A stretch of 38,224 nt of DNA from Acetonema longum DSM 6540 (lineage in GTDB: Bacteria > Bacillota > Negativicutes > Sporomusales > Acetonemataceae). The translations under genes and the position numbers were made by a program. Below the pieces are notes generated by a model. It made no database searches and was not told the origin of the DNA. It saw only the letters and a program-made list of their open reading frames with translations. Positions 1-38,224 of this stretch are shown here, in pieces. The stretch is from positions 1 to 38,224 of the forward strand of contig NZ_AFGF01000013.1 in NCBI RefSeq assembly GCF_000219125.1. The letters run 5' to 3'. Each line of letters opens with the position of its first letter. Positions within the stretch are counted from its first letter, which is position 1.

Positions 1-14
1 AAAGTTTTTTTCGC

Positions 15-43
15 TTGCATCCAGCCGCCACATGCAATATAAT
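15..43 (+). promoter_or_regulatory. Sigma-A type promoter of the 29-aa membrane ORF
   Basis: TTGCAT at 15-20 and a perfect TATAAT at 38-43 are separated by 17 bases. The predicted start point (about 50) lies almost on the ribosome binding site of the small ORF at 66, so the mRNA leader would be very short. Confidence 0.55.
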
Positions 44-65
44 CGCAACAGGAGAGTGATTACCA

Positions 66-155
66 ATGGGGCAGTATATCGGGGATATCGGCATAGCCTT
101 TTCTGTCGTACTAATCATTCTGTATATGAATTGGGATAACTTTTTTTCGCAGTGA
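66..155 (+). CDS. Small single-pass membrane protein, 29 aa
   Basis: I do not recognise a family. The ORF starts with ATG, preceded at 10 bases by a good Shine-Dalgarno sequence (AGGAGA, 50-55). A consensus-like promoter lies just upstream and a strong hairpin terminator follows at 256-297, so it looks like its own transcription unit of about 245 bases. Residues 8-21 (GIAFSVVLIILYMN) form one hydrophobic segment with a short polar tail (NWDNFFSQ). About 100 untranslated bases separate the stop from the terminator, so the transcript could also act as a small RNA. Too short for confident calling from composition; the paired promoter, SD and terminator are the argument. Confidence 0.5.
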   Translation: MGQYIGDIGIAFSVVLIILYMNWDNFFSQ

Positions 156-255
156 CCGATCTTTTTGCTATCCTTGTCACAACCCTATGATCCCTCTAAC
201 GGAACCGGCACCGTCTGTGCCAACAGGAAAACAGCCTGCTCCGTAGAGCTTTAAG

Positions 256-297
256 AAAAAAATCCAGCTTGCTATACTGCAAGCTGGATTTTTATTT
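256..297. terminator. Bidirectional intrinsic terminator
   Basis: A perfect 12-bp stem (261-272 with 279-290, loop TATACT) is flanked by an A run on the left and a T run on the right. It can therefore stop the plus-strand small ORF and the minus-strand HD-hydrolase operon, which converge here. Confidence 0.85.
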
Positions 298-351
298 GGC
301 AGAAAGAAACTCTCTGCAATACAGGCTTTTCTCCTGCTTTCTGAACGTCGG

Positions 352-918
352 TTATACAAGCGGTATTTCCTGGTATTCCGGCTGTTTAACCGCTTCGGCC
401 AAAGCCTGTCGGACAAATTCGGCATGCTCTTCCATCCCGAGTCCCATGGCCTCAGCGCTTTGCCGCATGGTCTCACGATTCACTGCCCGCGCAAAAGCCT
501 TATCTTTCATTTTTTTCATAATTGATTTTACTTCCAGGTTATCCAAGCTTTTGTCCGGGCGAACCAAGGCACAGGCGATAACAAATCCGGTCAGCTCATC
601 CACGGCCAACAATGTTTTTTGCAGTAAGCTTCTTTCATGCTCCCAGTCCCGGGCGTGCGATTCCACATCAATGATAAATTGTGCATCAAAACCAGCAGCA
701 GAAAGAATTTCTTGCGCATGACAGGGATGTTCATCCGGATACTTTTCAAAATCCACATCATGTAAGAGACCAACGCTCCCCCAATACTGGGAATCCTGGC
801 CAAACTTCACTGCATATGCCCGCATGGCAATTTCTACTGCCAAGCAATGCTTTAACAGAACTTCACTGGTGACATGACCTTTTAGTACCTTCCAGGCATA
901 AGATCTTGAAAGATCCAT
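352..918 (-). CDS. HD-domain phosphohydrolase family protein
   Basis: A 188-aa soluble protein with the metal-binding layout of the HD superfamily: H24, the HD pair H53-D54 (in LLHDVDFE), H88 and D107 (AVDELTG). HD proteins of this short type are metal-dependent phosphohydrolases acting on nucleotides or related phosphate esters; the substrate cannot be read from the sequence. The start ATG follows a GGGGG Shine-Dalgarno sequence about 10 bases upstream. The gene lies 19 bp after the ABC exporter gene on the same strand and ends before the bidirectional terminator at 256-297, so the two genes form an operon. Family call is firm, function is not. Confidence 0.85.
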   Translation of the reverse strand: MDLSRSYAWKVLKGHVTSEVLLKHCLAVEIAMRAYAVKFGQDSQYWGSVGLLHDVDFEKYPDEHPCHAQEILSAAGFDAQFIIDVESHARDWEHERSLLQKTLLAVDELTGFVIACALVRPDKSLDNLEVKSIMKKMKDKAFARAVNRETMRQSAEAMGLGMEEHAEFVRQALAEAVKQPEYQEIPLV

Positions 919-937
919 TATCGGTAAGCCCCCTTAT

Positions 938-2659
938 TCAACAGCTTGGTTTGTTAACCAAGGCACTATCGTGCAGATGTATTTCCCGGTGTTGCATAAT
1001 GTCAAGCTGAGTGCCTGATACCGCAATATTGCCGCCGGATAAGTAAATCACCCGGTCAGAAGGCTGCAGGGTCGACAGGCGGTGAGTAATAATGAAGGTA
1101 GTCCTCCCAATACTGGCCTGCCGGATTGATTCCATGACGCTCATTTCCGATTGGGTATCCAAAGAGGCGGTAGGTTCGTCTAACAGCAGTATGGCCGGCT
1201 GCAGGATCAAGGCTCTGGCAATGGCGATTCTTTGCCTCTGCCCGCCGGATAATAAACCGCCCATTTCGCCGGCAGGCGAATCATACCCCTGGGGGAGCTC
1301 CATAATAAAATCATGGGCGCTTGCCATCCGGGCAGCCTGCTCCACCTGCTCCGCAGTGGCATCGGGACAGCCATAGCGAATGTTTTCCCGAATGCTTGCA
1401 TTAAATAAAATCGGTTCCTGCTGAATAAAGCCAATGCGTCGCCGTAACTGTGATACTCGGTAGTCCCGGATATTCACCCCGTCGACCATGATCCGGCCGG
1501 TGGTAGGATCAAACAGCCGCAGCAGCAGGTTGGCAATAGATGACTTGCCGGCGCCGCTGGGACCGACAATCGCAATAAATTCTCCCGGCTTAGCGGTGAA
1601 TGATATATGGTTCAGAATTTCTACATCCGAACGGTAGCGAAAAGACACCTGTTCAAATTCAACGATACCTTTCACTCCTGCCGGTACTTCTAAAGAACCG
1701 TCAATGACAGCCGGCTGCTGCGCATATAAGGTTTCGATCCTTTTCCAGGCAACGAGACCCAGCTTCATCGCCGTATAAGCCTGAGCAATCTTGCGCACTG
1801 GCGGAGGAATATTAATAATGTACACCAAAAAGGCGAACATACCGCCAATGGTTAAATCTCCTTCAATGACAGCCCTGCCGCCAAACCATATAATAACCGT
1901 CAGGCCGATGGCAGCCAGGAATTCGATGAGAGGAACCAACATGGCATTAAGCCGTTGAATTTTTAAAAATTCCCCCGCTGCCTGCCATATCTTAGCGCTG
2001 AATTTTTGATATTCATATTCTTCCCGGTTATAACTTTGCACAGTGACGACCGATAGCAGGGAATGATGCAATAACCCGGAGACTTTTTCCATAGTCTCGG
2101 TCATCAAAGCCCCTAATCGGCCCACTTTTTTATTAAAAAAACTAATGGCCAGGACAATAAACGGCAGTGTGGCAAAAGTAACCAGAGAGAGCTGCCAGTC
2201 AAAATAAATCATAATCAACATAATAGCAATAACATTCAGAGACTCAACAATAAAATCAGAAATGCTGACTGTGACGGCCTGCTGGATGAACAGCAAATCA
2301 TTGGTAAACAATGAAATCATTTCACCGGGCGGGCGTTTGAGAAAATAGGAATAATCCATTGACTGGATCTTAGCATACATTTCCTGTCTGACTGCCTGCA
2401 GCATTTGGTTGCCGACTCTTCCCATAGTATAACTATAGGCGTAGAGAAATAAACCCTTCAGCAGATATAAAATCACGATACCAACGCTAATAATATGCAG
2501 TTGATACCTTTCTCCGGCCGTTAAGACATTATCAATCAGCAGCTGCATCACAACCGGAGCTGCAAGGCCTGCCGCACTGGCTATAATAAAGCAAAGTAAA
2601 GAGATCATAACGATCGGCCAATATGGAACAAAAAGTTTATGCCAATATAGTGCTAGCAT
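938..2659 (-). CDS. ABC exporter half-transporter, fused membrane and ATPase domains
   Basis: A 573-aa type I exporter half-molecule that would work as a dimer in the cytoplasmic membrane. The N-terminal half has hydrophobic segments typical of the six-helix ABC_membrane domain. The C-terminal half has the complete nucleotide-binding domain: Walker A GPSGAGKS (about residues 366-373), Q-loop (FIQQEP), signature LSGGQ (about 470-474), Walker B ILLLDEP and the switch His in ITHRLS. I start at the ATG at 2659 because a GGGGG ribosome site sits 5 bases before it; a TTG at 2680 would add 7 residues but lacks one. MsbA/MDR-like family; the exported compound (lipid, drug or peptide) is unknown. Cotranscribed with the HD hydrolase. 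Confidence 0.92.
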   Translation of the reverse strand: MLALYWHKLFVPYWPIVMISLLCFIIASAAGLAAPVVMQLLIDNVLTAGERYQLHIISVGIVILYLLKGLFLYAYSYTMGRVGNQMLQAVRQEMYAKIQSMDYSYFLKRPPGEMISLFTNDLLFIQQAVTVSISDFIVESLNVIAIMLIMIYFDWQLSLVTFATLPFIVLAISFFNKKVGRLGALMTETMEKVSGLLHHSLLSVVTVQSYNREEYEYQKFSAKIWQAAGEFLKIQRLNAMLVPLIEFLAAIGLTVIIWFGGRAVIEGDLTIGGMFAFLVYIINIPPPVRKIAQAYTAMKLGLVAWKRIETLYAQQPAVIDGSLEVPAGVKGIVEFEQVSFRYRSDVEILNHISFTAKPGEFIAIVGPSGAGKSSIANLLLRLFDPTTGRIMVDGVNIRDYRVSQLRRRIGFIQQEPILFNASIRENIRYGCPDATAEQVEQAARMASAHDFIMELPQGYDSPAGEMGGLLSGGQRQRIAIARALILQPAILLLDEPTASLDTQSEMSVMESIRQASIGRTTFIITHRLSTLQPSDRVIYLSGGNIAVSGTQLDIMQHREIHLHDSALVNKPSC

Positions 2660-2701
2660 ATATGCCCCCGTGCTGAACAAAAATACGCTGACGCTGAGAT
2701 A

Positions 2702-2733
2702 AATAAAACCAAGGAAGGCAACGCCGCCTTCCT
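2702..2733 (-). terminator. Hairpin in the leader of the ABC exporter operon
   Basis: An 8-bp stem AGGAAGGC/GCCTTCCT (2712-2719 and 2726-2733) is followed on the minus strand by TTGGTTTTATTT. It lies 50 bp upstream of the exporter start, so it could end an upstream transcript or act as an attenuator. No gene is seen between it and the exporter. Confidence 0.45.
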
Positions 2734-2875
2734 AATCTTGCCTCTTAATCATCTACTGCCGGGAGCCAACAATAAACTCCCCGCTAGTGAATATTCGATT
2801 CCTGCCCTGCAAATCCTGCCGAATAAAGTAATATAATAAAGAATTTTGATTTTCACCTGCGACAGGAAGCAAATC

Positions 2876-2915
2876 AGCAAAAACCGTGGCCAAAGAGCCG
2901 CCCACGGTTTTTGCT
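2876..2915. terminator. Strong bidirectional hairpin terminator
   Basis: A perfect 14-bp stem (2876-2889 with 2902-2915; AGCAAAAACCGTGG and its complement, 12-base loop) contains an A5/T5 stretch in its arms. It lies downstream of the small minus-strand genes beginning at 3275. The stretch between 2734 and 2875 shows no supported gene. Confidence 0.6.
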
Positions 2916-3083
2916 GCCTAAAAAAAGTCCCTTTTACACAAGAGGCCAGTGCGAATTTGCTGCCGAAGATCCGGCTCTTGCGTTAGGCATACCAATCTTT
3001 CTTTTATTTGTATTCCCGGTATGTGCTGAATACTTGGCGCCGCCATACCGTAGCCTTCGGTATCGTGCTTGCAGTTCCCTTTA

Positions 3084-3275
3084 TTATGTTCTCCGGTGCA
3101 TTAAAATCCCATACGGCACACTACTTCGGCCCTCTTGGCTCTTCAAACAGAGATCGACCATTTTGTATATAGGTCCATGGCTGCCGGCAAATCGGCAGTG
3201 TATTTTCCCGGTTGATTCATGGATGTGTTTTTCTATCCAAGCGTCACATTCGGAGAGCGTTTTCCGTTCTGACAT
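3084..3275 (-). CDS. Hypothetical small protein, 63 aa
   Basis: I do not recognise this protein. The ORF has an excellent ribosome site (GGGAGGG, 7 bases before the ATG) and ends in a double TAA stop. It is polar, with no membrane segment: an acidic N-terminus, then a Cys/His-containing middle (CDAWIEKHIHES, KIHCRF, DLC) and a basic C-terminal end (GILMHRRT). Three cysteines and five histidines could bind a metal, but no known finger spacing is seen. A perfect 8-bp inverted repeat sits 24 bp upstream of the start and may be an operator. A 134-codon plus-strand ORF overlaps it but lacks a ribosome site, so the minus-strand reading is preferred. Confidence 0.55.
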   Translation of the reverse strand: MSERKTLSECDAWIEKHIHESTGKIHCRFAGSHGPIYKMVDLCLKSQEGRSSVPYGILMHRRT

Positions 3276-3299
3276 ACTTGTTCCCTCCCTCTCCCCTTT

Positions 3300-3317
3300 G
3301 GCTAATCGGGATTAGCC
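3300..3317 (-). promoter_or_regulatory. Inverted repeat, possible operator
   Basis: GGCTAATC-gg-GATTAGCC is a perfect 8-bp dyad with a 2-base spacer, directly upstream of the ribosome site of the 63-aa gene. The spacer is too short for an RNA hairpin loop, which favours a binding site for a dimeric DNA-binding protein. The protein is unknown. Confidence 0.4.
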
Positions 3318-3344
3318 GCTGAATAGGCAGTTTTGTTTTTTCCC

Positions 3345-3376
3345 AAAACAAAAAGTCCCAGACCGAAAAGGTCCGG
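3345..3376 (-). terminator. Intrinsic terminator after the 37-aa ORF
   Basis: On the minus strand a 7-bp stem CCGGACC/GGTCTGG (one G-U pair) is followed by ACTTTTTGTTTTG. It begins 14 bp after the stop of the 37-aa ORF at 3390. Confidence 0.75.
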
Positions 3377-3389
3377 AGCTAAACTCATT

Positions 3390-3503
3390 TCACTGCCAAA
3401 CAGCCAGCAGAGCAACAAAATTAAGATGTCTTCGCTCACTCCGCATTTCTTTCTCTGACAGTATCTGCCCGCAATCAGCATTTACCCGGTTGTTCTTTGT
3501 CAT
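3390..3503 (-). CDS. Hypothetical small protein, 37 aa
   Basis: Not recognised. The ATG is preceded by AAAGGAG with a 6-7 base spacing, and the stop is followed within 14 bp by a good intrinsic terminator, which together argue for a real short gene. The product is a charged N-terminal two-thirds (KNNRVNADCG, SEKEMRSERRH) ending in a short hydrophobic stretch (LNFVALLAVW), so it may be peripherally membrane-bound. It is downstream of the YmaF-like gene on the same strand, separated from it by another hairpin at 3521-3548. Confidence 0.45.
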   Translation of the reverse strand: MTKNNRVNADCGQILSEKEMRSERRHLNFVALLAVWQ

Positions 3504-3520
3504 GATATTCTCCTTTGAAC

Positions 3521-3548
3521 ACAAGAAAAGCGCCCTATTCGGACGCTT
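3521..3548 (-). terminator. Hairpin terminator downstream of the YmaF-like gene
   Basis: An imperfect stem AAGCG/CGCTT plus two inner G-C pairs (3528-3548) is followed on the minus strand by TTTTCTTGTG. It lies 19 bp after the stop of the YmaF-like gene. Confidence 0.55.
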
Positions 3549-3566
3549 CCCATGATTCGTAATTTA

Positions 3567-3980
3567 TTATTGATCTTCCCGATAACAATGACATTCGTGT
3601 TCTTCTTCTTCCTCGCAACACTCCGGTGAAGCATCGGTAACACTGCAAAAATCATGGCAATGACCTACATCGTAACTGGTCTTACCTGCAAAGCAATGTG
3701 TATGTTCATCGCAACCACCAATATCTATTGCAGGGCCAGTCATCACATCGACCATATGCCAGTGGCACTCCCCTCCCTTCGGGTCATAGGAAGTCCTGAA
3801 ACATATACGATGAACATGAGAACGACCTTTACGTATCGGCGTTCCACTTGTTCCAGTAATAAGGTGTTGGTGTTCGCAAGCTACATCTGCCATTGTTTGT
3901 GTAAGGTGTACATGCTCCATGTAGGCTTCCTCTTTATTAGGCTTATGCATTGGATATCCACGATCTTCTTCGTCTGACAT
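3567..3980 (-). CDS. YmaF-like His/Cys-rich protein with six His-x-His motifs
   Basis: A 137-aa soluble protein with 15 histidines and 11 cysteines. Six H-x-H motifs recur at regular spacing: residues 23-25, 37-39, 55-57, 73-75, 93-95 and 107-109. The C-terminus is a Cys/Glu-rich tail (CCEEEEEHECHC). The layout and length fit the YmaF family (B. subtilis YmaF is about the same length), whose function is unknown; metal binding is my inference from the residues. The ATG follows a GGAGGT ribosome site by 9 bases. It is monocistronic or leads the 37-aa ORF, with a hairpin between them. Confidence 0.65.
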   Translation of the reverse strand: MSDEEDRGYPMHKPNKEEAYMEHVHLTQTMADVACEHQHLITGTSGTPIRKGRSHVHRICFRTSYDPKGGECHWHMVDVMTGPAIDIGGCDEHTHCFAGKTSYDVGHCHDFCSVTDASPECCEEEEEHECHCYREDQ

Positions 3981-4162
3981 TTAAAATTCACCTCCATCAC
4001 ATACTATGTAAAGTATACAGATAAGGTGATTGAGTATATAGTAAGCAGCCCATTCAGTATAAAAACAAATTGAAAGTGCTCTGTAAAAAATTAGAAAAAA
4101 ATATTCAACGTTTGCACTAGTCACGCTGATTGAGCAGTATCAATTTCGAATATCCAAGCAAG

Positions 4163-4198
4163 AAAGCCGCCGGCCAATACCAGTTAGCGGGCTTTTAT
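4163..4198. terminator. Hairpin, possible terminator
   Basis: AAAGCC...GGCTTT arms with an additional GC/GC pairing around a bulge (4163-4196), followed on the plus strand by TTTTATC. It lies downstream of the helix-turn-helix gene on the minus strand. The 3981-4162 stretch holds AT-rich sequence, presumably the YmaF promoter region, with no clear hexamer pair. Confidence 0.35.
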
Positions 4199-4230
4199 CT
4201 TCACCTAATTATTCCACAATCCCATCCGCC

Positions 4231-4377
4231 CTATTTGAACGCTTCTTCCTCTCTCTTTTGATGTATATATCTGAATAGCTTTTTATAGGCTTCATCAATT
4301 AATTCCGCATAATCCAGTAAATTATTATTGTTAACTTTTGTTACCAATTCATCAATTATAGCTTTACATTCGGGATA
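4231..4377 (-). pseudogene. Out-of-frame C-terminal part of the helix-turn-helix gene
   Basis: In the -1 frame relative to the 91-aa HTH ORF, 48 codons stay open from 4377 to a TAG at 4231 and read as a helical, protein-like sequence (KAIIDELVTKV, LLDYAELIDEAYKKLF, HQKREEEAFK). The frame has no plausible start with a ribosome site. Adding one base in the GGG run at 4372-4374 would fuse it to the HTH ORF and give a protein of about 133 aa. I therefore read it as the original C-terminus cut off by a 1-bp deletion, or by a sequencing error in a G run. Confidence 0.55.
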
Positions 4378-4631
4378 TCAGAAACTGATATGATCTCATC
4401 TAGCATATTGCGGAGTTCAATATAGAATGGATTTCTTTCCAATACGTCCGTCTTAAAAAACAATCGGTCTTTTGGCATCTCCTTTACGGGTACCAAATCC
4501 CCTCGTTTGATCAAGTCAGATATATTTTGTTGGCTACAGTTTAAAATCTGCATTACTTCAGCAGTGTTAATTAATTCGTTTTGGATAAATTCAATCAATT
4601 TTTCTCTATTTTTAGAACAACATCCACTCAT
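4356..4631 (-). CDS. Helix-turn-helix DNA-binding protein, probably truncated
   Basis: A 91-aa protein with a winged helix-turn-helix of the excisionase/MerR-like type (residues about 21-66: INTAEVMQILNCS, then NISDLIKRGDLVPV, then a wing ending in FFKTDVLER). Such small proteins bind DNA as regulators or excisionases. The ATG has a GGAGAGG site 8 bases upstream, and a TTGGCA-17-TATAAT promoter lies at 4675-4703. The C-terminus appears cut by a 1-bp frameshift: 48 further codons are open in the next frame (4231-4377). No target can be inferred from the neighbours. Confidence 0.65.
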   Translation of the reverse strand: MSGCCSKNREKLIEFIQNELINTAEVMQILNCSQQNISDLIKRGDLVPVKEMPKDRLFFKTDVLERNPFYIELRNMLDEIISVSDIPNVKL

Positions 4632-4674
4632 AGCCTTAACCTCTCCAGAATTCGTATTATTTCAATTGGCTGTA

Positions 4675-4703
4675 ATTATAGCACTTTACTCGATGTATGC
4701 CAA
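4675..4703 (-). promoter_or_regulatory. Promoter of the helix-turn-helix gene
   Basis: On the minus strand TTGGCA (4698-4703) and TATAAT (4675-4680) are separated by exactly 17 bases, about 45 bp upstream of the start codon. Confidence 0.65.
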
Positions 4704-4716
4704 GTAAGAGACCACA

Positions 4717-4746
4717 AAATAACCGTCATTTTATTGACGGTTATTT
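4717..4746. terminator. Intrinsic terminator, perfect 12-bp stem
   Basis: AAATAACCGTCA/TGACGGTTATTT (4717-4728 and 4735-4746) with T-rich flanks. On the minus strand it ends the transcript of the 37-aa ORF at 4794-4907 and isolates it from the HTH gene promoter. Confidence 0.75.
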
Positions 4747-4793
4747 ATATTTGAATAATTTGGTATAAATCATCTTCCTCACCTCGGTTTATT

Positions 4794-4907
4794 TTATACT
4801 ATAAACCTTAGTTGTATGTGTTCTCGAATAAACTTTGTGTATTTAAGATTTAGTTCGGTCAATACCAGTGCGAATTCATCAACTGCCCTTTTGGTTGCTT
4901 CGTCCAT
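4794..4907 (-). CDS. Hypothetical small protein, 37 aa
   Basis: Not recognised. The ATG is preceded by a very strong ribosome site (AAAGGAGGGGGAG). The product is amphipathic and helical in appearance (DEATKRAVDEFALVL, then TELNLKYTKFIREHIQL) with no cysteines or membrane segment. Downstream, a further ATG with GAGGTGAGG before it opens only 10 codons before the terminator at 4717-4746. An overlapping ORF starting at 4966 in another frame is less likely. It is divergent from the 104-aa gene at 4997. Confidence 0.45.
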   Translation of the reverse strand: MDEATKRAVDEFALVLTELNLKYTKFIREHIQLRFIV

Positions 4908-4996
4908 GTTGCTCCCCCTCCTTTCTTCTTAATTTTTTTCCGAAATAGGAAATTATTGGTTTTCATCGAAGTATCACCTCAAAGGGAGGTAATACA

Positions 4997-5311
4997 ATGA
5001 ACGATCATGCCAAGGACATCTATTTACGAATCATGCAAATGATTCAAATCAAAGAGGCTCGTTTAAGGGAAAATCAGGATATGAAAGTCACTCTTCTTCA
5101 ATATCCAGATTTTGAAGTAACTGAGATAGGTCGCCTGGGAAATGAATACCTTTTCTTTTCCGGGATGACTTCGCAGTCTCCGGAAACCACTCTTCTCCTT
5201 CCTGTCGAATCGATTCCAATAAGAATTGACGTAGTGGATCAGAAGGATGAGTTACCTGTAAAAGCAGTAAAGAAAATTGGGTTTCGGGGAGACATTTCAA
5301 GTAATAAATAA
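4997..5311 (+). CDS. Hypothetical protein, 104 aa
   Basis: I do not recognise a family. The ORF has a strong ribosome site (GGGAGGT, 6 bases before ATG) and a good terminator 17 bp after the stop. The N-terminus is a charged helix (KDIYLRIMQMIQIKEARLRE), followed by a beta-rich part (LLQYPDFEVTEIGRL, EYLFFSGM, TTLLLPVESIPIRIDVVD). No signal peptide, membrane segment or metal motif is seen. It stands alone on the plus strand beside the decayed recombinase remnant, in an accessory-looking stretch. Confidence 0.65.
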   Translation: MNDHAKDIYLRIMQMIQIKEARLRENQDMKVTLLQYPDFEVTEIGRLGNEYLFFSGMTSQSPETTLLLPVESIPIRIDVVDQKDELPVKAVKKIGFRGDISSNK

Positions 5312-5327
5312 TGGCATCTAACTTCTT

Positions 5328-5362
5328 AGCGTCGCTATTGGTAGTAGCGGCGCTTTCTTTTG
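5328..5362 (+). terminator. Terminator of the 104-aa gene
   Basis: A 10-bp stem with one G-U pair (5328-5337 with 5345-5354), followed by TTCTTTTG. Confidence 0.8.
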
Positions 5363-5363
5363 T

Positions 5364-5594
5364 TTGTTCGTCTTTCTCACTCTCCTAGTGTTTATTGGCA
5401 CTGCCTTTTTAAAATCTCCTGAGGAACGCATGGACCAGGGCGAAAAAGTTTCTGCCCTATTCGACGCTCGTGAAGTATACAAATAGATGTAAATGAGCGT
5501 GTCTTGAGCACATTGACCGTATGGAAGGGAAGATAGACCGACTCTCTCTCTTAAGGTATCTTCTACGAATCGGCTTTAAAGGATGATTTTTAAT
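5364..5594 (+). other. Non-coding or decayed stretch with short protein-like frames
   Basis: No gene with a ribosome site is visible. Short open frames read like protein remnants: 5364-5486 (VFLTLLVFIGTAFL, then SPEERMDQGEKV) and 5506-5586 (HIDRMEGKIDRLSLLRYLL). Together with the recombinase fragment at 5595 they suggest a degraded mobile element next to the 3' end of the tRNA operon. Confidence 0.3.
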
Positions 5595-5681
5595 ATGTTC
5601 CTGCAGAGGCATGGATACGGAACTATTTCAGACTGGCGGAACGCCCATGGCTATAAAACCAGGCGTGGTCTGACGCCGTAA
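5595..5681 (+). pseudogene. Fragment resembling a large serine recombinase
   Basis: A 28-codon frame reads MFLQRHGYGTISDW then NAHGYKTRRGLTP. This matches the pattern in the recombinase domain of large serine recombinases, where a glycine-containing turn and an IA..LN helix precede GYKT+RG. The catalytic resolvase domain and the rest of the domain are absent. It lies about 110 bp from the 3' end of tRNA-Leu, a common neighbourhood for integrated elements. Confidence 0.35.
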
Positions 5682-5683
5682 AT

Positions 5684-5708
5684 GAAAAAGACCCGGACAG
5701 AGTCCGGG
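5684..5708 (-). terminator. Terminator of the five-gene tRNA operon
   Basis: A GC-rich 7-bp stem CCCGGAC/GTCCGGG (5692-5698 and 5702-5708, 3-base loop) is followed on the minus strand by CTTTTTC. It lies 84 bp after the end of tRNA-Leu. Confidence 0.8.
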
Positions 5709-5792
5709 CCATGTTTCAAAACTTCGTTGATAAGGTTGCTGTAAATCCTGATTATATGGTTACTATCCATCTCAAGATAGTATGCCTGGCGT

Positions 5793-5881
5793 TGGTGCCG
5801 AGGACCGGAATCGAACCGGTACGGGTGTTACCACCCGAGGGATTTTAAGTCCCTTGCGTCTGCCTGTTCCGCCACCCCGGC
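5793..5881 (-). tRNA. tRNA-Leu (anticodon UAA)
   Basis: An 89-nt class II tRNA with a long variable arm, acceptor GCCGGGG/CCTCGGC, anticodon loop CTTAAAA (UAA) and encoded CCA. It is the last gene of the Asp-Phe-Gly-Cys-Leu operon. Confidence 0.95.
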
Positions 5882-5950
5882 ATTTAATTTTCTGCCTGCC
5901 GATAATAAAACTCTGTTATCGGGTCACAAAAAAACTGTTAGATTTAAATT

Positions 5951-6024
<74 letters not shown>

Positions 6025-6032
6025 ATCTTTGT

Positions 6033-6107
6033 TGGAGCGGAAAACGAGATTCGAACTCGCGACCCTCGCCTTGGCAAGGCGATGCTCTACCACTGAGCTA
6101 CTTCCGC
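6033..6107 (-). tRNA. tRNA-Gly (anticodon GCC), copy 1
   Basis: 75 nt, acceptor GCGGAAG, anticodon loop TTGCCAA (GCC), encoded CCA. It differs from the second copy at 11219-11293 by one D-loop base (GTGG here, GCGG there). Confidence 0.95.
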
Positions 6108-6111
6108 ATTA

Positions 6112-6187
<76 letters not shown>

Positions 6188-6193
6188 AATTAT

Positions 6194-6270
6194 TGGCGAC
6201 CTCGAAGGGATTTGAACCCTCGATCTCCGCCGTGACAGGGCGGCATGTTAGACCACTACACCACGAGGCC
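6194..6270 (-). tRNA. tRNA-Asp (anticodon GUC)
   Basis: 77 nt, acceptor GGCCTCG/CGAGGTC with one G-U pair, anticodon loop CTGTCAC (GUC), discriminator G, encoded CCA. First gene of the operon, 20 bp after the -10 box. Confidence 0.95.
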
Positions 6271-6290
6271 GTGAATGAACTGCAAAATCT

Positions 6291-6319
6291 ATTTTATATC
6301 ATTCCGGTTCTTCTGTCAA
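6291..6319 (-). promoter_or_regulatory. Promoter of the tRNA operon
   Basis: A perfect TTGACA (6314-6319) and TAAAAT (6291-6296) with a 17-base spacer on the minus strand, just upstream of tRNA-Asp. Confidence 0.85.
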
Positions 6320-6380
6320 CAAAATATTTAAACAAAATGACCTTTCCAATCTCTTTATGATCTCTGCAGAAATGTCGATG

Positions 6381-6743
6381 CTAGTCTTCAAGAGCACTCT
6401 TAACCACACGAAGCACTTCCTGAGGGGCAAAAGGCTTAATGATAAAACCGGAAGCACCCGCCTGATTCGCATCCTCTATTACCTGTTTTTGCCCAATAGC
6501 TGTTACCATAACAACGCGGGCCGAAGGATCTATTTCGTGAATTTTCTTAGCCGCCCCTATTCCATCCAGATGGGACATGGTAATATCCATCGTAACCAAA
6601 TCCGGCTTATACTGCTGATAAAGCTGTACTGCCTGGTTGCCGTCTCCGGCTTCAGCCACTATTTCATAGCCTGCTTCTTTTAATAATTTGCCCAGCAACA
6701 TGCGCATAAACATTGAATCGTCGCATATCAGTATTCTTGCCAC
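6381..6743 (-). CDS. CheY-like single-domain response regulator
   Basis: A 120-aa stand-alone receiver domain with all key residues: acidic pair D8-D9, phosphoacceptor D53 (VTMDITM), T81 (VMVTAIG) and K103 (IIKPF). There is no output domain, so it acts by protein contact, for example on a flagellar switch or in a phosphorelay. I start at GTG 6743, which has GGGGGA 6-7 bases upstream; an ORF extension to 6824 would overlap thiD. It sits 16 bp after thiD and is probably the last gene of the 225-aa gene-thiD-receiver operon. No cognate kinase is adjacent; the orphan PAS kinase at 30242 is 24 kb away. Confidence 0.9.
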   Translation of the reverse strand: MARILICDDSMFMRMLLGKLLKEAGYEIVAEAGDGNQAVQLYQQYKPDLVTMDITMSHLDGIGAAKKIHEIDPSARVVMVTAIGQKQVIEDANQAGASGFIIKPFAPQEVLRVVKSALED

Positions 6744-6759
6744 ATTGAATCCCCCTTGT

Positions 6760-7551
6760 TTAGCTCCGATAGAAATCATAAAAATGATGCGTCGGTCCGA
6801 CCCCATGCCCCAGGTCGAACCCATGGCGAATCGCCATTGTTATGAACACTTTGGCCCGGCGAATCGATTCATCGAGACTCATTTTTTGCGCCAGACCGGC
6901 CGCAATGGCGGAAGAAAAGGTACAGCCGGTTCCATGGGTATGTTTGGTGTCAATTCGTTCATTCTCCAAATAGTTGAAGGTATATCCATCAAAAACCACA
7001 TCGCAGGCGGCTCCAGACAAATGGCCGCCTTTGACAACCACATGCCCGGCCCCCATAGCATGAATTCGGCGGGCTGCTTCCTCCATTTTTTTATAGTCAT
7101 CCACAGCGAATCCCACCAGTTCGGCGGCCTCATGCAGATTTGGCGTCACAACCCGGGCTAATGGAATTAAGTGGGACTTCAAAGCAGTAACAGCATCCGG
7201 CCGTAGAAGATGGCTGCCGCTTTTGGAGATCATGACCGGGTCTAAAACGATATTATGGGCCTGATGGCTTTTTAATCCTTCCGCCACCGTTTGAATAATT
7301 TCAGTGCTGCTCAGCATACCGATTTTCACAGCGCCAACTGATATATCGGTGTATATAGCGTCGATCTGGGCGCGGATAATGGCGGTATCCAGTTCACGAA
7401 TATCCGTGACTCCCTGGGTATTTTGCGCGGTAATCGCTGTGATGGCGCTCATGCCATAGACGCCCAACGCCGAAAACGTTTTTATATCCGCTTGGATCCC
7501 CGCGCCGCCGCATGAATCAGACCCTGCGATAGTTAACCCTGTAGGCAGCAT
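6760..7551 (-). CDS. thiD: Hydroxymethylpyrimidine/phosphomethylpyrimidine kinase
   Basis: A 263-aa ribokinase-fold enzyme that phosphorylates 4-amino-5-hydroxymethyl-2-methylpyrimidine (HMP) and then HMP-P to the diphosphate for thiamin synthesis. Seen: N-terminal substrate-binding motif GSDSCGGAGIQAD (residues 10-22), the DPVM motif and the C-terminal anion hole GTGCTFSSAI with its catalytic Cys. Length is standard and complete. A GGAGGAAAAGCA site precedes ATG. No other thiamin gene is adjacent and no TPP riboswitch is seen, so a role in salvage is possible. Some family members phosphorylate pyridoxal instead; ThiD is more likely. Confidence 0.92.
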   Translation of the reverse strand: MLPTGLTIAGSDSCGGAGIQADIKTFSALGVYGMSAITAITAQNTQGVTDIRELDTAIIRAQIDAIYTDISVGAVKIGMLSSTEIIQTVAEGLKSHQAHNIVLDPVMISKSGSHLLRPDAVTALKSHLIPLARVVTPNLHEAAELVGFAVDDYKKMEEAARRIHAMGAGHVVVKGGHLSGAACDVVFDGYTFNYLENERIDTKHTHGTGCTFSSAIAAGLAQKMSLDESIRRAKVFITMAIRHGFDLGHGVGPTHHFYDFYRS

Positions 7552-7581
7552 TGCTTTTCCTCCTTATTCTTTATCCCCTTT

Positions 7582-8259
7582 TTAATGATGATCAGTTTCA
7601 TGAATTTCTGCGCGCATTTCTTCCAATGTCGGCAGGAGATGCGTACTGATCTTTTCTTGTAATTCAGCAATCTCCTTTGCATCAAAGGTTGAAATGACTG
7701 CAGGGGTACAGCGGATTCTCTTCTCACCGTAAAAATCATCCCGGTAGATATTATACATAATAGTTAAATTGCTGTCGCTGGCAAAATCGCTATAATCGAC
7801 AATCAGATAGGCTCCGTTGATCCACCTGACAGGCCGGGCCGGATTTACAAACAAATCGAATCCGGCAGCTGTTGCCGGCAAACAGCCCGAATAGTCCCAC
7901 TCCGTGATTTTCTTGGCGCCAAACACGTGTCCCAGAGTCTGCGGTTCCAATCCGGCCATGCTGGCTAATTGAGACTGGAGCCGTTGTCTTAATATAGCTT
8001 CAAACTGCGCCAGATCCTGACAAATAAAATTAATATCGACATATTCCAAAAGGCCGATCGAAATTTTGACTAAAAAATCCTTGGTCGCTTCATCATACAA
8101 AGCCGAAAAAGCGAGCCGGCGCGACTGGCATGAATAACTAAAAATGAGATATTGCGATCCGGTCATGCAATCCGGCTTGGTTAAGCTAAAACCGGCCATA
8201 TCTGGTTCAAGACTGTCTAAGTAAGCCCATTGGCGGACTAGTTCCCTAATATTCTCCAT
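7582..8259 (-). CDS. Hypothetical protein, 225 aa
   Basis: I do not recognise a family. It is soluble, with no signal peptide or membrane segment. Visible features are a central mixed stretch (LVKISIGLLEYVDINFICQD), a Gln-rich helix (EAILRQRLQSQLASM), several aromatic residues (ITEWDYSG, VDYSDFA, YNIYRDDFYGEKR) and an acidic helical C-terminus (EIAELQEKIS, LEEMRAEI) ending in HETDHH. Start chosen at ATG 8259, with GGGGAGA 6 bases before it; an ATG at 8283 has no such site. It leads the operon with thiD (30 bp gap) and the receiver, and is divergent from the ABC importer. Confidence 0.8.
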   Translation of the reverse strand: MENIRELVRQWAYLDSLEPDMAGFSLTKPDCMTGSQYLIFSYSCQSRRLAFSALYDEATKDFLVKISIGLLEYVDINFICQDLAQFEAILRQRLQSQLASMAGLEPQTLGHVFGAKKITEWDYSGCLPATAAGFDLFVNPARPVRWINGAYLIVDYSDFASDSNLTIMYNIYRDDFYGEKRIRCTPAVISTFDAKEIAELQEKISTHLLPTLEEMRAEIHETDHH

Positions 8260-8383
8260 AAAATGTCTCCCCATACTACGCAATCTAAGTATATTCTGTG
8301 CTCAATGGAAAAAACCTGCAAGAGTCACCAAACTTCCACTAAAAGAATACCATGGAGTAATCTGAAACCGGGAGGGAAACCAA

Positions 8384-9475
8384 ATGTCCAAAAAGCAGAA
8401 GTTGTGCGCCCTGGCTTTACTGCTGTCGATATGTCTCGTCATCACCTGCATCGGCTGCGGCAGTCAGAAAACATCGTCGCAAACATCGGCTGTCACGGGA
8501 CCGGACTGGGCGCCTAAACTGACTCCTTTACCCAAAGAGTTCACGGTCACCGTAGGAATGAAACAAGTCGTATCGGATGCCGGCATTCTCATCGGTATGG
8601 CCAAAGGATATTACCGCGATGTAGGGATCAAAATCGAAGCGGCGCAATTCAATTCCGGTCAGGAAATGATCAATCAATTGGCTGCCGGCCAGATGGATGT
8701 GGCAGCCACGGTGACGGCATCAGGATTATTCAATGCCATGTCACGGGACATTCCGGTCAAAATTGTCGCTGACAAGGGAGTGAATCTACCCGGCAAAGGC
8801 TACTACCGTCTGGTCATCCGCAAGGACTTAGTCGACGACGTCAAGGATTTTAAAGACTTGCGCGGCCGAAAAATCGCCGTTGTTGGGACAGCTTCCCTGG
8901 ATGAGATAGCGTTGGTACGGGTTCTGGGAAAAGGCGGCCTGACTCTCAAGGACATTGATATGCAGGTAATCCGTGCTTTTCCTGATATGCTGGTATCACT
9001 GGCCAACAAAAGCATTGATGCGGCCATGGTCATTGAACCTTTTATCGCCCAAGGCATGGCCAGGGATATCCTGTATCCCTGGAAAGATCCATCGGAGTAT
9101 GACCCGGAAGCGCAGACCGCCCTGCTGGTTTTCGGCACGTCTATGACTAAAAATCCTGAGGTTGCCAACCGGTTTATGACTGCCTATGTAAAATCCCTTC
9201 GAGACTACAATGATGCATTTTTCAAAGACCAGGGGAAACCCGAAATGATTCAACTCTTGTGCAACTACTCAGTCGTAAAAGATCCCAAGCTATACGACCA
9301 GATGTTTCCCATAGGTTTAAACCCAGATGGCTTCTTACGGGTCAGGGGTATCGAAATGGACCTGTCCTGGTATAAGGAAAATAATCTGCTAAAAGCAGAT
9401 ATCAAGGCCAGTGAAGCCATTGATCATCGTTATGTGGAATTTGCCAACGCCATATTAGGGAAGTACCAGAAGTAA
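8384..9475 (+). CDS. NitT/TauT-type ABC substrate-binding lipoprotein
   Basis: A 363-aa periplasmic-binding-type protein of the NMT1/SsuA/TauA class. Residues 1-24 are a lipoprotein signal with lipobox ending I-G-C (C25 would be lipidated), so it is anchored outside the membrane. The mature part has the typical two-lobe motifs: an early GxxxAKGYYRDVGI segment, GQEMINQLAAGQMDVA, and DLRGRKIAVVGTAS. A GGGAGGG site precedes ATG. The permease and ATPase follow. Substrate class (sulfonate, nitrate, pyrimidine precursor) is open; the divergent thiD hints at HMP-precursor uptake, as in ThiXYZ systems, but that is only context. Confidence 0.9.
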   Translation: MSKKQKLCALALLLSICLVITCIGCGSQKTSSQTSAVTGPDWAPKLTPLPKEFTVTVGMKQVVSDAGILIGMAKGYYRDVGIKIEAAQFNSGQEMINQLAAGQMDVAATVTASGLFNAMSRDIPVKIVADKGVNLPGKGYYRLVIRKDLVDDVKDFKDLRGRKIAVVGTASLDEIALVRVLGKGGLTLKDIDMQVIRAFPDMLVSLANKSIDAAMVIEPFIAQGMARDILYPWKDPSEYDPEAQTALLVFGTSMTKNPEVANRFMTAYVKSLRDYNDAFFKDQGKPEMIQLLCNYSVVKDPKLYDQMFPIGLNPDGFLRVRGIEMDLSWYKENNLLKADIKASEAIDHRYVEFANAILGKYQK

Positions 9476-9522
9476 TCTTCCTAGGCAAGGTGACTACATA
9501 ACCCACTGACAGGAGGTGAATT

Positions 9523-10278
9523 ATGAACCCAATACGGCACATACGATTGTTGTCAATTTTATCACCTCTGACGTTACTATTGATTTGGGAGATACTATCC
9601 CGGCTGCAGGTGATCGACGTCCGCCTCTTTTCAAGGCCGTCGCTGATCTTTCAGTCCTTTATCCCCCTTTTACTGTCCGGTGAGTTGCTGCTGAACACCG
9701 GAGTCAGCATCCAGCGGGTGATATTGGGATTCATTGCCGGCAGCGCGCCGGGAATCATTTTAGGCATGAGCATGGGTTTGTCGCCTCTGATTCGTTCGGC
9801 GATCGAGCCCATGATTCAGGCAACATACCCCATACCTAAACTGGCGATTATGCCGTTCATCCTGCTGGTGTTCGGCATTGGCGAAACTTCCAAGGTATTT
9901 ACCATTGCCATCGGCGTCTTTTACTTAGTGGTCATCAATACCATGGCCGGAGTTTTAAATATCGAAAAAATTTATCTGGATGTGGCCAAAAACTTCGGAG
10001 CCAGCCGTAAAGATTTTTATTTGACAGTGGCGTTTCCCGGAGCATTGCCCATGATCTTCGCCGGATTGAAGCTAAGTATGGGGATGGCCCTCATCCTGAT
10101 CGTCGCTGCCGAGCTGTCAGCCGCTAAAGCCGGCGTAGGCTGGATGATCTGGCGGGCATACGACATGTTTGACATCGAGCAAATGTTTGTAGCGCTTATC
10201 GTACTGTCTGTTTTGGGTTATCTTTTTTCTCTGCTGCTGGATCAAATCGAACGATGGGTAATCCCCTGGAAAAATTAA
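9523..10278 (+). CDS. NitT/TauT-type ABC transporter permease
   Basis: A 251-aa integral membrane protein with about six hydrophobic segments (first one near residues 12-25) and the EAA loop that docks the ATPase (DVAKNFGASRKDFYLTVAFP, about residues 156-175). It belongs to the BPD_transp_1 family, SsuC/TauC/ThiX-like, and would form a homodimeric channel. The start ATG has AGGAGGT about 7 bases upstream. It lies 47 bp after the binding-protein gene and 27 bp before the ATPase start, clearly one operon. Confidence 0.92.
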   Translation: MNPIRHIRLLSILSPLTLLLIWEILSRLQVIDVRLFSRPSLIFQSFIPLLLSGELLLNTGVSIQRVILGFIAGSAPGIILGMSMGLSPLIRSAIEPMIQATYPIPKLAIMPFILLVFGIGETSKVFTIAIGVFYLVVINTMAGVLNIEKIYLDVAKNFGASRKDFYLTVAFPGALPMIFAGLKLSMGMALILIVAAELSAAKAGVGWMIWRAYDMFDIEQMFVALIVLSVLGYLFSLLLDQIERWVIPWKN

Positions 10279-10305
10279 TGATATTATGTAATGGAGGTGC
10301 AGTTA

Positions 10306-11100
10306 TTGGCAGATGTTCGCATTAAATTGGAAAAGATTCAAAAAATATTTGTCACAACCCAAGGAACCATCACTGCACTGGAGGATATTAACCTGCGCAT
10401 CACAGACGGTGAATTCTTTTGCATCGTCGGGCCAAGCGGATGCGGCAAGACTACTCTGTTACGAATTTTAGCCGGATTGGAAACCATCACTGTCGGCAAT
10501 ATGACGATCAAAGCCCGGGATACCAGCCGTCCGCTGAATTCTATGGTTTTTCAGGAACAAAGCGTTTTCCCCTGGATGACAGTCACCGAGAATGTGGAAT
10601 ACGGCCTGCGCATGCGGAAAATGCCCAAACCGGTCCGCCGGGACATCGCCAATCATTATATTGAAATGATCGGCCTGAAACAATTCGCCGCTTCCTATCC
10701 CTGTCAACTGTCCGGCGGCATGAAACAGCGAGTCAGCGTGGCCCGCGCTTTCGCCAATGACCCAGAGATCCTGTTAATGGATGAACCTTTCGGCTCTCTG
10801 GATGAACAAAATCGCATTCTGCTGCAAAAAGAACTGCTGCGCATCTGGGAAGGGACCAGCAAAACCACGGTATTTATCACTCACAGCATTGATGAGGCCC
10901 TGTGCCTGGGAGACCGGATTCTGGTGATGTCCGCCCGGCCCGGGACGATTAAAACGATTGTGCCGGTAACCCTGCCCCGTCCCCGGGATGTAGAAACCAT
11001 TCGGACCACACCGCAATACATTGAACTGTATCAAACCATATGGTCGCAACTGCGGGACGAAGTTCTAAAAGGAGAAACAGGAATCCCTTCCAGACGATAA
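10306..11100 (+). CDS. NitT/TauT-type ABC transporter ATP-binding protein
   Basis: A 264-aa ATPase of the SsuB/TauB class that energises the importer at the inner membrane face. Walker A GPSGCGKTT, Q-loop (VFQEQSVFPWM), signature LSGGMKQR, Walker B ILLMDEP and switch His (FITHSIDEA) are all present. I favour the TTG at 10306: GGAGGTG (10293-10299) sits 6 bases before it, whereas the ATG at 10291 overlaps that ribosome site and would add 5 residues. The operon ends at the terminator 7 bp downstream. Confidence 0.92.
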   Translation: MADVRIKLEKIQKIFVTTQGTITALEDINLRITDGEFFCIVGPSGCGKTTLLRILAGLETITVGNMTIKARDTSRPLNSMVFQEQSVFPWMTVTENVEYGLRMRKMPKPVRRDIANHYIEMIGLKQFAASYPCQLSGGMKQRVSVARAFANDPEILLMDEPFGSLDEQNRILLQKELLRIWEGTSKTTVFITHSIDEALCLGDRILVMSARPGTIKTIVPVTLPRPRDVETIRTTPQYIELYQTIWSQLRDEVLKGETGIPSRR

Positions 11101-11106
11101 AACAAA

Positions 11107-11133
11107 CCCACGGAAACTCCGTGGGCTTTTATT
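11107..11133 (+). terminator. Terminator of the ABC importer operon
   Basis: Perfect 8-bp stem CCCACGGA/TCCGTGGG (11107-11114 and 11118-11125, 3-base loop) followed by CTTTTATT. Confidence 0.88.
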
Positions 11134-11134
11134 C

Positions 11135-11210
11135 TGGCAGGGGCAGAAGGACTTGAACCCTCAACCAACGGTTTTGGAGACCGCTACTCTACCAATTGAG
11201 CTATACCCCT
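11135..11210 (-). tRNA. tRNA-Trp (anticodon CCA)
   Basis: 76 nt, acceptor AGGGGTA/TGCCCCT, anticodon loop CTCCAAA (CCA), discriminator G, encoded CCA end. Second gene of a Gly-Trp pair. It converges with the ABC importer operon. Confidence 0.95.
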
Positions 11211-11218
11211 ATAAAGAA

Positions 11219-11293
11219 TGGAGCGGAAAACGAGATTCGAACTCGCGACCCTCGCCTTGGCAAGGCGATGCTCTACCGCTGAGCTACTTCCGC
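11219..11293 (-). tRNA. tRNA-Gly (anticodon GCC), copy 2
   Basis: 75 nt, identical to the copy at 6033-6107 except for one D-loop base. A TGATATTAT extended -10-like element and a TATAAT lie at about 11320-11330 on the minus strand, but no good -35 is seen. Confidence 0.95.
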
Positions 11294-11430
11294 ATAAGTT
11301 TGTCAACCTCTGACGGATTATTATAATATCACAAATCAACCGAGAAATCAATACTAAAAAATGGATAATATCACTTGGCGAGATGTTATTTCACTCAATC
11401 TTGCTCTCTGCCTAATATCCGTCAAATGGT

Positions 11431-11988
11431 TTATAGTTTACGGCTTCCCCGCTTGGTAATAGGGAGCCCTTTTGCGCACAAAGGACATTCAGCCGGCTGG
11501 TAACTCTGGACGGAAAGGTGCAGCAACGCTTCTGTAGGTACACCGAAAGAAACTTTACCGCCGCTGCGGTCTACCAACAGGGCGACCCCCGCTACATTTC
11601 CTTGTGCCTGTTTCACTACGTCCAACACTTCCTGCACCGAACCGCCGGTGGTCACAATATCTTCCACCACCAGCACCCTTTCTCCCGGGTGAATGACAAA
11701 TCCCCGGCGCAAGGTCATAACGCCGTTCTCCCGTTCGGTAAATATGGCACGGGTGCCTAAGTTTTTCCCCACTTCATGGGCTAAAAGAATCCCGCCGGTT
11801 ACCGGACCGACCACCACGCTGATTTGTTTGTCCCGAAAGCGTTCGGCCAGTGCGGCGCAAAGGGCCGCCGTATGCTGGGGATACTGCAGAACCTGAAATT
11901 TCTCCACATACATAGGACTGTGCAAGCCGGACGTCAGAAGAAAATGGCCTTCCAGTATGGCTCCTGTGTCAATCAAAAGTTGTTTCAC
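11431..11988 (-). CDS. pyrE: Orotate phosphoribosyltransferase
   Basis: Converts orotate plus PRPP to OMP, the fifth step of UMP synthesis, in the cytoplasm. The PRPP loop VLVVEDIVTTGGS is present, and the N-terminus reads LLIDTGAILEGHFLLTSGLHS. The C-terminus carries a Cys pair (CPLCAKGLP). Last gene of the pyr operon, 17 bp after pyrF. The start shown is GTG 11988, but it lacks a ribosome site. A GGGGGA stretch (12010-12015) lies 6-7 bases before an ATA codon at 12003 in the same frame, which would add I-N-E-A-Q before V-K-Q-L-L, so the real start may be that AUA. Confidence 0.95.
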   Translation of the reverse strand: MKQLLIDTGAILEGHFLLTSGLHSPMYVEKFQVLQYPQHTAALCAALAERFRDKQISVVVGPVTGGILLAHEVGKNLGTRAIFTERENGVMTLRRGFVIHPGERVLVVEDIVTTGGSVQEVLDVVKQAQGNVAGVALLVDRSGGKVSFGVPTEALLHLSVQSYQPAECPLCAKGLPITKRGSRKL

Positions 11989-12005
11989 TTGTGCTTCGTT
12001 TATGC

Positions 12006-12713
12006 TTAATCCCCCATTTCCCCAATAATTTTCTGTACCATTGCTGTGGGATTCTTAGCACCGGTGATCGGACGTCCGACCACTAAATAACTGGCCCCTG
12101 CCCGGATGGCTCCCCGGGGGGTGGCGATACGCTGCTGATCACTTTCAGCAGACCCTGCAGGCCGGATGCCGGGAGTCACGATCAGGAACTCCCTGCCGCA
12201 GGCAGCACGAATCGAGGCCGCCTCCTGCGGCGAGGCAACCACCCCATCCATGCCAGCCTTTTGCGCTAACTGCGCTAAATGAACCACCTGGGCGCCAATC
12301 TCACCGGGCATGTGCAGGTTTTGCCACTCTTCCTGCCCTATACTGGTTAACACGGTAACCGCCAGCAGCAGAGGTCGTTTCGCCCCATTGCCGGCACTAG
12401 CCTTATCCACTGCTTCCCGGGCCCGCCGCATCATGGTCAGGCCGCCACCGGCGTGAAGATTGAGCATCGAGACTCCCAGACCGGTCAGAACGGCCATGCT
12501 CTGCCCCACTGTGTTGGGAATATCATGAAGCTTCAGGTCCAAAAAAACCTTTTTCCCGGCCTGCAGCAAGCAAGGTACTGCCTGCCCGCCGGTGGCGTAA
12601 AATAGTTCCATGCCGACCTTATAATAGCTTACACTGTCCCCCAGAGCTAAAACTATTTTTTCCATAGCTGACATAGAACTGGCGTCTAAGGCAACAATTA
12701 AATGTTCTTCCAT
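12006..12713 (-). CDS. pyrF: Orotidine 5'-phosphate decarboxylase
   Basis: A 235-aa type 1 OMP decarboxylase giving UMP, the last step of the pathway. The catalytic motif DLKLHDIPNT (Asp-Lys-Asp charge network) is intact, with an N-terminal IVALDASS and C-terminal YLVVGRPIT phosphate-binding element. I start at ATG 12713, with GGGGGTG 8 bases upstream; the longer frame to 12737 lacks one. It follows pyrK by 30 bp. In many Firmicutes pyrD lies between pyrK and pyrF, and here it is absent. Confidence 0.96.
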   Translation of the reverse strand: MEEHLIVALDASSMSAMEKIVLALGDSVSYYKVGMELFYATGGQAVPCLLQAGKKVFLDLKLHDIPNTVGQSMAVLTGLGVSMLNLHAGGGLTMMRRAREAVDKASAGNGAKRPLLLAVTVLTSIGQEEWQNLHMPGEIGAQVVHLAQLAQKAGMDGVVASPQEAASIRAACGREFLIVTPGIRPAGSAESDQQRIATPRGAIRAGASYLVVGRPITGAKNPTAMVQKIIGEMGD

Positions 12714-12743
12714 CCTGTCTTCACCCCCATCGCACACTTTATG

Positions 12744-13514
12744 CTACAGCAATACTTCTTCGGCCCAAAAAACCGGGCCATCACTGCATACTTTCTTTTT
12801 GGCGCCTGACTCCGTATTGCAGGTACACACCAGACAAGCCCCGATGCCGCAGGCCATCCGCTCTTCCAGCGAAACCTGGCAGGGGACGCGGTGCGTCCCA
12901 GCGATGGCTGTCACGGCCCGCAGCATGGGCTGCGGCCCGCAGGCGTAGATCATGTCGAAGTGCCTGGCCAGCATCTGGGGCAGAATATCTACTGTCAGAC
13001 CTTTCACTCCCAGGGATCCGTCGTCGGTTGTCACGTGAATATGCTGGCAGGCATCTTTAAACAGGGGCTGCCAAAAGGTCAATTCGCCCTGAGTTCTTCC
13101 TCCCATGATGATTTCTGCCGGCAAAGGACATAAACACTGGGCCAGAAACAGCAGCGGAGCAATGCCAATCCCACCGCCAATCAATAAAGGCTTTTCGCCG
13201 CGCAAGGCAAATCCCTGCCCCAACGGGCCCAGGCAGTCCAACAAATCGACCCCTGGCTTGAGAGCGGCCAGCATGGCCGATCCCTTGCCTACGATCCGAT
13301 AGATCAGAGTCAGAGTGCCGGCTTCCCGATTTACGCCGGCAATGCTGATGGGACGCCGCAGCAGCGGTTCCGGATGTCCGGCCCCTTTCACATGGACAAA
13401 CTGTCCGGGTTGAGCCGTCTGGGCCAAAAGCGGCGCGGCAATCGTCATCTGTTTGATCGATGAACTCAGATCGATATGCTGCAGAATGGCAGCCTGGACG
13501 AGGAGTTTAGGCAA
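12744..13514 (-). CDS. pyrK: Dihydroorotate dehydrogenase B electron-transfer subunit
   Basis: PyrK carries FAD and a [2Fe-2S] cluster and passes electrons from the PyrD subunit to NAD+. Seen: FAD-binding [11 protein letters not shown]-binding [13 protein letters not shown], and the cluster motif near the C-terminus, C-x4-C-x2-C (CGIGACLVC) with a later Cys (KKKVCSDGP). I favour the TTG at 13514 as start, because GGAGG lies 8 bases upstream; the ATG at 13520 is too close to it. It overlaps the carB end by 8 bp, suggesting translational coupling. Its PyrD partner is not in this window. Confidence 0.94.
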
Positions 13515-16500
13515 GCTCATCTCCTCCGCCCACATAATCTTGAATCGCCAGGGAATACACCAGGCGGCGCTCCCGGATCACGTCCAATGCTCCAAAGACC
13601 TCGCTGGCCGTGTCAATGGAGGTTAAGCAGGGTATGCCGTGCTCCACCGCCGCCCGCCGGATCTTAAACCCGTCCCGCACCGGTTCCTTGCCGCGGGTAA
13701 TGGTGTTGACCACCATGTTAATTTGTCCGCCTTTGATCATATCGATGATATTGGGATTCCCCTCTTTGATTTTCGGAGCGGGTTCCACCGGTAAGCCGAG
13801 AGATTTCAGATAAGCGGCCGTTCCGGCCGTAGCCACCAGATGATAGCCCAATTCCAAACAAGTTTTGGCCAGTGCGCCAGCTTCTTCCTTATCCTTGTCA
13901 GCCACGGTGAACAGGACCCGGCCTTCTTCCGGGATGCGTACGCCGGCGCCGGTGAGAGCTTTATACAAAGCCCTCGCATAGTGGTAATCAATCCCCATAA
14001 CTTCGCCGGTGGATTTCATTTCTGGCCCCAGGGAGACATCAACCCGCTGCATTTTTGCGAAAGAGAAGACCGGCGCCTTTACGGCGGTATAGGACTTTAC
14101 CGGCAATAAACCAGATGCGTAACCCATGGAGCGCAGGGTTTCGCCCAAAGCCACCCGGGTGGCTATAGGAACCATGGGAACAGAAGTCACTTTGCTTAAA
14201 AAGGGAATAGTGCGGCTGGAGCGGGGGTTCACTTCGATAACATAGACCATTTCATCGACGGCGACATACTGCACATTGACAAGGCCTTTTACTCTCAATC
14301 CCAATGCCAGTTTTTTCGTATAATCCACAACTGTATCCAAAACTTTCTGGCTCAGAGTCTGAGGCGGATACACCGCGATGCTGTCACCGGAGTGGACTCC
14401 CGCTCTCTCTACGTGCTCCATGATGCCGGGAATGCATACGTCAATCCCGTCGGAAATTGCATCTACTTCCATTTCGATCCCCTGCATATATCGGTCTACC
14501 AGTACCGGATGATCCGGCGAAGCCTGCACCGCCCGGTTCATATAGTCCACCAATTCAGCTTCACTGTAGACAATCTCCATAGCGCGGCCGCCCAATACGT
14601 AAGAAGGCCGCACCACCACGGGATAGCCTATGTCGGCGGCGGCCTGCACGGCTTCTTTCGCGTTGGTGACCGTTTCTCCCCTGGGGCGGGGAATGTTCAG
14701 TTCAGTTAACAGTTGATCAAACCGTTCCCGGTCTTCCGCTTTATCAATATCCTCCACCGAGGTGCCCAGGATGCGGACGCCTCTCTGAGAAAGGGGCCCC
14801 GCCAGGTTGATGGCAGTCTGTCCGCCAAACTGGACGATGACTCCTTCGGGTTTTTCTTTATCAATGACATGCATCACATCTTCTGCGGTAAGCGGTTCGA
14901 AATAGAGCCGGTCAGCGGTGTCAAAATCAGTGCTGACTGTCTCCGGATTATTGTTCACGATAATCGACTCTATGCCCAGACGGCGCAAGGCCAGCACCGA
15001 ATGAACCGAACAATAATCAAATTCGATTCCCTGGCCGATGCGGATAGGACCGGAACCCAGCACCATCACTTTGCGGCCGTTCCCCGGTTTAACCTCATCT
15101 TCCTGGGCATAAGTTGAGTAATAGTAAGGAGTAACCGCTTCAAATTCAGCGGCGCAGGTATCCACCATTTTATAGCAGGGCTTAAGGCCCCACTGCTGGC
15201 GCAATTCTACTATTTCGGCCTCTGTGCGGCCAATGCATTCGGCAATGGCCCGGTCGGCAAAGCCCATCTGCTTGGCAGCCGCCAAAAGAACCGCCTCCAA
15301 ATTGTCTTTTGCCAGCCGCTTCTCCATAGTCACGATATTTTGTATCTTTTGTAAGAAGAATTTATCAATTCGGGTGACCTGATGAATTTCATCGGGCTTG
15401 AGGCCTCGCCGCAGTGCCTCGGCAATGACAAACAACCGCTCGTCATCCTTTATCGCGAGCCGGCTTCTTACTTCATCCAGGTTAAGCTTGCTCAAAGCAG
15501 GAAGGCTAAGATGATGCCGTCCGATTTCCAGCGAACGTATGGCCTTTAATAAGGCTGCTTCCAGGCTCCGGTCAATGGCCATAACTTCACCGGTGGCCTT
15601 CATTTGGGTTCCCAGCAATTTATCAGCGCCAACAAATTTATCAAAGGGCCAACGGGGAAATTTTACCACAACATAATCCAAGGCCGGCTCAAAACAAGCC
15701 ATGGTTTTTTCCGTCACGGCATTTTTGATCTCGTCCAGATGATAGCCAACGGCAATTTTACTGGCCACTTTGGCGATGGGATACCCGGTGGCTTTCGAAG
15801 CCAAGGCGCTGGAGCGGCTGACCCGTGGATTAACTTCGATCACATAATAGCTGTTGCTGTAGGGGTCTAGCGCATACTGCACATTGCAACCCCCTTCAAT
15901 GCCCAGGGAGCGGATAATTTTTAACGAAGCGGACCGCAGCATCTGATATTCCAGATCAGTTAGGGTTTGGGACGGTGCCACCACGATGCTGTCGCCAGTA
16001 TGAATCCCTACCGGATCGATATTTTCCATGTTGCAGACGATGATGCAGTTATCAGCGGAGTCCCGGATAACCTCATACTCGATTTCTTTCCAACCCGCCA
16101 CACTGCGCTCAATCAGCACCTGCCCGATAGGGCTGTGGGTCAGGCCCCGGGTGGTTACTTCCACTAATTCAATATCGTTGGTGACGAAACCGCCGCCGGT
16201 GCCGCCCAGGGTATAGGCCGGGCGGACAATCAGGGGATAACCCACCCGGGAAGCAAAGGTTTGGGCCTCCTTAATGCTTTCTACAATGGCGCTTTCAGGA
16301 ACCGGCTCACCGATTTCCTGCATGGTCGCCTTAAACATTTCCCGATCTTCGGCTTTTTTGATGGCATTCAAAGGCGTTCCTAAGAGTTTCACCCCATACT
16401 TGGTCAGAACACCCCGCTCGGCCAGATTCACCGCCATATTCAGGCCGACCTGCCCGCCAAGGGTGGGCAGCAGCCCGTCCGGGCGCTCTTTGCTGATAAT

Positions 16501-16728
16501 AGACTCGACAAAATCCGGCGTTAAAGGCTCAATATATACCCGGTCAGCCACGGTCGTATCCGTCATGATAGTGGCTGGGTTGCTGTTGACAAGAACAACT
16601 TCCAGCCCCTCTTCTTTCAATGCGCGGCAAGCCTGGGTACCGGCATAATCAAACTCGGCCGCCTGACCGATTACGATCGGGCCGGATCCTACGACCATCA
16701 CTTTACGTAAATCCACATTTTTGGGCAT
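13507..16728 (-). CDS. carB: Carbamoyl-phosphate synthase large subunit
   Basis: A 1073-aa enzyme making carbamoyl phosphate from ammonia (channelled from CarA), bicarbonate and two ATP. It has the expected duplicated ATP-grasp halves: each begins with a VGSGPI.IGQ-type motif (near residue 12 and near residue 555), with GGTGGG and NPR motifs following. The last about 135 residues form the MGS-like allosteric domain ([10 protein letters not shown] onward). The start at ATG 16728 has GGGGGT 6 bases before it and gives the standard [11 protein letters not shown]-terminus; the open frame extends 49 codons further up into carA without support. Equivalent to Bacillus pyrAB. Confidence 0.97.
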
Positions 16729-16741
16729 GCCAATACCCCCT

Positions 16742-17800
16742 TTATTGCTTCGTATTTTCCAGGAATCGGTCAAATAGGTAGACATTGTCATCAGGGCCAG
16801 GTGCGGCTTCCGGGTGATACTGCACCGAAAACACCGGCAGACGGTTATGGCGCATCCCTTCAATGGTGCCGTCATTCACCGCCCGGTGGGTCACAGTCAC
16901 ATCCATCCCCTGAATGGAGGCTTCATCTACTGCATAGCCATGATTTTGCGAAGTAATGGTGACCCGGCCGGTCATCAGATCCTTGACCGGATGATTGGAC
17001 CCCCGGTGACCAAACGGCAATTTATAGGTATTGCCGCCCATGGCCAGAGCCAGCAGTTGATGCCCCAGGCAAATACCGAAGATAGGGCGATAATCCAGCA
17101 GTTCTCTGATCGTGGCAATGGCTCCCGGCAGGGCTTTAGGGTCGCCAGGGCCGTTGGATAAAAACAGCCCGTCCGGATTCATTTCCATGATAGCCGCAGC
17201 TGAGGTGCCGGCCGGCACAACCGTTAAATTCATGCCGGTTTTGGCTAAGCTGTTTACTATATTCTGCTTAATACCGAAATCCATGACCACCACAGAAGGG
17301 CCTTTTCCCGGAATCTTGTACATCTGCCGGGTAGTGACGGCTGTCACCACATTCGACGGCACATCTCCCGCAAGGATGGCTTTCACCCTGGCATTGTCCG
17401 TATCCGCCGGAACAATGACTCCCTTCATGGCACCGCCGGCGCGAATCTTGCGGGTAACGGCCCTGGTATCCACGTCATATAAACAGGGTATCCCTTGTTC
17501 GTTCAAATATGCGGGGAGGGTTTCCTCCGCCTGATAGTTGCCGGGATGCTCACATAGCTGACCGATTACAAATCCCTTGGCATAGGAATGGGTCGCCTGG
17601 TTAAACGCCTGAGCTGTACCGTAATTGCCGATCAGAGGATAGGTCATAGTGATAATTTGCCCGCAATAGGAAGGATCAGTCAGAGTCTCCTGATAACCCG
17701 TCATGCCGGTATTAAAAACCACTTCTCCTAATTCAGACGAGCCATTGAGCAAGTTTCCGGGAAATTCACTGCCGTCTTCTAACACCAGTTTTCCCTTCAT
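16742..17800 (-). CDS. carA: Carbamoyl-phosphate synthase small subunit (glutaminase)
   Basis: A 352-aa glutamine amidotransferase subunit that releases ammonia for CarB. The class I triad is visible: C244 in FGICLGHQ, H329 and E331 in [10 protein letters not shown]. The N-terminal CPSase_sm_chain domain ([14 protein letters not shown]) is intact. It overlaps pyrC by 4 bp (ATGA) and ends 13 bp before carB, so translation is probably coupled. Equivalent to Bacillus pyrAA. Confidence 0.97.
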
Positions 17801-19086
17801 TTTAGCACCTCACCATTTTTCATGATTAATTCGCCGGCCACAAAGACAGCCACAGCTTTTCCTTTTAATTTTTGGCCGGAAAAGGGCGTTTTCTTTCCTT
17901 TGGTATAAAAGGTGGTTTCATCCACAACCCATTCCCGGTCTGGATCAATCAGAGTGATGTCAGCTGCCGCTCCCGGCTGCAATACACCGGCCTCCCCTCC
18001 CAGAATCCGGGCCGGACCGATGGTCATCTTCTCCAGAATCTGCGGCAAGGTGCATTGACCAGTGTGATACAAAGAGGTCAAAATCACGCCTACCGACGTT
18101 TCCAAACCAGCAAAGCCGCTGGGGGCGTAGATATACTCCATATCTTTTTCCTCGGCCGCGTGGGGCGCATGATCGGTGGCAATGGCATCAATTGTGCCGT
18201 CGTTCAGTCCTTGAATCAATGCCTGAACATGATCGGCGGAGCGCAGAGGAGGATTCACTTTAGTAGCCGTATCAAAGCCTATCACCGCTTCATCGGTCAG
18301 AGTCAGATGATGGGGTGTGGCTTCCGCCGTGACTTTAACACCGCGTTTTTTGGCCTGCCGGATGAATTCCACCGCATTGGCGGAACTGACATGGGCGATA
18401 TGGAGACGGGCGCCGGTGTACTCCGCCAGCATGACATCCCGCATCACCGCAATATCCTCGGCTACTGCCGGCCGACTGCGCATTCCCAGCATGGCTGATA
18501 TGGCTCCTTCGTGCATATGGCCGTCTTCTACCAGACTCTCCTCTTCCGCGTGGGAAATGACCACTTTATCAAACATATTGGCGTATAACAGCCCTGCCTG
18601 AAACAACCGGGCACTGCTTACATAATGCCCGTCATCTGAGAGGGCCACAGCTCCGGCAGCAACCATATCGCCAATTTCGGCCAATTCTTTGCCCTCTTGT
18701 CCTTTGCTCAGAGCGCCTATCGCCCTGACCCTAACGACCCCTTCGTTTTGAGCCCTCTGGATAATCCCCGATACGGCGATGGAGGAGTCTACCACCGGTT
18801 TGGTATTAGGCATGCAGGCGATGGTGGTAAAACCGCCGGCTGCAGCCGCTCGGGTGCCGGAATAAATATCTTCTTTGGCTTCCAAGCCGGGTTCACGCAG
18901 GTGGACATGCATATCGACCAGACCGGGCGCCACAATATAGCCCGTAGCATCGAATATCTCCGCCCCGGCCCCGTCAATCTTCTGCCCGATCTCTGCAATG
19001 CAACCATCTGTAATCAAGATGTCGCCGGCTATATCCATGTTTAGCGCCGGGTTGATAATGCGGCCGCCTTTAATCAACAGCTTCAA
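17797..19086 (-). CDS. pyrC: Dihydroorotase
   Basis: A 429-aa type I (zinc) dihydroorotase that closes carbamoyl aspartate to dihydroorotate. Metal ligands appear in [10 protein letters not shown] near residue 60, in the later His motifs ([14 protein letters not shown]) and in ATDHAPH. The start is TTG 19086, with GGGAGG about 8 bases upstream inside the end of pyrB; the two genes overlap by 17 bp. Length and motifs are complete. Confidence 0.97.
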
Positions 19087-20017
19087 TTTTCTTTCCTCCC
19101 ATCAGTGCCTGAAATAGGATGGACATTCTCACCGCTACTCCGTTGGTAACCTGCTCCTGAATGACAGACTGTTCACTGTAGGCCACATCAAACGCAATCT
19201 CAAGGCCCCGGTTCATAGGGCCGGGATGTAAAATCAAAACATCCGGTTTGGCTAATTTCAGGCGGGCGTCATTGACGCCAAAGATCCTGGCATATTCGCG
19301 GGCGGAGGGGAACAGTCCCTTCTGCTGGCGTTCTTTTTGGATGCGCAAGACATTCACAACATCCGCCCCCTCCAGTGCCTCTTCCACTCTGGCATGAACC
19401 GTCACGCCCAGTTCGCCTATATCTCTGGGCATAAGAGTAGCAGGTCCGCATAGATGTACATCAGCTCCCAGCTTCTTTAAGCCCCAGATATCAGAACGGG
19501 CTACCCGGCTGTGGGTAATATCGCCGATGATCACAATCTTTTGACCTGCTATCGTACCTTTTTTTTCTCTTATAGTAAACATATCAAGCAATCCCTGGGT
19601 CGGGTGTTCATGGGCCCCGTCGCCGGCGTTGACAATGATCGGCTGCACAGCTTTAGCGGCAAAGTGAGCCGCCCCCTCCGCTGAGTGACGCATGACAATA
19701 ACATCCACACCCATGGCTTCCACCGTCAACAGGGTATCCCGCAGGCTTTCCCCTTTTACCACGCTGCTGGCGCTGGTAGTGATATTGACCACATCGGCGC
19801 CTAAGTACTTGCCGGCCAGCTCAAATGAAGTTCTGGTTCTGGTGCTGGGTTCAAAAAACAGATTAATAATGGATCTGCCCCGCAATGTCGGCAGTTTTTT
19901 AATATCCCGTAAAACGATATTCTTCATTTCTTTGGCTGTTGCCAGAATCGATTCCATCGTTTCCACCGGCATGCTGCGCAGTTCTAAGATATCTTGACCG
20001 GTACTGTCTTTAGCCAT
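19070..20017 (-). CDS. pyrB: Aspartate carbamoyltransferase catalytic subunit
   Basis: A 315-aa enzyme joining carbamoyl phosphate and aspartate. Carbamoyl-phosphate motif [13 protein letters not shown] (residues about 54-66), [11 protein letters not shown] and HPGPMNRG are intact. No regulatory pyrI follows, as in most Firmicutes, so control is at the RNA level through the PyrR leader upstream. ATG is preceded by AGGAGG about 8 bases away. First gene of the pyr operon. Confidence 0.97.
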
Positions 20018-20112
20018 ACGCCTATCCTCCTAATAAAAATTGGGACTGGTGCATCAATAATTGAGAGTATAGATTTCGGACACAAGCCTGCTTCGCAGAG
20101 CTTTTTCTTTCT

Positions 20113-20151
20113 AAATAAAAGCCTTTTTGCACCTGCAAGGCACAAAAAGGC
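20113..20151 (-). terminator. Attenuator terminator in the pyr leader
   Basis: On the minus strand a stem GCCTTTTTG/CAAAAAGGC, extended by four inner pairs (two G-U), is followed by TTTTATTT. It lies about 27 bp downstream of the PyrR motif and 95 bp before pyrB, as in known PyrR attenuators. Confidence 0.88.
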
Positions 20152-20177
20152 ATAACACTACGCACAAAACGTATTTA

Positions 20178-20198
20178 CCTTACCAGCCTCGCAGGACT
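20178..20198 (-). promoter_or_regulatory. PyrR-binding RNA motif of the pyr operon
   Basis: The minus strand reads AGTCC-TGC-GAGGCTGGTAAGG, which matches the conserved PyrR anti-antiterminator loop (ARUCC...GAGGYU...AAGG) known from Bacillus. With UMP bound, PyrR should stabilise this loop and let the terminator at 20113-20151 form. The pyrR gene itself is not in this window. Confidence 0.85.
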
Positions 20199-20227
20199 AG
20201 TTTAAAGGTCTATTTAGATTTGTATAC

Positions 20228-20256
20228 ATTTTAACAGCATCCCTGAAAGATGTCAA
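20228..20256 (-). promoter_or_regulatory. Promoter of the pyr operon
   Basis: TTGACA (20251-20256), a 17-base spacer and TAAAAT (20228-20233) on the minus strand. It begins just past the stop codon of the upstream amidohydrolase gene and gives a leader of about 200 bases. Confidence 0.85.
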
Positions 20257-20264
20257 TTTATATC

Positions 20265-21575
20265 TTATTTTTTCGCTAAAAGGTCCGCAGCGGCGCTGCT
20301 AAGGAAAGCAACCGCTTTAAATAGAGCCTGTTCATTAAAGTCAAATTTAAAATCATGGTGTCCCGCCGTCAATTCAGTTCCCACCATTACATAGGCGGCT
20401 TGACCTCCATGCTGCTGCACCCGTTCCATAAAATAGGTGCAGTCTTCACTGCCGCCGATATTACCAGCCGGAACAAATTCATCAAACAGATTGATTCTCT
20501 CGGCTACCTGACGGACTCGTTCCACCAAAGCGGCATCATTGCCACAGCCGGCAGCGCCGCCCATTTCAGTGACCGCCACTTTCACATCATACATAGCGGC
20601 AGCCGTCTGGATGATCCGCATAGCCTCGGTATAGACATATTCATTGATGACGCTGGTAGTACCGCGAGTCTCCAGTTTCAGCAGTGCGTTTGCAGGCACC
20701 ACATTGCGTCCGGTACCTGCCTGCATCACTCCCACATTGATCCGCGAAGCGCCGGCGCTGTGCCGGGAAATAGCATGCAGATTGAGAGAAGCGGTTGCTG
20801 CCGCCAGCAGGGCATTTTTCCCGTTTTCAGGCGCGGCGCCGGCATGAGCCGGGGCGCCGGTAAACACGGCGTCCAGTTTGGTGGTGGCTAAAAATCCTTC
20901 CGTTTGGCAAGCCACCTGCCCCACTCTTTTTAATGTCACGCCAAAGTGCATGCCTAACAGATAATCCACATCATCAACGATCCCTTTTACCATCATGGCC
21001 TTAGCGCCACGCACGCCTTCTTCCGCCGGCTGGAAAATCAGCTTAACGGTCCCGGCCAATTGGTCTTTCAGCCCCGCCAGAACTTCCGCTACGGCAAGCC
21101 CTACAGCGGTATGCCCGTCATGACCGCAGGCATGCATAGCATCTTTATTAACCGAAGCAAAACCTTCACGGTAAGGACGATGACTGTCTTCCTGAACCTC
21201 TACTGCATCATTGGCATCCATATCAAAGCGGAGGGCTACAGTCGGGCCAGGTTTGGCAAACCGCATCACGCCAACCACGCCGGTCTTGCCGCCCTGCATG
21301 ATATTTACCCACTTGGGATTGGCCCCCTGGGCCAGGGCCCGCTCGGCGTGCTTTTTCAATTCCTGCAATGACGGTACTCCCATCATGGCAGCGGCATCAA
21401 TCGCCTGATCTCCTGCCAGTACCTCATATTCCAGAGAACTCAGTGTATCAGCAACGATGGAGGCGGTACGGAACTCTGTCCAGGCGCTTTCCGCGAATTT
21501 ATGAAAGTCCCGCCGCCGTTCCACTGTTTTTTTCTCTACTGCCTGCGCCAGTTTGATCACGCTTGCATCCAACAT
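20265..21575 (-). CDS. AbgA-like M20 family amidohydrolase
   Basis: A 436-aa metallopeptidase-fold hydrolase, the same length as E. coli AbgA and sharing its signature stretches: WRRDFH-like RRRDFHKFAES near residue 22, MHACGHDGHTA (metal ligands Cys/His), FQPAEEGVRGA and TAGHHDFKFDF. AbgA with AbgB cleaves p-aminobenzoyl-glutamate, a folate breakdown product; no AbgB partner or transporter is adjacent here, so the substrate is uncertain and another N-acyl amino acid is possible. I start at ATG 21575, 8 bases after GGGAGG; an ATG 6 bp upstream is too close to that site. A GGGCACC/GGCGCCC hairpin sits in its leader (21630-21648). Confidence 0.88.
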   Translation of the reverse strand: MLDASVIKLAQAVEKKTVERRRDFHKFAESAWTEFRTASIVADTLSSLEYEVLAGDQAIDAAAMMGVPSLQELKKHAERALAQGANPKWVNIMQGGKTGVVGVMRFAKPGPTVALRFDMDANDAVEVQEDSHRPYREGFASVNKDAMHACGHDGHTAVGLAVAEVLAGLKDQLAGTVKLIFQPAEEGVRGAKAMMVKGIVDDVDYLLGMHFGVTLKRVGQVACQTEGFLATTKLDAVFTGAPAHAGAAPENGKNALLAAATASLNLHAISRHSAGASRINVGVMQAGTGRNVVPANALLKLETRGTTSVINEYVYTEAMRIIQTAAAMYDVKVAVTEMGGAAGCGNDAALVERVRQVAERINLFDEFVPAGNIGGSEDCTYFMERVQQHGGQAAYVMVGTELTAGHHDFKFDFNEQALFKAVAFLSSAAADLLAKK

Positions 21576-21740
21576 AGCCATTACCTCCCCATTTCTTTAA
21601 ACCGTGCATTAATACGAAAATCATGATAAGGGCACCCTAAAGGCGCCCACTGTACAGTCCGTAATTTCTGTATGTATGCTTGTTTTTCCTGCAAAATTCA
21701 GATAAAGAAATAATTTTCCCATATTGAAATACCACTATGA

Positions 21741-21781
21741 AAAAAATAAAAGCGTATGGGAGATATCCTCTCTCATACGCT
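21741..21781 (-). terminator. Terminator of the two tRNA-Leu genes
   Basis: A 13-bp stem with one G-U pair (21751-21763 with 21769-21781) followed on the minus strand by TTTTATTTTTTTT. Confidence 0.88.
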
Positions 21782-21798
21782 TCATTGCGCATATACTT

Positions 21799-21882
21799 TG
21801 GTGCGGTTGGTGAGATTTGAACTCACACGAGTTGCCTCGCCACCCCCTCAAGATGGTGCGTCTGCCGTTCCGCCACAACCGC
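21799..21882 (-). tRNA. tRNA-Leu (anticodon GAG)
   Basis: 84 nt class II tRNA, acceptor GCGGTTG/CAACCGC, anticodon loop TTGAGGG (GAG), long variable arm, encoded CCA. Second of a tandem Leu pair. Confidence 0.94.
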
Positions 21883-21901
21883 GTTCAAATAACAGATTTT
21901 A

Positions 21902-21987
21902 TGGTGCGGCCGAGTGGATTTGAACCACCACGAGGTTGCCCCCACTAGCTCCTGAGGCTAGCGCGTCTGCCGTTCCGCCACGGCCGC
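21902..21987 (-). tRNA. tRNA-Leu (anticodon CAG)
   Basis: 86 nt class II tRNA, acceptor GCGGCCG/CGGCCGC, anticodon loop CTCAGGA (CAG), long variable arm, encoded CCA. First of the tandem pair. Confidence 0.94.
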
Positions 21988-22010
21988 ATCTGTCATACGA
22001 CAATGAAGTA

Positions 22011-22039
22011 ATATTAACACAAGATTGACAAAGCGTCAA
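22011..22039 (-). promoter_or_regulatory. Promoter of the tRNA-Leu pair
   Basis: TTGACG (22034-22039), 17-base spacer and TAATAT (22011-22016) on the minus strand, 24 bp upstream of the first tRNA. Confidence 0.75.
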
Positions 22040-22069
22040 TACCCTTGTCTATAAAATTGTATCAAGATT

Positions 22070-23701
22070 TTACGGGGCAGCAAAGCCGATTTGCCAGGAA
22101 TTCCAGAGCGCACCGCCATTGACCGTCGGTTGGTAGTTCACGATACTATGTTTGGTTACGCCCAACTCAGTCCGGAAATACAGAGGAATGGCTGGCCAAT
22201 CTTGCAGCATCAGTTCCTGTACCCGGTAATACATTTGCTGGCGCGCCATTACATCCATTGTTTGGAAAGCCTGGTCGGTCAAATTGTCTACTTCAGGATT
22301 TCGCCAGCCGGAGTAATTCTTACCCAAGTACTGATTGTGAGGCGCGGGAATACTGCGGGAATGCCAAAGTCCTCGATTATCAGGGTCCTGTCCTAATTGC
22401 CAGGCATACATTGCCGCGTCAAACCTTCTGCCCGGCAAAACAGTAGAAAACAGCTGTTTAGAGTCTATAAAACGAAGCGAAACTTCTATGCCCAATTCTT
22501 TCAACTGCTGGGCAACAGCCTGAGCGGCAATTTCCCGAGTTTTATTGCCATTAGTAGTCATCAGGGAAATGGCCAGTTTGCGCCCATCCTTGACAAAAAC
22601 ATTGTCTGTTCCCAGTTTCCAGCCTGCCTGAGTAAGCGTCTCACGGGCCGCCGTCAGATTGCGAGCCGCAGGCTGAAGCGCCGGATTGCAGCCCCATGAA
22701 AAAGCAGCCTGATCCGTTGCTGCAACCGAAGCGGTTCCCTTTAAGGCGGCATTGATAATCGCCTGCCTGTCTAACCCCAGTGCAATAGCGGTTCGTACCT
22801 GAACATCCCGCAGCAGCGGAGAGTCCATATTCAAGTCCAGATGCTCCCAAACAAGGGTCGGAGAAAAAAACGAACGAACCCCGTCCATGGCTTTAATTTG
22901 TTCCAGATAGGCCAAATCAAGACCGCCGACAATATCGATCTGACCGGCTTTTAGCTGGGTCAAAAGGACATTCAGGTCGGGAATGATTCTGTAAAGGATA
23001 CTGTCCAATACCGGCTTGCCTAAGTGATAGTTGTGGTTTGCATCCAGAGTGATATCCTCGCCAATACGCCATTGTTTAAAGATAAACGGCCCGGTTCCCA
23101 CCGGCGCCCGGTGAAAGGCTGTTTTGGCAAAATCCGCCGATTGCAGCAAATGCTTGGGTAAAATAGCGGAAAACAGGGTCAGATAGGGAGGATACTGCTG
23201 GCGAAATTTCATTACAACAGTATATTTGTCCACTGCTTCTACCGAAAGAATCTGATCGTATCCTTCCCGCGTTACAATGTTGTTTCTAGGATTCATGATG
23301 ACCTGCCAGGTAAAAACCACATCGTCAGCCGTAAACGGCACACCGTCATGCCAGAGAACATTCTGCCGCAACCGGTAGGTCACAGTACGGCCATCTGCGC
23401 TTACGCCGCCATTTTGCAGAGAAGGCACTTCCGTCGCCAGGTCGGCGAACCATTCCCCTTTGTCATTCATTCGGACTAAGCCGCTGAAAACCAGACTGGC
23501 CACTTCCTTGGCGCTGACCAGGTCAGATAACAAAGGATTTAACGTGTTGGGTTCATAGCTGCTGGCAAAGACCAGTCGCCCGCCCGGCATTACCGGGCTT
23601 TTTTTCTGAGAATCCTGAGGGGCGGACTTGTTGCTGCAGGCAGCGCTAAATATCAGCAATCCGAAAGCTAACATAATACAAAGCATCTTTTTCAATTGCA
23701 A
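22070..23701 (-). CDS. Peptide/nickel-type ABC substrate-binding lipoprotein
   Basis: A 543-aa SBP_bac_5 family protein (OppA/DppA/NikA class). Residues 1-21 form a lipoprotein signal with lipobox SAAC (C22). The domain signature appears early (SLNPLLS-like TLNPLLSDLVSAKEVASLVFSGL) and DVVFTWQVIMNP follows. Start is TTG 23701, with GAGGT 5 bases upstream. No permease or ATPase gene is adjacent, so it is an orphan that would have to use a transporter encoded elsewhere, or act as a sensor. It lies 9 bp after the lytic transglycosylase, suggesting cotranscription and perhaps uptake of cell-wall peptides (inference only). Confidence 0.9.
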   Translation of the reverse strand: MQLKKMLCIMLAFGLLIFSAACSNKSAPQDSQKKSPVMPGGRLVFASSYEPNTLNPLLSDLVSAKEVASLVFSGLVRMNDKGEWFADLATEVPSLQNGGVSADGRTVTYRLRQNVLWHDGVPFTADDVVFTWQVIMNPRNNIVTREGYDQILSVEAVDKYTVVMKFRQQYPPYLTLFSAILPKHLLQSADFAKTAFHRAPVGTGPFIFKQWRIGEDITLDANHNYHLGKPVLDSILYRIIPDLNVLLTQLKAGQIDIVGGLDLAYLEQIKAMDGVRSFFSPTLVWEHLDLNMDSPLLRDVQVRTAIALGLDRQAIINAALKGTASVAATDQAAFSWGCNPALQPAARNLTAARETLTQAGWKLGTDNVFVKDGRKLAISLMTTNGNKTREIAAQAVAQQLKELGIEVSLRFIDSKQLFSTVLPGRRFDAAMYAWQLGQDPDNRGLWHSRSIPAPHNQYLGKNYSGWRNPEVDNLTDQAFQTMDVMARQQMYYRVQELMLQDWPAIPLYFRTELGVTKHSIVNYQPTVNGGALWNSWQIGFAAP

Positions 23702-23710
23702 ACTACACCT

Positions 23711-24286
23711 CTATCTCCCATACAGGTCTTGATAACGCTGTTTATGATACAACACTTTACCAACGTATTCCCTCGTTTCTTTAAAAGGAATCTGGGAGGC
23801 ATCAGAAAATCCCATGGTCCAGCCATATTTTTTCATCCATTCCTTTACATTGCCTCTCCCTCCATTGTAGGCAGCCAGCATCAAAACTTCATTGTTTTCG
23901 AATTCATGCTTTAGAGATGCCAGGTACCAGGTACCAAGGCGAATATTCATTTCCGGCTGGGTAAGGGTCTCAGGTGTAAAACCGACAGTCTTGCTTTGTT
24001 CAGCCACCCATTGGGCTGTTTCCGGCATCATTTGCATCAGGCCCAAAGCCCCTTTGGGCGACTGTGCTTCCGGTATAAATTTACTTTCCGTCCTTATGAC
24101 TGCCGCTACCAGATAAGGATCCACTTCATTCTCCAATGCATAATGGTAAATGGTGCTCCGATAGAGAAAGGGGTAGAGGAAAGTCTCTTGAAACCAATCG
24201 CTGCGGTAAATGAACACCCCGCTTATCACCAAAAAAAGACACATTGTCACCAGGAGTTTCACCCGGGTGAGACCTTGCAAAATCAT
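23711..24286 (-). CDS. Membrane-anchored lytic transglycosylase (SLT domain)
   Basis: A 191-aa protein with one N-terminal membrane anchor (residues about 9-27) and a C-terminal SLT domain. Catalytic Glu is E67 in VIRTESKF, followed by GALGLMQMMPETAQ and AYNGGRGNV, the standard family 1 motifs. It cleaves peptidoglycan glycan strands outside the membrane, making 1,6-anhydro ends. It lies 55 bp after coaE. The ATG has a GGAGTGG site, somewhat close (4 bases). Confidence 0.93.
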   Translation of the reverse strand: MILQGLTRVKLLVTMCLFLVISGVFIYRSDWFQETFLYPFLYRSTIYHYALENEVDPYLVAAVIRTESKFIPEAQSPKGALGLMQMMPETAQWVAEQSKTVGFTPETLTQPEMNIRLGTWYLASLKHEFENNEVLMLAAYNGGRGNVKEWMKKYGWTMGFSDASQIPFKETREYVGKVLYHKQRYQDLYGR

Positions 24287-24341
24287 CCACTCCGTTATTA
24301 TACTCGTTACAGAATATGTATCGGAAACTCAAAAAATGTTT

Positions 24342-24956
24342 TTATTTCTGTTGTTCTCCCGCCTGGTTCCGTACTCGGTTACAGGCCTGAATTACTTGCT
24401 CGCGGGTACACTCCGGCGTATCACCGTTGTCAATGACCAAGTCTGCCCTGGCCTTTTTTTCTTCCAGGCTCATCTGAGAGCCTATGCGCACCAGCGCTTC
24501 AAGATCGGAAAGGCGGTCCCGCTGCATCAGACGAGCTAACTGGGTCGCTTTACTCACATAAACAACCCAGATCTGATCCGCCATTTTGTCCCAGCCAACC
24601 TCAAACAATAAAGGTACGTCCAATACAATAATATCGTAGCCCTCATTTTTCCCCTGGGCAATACGTTCCTGTACCAGCTGCAGAATATAGGGATGAGTGG
24701 ATTGTTCCAGCAGCAATTTTTTCACGGGATCATGGAAAATAATATTTCCCAGTTGTTTACGGTCAATCTGGTCATCTTCCAACAATACCGTCCGGCCAAA
24801 GTTTCCGATAATCTTGTACCAGGCCGGCTGCTGCGGCTGCACAGCCTGACGCGCCACCTCATCGGCGTCAATGACAAGTGCGCCGCATTCTTTCAAAACA
24901 GCGCTTACGCTACTTTTCCCGCTGGCAATGCCACCGGTCAGGCCAATGATAACCAT
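24342..24956 (-). CDS. coaE: Dephospho-CoA kinase
   Basis: Adds the 3'-phosphate to dephospho-CoA, the last step of CoA synthesis. A 204-aa P-loop kinase: GLTGGIASGKS at residues 5-15, DADEVAR substrate motif, and a VLDVPLLFEVGW segment typical of the family. I take the second ATG (24956), which is 5 bases from GGAGG; the first is only 2 bases away. On the same strand as polA-mutM but separated from mutM by a 341-bp inverted-repeat element. Confidence 0.95.
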   Translation of the reverse strand: MVIIGLTGGIASGKSSVSAVLKECGALVIDADEVARQAVQPQQPAWYKIIGNFGRTVLLEDDQIDRKQLGNIIFHDPVKKLLLEQSTHPYILQLVQERIAQGKNEGYDIIVLDVPLLFEVGWDKMADQIWVVYVSKATQLARLMQRDRLSDLEALVRIGSQMSLEEKKARADLVIDNGDTPECTREQVIQACNRVRNQAGEQQK

Positions 24957-25009
24957 CATAACCTCCTGCCTGAAGATCGGATGTAATTCTCATCTGTCAC
25001 CTCGAACCC

Positions 25010-25350
25010 GGGGCCGTTCAAAAAGGTTCAGATGCAAGAGCAACGCCTGCGTTGCCATACTGAAGAAATTAAGTGACTTTTCGGCTTATGAGAAAACATC
25101 CGCTACAACCTATATCCCGAAAAGTAATAAATTCTAATAGCGCGACGAGGACAGGCGTGAGACTGTACATTCGCAGATACGTCGATACTAGAACGATGCA
25201 GAGCATCGTTCGATCAGGAGGAACGTAGGCCGCTTGTCGGCGTAGTCACGGGACAAATATCTGTTGCCTGTGAACCCGAAGCGACGCTTTCTGACTGAGC
25301 CCGCCCGCAGGAGGCTGAAGTGACGCAGATGGGCCTTTTTCAACGGCCCC
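25010..25350. repeat. MITE-like repeat with 26-bp imperfect terminal inverted repeats
   Basis: The left end (25010-25035, starting GGGGCCGTTCAAAAAGG) and the right end (25325-25350, ending CCTTTTTCAACGGCCCC) are imperfect inverted copies. Inside lie further hairpins: GCAACGC-ct-GCGTTGC at 25040-25055, a 9-bp pair ACTTTTCGG/CCGAAAAGT, and GAACGATGC-aga-GCATCGTTC around 25200. No transposase is encoded; a 61-codon minus-strand frame over it is probably not a gene. It begins 1 bp after the mutM stop codon and splits mutM from coaE. Confidence 0.6.
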
Positions 25351-25351
25351 C

Positions 25352-26176
25352 CTAGTGCTGGCACTGGGGGCAATAGTGCGTCCCTCTCCCTGCCGTTTCA
25401 ATGCGCACTATCGTGCTGCCACATATAGGACAGGCCTGGCCTTTACGGCCATACACCCTGAGATGATGCTGATTGTGACCTTCCTGTCTATAACCGTTGC
25501 GATAATCCCGAAAGGTTGTACCGGCATTTTGTAAAGCCTGGCTAATTACCGTGTTAATGGCCTGGTGCAATGCCTCCAATTCATCTGAGTTCAGACTGTT
25601 AGCGGGACGTTCAGGATAAATTCCCGCCAATGCCAGGCTTTCATCAGCGTATATATTCCCCAGGCCGCCGATCAGTTCCTGATTGAGGAGCAATGATTTT
25701 ATTTTCCCCGTGCGGCTGCGAAATATTGCGGCCAGATAGGAAACCGTGAATGGCTCTGATAACGGTTCCGGCCCGAGAGACTCAAGCCCGTGTACACGTC
25801 CCAGCTCATGATCCGGCATGACATACCAAGTGCCCAAGGTCCGGGCATCCGAATAAACCAATACCTCTTCCGAATCTAAATGCAAGCGGATGCGTTCAAA
25901 CCGGTCAGTTACATGGCCGGCTTCGGCGATATATAACTGCCCGGTCATTCTCAGGTGAATAATGAGTGTAATATCCCCCTGCAAGCGCAAGAGCAAGTAT
26001 TTTCCTTTTCTCTCCAGCCTGTTGATTTTCTTCTTTAAGACCCTCGCTCGAAATTCATCGGCCGAGGGCCATTTTACCAGCCGTGGCAGGAAAATATCTA
26101 CTGCCGTAATCTGTTTATCGACAATATGGGATTCCAGATTGCGGCGAATCGTTTCTACTTCAGGCAACTCTGGCAT
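25352..26176 (-). CDS. mutM: Formamidopyrimidine-DNA glycosylase
   Basis: A 274-aa bifunctional glycosylase/AP lyase removing 8-oxoguanine and other oxidised purines. The N-terminal MPELPEVETIRRNL carries catalytic Pro2 and Glu3, RKGKYLLL supplies the conserved Lys, and the C-terminus holds the zinc finger CPICG...CPQC. I start at ATG 26176 (GGAGGGA site) because Pro2 must follow the Met; the open frame runs 12 codons further up. It lies 17 bp after polA, a common pairing in Firmicutes. Confidence 0.97.
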   Translation of the reverse strand: MPELPEVETIRRNLESHIVDKQITAVDIFLPRLVKWPSADEFRARVLKKKINRLERKGKYLLLRLQGDITLIIHLRMTGQLYIAEAGHVTDRFERIRLHLDSEEVLVYSDARTLGTWYVMPDHELGRVHGLESLGPEPLSEPFTVSYLAAIFRSRTGKIKSLLLNQELIGGLGNIYADESLALAGIYPERPANSLNSDELEALHQAINTVISQALQNAGTTFRDYRNGYRQEGHNQHHLRVYGRKGQACPICGSTIVRIETAGRGTHYCPQCQH

Positions 26177-26193
26177 TGAAATCCCTCCACATT

Positions 26194-28812
26194 TTATTTT
26201 GCCGCTGCCCAATTTTCCCCTGTATTAACATCCACCAGCAGCGGCACTGACAACTCTACCGTTTGTTCCATAGCCTGCTTAACCAGACTGGCTACTTCAT
26301 CTTTTTCTTCTTCTGTCACTTCGAACAGCAGTTCATCGTGTACCTGTACCAGCATGCGGCTTTTGAGCCTTCTCTCTTGCATCAGGGCATATACATCCAC
26401 CATGGCCTTCTTGATAATATCGGCAGCGGTCCCCTGAATCGGCGTATTCATGGCCGTTCTTTCGGCAAAAGACCGCAGGCTGAAATTGCTGTTGTTAATG
26501 TCCGGCAGGTAGCGCCGCCGGCCGAACAATGTGGATACATACCCCTGTTCCTTAGCCATGGCAACGGATTGTTCCATATACTTTTTCACGCCGGGATATC
26601 GGGAAAAATAGCTCTCAATATATAGAGCGGCTTCTTTGCGCGCAACCCCAATATCACGCGATAAACCGTAATCGCTAATCCCATAGACAATGCCGAAGTT
26701 GACCGCTTTGGCTTTGGAGCGCATCGGCGGAGTCACCTCCGCCATTGATACCCCGAATACTTCAGAAGCGGTTCTGGTATGAATATCCTGGTTTTGCCGA
26801 AAGGCGTCGATCAGGTTGGCATCGTCTGACATATGGGCTAAAACGCGCAGTTCAATCTGTGAATAATCCGCCGATAAAATCAGATTCCAATCACGTCCGG
26901 GAATAAACAATTCCCGGATACGGCGCCCTTCTTCCGTACGAACGGGGATATTTTGCAGATTGGGTTCCGAACTGCTTAACCGGCCCGTAGTAGTAACGGT
27001 TTGGTTAAAGGTAGTATGAATTCGTCCGGTAAGAGAATTCACCAGAATCCCCATGCCGTCCAGATAGGTGGATTTCAATTTGGTTAGCATCCGATAATTC
27101 AGCAGATACTCTATTACCGGGTGCCTGCCTAATAGCTTGTCCAGCACTTCCGCATCGGTAGAATAGCCGGTCTTGGTTTTTTTGATGACTGGCAGTTGCA
27201 ATTTATCAAATAGCAACGCCCCTAATTGTTTCGTAGAATTCACGTTAAATTGTTCACCGGAGATGGCATAGATAGCAGCCAATAACTTTTCAATCTTGGC
27301 CGACAAATCCCGATTTATGGTTTTTAAATGTTCTGTGTCAACTGTAATGCCACCTGTCTCCATCGCTGACAGAATATCAACCAAAGGAACTTCGATATCG
27401 GCAAAGAGAGAAAATAATCCGGCCGATTCCAGGCGCTGTCTAAAAACAGGGTACAAGGCTTCGATGGTGCGAGCAGCCCAGACGGCAAAATCAGAAGACT
27501 GACTGTCGCCAGCCGTAACATTTGCCATCTGTGAGAGGTATTGGTGACTTAATACATTCAATGAATAGTCAGTGGCAGAGGGCTCAATCAGATAAGCGGC
27601 AATAATGGTGTCAAAGGCCAGATGACGGCATGGCGCCCCCATCTGACGGCAACTATTCAATAGTTGTTTCCCGTCATGGGTCATTTTAGCCACAGACGAA
27701 TCCGCCAGTAAGGAAAGGATCCCATCCCAGCAGGCAGAATCAGCGGGCACATATACTGCCTGGCCCTGACAGCTGACAGCCATGCCATCCACTGTCAGAG
27801 CCGGAACCGCTCCGCTCACGACTGGAAATACCGCCAGGCAAGAATCAGTCCTTAGACTTTTCCGTATCTCCGCTAAATCTTCAGCAGAAACGGCAATTTG
27901 GGCAGTTGGCAGACTATGCTCCTCAAGGGCCGGGATAGTTTTGCCGGCGGTCAGGCCTGTCAGGCGGGGAATAAGGCTTTGAAACTCCAGCAGAATAAAC
28001 AGTTCCTGCAATTTGGCCATATCCGGCTGGAACTTATAGCTTTCGGCCTCAAAGGCAAGGGGCATATCACAGACAATCGTAGCTAATTTTTTGGATAACA
28101 AGGCAATTTCAACACTGTTTGCCAGAGTCTCCTGCAGCTTTTTCCCCGATACCTGATCCAGATGCTGCAGCACAGCTTCCATATCACCGAATTGCTGCAG
28201 TAATTTCAGTGCGGTCTTTTCGCCGATCCCGGCTACGCCCGGGATGTTGTCGGAAGGGTCTCCCATGAGGCCTTTCATATCGATAAATTGTTTGGGAGTT
28301 ATACCATACTTAGCGAAAAAGGTTTCCGGGTTAAAAACTTCCAAATCCGTAATCCCTTTACGGGTAAGCATGACCTGTACGCCGGGTTTAACCAACTGTA
28401 ACGCATCTTTGTCTCCGGTTACGATCAGCACATCAAACCCATGTTGTTCTGCCTGACAAGCTACAGTGCCAATAATGTCATCCGCCTCATATCCGGCTTC
28501 TTCTAGAACTTTGATGCCAAAGGCCTCAACCAAGCGGCGCACATAGGAAAACTGCTCGGCCAGTTCAGAAGGAGTCGCCTGGCGATGGGCTTTATAGGCC
28601 TGGTAGAATTCATTGCGAAAGGTAATCCTGCTCTTATCAAAGGCGACAGCCACGGCATCGGGCTTTACATTTTCCAACAGCTTCAGCAACATGGTGGTAA
28701 AACCGTATACAGCGTTAGTATAAATACCGCCGGCCGTTGAAAGAATCGGTAAGGCGTAAAAAGCGCGATGAACTAAACTGCTGCCGTCAATAATCATAAA
28801 TTTCGTGGACAT
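26194..28812 (-). CDS. polA: DNA polymerase I
   Basis: An 872-aa enzyme for Okazaki-fragment maturation and repair. The N-terminal 5' nuclease domain (IDGSSLVHRAFYAL, then GEKTALKLLQQFG) covers about residues 1-290. The middle region looks like a degenerate 3'-5' exonuclease: the expected DxE of Exo I is replaced by ALTVDGMAV, as in Bacillus-type enzymes that lack proofreading. The polymerase part has motif A (LSADYSQIELRVLAH), motif B (RSKAKAVNFGIVYGIS) and motif C (VQVHDELLFEV). GAGGTGGG precedes ATG. Confidence 0.97.
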   Translation of the reverse strand: MSTKFMIIDGSSLVHRAFYALPILSTAGGIYTNAVYGFTTMLLKLLENVKPDAVAVAFDKSRITFRNEFYQAYKAHRQATPSELAEQFSYVRRLVEAFGIKVLEEAGYEADDIIGTVACQAEQHGFDVLIVTGDKDALQLVKPGVQVMLTRKGITDLEVFNPETFFAKYGITPKQFIDMKGLMGDPSDNIPGVAGIGEKTALKLLQQFGDMEAVLQHLDQVSGKKLQETLANSVEIALLSKKLATIVCDMPLAFEAESYKFQPDMAKLQELFILLEFQSLIPRLTGLTAGKTIPALEEHSLPTAQIAVSAEDLAEIRKSLRTDSCLAVFPVVSGAVPALTVDGMAVSCQGQAVYVPADSACWDGILSLLADSSVAKMTHDGKQLLNSCRQMGAPCRHLAFDTIIAAYLIEPSATDYSLNVLSHQYLSQMANVTAGDSQSSDFAVWAARTIEALYPVFRQRLESAGLFSLFADIEVPLVDILSAMETGGITVDTEHLKTINRDLSAKIEKLLAAIYAISGEQFNVNSTKQLGALLFDKLQLPVIKKTKTGYSTDAEVLDKLLGRHPVIEYLLNYRMLTKLKSTYLDGMGILVNSLTGRIHTTFNQTVTTTGRLSSSEPNLQNIPVRTEEGRRIRELFIPGRDWNLILSADYSQIELRVLAHMSDDANLIDAFRQNQDIHTRTASEVFGVSMAEVTPPMRSKAKAVNFGIVYGISDYGLSRDIGVARKEAALYIESYFSRYPGVKKYMEQSVAMAKEQGYVSTLFGRRRYLPDINNSNFSLRSFAERTAMNTPIQGTAADIIKKAMVDVYALMQERRLKSRMLVQVHDELLFEVTEEEKDEVASLVKQAMEQTVELSVPLLVDVNTGENWAAAK

Positions 28813-28920
28813 AAACCCACCTCATACCTCATTGTTACTCGCTAACTTTTTATATATTGGCTGTCCGTCGGGAAAACCCTTTATAGTTTATTGTCTGCCC
28901 CTGTTTTTCTATGCGCTCAC

Positions 28921-28948
28921 AGAAAAAGACGGAAACTAATCGTTTCCG
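28921..28948 (-). terminator. Terminator overlapping the end of the L,D-transpeptidase gene
   Basis: CGGAAAC/GTTTCCG (28930-28936 and 28942-28948) includes the stop codon and is followed on the minus strand by TCTTTTTCTG. The 28813-28920 stretch before polA holds no further gene. Confidence 0.8.
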
Positions 28949-30144
28949 CCCTGAGGGTAAGTCAGTTCAACGCTTCGGGCTGCTTCGTTCCAATAAACAT
29001 ATGCTTGAAAATATTCAAATATATGAGTAATGGGAATATAAGGCTGACCGTTAACCATTTCAACCGGAACCCGCCGTCCGCGTATCGTGAGTGTGAGGGT
29101 TTCCGCATCCCAGCTGATTTTTTGCCCCAGTGCCTGAGCCAGAGGCAGCACCGGGACGCTGGGCACCTTCCCCATGTGTGGTGGTTCTCCGTTCATTGGG
29201 ATTCCGTTTAGAAACCATGTTAATATTTCCATTTCAATTGTATTGGTATCAGGTCGGTATTGCTGCTGTCCGCCAAACAAAACAGGAATATTTTCCGAGG
29301 CTACGTACAGCACCCCTCCTCTTATTTTTCCGCTGGCAAACCGGGATCCCCAACGGACCAACTGGTTCTTTGCATCCCAGGTGATCGCCGTCCTCATTTC
29401 ATTAGCTACCTCCTTTACCGGCACATACTTGACTTCTCCGGTGGAAAAGCCCTTGGGACCAAGCTGCTTACCGTTCAGCATCAACTGATGGAAATATGCC
29501 AATATTATCTGATGTTCTGTTCCGGTTTTCATCAGATTCTGAATGTCTCTCTCTGTCAGCAAACCGCCGCAACCGGACTCTTCCAATTTCTTCACTACAT
29601 CATCTGGGGTAATACTACGGTAATTGTATAAATCGGGATAGATGCTGAGAGTGGCTTTTCCCCGCCGGTCTATGCATATCCGTATGCGCTCATATGTGAT
29701 GCTGACCGAAGTGCCCAATGATACCATTTCAAACAATTCTTCCACATCCGGCTCACGCATGCGTATGCATCCGTTAGAAACAGCCAAACCAATGGACCAG
29801 GGAGCATTGGTGCCATGAATACCGTAAGCGGGCAGAAACTCTATCCAGCGGTATCCCAGAGGGTTATGGGGGCCCGACGGAACCGCCTGGCCGCCATTTG
29901 GAGGATACCACCAGGGATTTACGTCCAAGCTTGTAATCTTAAACTGCCCTAACGGAGTTGGTGTTAAAGGGCTTCCAATGGCTACCGGATACTGTTTGAC
30001 AAAATCGCCGCAATAATACTCTAACGTTCGACTGGGGAGATTCACTATGATTTTCTTTTCTGATGTTTGCGCCATAGCAGACGTCATTCCTAAAATAACA
30101 TACAAAAATATCCCCAAAAGAAAAAAACATCGCCCCATCCGCAT
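28936..30144 (-). CDS. Secreted YkuD L,D-transpeptidase with C-terminal copper-amine-oxidase-like domain
   Basis: A 402-aa exported protein. Residues 1-25 are a signal peptide (cut near AMA|Q). The YkuD domain spans about residues 30-155, with catalytic motif H110...S123-N-G-C126-I-R128 (IHGTN..., SNGCIRM). A linker with a winged-helix look (GLLTERDIQNLM) follows, then a C-terminal stalk resembling the copper amine oxidase N-terminal-like domain (PVLPLAQALGQKISWD, TLTIRGRRV). It forms 3-3 cross-links or attaches proteins in the cell wall. Ribosome site AAGGGA. A 7-bp dyad lies just upstream (30161-30178). Confidence 0.9.
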   Translation of the reverse strand: MRMGRCFFLLGIFLYVILGMTSAMAQTSEKKIIVNLPSRTLEYYCGDFVKQYPVAIGSPLTPTPLGQFKITSLDVNPWWYPPNGGQAVPSGPHNPLGYRWIEFLPAYGIHGTNAPWSIGLAVSNGCIRMREPDVEELFEMVSLGTSVSITYERIRICIDRRGKATLSIYPDLYNYRSITPDDVVKKLEESGCGGLLTERDIQNLMKTGTEHQIILAYFHQLMLNGKQLGPKGFSTGEVKYVPVKEVANEMRTAITWDAKNQLVRWGSRFASGKIRGGVLYVASENIPVLFGGQQQYRPDTNTIEMEILTWFLNGIPMNGEPPHMGKVPSVPVLPLAQALGQKISWDAETLTLTIRGRRVPVEMVNGQPYIPITHIFEYFQAYVYWNEAARSVELTYPQGGND

Positions 30145-30160
30145 AGAGAAATCCCTTCTT

Positions 30161-30178
30161 TGCTAAAGTATTTTAGCA
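30161..30178 (-). promoter_or_regulatory. Inverted repeat upstream of the L,D-transpeptidase gene
   Basis: TGCTAAA-gtat-TTTAGCA, a perfect 7-bp dyad with a 4-base spacer, 17 bp before the start codon. It could be an operator; it lacks a T run, so a terminator is unlikely. Confidence 0.35.
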
Positions 30179-30241
30179 GTAATAACATATATGTGGGATA
30201 CTCTATGCCTATGACACGATGTTAAATTATGTCACACGAAG

Positions 30242-31375
30242 TTACTGAAGGTTAAGAATTTGTTGATACGTAGTAGATAGTTGCCGTTTTTGCGATTCCA
30301 CCAGTGGTAAATAAACCAAGACCTTGGTCCCTTTCCCGGTAGAAGTAATGTGAATGAACCCCTTATGCTCATGAATGATTCTATGAGCAATGGGCAGCCC
30401 CAAGCCCATGCGGTCCAACTTCGTTGTATAGAACGGCTCAAATATTTTATGCAGTATATGGGGAGTAATGCCGCTGCCCGTATCGGTTACGGAAACAACC
30501 ATCATATTGGAATCAGAATGGATCCATGTTCTGATTCCCAGCTGCCCGGCGTCAGGCATGGCTTCTACCGCATTCTGCATAATGTTGACCATTGCCTGTT
30601 TTAAGAGGTTGCTGTCCGCGCTAATATGCGGTATAGAAGCCGCAAGCTGTTTATCAATTTCAATGTTTTCTCCGCCCAGTTCCTTAAATGTCAACAATAA
30701 GCTCTCTTCCACAATCTTATTGACATCAACCCCCGGCTCTCTCTGCACAGGCGGTTTGGCAAATAAGACAAGCTCCTTGACCACATTATTGATATAGGAC
30801 ACTTCGCCCAAGAGCATTTCTAACACATCGCGCCGCACCATATACTGGTCATTTTCCAGTCTGTTGAGCATGACCTGCAGGTACCCGCCGATCGTGGTTA
30901 ACGGAGTGCGGACATGATGGGCGACTCCGGCTGCTAATTCGGCCATGGCCATTAATAATTGGGTGGTCTGGATTTGTTTCAGAGTCGAACGCACATTGGA
31001 AACGTCCTGTAACATGACAATCATACCGGTCATTTCTCCTGCCGGTTTTTTCAATTTTACCGCATCAACATGAATGAATCTAACTTGCTCGCCTGTCGTT
31101 AACCGAATATTATTGGTAAAATATTCGTTGCGGGCAGCATCTTGAAAAAATTGCAAGAAAGCATTGCTATGGCGAAAGACTTGATCTGTTCGGTGCCCAA
31201 TCACTTTGGATCGTTCCAGAGAACATAGCTTTTCTGCTTCTCCGTTGATATTGCGTATCTTCATCCCTTTATCCACGTATATGATACCGGTTTTAGCCAT
31301 ATTGCAAAATTCTTTATGCTCATCTTCTTTTACTAGGCTTATAGCCGGAAAATTCAGGGCCTCACTGGTAAACAC
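30242..31375 (-). CDS. Orphan soluble PAS-domain sensor histidine kinase
   Basis: A 377-aa kinase with no membrane segment. A PAS domain (about residues 20-130: GIIYVDKGMKIRNINGEAE, then MIVMLQDVSN) precedes the H-box with phospho-His H153 (GVAHHVRTPLTTIGGYLQ), the N-box (KQAMVNIMQNAVEAM), G1 (DTGSGI), F-box (FEPFYTT) and G2 (GLGLPIAHRI). The start is GTG 31375, about 10 bases after GGAG. No response regulator is adjacent. Such soluble PAS kinases resemble KinA/KinE-type phosphorelay kinases feeding Spo0F/Spo0A, a possible but unproven role here. Confidence 0.93.
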   Translation of the reverse strand: MFTSEALNFPAISLVKEDEHKEFCNMAKTGIIYVDKGMKIRNINGEAEKLCSLERSKVIGHRTDQVFRHSNAFLQFFQDAARNEYFTNNIRLTTGEQVRFIHVDAVKLKKPAGEMTGMIVMLQDVSNVRSTLKQIQTTQLLMAMAELAAGVAHHVRTPLTTIGGYLQVMLNRLENDQYMVRRDVLEMLLGEVSYINNVVKELVLFAKPPVQREPGVDVNKIVEESLLLTFKELGGENIEIDKQLAASIPHISADSNLLKQAMVNIMQNAVEAMPDAGQLGIRTWIHSDSNMMVVSVTDTGSGITPHILHKIFEPFYTTKLDRMGLGLPIAHRIIHEHKGFIHITSTGKGTKVLVYLPLVESQKRQLSTTYQQILNLQ

Positions 31376-31743
31376 AATTCGCCAGCTCCTTTCCTGAGGC
31401 GTTTTTATTATTTATACTATTTAATGTTCTTGTAAATTATTGTAATTCCTCCTAATTTTGGTCATATAGTTTTCGTAAAAAATCGACATAATATAAAAAT
31501 AATCATAATAAGATCATATATTTCGTTATATTAATTCCTATTCATTTTTATAATCCAATACAATTAAAATTTTATAACCTGTGATTTAACACTAATTCCG
31601 CTATTTATTTCAAGTGTTTTCGCGGTTTACCCGTAGCAAATTCCTTTATTTTCCATTTTAATGTAAATTGTAAATATTATTACTTTTTTTTACATATTTT
31701 ATATAATTATATAATTGTTATGTAGCTAAATACTCTACATTTT
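31376..31743. other. AT-rich intergenic region between divergent genes
   Basis: About 370 very AT-rich bases separate the histidine kinase (minus) and the 64-aa membrane ORF (plus). It must hold the promoters of both, but no further gene with a ribosome site is seen. A GGAGGAATTAC sequence on the minus strand near 31450 is not followed by a start codon. ATGTCGATTTTT near 31480 (minus strand) is close to, but not, a Spo0A box. Confidence 0.5.
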
Positions 31744-31752
31744 TGATATAAT
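31744..31752 (+). promoter_or_regulatory. Extended -10 promoter of the 64-aa membrane ORF
   Basis: TGATATAAT: a perfect TATAAT at 31747-31752 with an upstream TG, which can compensate for the weak -35 region. It lies 38 bp before the proposed start. Confidence 0.5.
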
Positions 31753-31789
31753 AAAAATATCCATTTTTTAACACAGGGAAGTGATCCGG

Positions 31790-31984
31790 TTGCTGTTTTG
31801 GGAAGAACCCGAAAGATTATCAAAATCACGGATCCAGCGTAAGCAAGCGCAAAAGCGCCAGGAACAATTGAGTTTTTGGCTGTTGATCGGATCGGCATTT
31901 TGCTTTGCCGTCTTATCTACTTTGATCCTATATATAATCAATAGCTTTTTTCCGGCTTTTTGGCAGAGCAGCACACTCAACTAA
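31790..31984 (+). CDS. Small single-pass membrane protein, 64 aa
   Basis: Not recognised. A charged, basic N-terminal part (EEPERLSKSRIQRKQAQKRQ) is followed by one transmembrane segment (about residues 28-51: FWLLIGSAFCFAVLSTLILYII) and a short aromatic tail. The orientation expected from positive charges is N-terminus inside. I favour TTG 31790, 8 bases after GGGAAG; GTG 31781 would overlap that site. An extended -10 promoter and a perfect 18-bp terminator bracket it, so it is a one-gene unit. Confidence 0.6.
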   Translation: MLFWEEPERLSKSRIQRKQAQKRQEQLSFWLLIGSAFCFAVLSTLILYIINSFFPAFWQSSTLN

Positions 31985-32000
31985 AGGCATCCCTCTCGTA

Positions 32001-32048
32001 AAAAGCAGAACCAGCTTGACCCCTTGCAAGCTGGTTCTGCTTTTAGTC
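32001..32048 (+). terminator. Terminator with perfect 18-bp stem
   Basis: Arms 32001-32018 and 32027-32044 pair perfectly (AAAAGCAGAACCAGCTTG and complement, 8-base loop). It shares the CCAGCTTG...GCAAGCTGG core with the terminator at 256-297. Confidence 0.88.
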
Positions 32049-32192
32049 TCATTGACTTATTTGCTATGTGTTACTTTTTCACTTTTGTCTGCAGCCTAGG
32101 CAATTTTTAACGCCTTGATCCAACGAACTCCATATTATTACACTTTCTAGATGATTCAATAGATGATACATTAAACTATTCAGTATCCTATA

Positions 32193-32223
32193 AAAAAGAT
32201 TTCGCTAATAGCGAAATCTTTTT
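32193..32223 (-). terminator. Terminator of the HD-GYP gene
   Basis: Perfect 13-bp stem AAAAAGATTTCGC/GCGAAATCTTTTT with a 5-base loop; the arm itself supplies the T run on the minus strand, 11 bp after the stop codon. Confidence 0.85.
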
Positions 32224-32233
32224 CCTGTCACTA

Positions 32234-33289
32234 TTATATTACCTCAGCCACATATAGTTCAGGACTGTTATGATAATTAATCCTGACAACCCGGCTAATT
32301 GTCTGGTTGTTCTCATCCAGAGTAAGCCGAACCACCGGCTTGGTCTTAGCCTCATCCAAATGATCGATAACAACACCGATCTGCCTGTTGTTCAGGCGGA
32401 CATTTGCTCCCAGTGGGAAGGCAACTACCTTTTTCATAAAGTGGGTGACAATTTCATGGTCAAAATATACCCCGGCCGTTTTGGCAATCAGCGCTACTGT
32501 GTCGTATACCGGAATCGCCTTACGGTAGGGGGTTTTCGCTGTCATAGCTGTATAAACATCGGCGACAGCCACAATACGGGCAAATTCGTGTATTTCTTTT
32601 TCTCTGAGACCCCGCGGATAACCGCTGCCATCAAACCGCTCGTGATGCTGCCATGCACAGTTGGCTGCCATCAAACTAATGTCCGGGTTCTGCCGGAGCA
32701 GTTCATAGCCCAATTCGGTATGTTTTTTCACTTCCCGCGTTTCTTCAATGGTTAATTTCCCTGGTTTGTTGACAATGGCAGCCGGAATCTGCAGCATCCC
32801 GGTATCATGCAGCAATGATCCGACACCCAGTTCCCGCAACCGGGACCTGTCGAACTCCATATCTATAGCGATTAACATAGAAATAAAAAAAACATTGATC
32901 GAATGCTCAAAAAGATAATCGTTATAATTGCGCAGGGCGATAAAAACAGGCTGAATATCTTTGCGCTGGCAAAGTTCATCTAATAAGACCAGTACCTGTT
33001 CTTTCTCCTTAAAAATGTCTACATGCTTGCCAACACTGATGCCATTGACAATATTATATGCTTCCAGTAAAACGTTAAAACGGACATCCTGCGCCGAACG
33101 GTCAGTATCCTCAATAACCTCTGTGCCGGCTTCCTCGACATAAATATGACGGACTATCTCTTGTAGCCGTTTGATATGAAACTCCGTTATTTCGGTGCCG
33201 GCGCTCAGAATAGTTTGTCCGTCGGTGCCGAAAACCGGCTGTACCAATTTAAGACCTGGTATGGCATTTTCTATCAATATACGTCGCAT
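32234..33289 (-). CDS. HD-GYP domain protein, probable cyclic-di-GMP phosphodiesterase
   Basis: A 351-aa protein. The N-terminal about 100 residues resemble the DUF3391-like region often found before HD-GYP domains. The catalytic domain has H129 (EHS), the HD pair H161-D162 (LLHDTG), H190, H215-H216 (QHHERFDGSGYP) with the GYP at 223-225, and D244. All ligands needed for metal binding are present, so it should hydrolyse c-di-GMP (or a related dinucleotide). No receiver or sensor domain is recognisable. Ribosome site AGGAGG; monocistronic with a terminator. Confidence 0.93.
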   Translation of the reverse strand: MRRILIENAIPGLKLVQPVFGTDGQTILSAGTEITEFHIKRLQEIVRHIYVEEAGTEVIEDTDRSAQDVRFNVLLEAYNIVNGISVGKHVDIFKEKEQVLVLLDELCQRKDIQPVFIALRNYNDYLFEHSINVFFISMLIAIDMEFDRSRLRELGVGSLLHDTGMLQIPAAIVNKPGKLTIEETREVKKHTELGYELLRQNPDISLMAANCAWQHHERFDGSGYPRGLREKEIHEFARIVAVADVYTAMTAKTPYRKAIPVYDTVALIAKTAGVYFDHEIVTHFMKKVVAFPLGANVRLNNRQIGVVIDHLDEAKTKPVVRLTLDENNQTISRVVRINYHNSPELYVAEVI

Positions 33290-33441
33290 AAATAACCTCC
33301 TATTTTATTGCTTACGATATTGGTGTATCAGCATCTGTGCATCAAGCCAAAATCCGATCATAAATAATAACTATTTACGTTTTTTCTTTTAGAAACTCCT
33401 GCTAACAAAATACGATCGTCTCACCGTTTTTTTAGGGGAAT

Positions 33442-34198
33442 TCACCGGTTATTTTTCCCTGCCTGCAAGGTTGGCACAATGCGATTAAACGCTGAAACCC
33501 AGAATTCACGTTCACTGTCAAGCGTAATCAAAACAATAGCTGAAGTATGATTACGGCTATTAAATATATACATCTTTCCACATAAAGGAAAAAGAAAATC
33601 CTAGTGAGTAATCAAAAAACGGGCACTGCCTGAGTATGCCTGTTTTTTATTTACCGTTATAAATTCAAATGGCGGAACTTCCAGAATTTTAAAACCTGCC
33701 CCTGTTTTAGGGTCATTAAACTGCCATTGACTTATATTGTTATTAATAGAATCATGCAGTAAAATCGCCTGGTTTTTTTGCTGCAGGGTAACCTGTTGGG
33801 AGAAATAATCCTCGCCTGGCTTGATCGTGCGTTTGTCCTGCAGGGCCAGCAGCCAAGCCAAATGATATGAATTTCCGTCATTCAACGATAATTGGAATGC
33901 GGCAAAATCAATGCCGTTCACGTCTAATCCATTTTTGTTTCCACCAGGGAAATTCAATGCAGCTTGAGACTGGTTATCTAAAGATTGCTCCTTCCGAGCG
34001 TTCAATAATTCTCTTAATGAGGTAAACTCTGCAGCCTGAAATGCTTTGGGAACTTTAAAAACCCCAAACATAGGGTATGCCCCATTCCTTAACTTCATCA
34101 GGATAATAGAAGCAAAAACCATATTTGCCGGTCACTAGCCAAATAATGCCACAAACTATAACCTGTATCAGCCGTCTTTCACCACGTGAATTCTCAAT
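33442..34198 (-). pseudogene. Membrane-anchored protein gene broken by a frameshift and an in-frame TAG
   Basis: Three open segments read as one protein. (1) 34198-34055: after AAAGGAG, ATT GAG AAT begins a 47-codon frame with an N-terminal anchor (RRLIQVIVCGIIWLVTGKYG) and PDEVKEWGIPYVWGF. (2) In the next frame, 34056-33604 continues with KVPKAFQAAEFTSLRELL; deleting one T in the T5 run at 34057-34061 joins it to segment 1. (3) After a TAG at 33601-33603 the same frame stays open for 52 codons to a TGA at 33442 and is protein-like (TSAIVLITLDSEREFWVSAF, RIVPTLQAGK). The family is unknown. Two or more lesions favour a decaying gene. Confidence 0.55.
33601..34071 (-). CDS. Open core of the broken gene, hypothetical protein, 156 aa
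   Basis: This is the longest uninterrupted part of the gene above. The ATG 34071 has a weak AAGGAATGGGG site upstream; an ATG at 34122 would lengthen it to 173 aa but reads through what looks like another frame of the original gene. The product is soluble and polar, with no known motif (NARKEQSLDNQSQAALNF, HLAWLLALQDKR, GAGFKILEVPPFEF). The ending is a TAG after FLITH. If translated, it may be a non-functional fragment. Confidence 0.45.
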   Translation of the reverse strand: MFGVFKVPKAFQAAEFTSLRELLNARKEQSLDNQSQAALNFPGGNKNGLDVNGIDFAAFQLSLNDGNSYHLAWLLALQDKRTIKPGEDYFSQQVTLQQKNQAILLHDSINNNISQWQFNDPKTGAGFKILEVPPFEFITVNKKQAYSGSARFLITH

Positions 34199-34441
34199 CT
34201 GGCAGCTCCTTTCCGGCTCATGGATTAAACAGCAAATACCCTGCTAACCAACAATAAACTATCAAAAATACATTTCCAGCACCTCAATATATGCACGAAA
34301 AAGATAATTATGCTTTTCAAAAATTTGTCCATGGTGATGCAATAATTTAATGTATCTTCGTCAAAGAATTTCGATTTCCCTTCACACGAATCGCAGTTGT
34401 TCATCTGTAAAGAATTATCACCAATGCAAAATAATATTCAC
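34199..34441. other. Intergenic region without a recognised gene
   Basis: About 240 bases between the broken gene and the tRNA-Gln promoter. It is AT-rich with stops in all frames, and I see no ribosome site followed by a usable frame and no clear hairpin. Confidence 0.5.
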
Positions 34442-34470
34442 TTGCTTTTTGGGTAAATTTCTCATATAAT
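34442..34470 (+). promoter_or_regulatory. Promoter of tRNA-Gln
   Basis: TTGCTT (34442-34447), 17-base spacer and perfect TATAAT (34465-34470), 20 bp before the tRNA. Confidence 0.78.
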
Positions 34471-34490
34471 AGATAAATATTAAATGCTAA

Positions 34491-34566
34491 TGGGGCGTCG
34501 CCAAGTCGGTAAGGCACGGGACTTTGACTCCCGCATGCGTTGGTTCGAGTCCAGCCGCCCCAGCCA
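34491..34566 (+). tRNA. tRNA-Gln (anticodon UUG)
   Basis: 76 nt, acceptor TGGGGCG/CGCCCCA, anticodon loop CTTTGAC (TTG), discriminator G, encoded CCA. The only plus-strand tRNA in the window. Confidence 0.95.
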
Positions 34567-34575
34567 CTAGAATAA

Positions 34576-34607
34576 AAAAAGTCCTCGCAATGCAGTGAGG
34601 ACTTTTT
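34576..34607. terminator. Bidirectional terminator between tRNA-Gln and the EF-G-like gene
   Basis: Stem AAAAAGTCCTC/GAGGACTTTTT (34576-34586 and 34597-34607) with A and T runs in its arms; serves the convergent tRNA-Gln and EF-G-like genes. Confidence 0.85.
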
Positions 34608-34631
34608 GTTATGCCTGATTTTACGCTACTC

Positions 34632-36719
34632 TTACTCTTCTTCTGTTACTTTATCTTTTTTCGCTCCGGCAATAATTGTTTCGGCGATACGCTGGGGAAC
34701 TTCTTCATAATGAGAAAAATTCATATCGAAACTGCCTCGCCCTTGAGTCAGTGAGCGGAGATGAATGGCGTAATTAAACACCTCTGACAGGGGGACCTGA
34801 GCCTTTACGGCCGACATACCTTTTCCGTTAGGTTCCATGCCCTGAATCCGTCCCCGTTTACCGTTAAGATCTCCTACGACATCGCCCATATAGGTTTCCG
34901 GAACTAAAACGTCCATTTGGTAGATAGGTTCCAGCAGAACCGGCTTCGCCTGCAGCGCACCTTTGCGCAAGGCCATGGTACTGGCAATTTTAAATGCCAT
35001 TTCGGAGGAATCAACCGTATGGTAAGAGCCATCGGTCAGAGTTACCTTTACATCTACCATGGGATATCCCGCCAGAATGCCGCCTGCCAAGGCATCTCGC
35101 ACTCCTTTTTCCACTGCCGGAATATATTGTCTGGGCACAGCGCCGCCAAAAATCGCATCGACAAATTCAAAATCACCGCCAGACGAAAGTGGTTCGAGCT
35201 GCAGCCAGACGTGTCCGTACTGGCCATGACCGCCGCTCTGCTTTTTGTGTTTTCCTTCGATTTTTACATTGCCCCGAATGGTTTCACGATAAGGAATCTT
35301 AGGAGTACTGAGTTTGATTTCAACGCCAAACTTGCGTTTCATCCGCTCAGCCATAATATCCAATTGCAATTCACCTGTTCCGGTCACTAACAGCTGCCTG
35401 GTTTCGGCATCTTTGCGAACCCGCAATGTCGGATCTTCATCAGTCAGGCGGCCCAGGGCACTGCCGATTTTATCCTCATCCCCCTTGTTTTTAGGCTCGA
35501 TGCACATGGTGAACATCGGCTTAGGATACTCCATCCCAGGATAAATAACCGGCTTATCCTTATCACAAAGAGTATCGCCGGTACCGGACTCCTGAAGTTT
35601 GGCAACCACAACAATATCTCCGGCGTTGGCAACTGGCATAGGGTCCTGATTTTTGCCCCGCAGGGCGAAAAGGCTGCCCAATCGTTCCATTTTATCTTTG
35701 GAGGCATTATAGATGGTGCTGTCAGGCTTTAACTGACCCGAGAGCACACGAATATAACTGAGCCGCCCGACAAATGGATCAGCCGTTGTCTTAAACACCA
35801 AAGCGGAAAACGGATCGCTGACCTTTCTTTCCACTGTTTCCTGGGTTAAGGGGTGTTTGCCGACACTCACTTTGGCCGCAGGCGAAGCAATGTTATCTAC
35901 AATCAAATTTAACAGCTGAAAAACACCGATATTTTTCATCGCTGAACCGCACAGCACAGGATAAAACTTGCCTTGCATAATTCCTTTATGCAGTCCTGTG
36001 CTGATTTCCTGTTCCGTCAGCTCTTCACCCTCTAAATACTTGGTAAGCAGCTCATCATCTGTTTCAGCCACCGCTTCAAGCATAGCCTGTCTGGCTTCCT
36101 GGGCTTGGTCGCCCATATCCGACGGAATATCAGTCTCATTATACTGACTGCACTGGCTATTAACCGGGACCAACGCTTTCATTTTAACGAGATCAACAAT
36201 CCCCTTAAAGACAGACTGAGCTCCAATCGGTAACTGAACAGGCACTATGTGTCCGCCAAGCTTTTCTTTCATGGAATTCAGGACGCTATAAAAATCTGCA
36301 TTTTCCCGGTCCATTTTATTAATAAAAGCAATACGCGGTAAATGTAAATCATTCGCATATTGCCATACTTTCTCAGTTTCGACTTCAACCCCCGATGCGG
36401 CGCATAGTACCACCAAAGCTGCGTCAACAGCGCTGAGAGATCCCTTGACTTCAGCCACAAAATCAGCATAACCCGGAGTGTCGACGATATTTATTTTTTG
36501 TCCATTCCATTCACAGGGCGCCAGGGCTGCGCTAATCGTAACCTTTCGGCGTATTTCTTCCGGTTCAAAATCCGTTGTGGATGTTCCGTCATCAACCTTT
36601 CCCAAACGATTGACCGCCCCGGAACTAAAGAGCATTGCCTCGGTCAGGGAAGTCTTACCTGCCCCCCCATGGGCAATGATGCCGACATTTCTGATGTTTT
36701 CACTTTTGTACTCTTTCAA
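34632..36719 (-). CDS. EF-G-like translational GTPase paralogue
   Basis: A 695-aa protein with the five-domain EF-G layout. G1 is AHGGAGKT (residues 16-23) in place of the usual AHIDAGKT, G3 is DTPGYADF with Tyr84 where EF-G has the catalytic His, and G4 is NKMD (134-137). These replacements mark the EF-G-2/EF-G-like branch rather than the housekeeping fusA that sits in the str operon. Domain IV-V motifs (GGHGQYGHVWLQLEP, ALRKGALQAKPVLLEPIY) are intact. It may act as an auxiliary translocase or have a role other than elongation. Start is TTG 36719, 8 bases after GGAGGG. Confidence 0.9.
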   Translation of the reverse strand: MKEYKSENIRNVGIIAHGGAGKTSLTEAMLFSSGAVNRLGKVDDGTSTTDFEPEEIRRKVTISAALAPCEWNGQKINIVDTPGYADFVAEVKGSLSAVDAALVVLCAASGVEVETEKVWQYANDLHLPRIAFINKMDRENADFYSVLNSMKEKLGGHIVPVQLPIGAQSVFKGIVDLVKMKALVPVNSQCSQYNETDIPSDMGDQAQEARQAMLEAVAETDDELLTKYLEGEELTEQEISTGLHKGIMQGKFYPVLCGSAMKNIGVFQLLNLIVDNIASPAAKVSVGKHPLTQETVERKVSDPFSALVFKTTADPFVGRLSYIRVLSGQLKPDSTIYNASKDKMERLGSLFALRGKNQDPMPVANAGDIVVVAKLQESGTGDTLCDKDKPVIYPGMEYPKPMFTMCIEPKNKGDEDKIGSALGRLTDEDPTLRVRKDAETRQLLVTGTGELQLDIMAERMKRKFGVEIKLSTPKIPYRETIRGNVKIEGKHKKQSGGHGQYGHVWLQLEPLSSGGDFEFVDAIFGGAVPRQYIPAVEKGVRDALAGGILAGYPMVDVKVTLTDGSYHTVDSSEMAFKIASTMALRKGALQAKPVLLEPIYQMDVLVPETYMGDVVGDLNGKRGRIQGMEPNGKGMSAVKAQVPLSEVFNYAIHLRSLTQGRGSFDMNFSHYEEVPQRIAETIIAGAKKDKVTEEE

Positions 36720-36748
36720 AATCGGTTCCCTCCTTGCAATGTGATTTT

Positions 36749-36777
36749 ATTATGAAATGTCTCATTGGACGTATCAA
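36749..36777 (-). promoter_or_regulatory. Promoter of the EF-G-like gene
   Basis: TTGATA (36772-36777), 17-base spacer and CATAAT (36749-36754) on the minus strand, 29 bp before the start codon. Confidence 0.6.
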
Positions 36778-36830
36778 CCTGCTGTGAAAATTCTCTGCCA
36801 ACTTGGAATATTCCTTCTTTTTAAGCCAAA

Positions 36831-36868
36831 AATAATAACCCCCAAACTGATATTTGGCGGTTATTATT
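36831..36868 (-). terminator. Long hairpin ending the ndk-to-spoVM-like gene cluster
   Basis: AATAATAACC/GGTTATTATT (36831-36840, 36859-36868) continues inward with CCAAA/TTTGG after one mismatch. It is only 5 bp past the stop of the SpoVM-like ORF and is followed by TTTGGC on the minus strand. Confidence 0.65.
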
Positions 36869-36873
36869 CTTGG

Positions 36874-36957
36874 TTACTTTTGGTTATTCTTGTAAAACAG
36901 CCGCAATAGTTTTCGTAGCGGCAGTGGCAATGATACAATATAAAACTTCAAATTCAC
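36874..36957 (-). CDS. spoVM: Candidate SpoVM-like spore morphogenetic peptide, 27 codons
   Basis: A very short ORF after fmdB with GGGGG 8 bases before GTG 36957, or TTG 36951 as start. Read from the TTG, it has (M)KFY at 1-4, L8-P9, L12 and R17, all at exactly the positions they hold in the 26-residue B. subtilis SpoVM (MKFYTIKLP..., R17), with hydrophobic or basic residues elsewhere (LRKLLRLFYKNN). SpoVM is an amphipathic peptide that marks the forespore membrane by curvature and recruits SpoIVA to start the coat. Pro9 and R17, reported as important, are kept. A hairpin terminator follows at once. The identity is from memory of one sequence, so it is a candidate. Confidence 0.5.
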   Translation of the reverse strand: MNLKFYIVSLPLPLRKLLRLFYKNNQK

Positions 36958-37024
36958 CGTATCCGCCCCCTTTGACCACAAAGCTATAGTAAAGTATATG
37001 AACACAGCGATCAGGGGGTGACGG

Positions 37025-37237
37025 TTACTTACAGCTGCCGCACCTGTTACCGGAACAAGAACTGCATCCCGAACCGCCAGCGCGACCCGTTCCGGCAAAT
37101 TGGGAAATTAATTTTTGTAGGTTATTATGCCCGCATTTTGGGCAAATAACCGAATGGGGCGCATTGTTCCATTCTATCCCACATATTTTTTCAAATTGGG
37201 CATGGCAGTCCAAGCACTTAAATTCATACAGCGGCAT
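37025..37237 (-). CDS. FmdB family zinc-ribbon protein
   Basis: A 70-aa protein starting MPLYEFKCLDC, the hallmark of the FmdB/CxxC zinc-ribbon family. The zinc site is C8-x2-C11 with C32-x2-C35; the C-terminus is Gly/Ser-rich with four more Cys (58, 61, 66, 69). Function is not established; members have been called putative regulatory proteins. The ATG at 37237 lies inside the end of the adenosyltransferase gene (14-bp overlap), with GGAAGGTG 6 bases before it; an ATG 9 bp upstream is less well placed. Confidence 0.9.
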   Translation of the reverse strand: MPLYEFKCLDCHAQFEKICGIEWNNAPHSVICPKCGHNNLQKLISQFAGTGRAGGSGCSSCSGNRCGSCK

Positions 37238-37736
37238 GGCCTTCACCTTCCACGCGGAATAAAATAAAGCACAGATCAGACAACCGGTTTAACAGTACCA
37301 ACACTTGTTCATTGACCAATTCTTCCCGGGCAAGGGACCAAACCAGACGTTCAGCCCGGCGTGTAACTGTCCGGGCCAAATTAATAGCGGCAGCAGCCCG
37401 GTTATCCCCGGCAATCACGAATTGCTTCAAAGGTGGCAATTGGGTGTCATAAGCATCAATAATCTGTTCGACCCGGCCCACCTGCTCCGCCGTGATCCGG
37501 TTCGGGGCTTCCCCGACACTGGCCAGGTCAGCCATTAAAGACCACAGTAACTTTTGTATTTCATAAATGGTAGCCGCCACATCTTTCGATTGACAAAGAG
37601 AGCGTGCCACTCCCAGGGCAGCATCCATTTCGTCTACTGTCCCGTAGGCTTCTACCCGGAGGCTGTCTTTAGAGACGCGTTGGCCGGTAAAGAGTCCGGT
37701 TGTTCCTTTATCGCCAGTTTTGGTGTAAATTTTCAC
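37224..37736 (-). CDS. Cob(I)alamin adenosyltransferase, PduO/MMAB type
   Basis: A 170-aa trimeric enzyme type that transfers the adenosyl group from ATP to cob(I)alamin, giving coenzyme B12. The ATP site YTKTGDKGTTGL (residues 4-15) and the conserved helix motif ARTVTRRAERL are intact. It starts at GTG 37736 with a GGGGGG site upstream, 26 bp after ndk, and overlaps fmdB. B12-dependent enzymes are not in this window. Confidence 0.94.
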   Translation of the reverse strand: MKIYTKTGDKGTTGLFTGQRVSKDSLRVEAYGTVDEMDAALGVARSLCQSKDVAATIYEIQKLLWSLMADLASVGEAPNRITAEQVGRVEQIIDAYDTQLPPLKQFVIAGDNRAAAAINLARTVTRRAERLVWSLAREELVNEQVLVLLNRLSDLCFILFRVEGEGHAAV

Positions 37737-37762
37737 CCGGATTTCCCCCCTTCTTCAAACAA

Positions 37763-38200
37763 CTAATCTAGCCGATTAATTTCCTTTTCATCAAAATAGA
37801 TTTTAATTTCACGAATGGCGCTCAGCTCACTGTCTGAGCCATGGATTACATTATGACCGATAGTAAGGGCGTAGTCGCCGCGGATGGTCCCCGGCAGCGC
37901 ATCAACCGGATTGGTTGTGCCCATCATGGTACGGACTACTTTTATGGCTTGATTTCCTTTCACTACCATGGCCACAATGGGGCCTGATGTAATAAAATCT
38001 ACCAATCCGTCAAAAAACGGTTTCCCTTGATGCTCTTCATAATGAATCGCGGCTCTTTCCCTGGAGAGATGCAACATTTTCAGAGCGATAATTTTTAATC
38101 CCCGCCGTTCGAAGCGGCTGATGATATCGCCGATAATCCCTTTTTGCACTCCATCCGGTTTAACCAACACCAGAGTGGTGCTTTCCATAGTCAAATCCAT
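37763..38200 (-). CDS. ndk: Nucleoside diphosphate kinase
   Basis: A 145-aa enzyme that balances NTP and dNTP pools by phosphate transfer from ATP. Catalytic phospho-His is H120 in NVIHGSDS; the N-terminal [10 protein letters not shown] and the [13 protein letters not shown] segment are standard. I start at ATG 38200, 6-7 bases after GGGGAGG; an ATG 15 bp upstream overlaps that site. First visible gene of a likely ndk-adenosyltransferase-fmdB-spoVM-like operon; its promoter lies outside the window. Confidence 0.96.
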
Positions 38201-38224
38201 AACAAACCTCCCCATGTGTATTTA

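Follow-up and report, generated by a model that had tools for sequence, protein, structure and literature searches.

SpoVM is a small peptide that anchors the spore coat in Bacillus. Besides the described SpoVM family (PF08183; NF033436/NF011327; B. subtilis SpoVM, PDB 2mvh/2mvj), SpoIVA has other partners in the same base layer of the coat, SipL (PF12673) and SpoVID, which, unlike the peptide described here, are far larger proteins and are unrelated to it in sequence. Galperin et al. (2012) recorded spoVM in all bacilli and in only some clostridia, and left unsettled whether distant versions of the gene exist; their study predates any complete genome of a spore-forming member of the Negativicutes available to them (PMC3533761). 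The accessible parts of the literature that name both SpoVM and Negativicutes contain no report of SpoVM for this class, and an earlier mention is possible.

The window analysed here, a stretch of 38,224 nucleotides from Acetonema longum DSM 6540 (contig NZ_AFGF01000013.1), carries a 27-codon open reading frame that is very probably the genome's own spoVM, a member of a divergent branch of SpoVMs that spore-forming Negativicutes use. This reading is supported by purifying selection on the protein, by its co-occurrence with SpoIVA, by a sporulation-type promoter box at every copy, by a single gap-free register with SpoVM and by the lack of any other SpoVM detected in the class. Against it stand the unmatched SpoVM models, the non-canonical synteny and a -35 element unlike that of spoIVA. 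The locus comprises the following features:
34632..36719, minus strand, EF-G family GTPase of 695 aa (PF00009, PF03764 and others), the downstream neighbour
36826..36873, minus strand, intrinsic terminator hairpin 3' of the peptide gene (-28 kcal/mol, z -7.58)
36874..36957, minus strand, SpoVM-like micropeptide gene of 27 codons with GTG start and TAA stop, MNLKFYIVSLPLPLRKLLRLFYKNNQK
36966..36973, minus strand, Shine-Dalgarno sequence AAAGGGGG, 8 nt 5' of the GTG, read in the sequence
36993..37000, minus strand, -10 element CATATACT of the mother-cell (sigE/sigK) type, a sequence motif
37015..37021, minus strand, candidate -35 element TCACCCC (spacer of 14 nt), weakly resembling the [GT]CACA motif of relatives
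37025..37238, minus strand, FmdB-type zinc ribbon protein of 70 aa (PF09723, 4.9e-14), the upstream neighbour
37224..37736, minus strand, PduO-type cobalamin adenosyltransferase (PF01923, 5.6e-57), the most constant upstream neighbour
37763..38215, minus strand, nucleoside diphosphate kinase, ndk (PF00334, 1.9e-57)

Translation of the frame from 36957 to 36874 on the minus strand yields VNLKFYIVSLPLPLRKLLRLFYKNNQK, followed by the TAA stop. The earlier note had opened this frame at a GTG or TTG after GGGGG; the frame holds, whereas of the two codons GTG 36957, with GGGGG ending 8 nt 5' of it, is preferred over TTG. The start is probably GTG 36957, since nearly all relatives begin with M[KN]-(x)-[LF]-[KR] at the same distance from the Shine-Dalgarno sequence, which in their genes is an equivalent GGAGG or GGGGG. 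TTG 36951 is the less likely start, as it lies 14 nt from the Shine-Dalgarno sequence and the short N-terminal extension of the window peptide is common to its relatives. The terminator hairpin that had been noticed 3' of the stop codon is confirmed and begins about 6 nt after it; similar hairpins follow the gene in many homologues. One relative (L009, 1501-1569) begins in the canonical SpoVM register, ATG-AGA-TTT-TAC (MRFYIMSIPGPLRK), and lacks the N-terminal extension found in the rest of the Negativicutes peptide family.

With the 25-residue peptide as query, matches were obtained in 43 of 60 related genomes (E up to 10); the 30 best-scoring loci reached E-values of 0.0064 or lower. A profile built from 25 family members (profile A1) and run on 300 genomes of the class Negativicutes detected the peptide in 52 of them at E<1e-4, and the next matches begin at E 0.0014. 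Among 348 genomes sampled across the phylum, the same profile matched the genome of the window and no other. A degenerate DNA pattern, searched over 84,980 species genomes, returned 20 loci; those in Sporomusa ovata, S. silvacetica, S. acidovorans, Sporomusa sp. KB1, Pelosinus fermentans, P. propionicus, Propionispora and Lucifera butyrica all belong to Negativicutes, and Bacillota MAGs are also among the 20. Loss of the reading frame in relatives had been named beforehand as a possible refutation; the frame is kept throughout the spore-forming relatives (52/300).

For comparison with SpoVM, 18 canonical sequences of other Bacillota together with that of B. subtilis were collapsed to 13 types. 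Aligned profile to profile, the family matches these types without gaps (hhalign probability 93.7%, E 1.9e-7; z 5.5, equalled in 0 of 100,000 column shuffles), and in ungapped alignment only the register that superimposes K2, Y4, P9, L12 and R17 fits. The family scoring matrix, slid along B. subtilis SpoVM, scores best exactly at K2 (z 5.1, 0 of 3,000 shuffles). As had been noticed from the window, K2, F3, Y4, L8, P9, L12 and R17, counted from TTG 36951, do coincide with B. subtilis SpoVM. The SpoVM N-terminus K2-x-Y4, hydrophobic residues at 6, 8, 12, 15 and 16 and a basic residue at 17 are all found in this gap-free register. Family and SpoVM are also alike in length (22-27 aa), in K/R at position 2 followed by an aromatic or aliphatic residue at 3 and Y4, in hydrophobic residues at 6 and 8, in the invariant P9 (present in all 45 family cores), in L12, a hydrophobic pair at 15-16 and K/R at 17, in an amphipathic helix past P9, and in the presence of SpoIVA alongside. 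In the window peptide the helix after P9 (PLRKLLRLFYK) has a hydrophobic moment of 0.88 (shuffle p 0.006). Residues K2, I6, P9 and I15 are reported to be critical in B. subtilis SpoVM, their mutation being harmful (PMC5607322, PMC12004969). At positions 2, 6, 9 and 15 the family has K/R, M/L/V, the invariant P and L/I/F, so that the chemistry is kept.

The family nevertheless departs from canonical SpoVM in several respects. A further proline occupies position 11 (P-x-P), R13-K14 mostly stand where the canonical peptides have G-G or G-K, K7 is replaced by S7, and two to three residues are usually added at the N-terminus; its locus is another, and no SpoVM model matches it. No match to Pfam or NCBIfam models was obtained for the window peptide nor, at E up to 10, for any of 25 family members (PF08183 and the NCBIfam SpoVM models included), and profile A1 found no match among PDB sequences. 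Intermediate sequences are provided by three SpoVMs of other Bacillota that score above the PF08183 cut-off (L118, L122 and L123), which agree with the window peptide at 9-11 of 19 positions. Those of clostridial type, L118 and L122 (KFYTIKLPKFLAKLLRIFS and KFYTIKLPGFLAKLLRGFL), are identical to the window peptide KFYIVSLPLPLRKLLRLFY at 11 of 19 positions and have LPxxL-x-K-LLR as it does, whereas L123 has R13 like the family; all three are without the P11 of the family.

A SpoVM is expected alongside SpoIVA in spore formers and nowhere else. The Negativicutes peptide follows SpoIVA (PF09547) in this way; SpoIVA scored above cut-off in 51 of the 300 class genomes. Both are present in 50 genomes and both absent from 247, with the peptide alone in two and SpoIVA alone in one; since the genomes of a class are related, these counts are not independent events. 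The two peptide-only genomes (G055 and G061) are drafts, 92-93% complete, and both carry SpoIIIAE, while the sole SpoIVA-only genome (G026) is 58% complete. At the family level the match is perfect, with 19 families having both and 16 neither. The peptide is present in essentially every outer-membraned spore former of the Negativicutes sampled. A search for spoIVA in the genome itself, which had been suggested as a check, retrieved a full-length, 492-aa protein that contains all three Pfam domains and keeps Gly486, a residue considered in connection with SpoVM binding (PMC5607322).

A rival spoVM elsewhere in the same genome had also been raised as an objection. We found no canonical one: PF08183 gave nothing above cut-off and none lies beside rpmB. 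Around rpmB of this genome and of three relatives nothing SpoVM-like was seen, the genome's own contig stopping just past rpmB. A 12.9-bit PF08183 match on contig C239, covering profile positions 3-9, is a chance hit inside an unrelated frame. Across the 300 class genomes PF08183 revealed no credible canonical SpoVM, all hits falling within frames of 469-485 aa; the matches above cut-off in six genomes (L033-L038) were rejected because all of these lie in frames of 481-485 aa. These six cover profile positions 2-13 in a long frame conserved in one genus, a source of false-positive SpoVM annotation. In the phylum sample PF08183 was detected in 18 of 348 genomes, in several barely above cut-off, and clostridial SpoVM may therefore be under-detected elsewhere too. 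The SpoVM identity put forward in the earlier note is supported: the frame is conserved, this genome has spoIVA but no canonical spoVM, and the peptide tracks SpoIVA across the class.

The promoter is another constant feature of the family. A box of the form CATAnnnTA or CATAnAnT lies within 120 nt upstream of all 45 peptide genes (2.85 in shuffles), compared with 6 of 118 control regions, taken from in front of the ndk, adenosyltransferase and EF-G genes at these loci; before EF-G, sporulation-type -10 boxes were found in 2 of 40 upstream regions. The composite element CACA-N14-18-CATAnnnT occurs in 28 of 45 peptide upstream regions (0.08 in shuffles), the window itself matching weakly, and the sigK-like AC-N15-17-CATAnnnTA in 30 of 45. 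A scan of the peptide promoters for the strict sigE consensus with its ATATT -35 element gave 1 of 45, and the spoIVA promoters of the same genomes mostly read GTAATATT-N14-CATATATT or near it, which is of sigE type. The consensus for sigE and sigK elements is that of B. subtilis; judged by it, the boxes of the peptide gene and of spoIVA are both mother-cell type elements. In the loci L003-L056 and at 36993-37021 of the window, the peptide promoters are sigK-like and those of spoIVA sigE. The [GT]CACA -35 element of most copies, unlike the ATATT of spoIVA, could mean control by sigK (late) and not by sigE (early), a distinction that matters because SpoVM acts early; sigE control would perhaps be exerted together with SpoIIID.

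These departures might indicate that the peptide is a functionally altered SpoVM and not a one-for-one replacement, with the kink at P-x-P, the cationic R-K pair in the helix and the sigK-like promoter suiting it to spore formers that have an outer membrane, for instance through late action or recognition of another membrane; we regard this as rather unlikely. We likewise give a low probability, about one chance in ten in our judgement, to a sporulation micropeptide that is made in the mother cell but has a different function, such as a checkpoint or cortex factor of the CmpA kind or a coat peptide made late under sigK, whose likeness to SpoVM would stem from both being short amphipathic membrane peptides. 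The 19-column match could in principle be convergent, and the failure of SpoVM models to recognize the family, the sigK-like promoter in most copies and a gene neighbourhood unlike that of canonical spoVM fit such a peptide. Against it stand the gap-free register, never reached by column shuffling, the SpoIVA-bearing genomes of the class, all of which would otherwise be without SpoVM, and the intermediate SpoVMs of other Bacillota.

Canonical spoVM lies between rpe and rpmB in several cases (L118, L122 and L115). This arrangement, common but not defining, is not found here; the peptide gene is instead located downstream of the adenosyltransferase and fmdB. The order in Negativicutes is adenosyltransferase, with or without fmdB, then the peptide, usually then EF-G, and in many relatives fmdB was not detected near the peptide. 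The ndk-adenosyltransferase-fmdB setting described in the earlier note is confirmed by Pfam, whereas its qualification as unusual does not apply within the class, for which it is the usual place of spoVM. If the gene is indeed spoVM, its position is best read as a relocation from rpe-rpmB to the ndk-adenosyltransferase-(fmdB)-EF-G region. The succession of a small frame, a terminator and EF-G, in the window and in most relatives, would also be compatible with a leader peptide attenuating EF-G. However, the peptide is kept where EF-G is displaced by 1.6-2 kb (L045, L049, L050 and L058) or out of range, with none within 4 kb (L051), its presence follows SpoIVA, and it is preceded by a sporulation-type promoter box of its own, of a kind seldom seen before EF-G; a leader function is thereby largely refuted and highly improbable. 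Conservation, moreover, is at the amino-acid level: in 45 distinct coding sequences the three codon positions have entropies of 1.03, 0.47 and 1.47 bits, lowest at the second and high at the third, and mean dN/dS is about 0.35 among the less diverged pairs. The 27-codon frame is a real micropeptide gene under purifying selection. A chance frame, or a conserved DNA or RNA element read as protein, which its mere 27 codons and the silence of family models might suggest, is refuted by this conservation in 52 genomes of 19 families and retains next to no probability.

As a SpoVM, the peptide would, by homology, be made in the mother cell early in sporulation. Past its invariant proline it would form a strongly cationic, amphipathic helix inserting into the convex, positively curved mother-cell membrane that surrounds the forespore. 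The K-[FVI]-Y-x-[MIVL] stretch at its N-terminus would then recruit and tether SpoIVA, whose polymerization would form the base layer of the coat. P-x-P, R-K at 13-14, S7 and the N-terminal extension, all widespread in the class, may tune the kink and the contact with lipids, and these natural variants (P-x-P, R-K helix and extension) can be used to probe how so small a peptide senses curvature on the micron scale. A divergent spoVM fills a gap for a whole class of outer-membraned spore formers and points to conservation of the SpoVM-SpoIVA pair in Negativicutes although SipL-domain proteins are also present. The family profile is ready for the re-annotation of genomes, and the peptide gene provides a single-gene marker of sporulation capacity in Negativicutes. 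The genome of the window has three matches to the SipL domain (PF12673; G000:C76:35954-36967 and G000:C239:92219-92467), two of which are adjacent, about 770 bp apart.
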